Part shown: positions 1-23,995 of the stretch, in pieces
How the letters are laid out: the number at the start of each line of letters is the position of its first letter
Position numbering within the stretch: the stretch's first letter is position 1
From: Zancudomyces culisetae
Taxonomy: Eukaryota; Kickxellomycota; Harpellomycetes; Harpellales; Legeriomycetaceae
Length of the DNA stretch: 23,995 bases
Direction of reading: 5' to 3'
Assembly (NCBI GenBank): GCA_001969505.1
Contig: LSSK01000938.1
Coordinates: 1 to 23,995 of the forward strand
Notes under the pieces: generated by a model
Database searches by the model: none
What the model was told of the DNA's origin: nothing
What the model saw: only the letters and a program-made list of their open reading frames with translations
Translations under genes and position numbers: made by a program

Positions 1-578
1 TTAATTCTTGCAGAATCTCCTTCACCTATCAACGATTCCAGCTTTCTTTTCAGTGATATAAATCCATCTTCTAAGATCTGGTCTTCCATATTTGCTAGTC
101 CAGTAAATGTAAACACTGGTCCCACCTGTCTTCTACGCATTCTATTGAATGCTTCGTTTGTTGTGGTAAAAAGGTTTGGCGGTAATAGCCCAAACTTTTC
201 ATACTCCATCGATTTGGGATGTTTGTATGTGGCTAAAATCTGCTTGGCATCAGACATAGTTGTGATGGAAACAAATTTTGGCCCCAACCTGACTGTTGGT
301 CCATATTTCTTGTGATATTCTGCCAACGCAAAGTAGATTTTTCCTTGTGCAACCTTTAAGTTAAATGGAAGATTTGTGAATCTAGCCCACCATGGACCTG
401 GAATGTGTTTTAGTGGATCAAAAAGAAACGCAACAAGTACTTTCAAAGCGATGTATGTGGCCAACACACTAGCTATTATACGCCTGTCGGAAAAATACTC
501 TACCAACTTTTGATAGTCGATACTTTTGAGTAGCTGGAGTATTTGACTCCCTTCAACCATTTTACTCAAACTCGGCAT
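1..578 (-). CDS. Cytochrome P450, N-terminal part (left copy, cut by window edge)
   Basis: Membrane-anchored fungal cytochrome P450 (haem monooxygenase). The first 192 codons are visible and the gene runs off the left edge, so the I-helix, ExxR and haem-Cys motifs are outside the window. The ATG is at 578-576. Residues about 34-55 form a hydrophobic anchor, followed by the proline hinge HIPGPWWARF near residues 58-67, which is typical of the start of microsomal P450s. Later come KYGPTVRLGP and NRMRRRQVGPVF, the latter resembling the helix-C region. It is nearly identical to the right-hand copy at 23280: three amino-acid differences were seen (Pro2, Ser37 and Leu39 here against Ser, Gly and Ser there) and one silent change in the rest. 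The substrate and CYP family cannot be told from this portion. Confidence 0.88.
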   Translation of the reverse strand, partial: MPSLSKMVEGSQILQLLKSIDYQKLVEYFSDRRIIASVLATYIALKVLVAFLFDPLKHIPGPWWARFTNLPFNLKVAQGKIYFALAEYHKKYGPTVRLGPKFVSITTMSDAKQILATYKHPKSMEYEKFGLLPPNLFTTTNEAFNRMRRRQVGPVFTFTGLANMEDQILEDGFISLKRKLESLIGEGDSARI

Positions 579-770
579 ATTCAGTTTTTCCCCTATTCTA
601 TCTCCCTTTCAGTATTTATTAATGAGTTGGTAAGTTTATTCAAATGTTTTCTCTATCTTTCAATTAAAACTAAGTTTTCGGGTTAGAATGTATTTAAAAT
701 TTAGCCAAAAACAATGTTGCGATGCAGACGATTTGAAAAGTAAAAGATGGATGAGATGGGACCCTTTACA

Positions 771-776
771 TTTATA
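771..776 (-). promoter_or_regulatory. TATA-like box of left P450
   Basis: In gene sense this reads TATAAA within gctataaatg, about 195 bases upstream of the ATG at 578. The surrounding block, about 610-805, is conserved in the right-hand copy. The assignment rests on sequence and position only. Confidence 0.45.
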
Positions 777-838
777 GCTGTGTAAAGACAAGTATACAAT
801 CATCGTTTTAGGCTTTGGTGCCTAAACATAACAATATT

Positions 839-844
839 CACGTG
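839..844. promoter_or_regulatory. Palindromic CACGTG (E-box) in left P450 promoter
   Basis: A perfect CACGTG palindrome lies in an island, cacgtggatattc, that is kept in both P450 promoters although the bases between it and the TATA region have drifted. CACGTG is the core site of bHLH and some bZIP regulators in fungi. That it is a shared regulatory site is an inference from this local conservation. Confidence 0.4.
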
Positions 845-1141
845 GATATTCCCGACGAGGGAAAAATGTCGGAGTTATTTTCTAATTTCCGTCATATGTT
901 TCACTTTTTTGCTTTATAGTGCTTTGAAAAATATCAGGGGATGAAGTTGTCAACGTGACCATACTTTTTCATATGTTTCTGCTCTGTACTACTCAGAAAA
1001 TGGTAACAATTCAATGTTTTTTCAAATTTGAAATGCTTGGAATCAGAGAAAATATTAGTGCATAACAAGTGAAGAACAAAACAAACACAAAAGCTAGAGC
1101 AGGTGAAGTAGTAAAAGACAGGTCAGAGTGTAGTAAAAGCA

Positions 1142-1169
1142 ACTCTAATAACCTAGGCGATATTAGAGT
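1142..1169. repeat. Hairpin: 9-bp perfect arms, 10-base loop
   Basis: actctaata (1142-1150) and tattagagt (1161-1169) are exact reverse complements separated by acctaggcga. No T-run follows that would suggest an RNA polymerase III or bacterial-type terminator. Its role is unknown and it may be chance in AT-rich DNA. Confidence 0.4.
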
Positions 1170-1331
1170 CAAGATGGTGATTAGGGGATGCTCAATATTT
1201 CCTCCACAACTGCCATCACTATTAGGCTTTTATCGTTGTAGGTGTTTCATCAGGCATGTGATTTAACTATTTCATTACGCTACTACTCAAGCCAGCAAAA
1301 ACCAAGCTTGGATTGCGTTATTTCAACCTGA

Positions 1332-1520
1332 TTTTACTCTTTCAGTTCAGTTATAGATGCAACGCTCATAGGCAGTTTTTTTTCGCTAGAAATGAGCACA
1401 CAATTCTCAGTTCGATTTCTTGCTCCAAAAATGAGTAGTCAATCCCCATATCCTGCCGACCTTTTCCAGCGTCTCATCTACCGCTCCCTTCGTTCCGTCA
1501 ACACTGCTCATGCTTGCTAG
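1332..1520 (+). other. Possible small or spliced ORF (unrecognised)
   Basis: The frame is open from 1332 to a TAG at 1518-1520, with in-frame ATGs at 1392 and 1431. From 1392 it would encode 42 residues, including the coding-looking stretch PYPADLFQRLIYRSLRSVN. The base composition is less AT-rich than its surroundings. A candidate splice acceptor (tactctttcag) lies at about 1344, so this could be the last exon of a small gene. I do not recognise the protein, and a non-coding explanation is quite possible. Confidence 0.2.
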
Positions 1521-1902
1521 CTAGCAAAGCAGACATGCTTGGCCTGCTTGCGTGGCCAGATGTACACACATTTCGAATTTCTTACTCGGCCATTCAACAA
1601 ATGCATATCATGGTGATGAAGATGTCATAATAGTAAATAAACAAAGTACAATCACAAAATAATTATAAACAATCTTTATTTCAGTATAACAAAATAAAAA
1701 CTATCTGCTGACTAAAAGTCGCAAAACAAACAGCACATGGTAAAGGTGGCCAATTCCAAATTAAAAAGGCAATCCTCAACTAAAACATAAACACAGCCCA
1801 TGTCATTTATTGCAAATAAATGTTGTAGCCCATAAAGATATCACAGTCTTAATCGCGTTAGATAATCCGTCCAAGGATACACCCGTCTAAGTAGCTGCAT
1901 GA

Positions 1903-1980
1903 TTACTTGGATCTGGATCTCATCTTTCTTCTCTTACGCTTGAGTCTTCTGACTCTCTTCTTTTTCCATTTGTCTCTCAT
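1903..1980 (-). CDS. RPL41: 60S ribosomal protein eL41 (25 aa)
   Basis: eL41 is the smallest eukaryotic ribosomal protein, a single basic helix that sits at the interface of the two ribosomal subunits. The frame begins ATG-AGA-GAC-AAA-TGG and ends in TAA at 1905-1903, giving 25 residues. It opens MRDKWKKKR, has a central run RRLKRKRRK, and ends MRSRSK. Length, composition and the MRxKWxKKRxRRLKRKRRKxRxRSK pattern match the family along its whole length. No intron interrupts the coding part. The start lies in an A-rich context (ccgaaaATG, A at -3). It is on the minus strand, with its own promoter presumably between 1981 and about 2400. Because it is so short, it is easily missed by gene finders. 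Confidence 0.93.
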   Translation of the reverse strand: MRDKWKKKRVRRLKRKRRKMRSRSK

Positions 1981-3485
1981 TTTCGGTTAATTCCTTTGTT
2001 TTCGAAAGAGCCCTAATTAAATATAAGATATACACCGGGTTAGATTTTGAATCCTTAAAAATACAGTCTGAATTAGCATACTTCCACACCAAATCCGAAA
2101 AACATCGAATCGAAATCAATATTAAATAAATTGCTTTTACTTGCCTTTAGGATACAATTTCAAAAAGTACTGAAAAGAAAGGATTCGATTTAATTTTGTT
2201 TTTATATTCAATCTTTTTTTTATTCTATAAATTAAAATTTTTTCCCTTCTCTGCGGCCTCTCAATCTACGATATAAAACTCGGACTAATTATTTTACTCG
2301 ATGATGATTGGAAAGAAAAGTCTCAATAAAAACCCAGAAAATCCAACCAGACTTTTTCTGTTAATTTTTCACGCAATCCAACTGATGTGTTTGAGTGAAC
2401 AAAAGCTCGCTATTACGAGAAAATGAAAGGCTGAACCAACACATCTGCTAACCAGCAGCCACTTTCTGTTTATTTTAAAAAAAAGGATCTTCAGGCAACT
2501 AGAATGGGCTGTCTCCATTACTTTTTTTTTCATGCAACCCTTTTTGTTTTGGATAAAGTGGTCAATTTCCAAGACACCACGTGGTAACTAAACCATCAAT
2601 TTTTATGACTAATGCTGAGGAATAGTAGTAGACTAAAAGAGCAGCTCCGTTTTGGCATTTCAGATACTACCAACATACAAATGGTGTTTGGTTGTGCATA
2701 TATACACTAGTTTTAATTGTTTGCAATAATATTTATCTGCGTAGATATAATTTCTTGATAAAGACAAGCGTCGTATGTACACTGTACCTGTTCTTTTTAA
2801 TTTTGAGAATGGCAAATAAATGCGTGCAGGCAGACCGAAAAGGTGCAGCATTTCTTCAAAGTTCTTTCGCTTCATATCTTTACAATAAAAAAAAGCTCTG
2901 TAAGCATACAAGTACTGGCTTCCAAATTGAATTACTAGAGCTGGTAAAATGTGCTGTTGCATCGAAAAAAAGAGGTACAACCATACCACTTTAGAAAAAA
3001 TTTATCATTACAGGAGTGCTTATAAAATATCATGTTGAAATACTAGTGTTTCATTATTCTCTTTCTATAGATATTTCTACTACAAAACAAAAAAAATGGT
3101 GTTCAAAGCCAAAGCCAAAGCCAACTTCTGATTTCAGAATCAGGCCACTTACTCTGTTGATTTTTGATAAAAAAAATTTTCAAAAAAAATTCGCCAATTA
3201 AACCGATAATGGGTCTGCACATTCTAAATCATCCTATGCTAAAGGCAAGTGAGCGAGTCTTGTGTTGGTGTGAATGCAAATCAATGAGCGCATTTTTCAG
3301 AAGCTGATAAAGGGAAGTGGGCTAAATTAAAGTTTTGCTTGAAAAAAATGCATGGGTTGAATGGATTGAAATAACCAAAAAAATCCTTAGATAGTCACAA
3401 TATATCACTTGAACTTTGTGACAAAAAAAGATACAAACAGTAGGCATTAATGAAATTGGAATGGGAAGGGGCAGGACCAAATTAG
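1981..3485. other. AT-rich intergenic region between eL41 and PPR gene
   Basis: The two genes diverge, so both promoters should lie here. Overlapping short ORFs occur on both strands around 2660-2994. They are low-complexity AT-rich translations (Lys, Tyr, Leu, Phe) with no family resemblance, and I treat them as chance. No tRNA, repeat family or transposon was seen. Confidence 0.45.
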
Positions 3486-5456
3486 ATGATGAATCTAGAG
3501 AAAGAAGCAACTAAGGCGAATCCCCAAAATATATTTCGAATTAATGATAGGTATGGATTCAAGACTGCAGTGCTGGTTTTTGCGGTAGAGCAGAAAAATC
3601 TGCTATTTAATAGAGTGCGGACTGCTTTACCGAAAAATCTGCCGATCTTTCCAATAACATTTTTCGTAGTATGGGGAAAATCAATCTCCCTAATTGTTTC
3701 CAATTCACCACAGCAGAAAGAGAGTAAGGAAAACAGAACCATAAATTTGGATAATAGGAATTATGCGTTGAGGGAAATATTCAAAGCAAAGATCAAGAAA
3801 AAAAACGAAAGAAGAAATGCAGAGACAAGGGCCAGAAATCTGACAGAACAACGATTTTACTCGAGCTTTAGCATTACAAGGCAACAAAATTACCAAGAAC
3901 AGGAACGAGAACAGGAACAGGAACAGGAACAGGAACAGGAACAGGAACAGGAACAGGAACAAGCAAAGGAAAAAGAGACGGAACGAAAACAATCATCACA
4001 AACAGCAAGCATCAGGACACGAGAAGGTAAAATTGGCAAAATGGATGCCTATCTTTATCAACACAAAGATCAGGGAGCCTTCCAGCAGATGCAACGGACG
4101 ATCAACGACATTTTGAAAAGAGGAGATTCCAGGCTGCTTATCGAAATTTGTCACAAGATAAAGGATCAGAATGGATTCCTATTGGATCCTAGAATTTTTG
4201 AATTAATCTTAGTAAGTTTAAGAGTTTTCTTCTTAAATGATTTGTCGATAAGCATATGGAATCACCAAAGGCGACAAGAGAATTACCGATCCACAGTTAG
4301 AATTGAAAGAGAAATAATCCGTGCGTACATTAAGGTTAACAAGATTAAAGAGGCGATTAAGGAGTTTTCAATAGCTAAAAGACTGTTTGGGGATAACGTA
4401 GAAGATCTATACTCTTTGACTGCGTGTATGACAACATGTTTAATTAAAGCTAAATGTACTGATTTGGCACAAATGATTGCAGAGGACTACTTCGAAAATT
4501 TGACTATAAAGAAAGGCAGCAAAGAAATAGATTTAAAAAAGTTAAGTGTTTTTGTAAAATGGGTCATGGAGAAAAAGAACGTCTCTTACGCTGAATACTT
4601 GGTAAATTTTATGGAAAACAGACTGAAACTTCAGCCAGAGTTCCATCCTTACGTATATATCGTTAAGTATTATGCACAGGCGGGAGATTTTGGAATGTTG
4701 AATAAGAAGTTGCATGAAATGAAAACGAAAAGCGTGCGTATTAATGAAATAATTGCAAGTTCTATTTTACACGGGATTGGGCATTGCAGGGATGATACCT
4801 CTTTCCATTTGTTTCTTATGTTTATTATCGACAACAAGAAGCACATACAGCTAGATATGCCCCTGGTAAAATGTATATTTGACTGTGCACGACGAATTGG
4901 ACACATAGACTATGCATTAAAATGGTACCGAGCTCTCCGAAAAATCACATTTTCCGACTTTGACTATGAAAAACACTTAAAATACGAACCTCCTACGTTT
5001 TTGTTGGATGAAAAGCGCCTCATAATGGCTATCCATGAGAACGACTCCGAGTCAATTGTCACTAACACAAACCCCAAGGATTCCAAACTCCCTGATCCCG
5101 AAATATTTCTAACTCAGTTTCAGAGACGTGGTGATATTGGACTAACCCCTCATTTCCCCGCCTTCATTGCTCGAACCATTTCTACTTTTTATCATCTCTG
5201 CGATCAAAAATCCATTCAACCCTTGCTTTCAGATGTTTGGAGCGAACTTGTACATTTACAAAATCTATTCCCCTCTTTTAGGGTTGACAACTCCTACTAC
5301 TTTATTTACTGCATCTCCCTTTCTGACTTGAATGCATTGCATTTACACTTTAATTCTGTTGTCGAGCTGATGAACTGTCACTCTGTCTTCTTTACTGGTC
5401 GTCAGAAAAAGGCTCTCTACAAACGTTTGAAAAGACAACAACAGGAACAGCAGTAA
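3486..5456 (+). CDS. PPR-repeat protein, probably mitochondrial
   Basis: The open frame is 656 codons long. The C-terminal two thirds are helical, with PPR-like pairs near residues 270-305 (IIRAYIKVNKIKEAIKEF), 386-420 (PYVYIVKYYAQAGDFGMLNK then LHEMKTKSVRIN) and 456-490 (IFDCARRIGHIDYALKWYRAL). PPR proteins bind RNA sequence-specifically, in fungi usually mitochondrial transcripts. RFYSSFS at about 123-129 resembles a mitochondrial presequence end, but it sits far from the first Met. Residues 142-157 are a pure Glu-Gln repeat encoded by a hexanucleotide tandem. The N-terminus is uncertain. The first 90 residues look poorly coding, and an intron-like 3' end (ccctaattg...caccacag) occurs near 3690-3714, so a short intron or a downstream start is possible. 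The C-terminus after about 490 carries no motif I can name. Confidence 0.75.
   Translation: MMNLEKEATKANPQNIFRINDRYGFKTAVLVFAVEQKNLLFNRVRTALPKNLPIFPITFFVVWGKSISLIVSNSPQQKESKENRTINLDNRNYALREIFKAKIKKKNERRNAETRARNLTEQRFYSSFSITRQQNYQEQEREQEQEQEQEQEQEQEQEQAKEKETERKQSSQTASIRTREGKIGKMDAYLYQHKDQGAFQQMQRTINDILKRGDSRLLIEICHKIKDQNGFLLDPRIFELILVSLRVFFLNDLSISIWNHQRRQENYRSTVRIEREIIRAYIKVNKIKEAIKEFSIAKRLFGDNVEDLYSLTACMTTCLIKAKCTDLAQMIAEDYFENLTIKKGSKEIDLKKLSVFVKWVMEKKNVSYAEYLVNFMENRLKLQPEFHPYVYIVKYYAQAGDFGMLNKKLHEMKTKSVRINEIIASSILHGIGHCRDDTSFHLFLMFIIDNKKHIQLDMPLVKCIFDCARRIGHIDYALKWYRALRKITFSDFDYEKHLKYEPPTFLLDEKRLIMAIHENDSESIVTNTNPKDSKLPDPEIFLTQFQRRGDIGLTPHFPAFIARTISTFYHLCDQKSIQPLLSDVWSELVHLQNLFPSFRVDNSYYFIYCISLSDLNALHLHFNSVVELMNCHSVFFTGRQKKALYKRLKRQQQEQQ
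3909..3956 (+). repeat. (GAACAG)8 coding microsatellite
   Basis: Eight perfect in-frame copies of GAACAG encode (Glu-Gln)8. They are followed by a degenerate copy, GAACAA, and preceded by related GAACGA/GAACAG units from about 3897. Because the unit is a multiple of three, copy-number change leaves the frame intact. Confidence 0.95.
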
Positions 5457-5793
5457 TATACATTGTTAAAACGGGTTATGCATCTACATTTTCCATTTCC
5501 ATTTCCATATCCATCTCTCTTTCATCTCGTATTATATTTTTATTTTGTTTTCGTCTATATTTATATCTATTTGTTGCTTCAAACTAGAAATCAAAGCTTG
5601 TACACTAATAAAAAAGGAAAACTCAAAACAACAACTCTAACGCTAAGCAGGTATGGGCCCTACACGAACTCACTGCTCACCCACTACCTCCCCCTCCCCC
5701 TTCCCCCACAGCATTATATACTTTTGTGTGAATTCATTTTTGAAATATCTACATACATCTATTGGGCATGTCACTTAATTTGTAGCCCTAGAT
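5457..5793. other. Convergent 3' intergenic region
   Basis: This lies between the stop codons of the PPR gene and Mia40, which converge. It contains pyrimidine-rich runs (ccattt-type hexamers at about 5488-5518, and ccctccccc at about 5688-5706). It probably holds both 3' UTRs. No separate gene was seen. Confidence 0.5.
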
Positions 5794-6168
5794 CTATTTG
5801 GTCTCATCCAAACTGCTTTCTTTTTCAATCTTTTCATCGAGTACCTCTTGTTCTTGTAGCTCCTGATTATCTTCCTTCTGTTGGTCTTCATCAGATTCTT
5901 CATCATTGAGTTGAGAAGAATACTCTTCAGGGTGTGCCCTGAAGCAATCCTGCATGGCCTGAAATGCATCTATACATTCCATACCCTTTGGCTCACCAGT
6001 TGAGTATACAAAGCATGAGAATGCTGCCTTAAACTCTTCACCGCAGGTTCCGTGCGCCATACCCCCCAGGCACGGGCAATCCCAATTGATTTCGCCAGTT
6101 TCTTCATTAAAAGCCGAGACTTCCTCCTGCTCTCTGCTTTCGTTTGTAGCTGACATCTCAATTTCCAT
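5794..6168 (-). CDS. MIA40: Mia40/CHCHD4 disulfide relay oxidoreductase, short soluble form
   Basis: This is the intermembrane-space import receptor that oxidises incoming CX3C and CX9C proteins and passes electrons to Erv1. The protein is 124 residues. The redox motif Cys31-Pro-Cys33 sits in [10 protein letters not shown]. It is followed by twin CX9C pairs, Cys42/Cys52 (GEEFKAAFS between) and Cys65/Cys75 (IDAFQAMQD between), and by an acidic Glu/Asp/Gln-rich tail to the end. I start at the ATG at 6168-6166, because the upstream in-frame codon at 6177 is TTG; an ATG five codons in is the alternative. There is no N-terminal presequence or transmembrane anchor as in the yeast enzyme. It resembles the short animal and plant form, which is imported by the relay itself. 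No convincing upstream exon was found. Confidence 0.93.
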
Positions 6169-6579
6169 CGTATGCAAATGATGATATTGTTATTTTTTTT
6201 TCCTTCTGGTGTCTTGAACACTCTTGTTTCACGCAAAAAAAAAAAGCCTAGTAAAACAGTTCAAAGCTAGAAACAGCTTGTTTTATCTTATTTTTCTCTC
6301 CTACCAAAGTATGAATGTATAGGAAAAAAGCCAAGTTGACAATGATTACTAATCTACTTTGATTTGAAGCCAAACTTTTTGATCTCTGGGCTTTTCAGAG
6401 CATGAGTTAAAAAAATTTTTTCCTTTTATTTCTTTGCGGGTTTTTTTTCTAGATTTTTCTTGAGTAATCTCTGAAATTTAGCCAATAGGAAAGAAGGGAA
6501 TAAACTGAAGGAATTGACACAAAGAGTCTAAAGCTCAAAATAGTATATTGAAAACCCAAAAACACTAACGAAAAGCAAA
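6169..6579. other. Short intergenic region upstream of Mia40
   Basis: Mia40 and the DUF4272-like gene are in tandem on the minus strand. This 411-base stretch must hold the Mia40 promoter and the neighbour's 3' UTR. It is rich in A and T runs, for example at 6234-6244. No gene or clear box was seen. Confidence 0.45.
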
Positions 6580-7914
6580 CTAGGGTGACCACAACACGTT
6601 CAATGGATTTATGGACCCAATCTTAATCATTTTGCTCTCATCCCAGCTACCCAACTTCTTTGTGGCATAAGCAAGGGCCATCATTCTGGCTTCTGCTATA
6701 TCCATCAGGGAATTGTGCTCTCTTCCATCCAAGCTTTTATACTTGACAAACATCGTCTCATCGATTGCTGAATCATCCGCGTCTGTTGGTTCAACAACCA
6801 CAGCAAAATCCTCGATAAACTTATTAGAGTTTTCCAATAGACCCAACTCAACACCCCGCTTAGTAGCGAGCTCCAAAACCATGTCGCTATCCCTAACCAT
6901 TTTTTTCAACGCATGCGGAACTCTTCGGTTTTCTAGCTCCTCAGTATTCTCTTTGTTTTCTTCCTTAAGATCAATAACTGTCTGCATCCTTGCCCTCCAA
7001 TACCATGCTTCTGCTAAATCAATTTCCCTTTGCAACACTGAGTCTTGAATCGTATGCGTACTTTCTGTGGACAGGTACGAGTTAATAAATTTGTCTATTG
7101 TGCGGTAATCGCCTGGAAGTATTCCTGTGCTCTGAAATAGTTTTGTTCGGTTAAAACTAGAGTAGTATGGAGGTATCTCGTCCATTTTCCCCAGCAGCCA
7201 AGCAAATACACCTATTTATTTACCATTATTTTTTACAGCTCCGTTCCAAATTTTGTTTACAGTTCTTATCTTGAAATATTTCCAAAAAAGGCCTAAATAC
7301 ACGACCAACAAAGTATTAGTATTAATACCTAGCGATTCCCAGTGTTTTCCATAGTCGAAATCATCATATTCCCAAGCACCAAAATCCTTTTTCAACATAT
7401 CCCTTTCCTATTTTTCCATTTATTTTCATAAATTTGTTATTTTGTTGTAGCATATAACAACATTGAAGGTAACATATAATTGAAGGTTTAGTCATACCTT
7501 TTCTGTAAAAGAATCGTTTAAGCCACCATTGAGGGCTGTTTCGGATATCTTTTGAACCGCTATACCTCGCCTTTCTGCATCTACAATAATATTACAATGT
7601 TGATTTTTATTTTTCTACTCCAAGTTGGCATAGTTTACTATATCGCACCCCCTCCCTTTTTGACCATTCTACTTTAACATATACGCAATAGTTATTAAAT
7701 AAAATTTATTACCATTAATCGTTCCACCCGTTTTCTTGATATCAATCTTACTTGCCGTTTCCAACCCCCATCTTGCCAATACTAACTGCAGGCAACTTGC
7801 TCTAAGTGCAAGCTCAAAGTCTGGTATCAAATTATGATTGGAGACTGTGTACCTTCTGGATAATACACTGCCAAATTTTGCTAAGCGAGCTATCCCGACA
7901 AATCTGGTGAGCAT
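6580..7914 (-). CDS. DUF4272-like protein with mitochondrial-type presequence, 4 exons
   Basis: Exons on the minus strand are 7914-7713, 7580-7498, 7407-7329 and 7211-6580. The introns are 132, 90 and 117 bases, all GT...TAG, and joining them gives 331 residues in one frame. The first ATG (7914) begins MLTRFVGIARLAKF followed by LSRRYTVS, an Arg-rich amphipathic start typical of a mitochondrial presequence. Across exons 2-4 the spliced product runs EKERDMLKKDFGAWEY, then HWESLGVFAWLLGKMDEIPPY. This resembles the DUF4272 pattern (a WRxEALxVLLWALG..DELP-type block). Later REIDLAEAWYWRAR and ALAYATKKLGSWDES recall other blocks of that family. The resemblance is from memory of the family, whose function is not known to me. 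The splice model is strongly supported by phase agreement at three junctions. Confidence 0.78.
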
Positions 7915-10236
7915 TATTTTTTGTCTGTTTTGTATTAGTTTAAACTTATCTATTTCTTTAACTTGGGTGTATTTATTTTTTCTAAATACCAACGTTTTTT
8001 TTTCAATGCGCGCTTGTTTAATTTCAAGGTAAAAAGCGAATCAAGATAAAATTTTGATTGGGCAAAGCCATCAAATGATGCTATTGAACCATATGGCTGG
8101 ATTGAGGCTCCACCAACAATGATGATGATCGGTGTGCTTTGGACCGAAAAAACCAGCAAATGTAGTGTGTTTCCTGAACATAGCGGATCATATCCTTGGG
8201 ATTTATCTCGACACAAGGATAGTGTACACTTTTAAGTGAAGGCCATACTACAAATGAAAATTTTGGAAAAGCACTTTCATATACATATGTAGCCATGTCA
8301 CATTTTCTTCAAAGCTGTGGATCACATCCTTGCAGTTCAATCAAAAAATTTAGACAATTGCTTTTGAGGTTTTTGAGATTACTTGTACGTGAGAACCATT
8401 ATTTTAGTACGATGTGTTGATACAAGCGTAATAGTTTTAAGAATATGAAAAGTTGGTTGTAAGGTACGCGATCATGAGAGTTGAAAACGCACTTCTTATT
8501 TTTTCAAATACTTTCTGCATGGAAAAATGACAGTTTAAAGTAAAATACTGATTAATAATACCAACTATGGACAGATACCACAACAAGCGATGTTAAGCCC
8601 GGCTATTATACGCGTATGTAGCTTGTTTCATAGTTTTCAGCTTTCTTCTTTTTGGAATAAAGAGAACAACATTCCTTTCATTGATACAGAGCTACCAGCA
8701 CAATGATTCGGTTATTTGTTATATCTTGTGTGGCACCACTTAAAGATTGTCTTGTTTCAATATTAGTCCAGCCCTCCTTTTTTTTTGCATGACAAGGTTT
8801 GCTCATAGCTGCGGTGAAATGCTGTCACCAAAATACTCGTATATTTAGTGCATCTCTTTTTTTTTCACGATAACGCGTGTACATTCATTTTACCATATAT
8901 CCTTCAGCTTTCACGTAAATAAAATACTCAATGTTAACATGACACACTGTATTATTTTTCCTTTTTAGTAGTTTGTTCAGTTTACTTCAAACAAAACTCT
9001 TTTGTAGCTATCAGCCTTTGAGTGTTTGATTGCACAGTTGCATTATACTTGCAACGTTAAACTTTGGAAAAAATGTTTAATTAAAACAGAATACCTGTGC
9101 TTAGTTTTAATGGTTTGATAAAAATCATACTCCTCAGAAATACTTTACTATTAAATTATGGCCATTGAGGCTATTGTTTTTCATTCTGTCTTTTGTCTAA
9201 AAGAGCGAATAACATAGCACAATCTGAATTCATGACAAAGAGCCAATAATGGCTTTATTACATGACATCTCAAACAAAAACACCTAAAATAAATGCTTTT
9301 TACTAGCTTGTTGCCCCGGTACTAATACTAGTTTTATATGCGTATATTATTTCGCGTGGTTTATTTCCCTATAACAAAATTCTCAATTGCAATATTAATG
9401 GGTCAAATGTATCTATTTTGATAGCATACATATTTTTCTCTTAGTTAAGCATTCAACGTTTATTGTTAACTGTGGCCTAGGAGGAAAAAATAAAATTATA
9501 AGCGAAACAAAAACAAATTTTGGGTCGTATTGTTCATAAGGCTCTGAAAATATTCTTTTTGGCCTAAACGTTTTAAACAATAGAAAAAAAAATAGACATT
9601 TAGTACCCGCTTAAGGTCAGTTTGAGTATCAATGATTCCTCCCTAAGGCATTTGTAGCTGTGCTGATAAACTACTGAACGACTAGATTCTAGAAAAAGAT
9701 GATATATTTTTTGGTTTAGTATCAATAATTTCATCAACCTAGTTTTGGTTTGATGGTAGGTCCAATAAATGTAAAACTTTTTGTTTTATTGGTACACAGT
9801 CTTTTCTTTGCTCTATTCTGCTGAAAAGTAACACTAGAAACAATATTATCCCTCCTGCCCTCCTCCATCAAATGCAACTGTTTTTTACTTAAACAAATAT
9901 CAAGTAAAATAGGGTTCCCCTTTGTAAACCGCATATGTAAATACATCAGAAGTTTATTTTCAAACTTTCAAATTTTCGAAATATGCATTTATAATTTATA
10001 TTCTTAATTTATTGAAGGGTTTCCAAGAAACTGAGGAATATCCTTAAACAGTTTATTATAATTGATACTATTGCAATTGATATTTTCTGTAACTTCATCA
10101 TAAAATAACTGATATTTATCATAAAAAATTACAATATATTACGAAAGCCTGTGGTTGTTTACATTCGCATTCCCCACCCCCGATACAACGGTTTGTTTGA
10201 TATACATAGGAGTTCGCGAAGAACATATAGATCATA
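7915..10236. other. Divergent intergenic region, no gene seen
   Basis: About 2.3 kb lies between the starts of the DUF4272-like gene (minus) and the PAK-like gene (plus). Short open frames at 8081-8296 and 9734-9946 on the minus strand have no recognisable motifs. The second has a somewhat protein-like ending and could be an exon fragment, but nothing nearby extends it. No tRNA, rRNA or transposon signature was seen. Promoters of both neighbours should be at the two ends. Confidence 0.45.
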
Positions 10237-13200
10237 ATGTGTCCAGGAGCTTTCGAAAACATAATTAGCCATACTAACGAATCTGTTGCAGAAGAAATAC
10301 CCGAAGACTCGCTATACGGTAGTTGCGACAACCTGACCTCAAGTGTTATATCAAGCAATAAAAGCTTATTTATTCTTTCCGAAAAGCCACAGCCAAACCT
10401 ATACTATGTAAAATCACCCTTTCAGCATGGAAAGTCAACACACGAGTTCCAAAAGTTTTCTTTTGGGAAAAGACTATTGAAAATGAAAAAAGCGGCTAAA
10501 ATAAAAGACAGGAGGTTTGGTAGTGATATCATACAACACAAAAAGTTTACAGTAAATACATCTCTGACTGGAAAAGAGGATAGTAGCCCTCTGCTTATAG
10601 ACAATAGCTTGGTTATGTCAATCTTACCGACCACCGAAAAGAAAAGTGTTTCTAAAAGCAAGCTTCCAATTAAAAGCATAGGAACTCCATATGCCTTTAA
10701 GCACGAACTACATGTTGTTTTTGATAAAAAAGATAACTTGTTGAAGGTAGGTTGTACTTTTAAAATTTTAAATACTAGCTATATAATGTATAGTATAAAA
10801 GAGCATTGGTTAGAATATTTGTATAAATGCGCAACCTATCCCCTTTCATAGGCAAATAACCTGACACTAGGACATAACCTTCAGCGTATGCATTTGGCTT
10901 CTAAAGGTAATTGAGTTAAACCTCATGTTTAATAACTTTGTAATACATAATACATTAAATTGTTTCGCCACAGCCATGGCTATATATTTTGTAAAAAAAA
11001 TAAAAATTGCACAGAAAGCTGGATATCAAGCTGAAATGTTGTGGTTAATACAATATTTAGGCACAACGAGTGCAGATAACCTTGTCATTGAAAAGAGCCT
11101 TGATAGGCGCTTAGATGAAGTTGAAGAAAAAAGTATTAACGATGAGAGGTGCGCAGAGGATCCTGAGGAAACTGTGACCGAGTCGGCACGTATTTACTCT
11201 CCAACTGAAGAAGGATCCGACGATCCGGAAATAACAGGTCAAGAACACGAGCTAAAAAAGCTGTATGATGAAGATAGTACATGTGTATTGTATGACAGTA
11301 AAAATGACTCCACTCTTACAAAAGTTGATACTACTGTAAGTATTTATATTCAGAAATATCTTTACTAATTTTCATTATAAAGAGAGCAATAGGTTTAAAT
11401 AGGAGTATATAATTTATATCATTCTTTTAAAAAGGCCAAAAAATATGACTTGGGTTGTACATAATATTGTAAAATCATAACAGTAAGAAAGGCTAGAAAA
11501 GTATAGATAGAAAGAGAAAGCTCACAAAAGGCTATAATTTTATCCAAATAGAGCAAGAAAACATCGACAGGAGTATTCAGAATCAGTACAGTGGTAGATA
11601 TGGATAATTCTCTGTCAGAGATCGCCGAAAAATTGTTAATAGATAACAAAGTACCTACAAAATGCAATAAGGAGGAGGAGTATCAAGCTATAAAAGAGAT
11701 CGAAACACTTGGGTTCTCCGAGGTTCCGTCCTATCACAGCAACGAGACCACAAAACATAGCACAACTTTTATTTCGGTCCCACAAGAAATGAGCGCCAAT
11801 GCACCATATATAATAAATGACAAACAAAGTCCAATCTTGGAAAAATCCAAAGTAATTGAAAATAACATTATATTTTCTGACTATTCTGATCAAGAATATT
11901 CAGGTGGAAAAACCGAAAAAGTCAATGACGAAACTTTTGACACGCAAGAGGCACATGAAGAGGATTCTGGTAACATCAAAAGTAGTAGCACTACAATCAG
12001 ACGCTCGTCAACAACAGGTGACATAAATATATTTGGGGACTCGAAAAGTATTGTCTCTGAGGCAAGTCTTACAATGACTCCTAGTTTTTTTATTAAGGAT
12101 GGCGATTTTTTTCAGGGAATTGATACCAATCCACTAGGCAGTGACTGGGGTAGTTCGATTTCAAAGAAAGAATCAACCGAATTGAGCTATAGAGACCTTA
12201 TATACACCACCTGTTCACACCCACGTAAGGTTTTATATTCAAGATCTAATAGGGAAACCACCGAGCACAAGAATATGATAGCATCACATACAAAGCTTCC
12301 GGAGGTTTTAGCGCCTAAAAGCAGGAAAATTGATTTTAAGGTTAAAAGGCTAGAAAGGCTTAGTAAAAATAGCGCCAAAGGAAAATCATTCACTATAAAT
12401 GAATTGGCATGTAAAAGAAGCACCAAGGAACGCATCATGTTGCGGAGAAACCCTGAGCCTGTATTTTGTAGAGCGGCAAGCAATGGGTATTCTGAAGAAA
12501 CTTGTGGAGGATATTATGTATCTGTTGCTCCTGTACCCAGTACTAACAGTGGTAAGTAAAACTAGAATAAGAAAATTTAAAAGTAAAAAATAAAAAAACC
12601 ATGCATTTTAAAAACCTGCAAAGATGGTCTTAGCATATATAAAGGTCTTATACATATACATATACATATAAATTCATAATGGTTAACATAAACGTGTAGA
12701 AACTCAAGCTGTTCTTGACATAACCCTACCACAGCTCTTGATGGATATAAAGAATATCGATATACTGCGGTTTTACTGCAGTGGGCAAACTAGTGGTAAC
12801 TATGTAGCAATGCTTAAAGCAAATGGGAGTATGGTACGTGCGAGTGAAAACCATTTTCATTAAGTGTACACAAGCTGTTTACCCTAACACTCTTTTCTTG
12901 TTAATATTGGTAGGTAATTCTGAAAAAAGTCTCAAAGGAGAATAAACCCAGGTTGGATAGACTCAAAAGAGAGATATCACTTTTACAAACTCTTTCATGT
13001 GCCAATTTGATAGCATTTCTGGGTATAGGCCTTGACACCGAGTGTATTTGGGTAATTGTACTTTTTTTCTTCAAGGGTTTCTCTTAGTGATACTATTAAC
13101 AGGTACTAAAGCTTCAAGAAATATACCAAATAGGTTGCTTCTGAATTTATGGACAGGCTTGCTCTTATAAACCTGCTGCGTCTGTACCCAAAACACATAC

Positions 13201-14090
13201 TTCCAATACCACAAGCTGCCCTGTGCCTGTATTCGGTTATCTCAGCAGTAGAATATCTTCATAGACATTCAATAGTTCACACAAACATAAATAGTAAAAA
13301 TGTTCTATTTAACAGTAAAGGAGAGGTAAAGCTAGGTAAGTTGCTCTAAAATTTATAACCTGAATCAAATTTAATCTGAAATGTTCCCAAAATGCAGTCA
13401 CTAATTATTTTATTATACTGGGTTTTTTTTTGGATGGGGCGGGTATGCTTGAATGTGGATTAATGCAAATTTAGCTGGAATATTTTCTCTCAAAAAGTGT
13501 CTACCAACGCAGAGTATATATATTAAAAGCGCTAGCACTCATGACACGGCTGCGCCTGAGGTTGGAAATCAACTTGGTTACTGTCAAAAGGTAATATTAT
13601 ATACGTCTTCCCAAGTACCTTTACTGTCTTTTTTCCATTGTTTTTTTTTAGCTGCAAAAAAAAAGGTGTAAAATTTCTGATAACATTGGTAAATAGTCCG
13701 ATATATGGTCTGTTGGGATACTTGGATACAAAATACTGTATGGGTGTAGACCATACAGTACACAAAATCCCGATGATGCGTTGCTGACCATCAGCACTGC
13801 CGGGATTTCTATTGCGTTAGAAGAACAGCCTGTAAACACTGGTGAGGGTTATGCTGATTTGATGGATTTTGTCAGAGATGCGTGCGCATTCAGCGTCGAT
13901 TTGCGAAAATCAGCCTCCGAATTGGTTATGGTAACTAATATATTCATCGATACTATTGCGTTCAGTTGCCCTAATTTAGTCTGTAGTTACTAATATATAC
14001 TTTTACCCTCCTAATTAAAATTAGCACCCATTTTTCGAAAAGAGGGCAAGCCAAGAGTCAATGCTTTCTTTTACCAGCAAGGCAAAGTAA
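10237..14090 (+). CDS. PAK/Ste20-like pseudokinase with CRIB motif, 9 exons
   Basis: Proposed exons: 10237-10746, 11015-11335, 11552-12551, 12700-12833, 12914-13051, 13134-13335, 13475-13590, 13697-13930 and 14025-14090 (TAA), giving 906 residues. Residues 148-161 (IGTPYAFKHELHVV) fit the CRIB pattern ISxPx(2-4)FxHxxHVG for Rac/Cdc42 binding. About 450 low-complexity Ser/Glu/Lys-rich residues follow, then a kinase fold at about 628-890. Kept: Lys659 (VILK), Glu675 of helix C, Asn757, Ala-Pro-Glu at 795-797, and DIWSVGI at 809-815. Lost: HRD is His-Thr-Asn at 750-752, DFG is Gly-Ile-Phe at 770-772, and the glycine loop is CSGQTSG at 637-643. The distance from VKL to APE equals that in PAKs, so these are substitutions and not misalignment. 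Exons 3-9 are well supported by phase and homology. The exon 1-2 junction is the weak point: extra exons at 10852-10906 and 10974 onwards are also in frame. Confidence 0.82.
12642..12670. repeat. (TACATA)n microsatellite in intron
   Basis: About four TACATA units lie in the intron that separates the long linker exon from the first kinase-fold exon of the PAK-like gene. It is a simple AT-rich repeat with no other sign of function. Confidence 0.7.
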
Positions 14091-14188
14091 CTTAGCTCTG
14101 TGACCTGGTCTTTCGAGAAGGGTAGAAACTAGCACAGTGAATAAAAGATATACACATATTTCATATAATTTATATTGGTGCTTGGATA

Positions 14189-14458
14189 ATGTATAGTAGC
14201 TTTACAATTTTAGCACTAGGTACATGGGCATTTGTTACCATCACCATCATTATTTTCTTTAAATCGGCTTTAAAAAATTTTTTTTATCCAAGAAAACTTG
14301 ATTTGAATAAATTAAAACTAGAGATTTACATGCTATTTTTGTGGCGATTATCATTAAAAAGAAATGTTCTTAAAGAACTTGTACCTTTGAAAGTCTTTTT
14401 TTTGTTGGAAAAGAGGCTGGATATTTTAGATGAATTCCAGGCTAAAAACAGTTTATAA
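14189..14458 (+). CDS. Doubtful 89-aa ORF with one hydrophobic segment
   Basis: The ATG at 14189 opens an 89-codon frame in the 405-base gap between the pseudokinase stop and the preferred Pus3 start. Residues about 5-26 are hydrophobic (FTILALGTWAFVTITIIIFF), and the remainder is Lys/Leu-rich. No family is recognised. It occupies the space where the Pus3 promoter should be and it is AT-rich, so it may well be chance. It could also be an upstream ORF. Confidence 0.15.
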   Translation: MYSSFTILALGTWAFVTITIIIFFKSALKNFFYPRKLDLNKLKLEIYMLFLWRLSLKRNVLKELVPLKVFFLLEKRLDILDEFQAKNSL

Positions 14459-14495
14459 GCAACTAACCCTAACAGTGAGAAATTCAAGATACACA

Positions 14496-16031
14496 ATGAG
14501 TACTAGCAATCTGTCAACAGTTAATGGATGTCCTGTGACTGAATACGACAACGTTGAACGCAGTAATCTTATTGCACGTATACAGCAACTGGAAACCGAG
14601 CTTTCTAAGAGGGATTTGGATCTAAAAAAGCTTAGAAATAAGCTTTCGACTCAAAACAGAAATATCCACATGGATTATACGGACAGGCGAAAAGATTCCA
14701 AAAAAAACAAAAGTGGCGAATTTGACATTAAAAAGTACCCCAGAAGGAAGATAGCTCTGAAAGTGAGCTATTTTGGCTGGGATTATTACGGATTTACGAA
14801 AAACGGAAATTTGCTGGACGATGAGAAGGGCAAAGAAGAACAAGAAACCTGGCCCACAGTAGAAGGCGAGTTATTTATCGCACTGAAACGGTGCCACATG
14901 ATCGTAAATGAGGCAGATTGTGATTATTCTCGGTGTGGCAGAACCGACAAGGGTGTAAGTGGCTTTGGGCAGGTAATATCGCTATATGTTAGAACGAAGG
15001 GGGAGTTTGTTGAGCAAACGGCTGGTGATAGTGACCAGGAATTGTACATGGATCCTATCAACAATGGAAAAGCAGTAAAACTACCCAGCGAAGAAGCCGA
15101 ATTCCCCTATCCAAAAATGCTAAATTCACTTTTACCTCAATATATACGGGTTATAGCGTGGAGTCCTGTAAATTCAGAATTTAGTGCTCGTTTTTCATGC
15201 AAAGCAAGACAGTACCGCTATATATTTCCGAAACAAAACCTGGATATTGAGGCAATGAATAAAGCTGCACAGTTATATATGGGTACGCATGACTTTCGAA
15301 ATTTTTGTAAATTAGACCTAGGAAAAAACATAAAGAATTTTGAGCGTACAATTCTTGAAGCTAAAGTAGTACCGCTGGAGTTTAGCCCGCTAAACCCGTT
15401 TTTTGGAGACAGCAAGGAAATGGGCAGTTGGTACCAATTTCGAGTGAAAGGAACTGCATTCTTGTGGCACCAAGTACGCTGTTTGGTTGCCATTCTATTT
15501 TTGGTTGGTCAGGGACTGGAGAGTCCTTCTATTATTTCCAAGATGATGGATATAAATTGTTTTTCAGGTAAACCTGAGTACGAAATGGCTTCTGACATTC
15601 CGTTGATTCTCGAGGACTGCGAATATTCGGAAAGTGACGTCAATTGGGTATACTTCAATGGAAATTCCAGTGATTATTCTTCACTAACTCTTCTGGACAA
15701 AGGTTTAAACTCCATGTGGCAAGAATTGGGGATTAAGGCTATAACATCCACCCTTTTACTCTATAAAATGAATACACTTCCACTAGTCAGCCAGGCATCC
15801 ACCACCTCTGAAGATGTAGGGTCTGAATCCTCATTAACTTGCTGGCAGGATTTGAGAAAAACGAATCTATCTAACTCTAAGGCCCCCGAAATAATCGCGG
15901 GTGGTGGAAAGGTATTAAACATTAAAAACTATATCCCAATCGAAAAAAGAAAGTGCAATGAGCCGGTTGAGCTTCGCAACAAAAGATTCAGGGAAAAAAT
16001 GGCACTCAAACTGCCAAATGAGCAATTGTGA
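14496..16031 (+). CDS. PUS3: tRNA pseudouridine synthase Pus3/Deg1
   Basis: TruA-family enzyme that isomerises uridines 38 and 39 in the anticodon stem-loop of tRNAs. The product is 511 residues from the ATG at 14496 (A at -3). An in-frame ATG at 14430 would add 22 residues but has a poor context (T at -3). Residues 24-50 form a charged coiled coil, as in other Pus3 proteins. The catalytic domain starts at about 83 (RRKIALKVSYFGWDYYGF). The catalytic Asp is D151 in SRCGRTDKGVSGFGQV. The supporting Tyr is Y240 in ARFSCKARQYRYIFP. GTHDFRNFCK is at 263-272 and FLWHQVRCLVAILFLVGQG at 322-340. The C-terminal tail is basic (KRKCNEPVELRNKRFREKM), and the conserved RNKR-type ending is seen in the family. 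No intron was found. It lies downstream of the pseudokinase on the same strand but is an independent gene. Confidence 0.95.
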   Translation: MSTSNLSTVNGCPVTEYDNVERSNLIARIQQLETELSKRDLDLKKLRNKLSTQNRNIHMDYTDRRKDSKKNKSGEFDIKKYPRRKIALKVSYFGWDYYGFTKNGNLLDDEKGKEEQETWPTVEGELFIALKRCHMIVNEADCDYSRCGRTDKGVSGFGQVISLYVRTKGEFVEQTAGDSDQELYMDPINNGKAVKLPSEEAEFPYPKMLNSLLPQYIRVIAWSPVNSEFSARFSCKARQYRYIFPKQNLDIEAMNKAAQLYMGTHDFRNFCKLDLGKNIKNFERTILEAKVVPLEFSPLNPFFGDSKEMGSWYQFRVKGTAFLWHQVRCLVAILFLVGQGLESPSIISKMMDINCFSGKPEYEMASDIPLILEDCEYSESDVNWVYFNGNSSDYSSLTLLDKGLNSMWQELGIKAITSTLLLYKMNTLPLVSQASTTSEDVGSESSLTCWQDLRKTNLSNSKAPEIIAGGGKVLNIKNYIPIEKRKCNEPVELRNKRFREKMALKLPNEQL

Positions 16032-19000
16032 GCTCACAGTGCCTATTTCAGCTTTAACTTGATTATGTTCAATCCTATCCTTTCTAAGTATCAACATTTA
16101 TCGATAGTTTTCCGCCAACTGGTAAAAATGGCCGCACTCTAAATATTTTTGCTTCATTTATAGCAAGCACAAGTATGTAGGCTGTCTGCTCTCACATATT
16201 TTGTTTTTTATGCCTGGTTCAGCTAACAACACCTTCCATGCAATTCCACTTTTTTTGAATTTAGTGGTACGTGGCATGATAATAGTATGCTTCCCCATTT
16301 AATGGCATATCTTTGTAAGGTTCCCCCTTAAATTAACAGTCTCTTTCCCCCACTCCTTGATATTTACATCGCCATTTTGATAAGCATTACAGTAAAAAAA
16401 CAATGATAGCTTCAATTGTTACAACTACTTTGTTTACCTAATATGTGGGGCCAATAAAAATAACTTTCTTTTGTTATCCTTGCAATATCCGTCAATTCGA
16501 ATGTTGTTGGGTTAAAGCATTAAAAGATTCGGGGAATTTGTCTAATATATACATTTGCACGTATTTTTTTTTTAAGAGTAAACTTTATTTAGATAATTAA
16601 TCTAATTATATCCTCTGATCAAAATTTTCAAACAAAAAAAGCTAAATGCGAGTAGGAAAACTCAAACTGCTGAATTTATGCGCATACTACTAGGTAAAAC
16701 CAGGATTCAGGCCTTTCTATAGGGAATTTCTCTGACGTACACGCCTTTTTATAAACCTTAACTTTAATTTGCAACGCCTGATCTAATACAAACACGTCAG
16801 CACCATATGAATTTCTCTTTTTTTTTTACTACCAATACGTATAAAAACCAAACACAATTTGTCAAGTACTACAGAACTACAATCTTGTACCTATCTTGTA
16901 TTTTCACAACAGCTCATAACCTTTCTTTATTTCTTTTTGCCCGGTGATTTTAAATAATCAGTACCACATAGAACCATAAAAAAAAGTAACACTTCATAAT
17001 ATCTGCTCAGGTTATTCCTCTCTGACCCTGCCCATAACCTAATCTCGATTTTTTTTGAAAGTTTCCACATAATTAATACTTGAAATGGTTGAAGGTTTAT
17101 GGATAACTCGAAGTATGGCAACAATAGGTGATATAGCACGCCTGTTATATTTCAAGATTCCTCTATGACAATCATTACCTTCATCAGTTGCATTTCATAT
17201 ATACAACGACTAAGTTGTTATGGCAAATGCGGGCACATCGGGATGGCACTTCTGTAATGACATAAGTCTTTTCTTTTGCTCGCACAACAGATATAGCTAG
17301 GAGTATCATATTAATAGAGTTTATGATCAGACCTATAGTATTTGGATGTAGTAATTGCCAAAACATACTGTTACGAATATAAACAGGATGTACCTCTTTA
17401 TATAATACAATTATTGCACTTTGTGATCTTTGAAAGTTTAAAAATGACATTGTGAAATCAGGAAAACAACCAAGTCTGCCAAAAAAGAAAAAATGTTTAC
17501 AGTTCAAGCGGGAAGATCAGAGGAAAGAAAGAAGAGCAGCTACAAGTATGGTACCAGAAAACTACATCTCATACTTATGTACTTGTTACTGCTACCCGCA
17601 CCTTCAACTTTAACAATAGATTATGCCTTTCATTTTTGGAGCCTCAGCTTGAGTTGCATAACATAAAGGCTAAACCGTTGTCCTGCTTATTTTCACGGTT
17701 ATGCTAGATTTTTCCCCTGTACAATATTGGCCACATATATAGCAACTGTTTAAAGAGGGTTATGTTGGTAGCTGGGTACAATGTCCCGTTATAATAATCA
17801 AGAATTGATAAGTATGGAATGCAAGTGTTGTGGTTGATTTTAGATCACACTGATAACCAAAAAAAAGCCAATCATCTAGCCATTTCCACGGCTTTATTTT
17901 TTCCATCTACAAAAGCTTTGCCAGAGAGAGAGTCTTTTACAAGGAAGTTGTAAATCGATGGGATTTTCTATTATTTTGCGCAATTATGGATTCTAACTGG
18001 GGTGGTGCTTGGCCGTGGTTGTAAAAATGTGATGCGACGCAATGTCAGATATAATTATCGCTAGTAGTCTAAATACCATAGAACAACCTATTACAAACTC
18101 CAATTTCGATTTTTTACTTTTTGTTTTATCTATTAAATGCTTTTGAATTCCCGTGTTTTTTTTTTCATTTAAAAAAATTGCCACAATAGATAATAAATTG
18201 GATCAATATGCAAAACAAACAGGTACACGCAAAAGGCAAATAAAAATACAATATTGCAATGGGCGTGTGCCATGTCTTTTTCTCTAGGATTTATTATAAA
18301 AAGTTACAGCCTGAGTCATATAGGAATAAAGGTATGCTGAAAAATATTCCAAAATTAATAACACCAATATATACCTAAGCTTTTATGAACAAATCTGGAA
18401 ATGAGGCAGATTGGCTCCCTCTTAGAGGATTGTAATGAGTTTTTAATAGTATCCTCAGCTTCCGAAAGATTCGCTTTCATGTTGTAGCCATTTATTAGCA
18501 GTTGCAGCAATATGCATCTGACTGAACATGGCTAGCTAATTGGGTATCATTTATTATTCTGCAGTTAGGAGTGGATAAAGCAATACAACTTTTTGCTAAA
18601 ATCAATTAATTTGCTAAATACTGCTTTTTTATATTTTATCAATTTACACAATTTAGCAAGATAAATCAGAAATTTTAGACTTGTCTATGAAAGAACCCGA
18701 TTTACTCGATTGGCTTACCTTTCATGAATTAGAATTAATAGCAGAAAAAAAAATACAAAATGTGTGTAAATAAATGCGGGAATAAAGGAATGGATGGTTA
18801 ATGAGCGGAAGAAATATAAATGAATTGAGGGCTTTGAGTCTATTGGGCAGACAAAATCATTTATAAATCCATGTAATCGTTATTTGAATTTGCTTTTGCA
18901 AGTATTATTGTAAATATAAAAAACTGAAATTGTTGAGGATAGTTGAGTGTTGCCTAACAACTGATTTTGGTGGGTGGGAATCGCAAATTCGTCTATAAAA

Positions 19001-19700
19001 AAGCTAAAATTTGGCGGATTTATGTAACGATAACATAATTGACGTAAATTAAACAATAAATTGGAAATAATTATACTTTTCCTCAAAAGGTTCAAGATGG
19101 ACATAATTAAATGCCTACAAAAAAATACAAACCCAAACACAAACATAAACAAAAAAAAAGTAGTACTCTCATCAACAGTTTTATATCTGTCCTTGATTCT
19201 TCTTGTTTTTTTCTCAATGAGCTACAAATTTGTTGGTATTTTTAATGTAGAGAAAAAAATAAAGCATATAATCTTCAACACATTTTTCCCTTTTTAAAAA
19301 AGCGCAATATATCCAGCTATTTTCCTTTCAACGCTTTTTTTATATAGTGAAAAACTAGTAATAATTTATAACTACTATTAATTGCCAATTTACTACGTGT
19401 GTTACTTGTTGAAGGCAAACTTGGGATACTTCTCGAAAAAAAAAACCTTGTTGGAAGATCGATCGAAAGCTGATCCTATTCTTCTGCTCGTGCACAACCA
19501 CATAGATACACACAAAAACGTAGACATATTCATAATACTAGGATAGCACATTGTCCTATTATATATACATTTAGGCTAGCTTGACAGAATACTGTACTTA
19601 GATTTGGCATACAGCCATCAACACTGATATATATCTGAAAATACATTTTAATTTATACACGTTTTTCTGATAAACTTATTTACTTGAAAAAAAGGCAAAA
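16032..19700. other. 3.7-kb AT-rich gene-poor region
   Basis: I found no convincing gene. Candidate frames at 16927-17139 and 17184-17507 (minus) and 19097-19297 (plus) lack family motifs. The last would encode a 66-residue protein with one hydrophobic stretch (VVLSSTVLYLSLILLVFF), but its codons are extremely AT-rich. No tRNA T-arm/D-arm pair, transposon end or CRISPR-like array was seen. The right end must contain the G-alpha promoter. Confidence 0.45.
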
Positions 19701-21208
19701 ATGGGTTGTGGTAATAGCAAAGAGGACTATGGAGATGTTCAAACTAGCAAGGAGATCGACGACCAGATAATTAGGGACAAGCAGACTATGCAAAAGGAAG
19801 TAAAGATCTTGTTGCTGGGTATGTAATTTTTACTTTTATAGGCACAGTTTCTTGATATGCGAAAATCCGATCAGGGTTTCTTGTTTAGCAAGGAGTATGG
19901 TACATGAAAGAAAGATATATTCAATGATGTATAAAGCTAAAACGCCCATTTTAAACCTTATACATCTGTTACGATACCCTATATTGTATTCGCAATATCT
20001 GGTAGTTAAAAGGTGATGAAGGGTGAAAAGTATAAAATAATTTTCAACTGAGTTGGGGTTCCAAACCTAACCAATGTTTTAATTCTGACACAAACCTTAT
20101 AGGTGCTGGAGAATCTGGTAAAAGTACAGTAGTAAAGCAAATGAAGCTTATCCATGAAAATGGATACACGTACGATGAAAGGGAATCATTTAAAGAAATC
20201 ATTTTTTCGAACTGCATGCAATCGGCACGAGCACTCTTAGAGGCCATGGATACCCTAGAAATAGATTTAGAAAACCCTAGGAACCAAATAAATGTCGATC
20301 TAATAATGGATACACCCACGCAGATAGAATCAGATGACTTCCCTCCAGAACTCATGATGGCAATTAAAAGCATTTGGAGCGATGGTGGCGTTCGCGAGTG
20401 CTTTTCACGATCCAGCGAGTATCAGTTGAACGATTCTGCAAGCTAGTAAGTCCTCTTGTAGATTTTTTTATTCTGCTATTTGTGTGAGCAGCGCATCTCC
20501 GAAGGGGTGTATAAATTACCTTAATTTTTAAATTGGCTGATAGTGTAAAATATAAATACGTGTGTGTGTGTGTGTGTGTGTTTACTTATTTGTATTTCTA
20601 TGTGTAGCTATTTTGACTCGCTGGACCGAATTGCACAGCCAAATTACATTCCTACAGACATGGATATTCTTAAAGCCCGCGTAAAAACAACAGGGATAAA
20701 CGAGACTATATTCAATGTTGGTGATTTAGTATATAAAATGATTGATGTCGGTGGTCAACGATCTGAGCGTAAAAAGTGGATACACTGTTTTGAGAATGTA
20801 ACCGCAATTCTATTTTTGGTCGCAATTAGCGAATATGACCAGGTTTTAATTGAGGATGAATCGTCCAACCGTATGCACGAAGCTCTAACTCTTTTTGACT
20901 CGATCTGTAACTCACGCTGGTTTTCAAAGACATCAATCATTCTTTTCCTAAACAAAATTGATCTTTTTAAGGAAAAGCTTCCAAAGTCACCGCTTGAAAA
21001 CCATTTTCCTGATTATAAGGGTGGTCAAAATATCGAGGCTGCAAAAGAGTATCTTCTTCAGCGTTTTACATCGTTAAACCTGTCAAAATACAAACAAATT
21101 TACACCTACTACACCTGTGCCACTGATACCAACCAAGTGAAGTTTGTTATGACTAGTGTCAACGATATTATTATCCAAAATCATTTACGTGATATTGGCA
21201 TTATCTAA
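19701..21208 (+). CDS. Heterotrimeric G-protein alpha subunit, G-alpha-i/Gpa1 class, 3 exons
   Basis: GTP-binding alpha subunit acting at the plasma membrane below seven-helix receptors. Exons 19701-19818, 20103-20445 and 20608-21208 (TAA) give 353 residues, the length of G-alpha-i/o and fungal group I subunits. Gly2 and Cys3 (MGCGNS) are the myristoyl and palmitoyl sites. The P-loop is GAGESGKST at 40-48, interrupted by intron 1 within the Gly40 codon. Switch I has Arg178 and Thr181 ([10 protein letters not shown]), switch II is [12 protein letters not shown] with Gln204, G4 is NKID at 269-272, and G5 is TCATDT at 323-328. All catalytic residues are intact and sit at the standard numbering. 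The tail LRDIGII lacks the Cys at -4 that pertussis toxin modifies in animal G-alpha-i. Introns of 284 and 162 bases end in TAG. The receptor and pathway are not visible here. Confidence 0.96.
20560..20581. repeat. (GT)n microsatellite in G-alpha intron 2
   Basis: A run of about 11 GT dinucleotides ends 26 bases before the intron 3' splice site at 20607. Between them is a pyrimidine-rich segment ending in tatgtgtag. Because it supplies many GT dinucleotides close to the acceptor, its length may vary between strains and might affect splicing. The latter is inference. Confidence 0.9.
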
Positions 21209-22999
21209 ACCTTTATTAATCAGTAATGTCGTTTTCCTATCCCTTTTTTTATCTGTCTTGACTTTATTCCCTTCCGCAAGTATGCGTTTTGAAAAAAACA
21301 TTCAAAAGACACGCTTGCTCTACGCTATACCCTTCTAAGCTCGTTGCTTGATTTATATTTTATTTTAACTATTGATATATATATACTCCTTCTTTGCTGC
21401 TCTCAAATAATTTTTTTTGTAAGAACCTTCTTGAAATAAACGCACAGGTCAAAGGTCGCAAAAAAAAAGATTATTGCTGGTTTAATTTCGTAGGGCAACC
21501 TTCAAAAACTTGCTACAGAGAATCAGAAAATGAGAAAATGCTAGCGACTAATAAGGTTGATAAGATGACACACCCCCTCCCCTTCCACCTCAAAAAAAAA
21601 GGAATTAGAAAGCAATACACTTTTTTAAATGAGTCTAAGACACAATGAGCAAAGGTAGAGAATATCTTACAAAATACGAGCCTTCTCAATTAAAGATACA
21701 TTTCTTTTGAAACGAATACTCTATGAGTCTACAGTTTTTGGAACAGTGGGTACATTCGATCAAATGCTCATTAAATATAATTCTGCGATACTCCTGAATT
21801 TTAATATAATGGATATGACTCGGAAAACTGAGTCAACAATCACATACTTGCAATTATACCAATTGTCATTCCCTAAGCAAGGAAACACATTAAGTTGCGG
21901 TAATCGTTATGTTTTGGTAAAGAAATACACATCTTTCCTTATATATCATGACCCTCAATGTAACTGGCAACGAGTAAAACATAAATGATATTCAATAACT
22001 CATATATTATAAAGAATTGATTGCCATCACTTGAGTCAAGCTTCAACAAGTATCGAAAGTTTAGAAATAAAAAGACGATTTGTTTGCGTTTCAAGCAACA
22101 GCATTTTTACTCTGTTTTTGTGAAAAGGAGGGCACAGTTTACAGTAGATACGAGTTTGAAGTTAAAGCACGTGAAACTTGTAGTTTGAGTTACTACAAGT
22201 ACTAGACTGAAGCAGCACTATTTCCGATTATAGCGACTGTCCTATTCTCCCTTTTAATACCAAATAATATTTTATTACAATTTAAGGGCCTGAATAAAGA
22301 GGTATGACTGCTTCCAAATGAATCAAAGTACAAAAAAAAAACACCATTGCCACACTATTCGTTAGATTAACAGGATCATCACAGCTAGTGTATTGAAAAA
22401 TAATAAAAAAGGAAAGTTAGGGGTAAAACGGATGTTTATAGCCGATCCTTGTATATTTAGATTTTATGTTTCGAAAATTGAAAAGTGATCTATACTGTTC
22501 AGCACCACGATCATAATATGAAAGCGATGAATTTTACTAATCGAACAATCTATAATAAAATAGATCACTGAACTAATTTGCAAATTTTGTGAACTGAAAC
22601 AGTTCGGTTCCCGAAGTCATCACAAGAACAAATAGAATGCCTAGTTTCTTAAATATAAATTCATCTGCTTTAAAAGATCACATCATTATTTGTACAGTAT
22701 TATTCTTAACTATAGTTATTGGTTTATCTACAAGTTACCAGGGTTAAAGAGTCGAATAGCTGTAGAAAACAATTGAGAAAATAATATATAAAGAAAAAAG
22801 AAAAAGGCGGAAAAAGAGAGAAAGGGGCAATGTATTACTTTTAAGAAACAGTTTTTAGCCAGATTGTTATATATTTAGATTTATGCAAAGAAATAATTAA
22901 AAATAAAGAAACTGTTGTATGTAGAACAGATAAGTGGTGTTTGAAAATAACATGACACAAAGATGAAACAGAAATAACAGTAATAAGAAAGTAAATGCG
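21209..22999. other. Intergenic region between G-alpha and right P450
   Basis: It begins with the G-alpha 3' UTR. Open frames at 21394-21648 and 21707-21988 (plus) show no motif and start at non-ATG or weak codons. A purine-rich tract (gaaaaaagaaaaaggcggaaaaagagagaaagggg) lies near 22791-22828. No RNA gene or transposon was recognised. Confidence 0.45.
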
Positions 23000-23024
23000 C
23001 TATTTTTCTTTTGTTGCGAATATC

Positions 23025-23030
23025 CACGTG
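23025..23030. promoter_or_regulatory. Palindromic CACGTG (E-box) in right P450 promoter
   Basis: Same island (gaatatccacgtg) as in the left copy, about 250 bases upstream of the ATG. It is conserved while neighbouring bases have diverged. Confidence 0.4.
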
Positions 23031-23092
23031 ATTGTAGTTTGGATTAAGCATCAAAGCCCAAGACGGCGATGATATACTTGTCTTTACACAGC

Positions 23093-23098
23093 TATAAA
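23093..23098 (+). promoter_or_regulatory. TATA-like box of right P450
   Basis: TATAAA within gctataaatg, 182 bases before the ATG A-residue. It is identical in the left copy, and it follows the shared block gatatacttgtctttacaca. Confidence 0.45.
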
Positions 23099-23279
23099 TG
23101 TAAAGGATCCCATCTCATCCATCTTTTACTTTTGAAAAAGTCTGCATCGCAACATTGTTTTTGGCTAAATTTTAAATACATTCTAACCCGAAAACTTAGT
23201 TTTAATTGAAAGATAGAGAAAACGTTTGAATAAACTTACCAACTCATTAATAAATACTGTGAGAGAAGAGAGAGAAAAA

Positions 23280-23995
23280 ATGTCAAGTTTGAGTAAAATG
23301 GTCGAAGGGAGTCAAATACTCCAGCTACTCAAAAGTATCGACTATCAAAAGTTGGTAGAGTATTTTTCCGACAGACGTATAATCGCTGGTGTGTCGGCCA
23401 CATACATCGCTTTGAAAGTACTTGTTGCGTTTCTTTTTGATCCACTAAAACACATTCCAGGTCCATGGTGGGCTAGATTCACAAATCTTCCATTTAACTT
23501 AAAGGTTGCACAAGGAAAAATCTACTTTGCGTTGGCAGAATATCACAAGAAATATGGACCAACAGTCAGGTTGGGGCCAAAATTTGTTTCCATCACAACT
23601 ATGTCTGATGCCAAGCAGATTTTAGCCACATACAAACATCCCAAATCGATGGAGTATGAAAAGTTTGGGCTATTACCGCCAAACCTTTTTACCACAACAA
23701 ACGAAGCATTCAATAGAATGCGTAGAAGACAGGTGGGACCAGTGTTTACATTTACTGGACTAGCAAATATGGAAGACCAGATCTTAGAAGATGGATTTAT
23801 TTCACTGAAAAGAAAGCTGGAATCGTTGATAGGTGAAGGAGATTCTGCAAGAATTAATTACTACACTTACTTTCAGGGAATCACAACTGATGTTATCGGT
23901 CATATGATTTTTGGAAAACCAATAGGGGCTGTCAATGCGGGTGGTCATCCTCTAACAAAATGGGTTAGTGACTCCATAACCGTAGCTGCTGTCAA
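23280..23995 (+). CDS. Cytochrome P450, N-terminal part (right copy, cut by window edge)
   Basis: Fungal membrane-bound P450 running off the right edge. 238 codons are visible from the ATG at 23280. The membrane anchor is at about 34-55 (IIAGVSATYIALKVLVAFLF) and the hinge HIPGPWWARF follows. Then come KYGPTVRLGPKFVSITT and NRMRRRQVGPVFTFTGLANM. The visible frame ends inside FQGITTDVIGHMIFGKP and TKWVSDSITVAA, where P450 helices E-F would lie. The haem-binding Cys is not in the window. It is paired with the outward-facing left copy and almost identical after codon 39. Promoter sharing suggests the two are, or were recently, co-regulated. Confidence 0.9.
   Translation, partial: MSSLSKMVEGSQILQLLKSIDYQKLVEYFSDRRIIAGVSATYIALKVLVAFLFDPLKHIPGPWWARFTNLPFNLKVAQGKIYFALAEYHKKYGPTVRLGPKFVSITTMSDAKQILATYKHPKSMEYEKFGLLPPNLFTTTNEAFNRMRRRQVGPVFTFTGLANMEDQILEDGFISLKRKLESLIGEGDSARINYYTYFQGITTDVIGHMIFGKPIGAVNAGGHPLTKWVSDSITVAAV

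What the first reader, a model, noticed from the sequence alone, without database searches (positions are those of the whole stretch)
10237..14090. PAK-like CRIB protein whose kinase domain has lost its catalytic residues
Splicing nine exons gives a continuous frame with a CRIB motif and a full-length kinase fold. The catalytic Asp of HRD is Asn752, DFG is replaced by Gly-Ile-Phe (770-772), the HRD Arg is Thr751, the catalytic-loop Lys is Asn754, and the PAK activation-loop Thr aligns with Lys786. VAIK-Lys659, Glu675, Asn757, APE and DIWS are kept, and the VKL-to-APE spacing equals that of active PAKs. Known families: PAK/Ste20 kinases are Cdc42/Rac effectors and are normally active. The inference is a Rac/Cdc42-binding pseudokinase that works as a scaffold or as a competitor of the active PAK. 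I know of no described fungal example, but I cannot search.
Basis: partly seen in the sequence, partly recalled or inferred. Interest (0 to 1): 0.88.

Follow-up and report, generated by a model that had tools for sequence, protein, structure and literature searches.

The report
Dead PAK-like kinase in gut fungus
A fungus that lives in the guts of insect larvae carries an intact gene for a PAK-type signalling protein that keeps its switch-binding motif but has lost the residues needed to work as a kinase, and it belongs to a small family of unusual PAK relatives in its fungal group.

Summary
Nine exons at exactly 10237-14090 splice into 906 codons with a CRIB core and a kinase-like domain in which HRD reads HTN and DFG reads GIF. 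Splicing cannot bring HRD back.

The window is a contig of Zancudomyces culisetae. I call the gene PSK1. The genome also holds ordinary PAKs and a related gene, PSK2. Relatives found are from Smittium, Spiromyces and Mycoemilia: a divergent PAK family, here seen only in Kickxellomycotina. The five other members keep HRD-Asp and DFG-Asp but have odd catalytic loops. PSK1 alone lost both Asp, and its ATP pocket is altered. The CRIB core is kept, while the autoinhibitory segment is missing in all four members whose CRIB could be read.

Intron positions shared with PSK2 and Smittium support the gene model. An open frame despite strong divergence argues against a pseudogene.

Best reading: a non-catalytic Rho-GTPase effector, acting as a scaffold or competitor. 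This is inferred; neither expression nor binding was tested. It is a new variant of a known kind.

The parts
10237..14090 (+). whole gene PSK1, 9 exons, 906 codons plus stop
   Evidence: gene model; homology; coding signal
10678..10731 (+). CRIB core, residues 148-165 (IGTPYAFKHELHVVFDKK); both His, Pro and Asp kept, HVG reads HVV
   Evidence: (PBD 14.8 bits, residues 148-165)
10747..11014 (+). intron 1, phase 0, inside the CRIB/PBD region; same place and phase in PSK2 and the C71 PAK
11015..11335 (+). exon 2: begins with the eroded second half of the PBD; the autoinhibitory (KI) segment is not recognisable
   Evidence: alignment
11552..12551 (+). exon 3: long, unconserved linker
   Evidence: PSK1 linker not above shuffles against any of five relatives
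12780..14036 (+). kinase-like domain, residues 638-889, over exons 4-9
   Evidence: Pkinase 1.3e-32; alignment
12917..12925 (+). VAIK region reads VILK: Ala to Ile657, Lys659 kept
13278..13301 (+). catalytic loop HTNINSKN, residues 750-757 (HRDIKSDN in the ordinary PAKs)
13336..13474 (+). intron 6, phase 1, between VKL and AGIF; at the same position the annotated Smittium mucronatum homologue has a 30-residue insert that reads like a retained intron
13477..13485 (+). Gly-Ile-Phe (770-772) in place of DFG
13931..14024 (+). intron 8, phase 0, before HPF; same place and phase in PSK2, absent from the C292, C71 and C240 PAKs

Best explanation
PSK1 is an intact, catalytically dead member of a divergent PAK family found here only in Kickxellomycotina. 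Shown from sequence: CRIB core kept, kinase fold signature kept, both catalytic Asp lost, ATP pocket altered, autoinhibitory segment absent. Inferred: it is recruited by a GTP-bound Rho GTPase (Cdc42 or Rac) at growth or polarity sites and acts there without catalysis, as a scaffold that brings a partner through its kinase-like surface (possibly PSK2 or an ordinary PAK) or as a competitor for the GTPase. With no kinase left to hold in check, the autoinhibitory segment would be dispensable. Nucleotide binding is predicted to be lost.
For: Intact 906-codon frame over nine exons with coding-type codon use overall. In 30 simulations of neutral decay each, started from PSK1's own frame, the fewest in-frame stops were 3 at 90%, 5 at 80%, 19 at 60% and 25 at 45% protein identity to the start; PSK1 has none, yet is only 32.8% identical to PSK2 in the kinase-like domain. 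Of 34 kinase-domain columns invariant in the ten other aligned sequences, PSK1 keeps 22, including Lys659, Glu675, His750, Asn757, Ala-Pro-Glu 795-797 and Arg877. Of the 12 lost, seven are, by recalled roles, at the glycine loop, ATP pocket, catalytic loop, DFG or P+1 site (G642S, A657I, D752N, D756K, D770G, Y792D, W793T), three are conservative (I658L, V688I, L884V) and two are neither (E819K, P825R). CRIB core: profile match E 1.3e-9, with intron 1 at the place it has in the C71 PAK. The autoinhibitory segment is missing in 4 of 4 family members whose CRIB could be read and present in 3 of 3 Z. culisetae PAKs read there (C71, C292, C240). Only the CRIB and kinase-like parts are conserved, the linker is not, so those two are the likely working surfaces.
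Against: No expression, binding or activity data. Pfam PBD is below its cut-off and the second half of the PBD is eroded. The PSK1 branch is very long (3.06 changes per column), as relaxed constraint would also give, and of 77 columns invariant in six ordinary PAK kinase domains PSK1 keeps 39, fewer than the 48 to 52 of the four other family members aligned. No orthologue sharing the full loss was found, but the search was insensitive: it missed PSK2 (P0009), which is in the database. The partner and the GTPase are guesses.
Confidence: 0.6

Rival explanations
1. A gene on its way out: PSK1 lost function recently and drifts as a pseudogene with a frame not yet broken.
For: Very long branch in the tree (3.06 against 0.77 for PSK2 and 0.2-0.3 for the Smittium rows); losses of 12 of 34 otherwise invariant residues; no protein record for it was found.
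Against: No stop or frameshift in 906 codons over nine exons. Neutral drift to 90% protein identity alone already gave at least 3 stops in every one of 30 runs, and to 60% at least 19. In-frame codon use is about six standard deviations above shuffles. Of the 34 invariant columns, 22 are kept.
Confidence: 0.2
2. A working kinase with unconventional chemistry, as known for some proteins that lack a canonical residue.
For: VAIK Lys659, Glu675 and Asn757 are kept. WNK kinases lack a canonical residue yet are active (PMC4718504, passages seen).
Against: Both catalytic Asp are lost, the catalytic-loop Lys is Asn, the glycine loop and the VAIK Ala are changed, and the P+1 loop reads STHDT. No substitute acid is apparent in the loop.
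Confidence: 0.06
3. A gene-model or assembly artefact: the true gene is an active PAK.
For: No transcript evidence was available; introns 2 and 3 are set by splice signals alone; draft assembly.
Against: HTNINSKN is read inside one exon. PSK1 is only 23-25% identical to the four ordinary PAK kinase domains compared. Introns 1, 4, 5, 6 and 8 are backed by relatives. The one stretch looked up at DNA level, 129 bases at 10708-10836, gave a single match in the genome held.
Confidence: 0.03
4. A functional dead kinase that does not bind Rho GTPases: the CRIB remnant is a relic and the protein works through its kinase-like surface alone.
For: PBD below the Pfam cut-off, second half eroded, HVG reads HVV.
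Against: Both CRIB His, the Pro-Tyr and the Asp are kept in 4 of 4 family members read. The PAKs C71 and P0015 also lack Gly at that site.
Confidence: 0.11

Closest known systems
PAK / Ste20-Cla4 p21-activated kinases
   Same: CRIB core followed by an STE20-type kinase domain; best solved-structure match PAK1; one intron in the CRIB shared with the Z. culisetae PAK on C71
   Different: no catalytic Asp, no DFG, no recognisable autoinhibitory segment; lies outside the ordinary PAKs in the tree (AU p 0.0016)
PSK2 of Z. culisetae (P0009, annotated pakC) and relatives P0010, P0011, P0012, P0129
   Same: same family: CRIB form [IV]G[ST]PY..[KR]H[DE]-H in the four whose CRIB could be read including PSK1, introns shared with PSK2 or the Smittium genes, 27-33% kinase-domain identity of PSK1 to the four measured (PSK2, P0010, P0011, P0012)
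   Different: they keep HRD-Asp and DFG-Asp (HMDICSDN/DFA, HCDVRSDN/DFS, HTDIRSDN/DLG, HCDIRSDN/DFS, HTDIRSDN/DLG), so by the usual definition they are divergent kinases, not pseudokinases
STRAD pseudokinases (STE20-related adaptors)
   Same: STE20-related pseudokinase; STRAD-alpha has GLR for DFG and works in a complex with an active kinase (PMC4718504, passages)
   Different: no CRIB (recalled); binds ATP, whereas PSK1 is predicted not to
VRK3 / BIR2 type pseudokinases
   Same: nucleotide pocket filled by bulky side chains (PMC4718504, passage); compare Ala to Ile657
   Different: unrelated families without CRIB (recalled)
SltB and PskA of Aspergillus nidulans
   Same: fungal pseudokinases (PMC4557415, passages)
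   Different: SltB is restricted to Pezizomycotina and pairs the pseudokinase with a protease-like domain; no PAK origin is described in the passages seen

Membership tests
PAK (p21-activated kinase) | CRIB/PBD domain | tested here: inconclusive
   Core present (profile-profile E 1.3e-9); single-sequence Pfam 14.8 bits, below the cut-off of 21.3
PAK (p21-activated kinase) | STE20-type kinase domain C-terminal to the CRIB | tested here: met
   Pkinase 1.3e-32; PAK1 top structure match
PAK (p21-activated kinase) | autoinhibitory (KI) segment after the CRIB | tested here: not met
   not recognisable
PAK (p21-activated kinase) | catalytic motifs HRD, DFG, GTPYW | tested here: not met
   HTN, GIF, STHDT
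PAK (p21-activated kinase) | groups with ordinary PAKs in a tree | tested here: not met
   AU p 0.0016 against (group named after the tree was seen, and PSK1 is a long branch)
PAK (p21-activated kinase) | binds GTP-bound Cdc42/Rac | not testable with these tools
   needs protein
Pseudokinase | lacks at least one of VAIK-Lys, HRD-Asp, DFG-Asp (definition as in PMC4718504, passage) | tested here: met
   lacks two of three
Pseudokinase | retains the protein kinase fold | tested here: met
Pseudokinase | no phosphotransfer | not testable with these tools
   needs protein
Pseudogene | broken frame or splice sites | tested here: not met
Pseudogene | dN/dS near 1 | not tested
   no close orthologue DNA was at hand; PSK2 is too distant

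The most novel reading that the evidence does not exclude
Kickxellomycotina evolved from a PAK a lineage of GTPase-sensing adaptors in which catalysis and autoinhibition decayed together while GTPase recognition stayed. Zancudomyces carries the end point (PSK1, nucleotide-independent) beside a less decayed partner (PSK2), and PSK1 works by pairing with, or opposing, PSK2 or the ordinary PAKs at Rho-GTPase sites.
Probability: 0.3. Interest if true: 0.65.

Novelty: new variant of a known kind. Interest (0 to 1): 0.5.

Why it matters
Pseudokinases are known, and so are PAKs. A natural PAK-derived protein that keeps the GTPase-binding core but has lost both the enzyme and its own inhibitor did not appear in the listings of the paper searches (some listings were capped, and subscription papers and preprints are not held). 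The family offers a graded series, from divergent to fully dead, in related fungi. That makes it possible to test in what order a kinase loses chemistry, regulation and binding, and whether Rho-GTPase output can be tuned by a non-catalytic PAK.

Tried and rejected

The PSK1 database search returned 8 proteins at 23-27% identity, none with the family signature. It is word-based and missed PSK2, so it does not show absence. It does suggest that PSK1 is not annotated as a protein of about 500 to 1585 residues.

Orthology of PSK1 to PSK2 or to the Smittium genes stayed open: PSK1+Smittium has support 78/70, PSK1+PSK2 is not rejected (AU p 0.208).

Linker and N-terminal regions were compared pairwise; only the Smittium-Smittium and Mycoemilia-Spiromyces linkers stood out clearly from shuffles (z 13.1 and 24.9; the next highest 2.9). 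dN/dS was not attempted because divergence is too large.

Rows dropped: five of nine further PAK hits (P0018, P0019, P0024, P0037, P0049) lacked the glycine-loop pattern and were left out. In one search four of nine PAK hits (P0013, P0014, P0016, P0037) did not match the CRIB pattern and were not shown. In one search, P0015 was left out of the PAK CRIB alignment because it aligned poorly past the core. One search listed 120 of 302 hits; the other 182 were not seen. P0010 and P0129 show no CRIB; their annotated models may be incomplete. Paper listings seen: 25 of 30, 15 of 168, 15 of 25, 10 of 2,618, 20 of 33; some searches listed all they found.
Full report
WHAT IS THERE. The window is a whole contig (C284) of a 23.1-Mb assembly in 859 contigs. 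The organism is Zancudomyces culisetae, an insect-gut fungus of the Harpellales (taxonomy; abstract): the paralogue PSK2 on contig C653 (64,189 bases) matches the database protein P0009 of that species at 100% over the searched region, and P0009's longest contig has the same length. At 10237-14090 nine exons splice into 906 codons; all eight introns are GT-AG and the phases fit. I call the gene PSK1.

THE PROTEIN. Pfam finds a protein kinase domain (E 1.3e-32, residues 638-889) and, weakly, a PBD/CRIB (E 0.035, 14.8 bits against a cut-off of 21.3, residues 148-165). The six-frame PBD search of the genome at E up to 0.001 listed neither PSK1 nor PSK2. PAK1 is the best solved-structure match (E 9.1e-26). 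Against the PAKs of the same genome the catalytic loop HRDIKSDN reads HTNINSKN, DFG reads GIF, and GTPYW reads STHDT; VKL-to-APE spacing equals that of C292, C71 and C139, while C240 is five residues longer. Lys659, Glu675, Asn757, APE and Arg877 are kept. The roles of these sites are general knowledge of protein kinases. The review PMC4718504 (passages seen) defines pseudokinases by loss of VAIK-Lys, HRD-Asp or DFG-Asp and notes that some fill the nucleotide pocket with bulky residues, which Ile657 would do.

IS IT A REAL GENE. The frame as a whole scores as coding: -0.004 bits per codon in frame, -0.122 +/- 0.019 in 200 shuffles, and -0.11 to -0.15 in the other five frames, which hold 23 to 96 stops. 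Exon by exon the true frame is best in 7 of 9; in exons 5 and 9 another forward frame scores higher. Training was on 3428 codons of five long frames of the same genome, some with low-complexity runs. Independent support for the splicing comes from relatives. The annotated Smittium mucronatum protein P0011 carries a 30-residue insert, which reads like a retained intron, exactly at PSK1 intron 6. The annotated S. culicis protein P0129 lacks, to within one residue, the stretch between PSK1 introns 4 and 5, as a skipped exon would give. That these are introns in Smittium is inferred from the proteins; I had no Smittium DNA. PSK2 shares introns 1 and 8 in place and phase, and the C71 PAK shares intron 1. 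Intron 7 rests on splice signals and the kinase alignment; introns 2 and 3 lie in the unconserved linker and rest on splice signals and open frame alone. A neutral-decay simulation gave at least 3 stops at 90% and at least 19 at 60% protein identity in every one of 30 runs each; PSK1 has none, though it is 32.8% identical to PSK2 over 293 aligned columns. Recent loss of function cannot be excluded this way.

THE FAMILY. Six-frame searches of the genome found ordinary PAK kinase domains on C292 (C387 holds a partial copy), C71/C836, C139 and C240, with PBD domains over the cut-off on C292, C240, C71 and C836. A PH domain is encoded upstream on C71, as in Cla4-type PAKs (recalled). The nearest relative of PSK1 in the genome is PSK2 (C653; same coding sequence on C696), 961 residues in my model, with CRIB form IGSPYSIRHDLHIEVD, catalytic loop HMDICSDN and DFA. 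Protein searches found P0010 (Spiromyces aspiralis), P0011 (S. mucronatum), P0012 (Mycoemilia scoparia) and P0129 (S. culicis). Among the 159 proteins held from the three searches, the catalytic-loop form HxD[IV][RC]SxN occurs in these five only. The lineages I looked up (Zancudomyces, S. mucronatum, Spiromyces, Mycoemilia) are all Kickxellomycotina. In a tree of 16 kinase domains the six family members stand apart from ten ordinary PAKs (100/100, branch 1.71), with PSK1, PSK2 and the two Smittium proteins together (100/98). Placing PSK1 with the ordinary PAKs is rejected (AU p 0.0016), as is placing it with Spiromyces and Mycoemilia (p 0.0023); these groups were named after the tree was seen, and PSK1 is a long branch, so the p values are not strict. 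Of 13 columns where the four other aligned family members agree and differ from all six ordinary PAKs, PSK1 shares 4. Whether PSK1 is closer to PSK2 or to Smittium is open. The five other members keep HRD-Asp and DFG-Asp. VAIK-Lys is kept in four of them; P0129 lacks that stretch in its annotation. All five lack the HRD Arg, have Arg or Cys for the catalytic-loop Lys, and have Ala for the first glycine of the glycine loop; DFG reads DFA (PSK2), DFS (P0010, P0012) or DLG (P0011, P0129). Only PSK1 meets the usual pseudokinase definition. PSK1 is also the most eroded: of 77 columns invariant in six ordinary PAK domains it keeps 39, the four others 48, 52, 52 and 50.

CRIB AND AUTOINHIBITION. In the four members whose CRIB could be read (PSK1, PSK2, P0011, P0012) six columns are invariant: Gly, Pro, Tyr, both His and Asp. 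The profile of these four matches that of seven PAK CRIBs with probability 96.4%, E 1.3e-9. Pfam alone is below its cut-off for PSK1, P0011 and P0012 and reports none for PSK2 (P0009). The segment that follows in PAKs (NPQAVLDVLDFY in C71) and forms the autoinhibitory KI part (role recalled) is not recognisable in any of the four, and is present in C71, C292 and C240 (the CRIB of C139 was not read). Some database PAKs, such as P0015, also lack it at that place, so its absence is not unique.

HOW IT MAY WORK. Only the CRIB core and the kinase-like domain are conserved between PSK1 and its relatives; its linker and N-terminus show no similarity beyond shuffles. The simplest mechanism is recruitment by a GTP-bound Rho GTPase followed by non-catalytic action, as scaffold or competitor. 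This is inference. PSK1 also has a basic stretch (73-92, 9 Lys/Arg of 20) that could help membrane binding; untested.

LITERATURE. Ten full-text searches were run; I saw the listings, some of them capped, and passages of a few papers. 'PAK pseudokinase' occurs in no paper held. Fungal pseudokinases are on record (SltB and PskA, PMC4557415, passages). PMC8778642 mentions MLKL-like homologues in Glomeromycotina (passage), PMC8847673 reviews protozoan CRIB proteins and its main text has no 'pseudokinase' (term search), and PMC3218828 lists one PAKA kinase and many likely NEK pseudokinases in Giardia (passages). The main text of the Z. culisetae genome paper PMC12611240 has no 'kinase' (abstract, two sections and a term search), and that of the Harpellales genome paper PMC5954228 has no 'PAK' or 'pseudokinase' (term search). 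Subscription papers and preprints were not searched.

VERDICT. It is a new variant of a known kind, of moderate interest until expression and GTPase binding are shown.

Noticed in passing
window 1-907 (-) and 22959-23857 (+): Both ends of the contig carry inverted copies, 93.3% identical over 910 bases, of the 5' part of a cytochrome P450 gene; the contig probably ends in this repeat.
   Followed up: partly
window 20036-21208 (+): A G-protein alpha subunit gene, in at least two exons.
   Followed up: no
window 14430-16031 (+), 5797-6189 (-): A tRNA pseudouridine synthase gene downstream of PSK1, and a CHCH-domain protein gene.
   Followed up: no
window 3486-5456 (+): A 656-codon open frame with an acidic Gln-Glu repeat near its start and no Pfam match at E 0.001.
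   Followed up: no
L019 (contig C653), PSK2: The database model P0009 appears to read through the last intron; my model ends in HPFLRL... and has 961 residues rather than 976. PSK2 also has an insertion of roughly 100 residues in its C-lobe.
   Followed up: partly
P0011 and P0129 (Smittium): Annotated proteins contain what look like a retained intron and a skipped exon at positions homologous to PSK1 introns 6 and 4/5.
   Followed up: yes
contigs C653/C696, C71/C836, C316/C475 and others of G000: Several loci occur on two contigs with equal search scores (99.86% identical over 6628 bases for C653/C696, the one pair compared), as in a redundant or two-haplotype draft assembly.
   Followed up: partly
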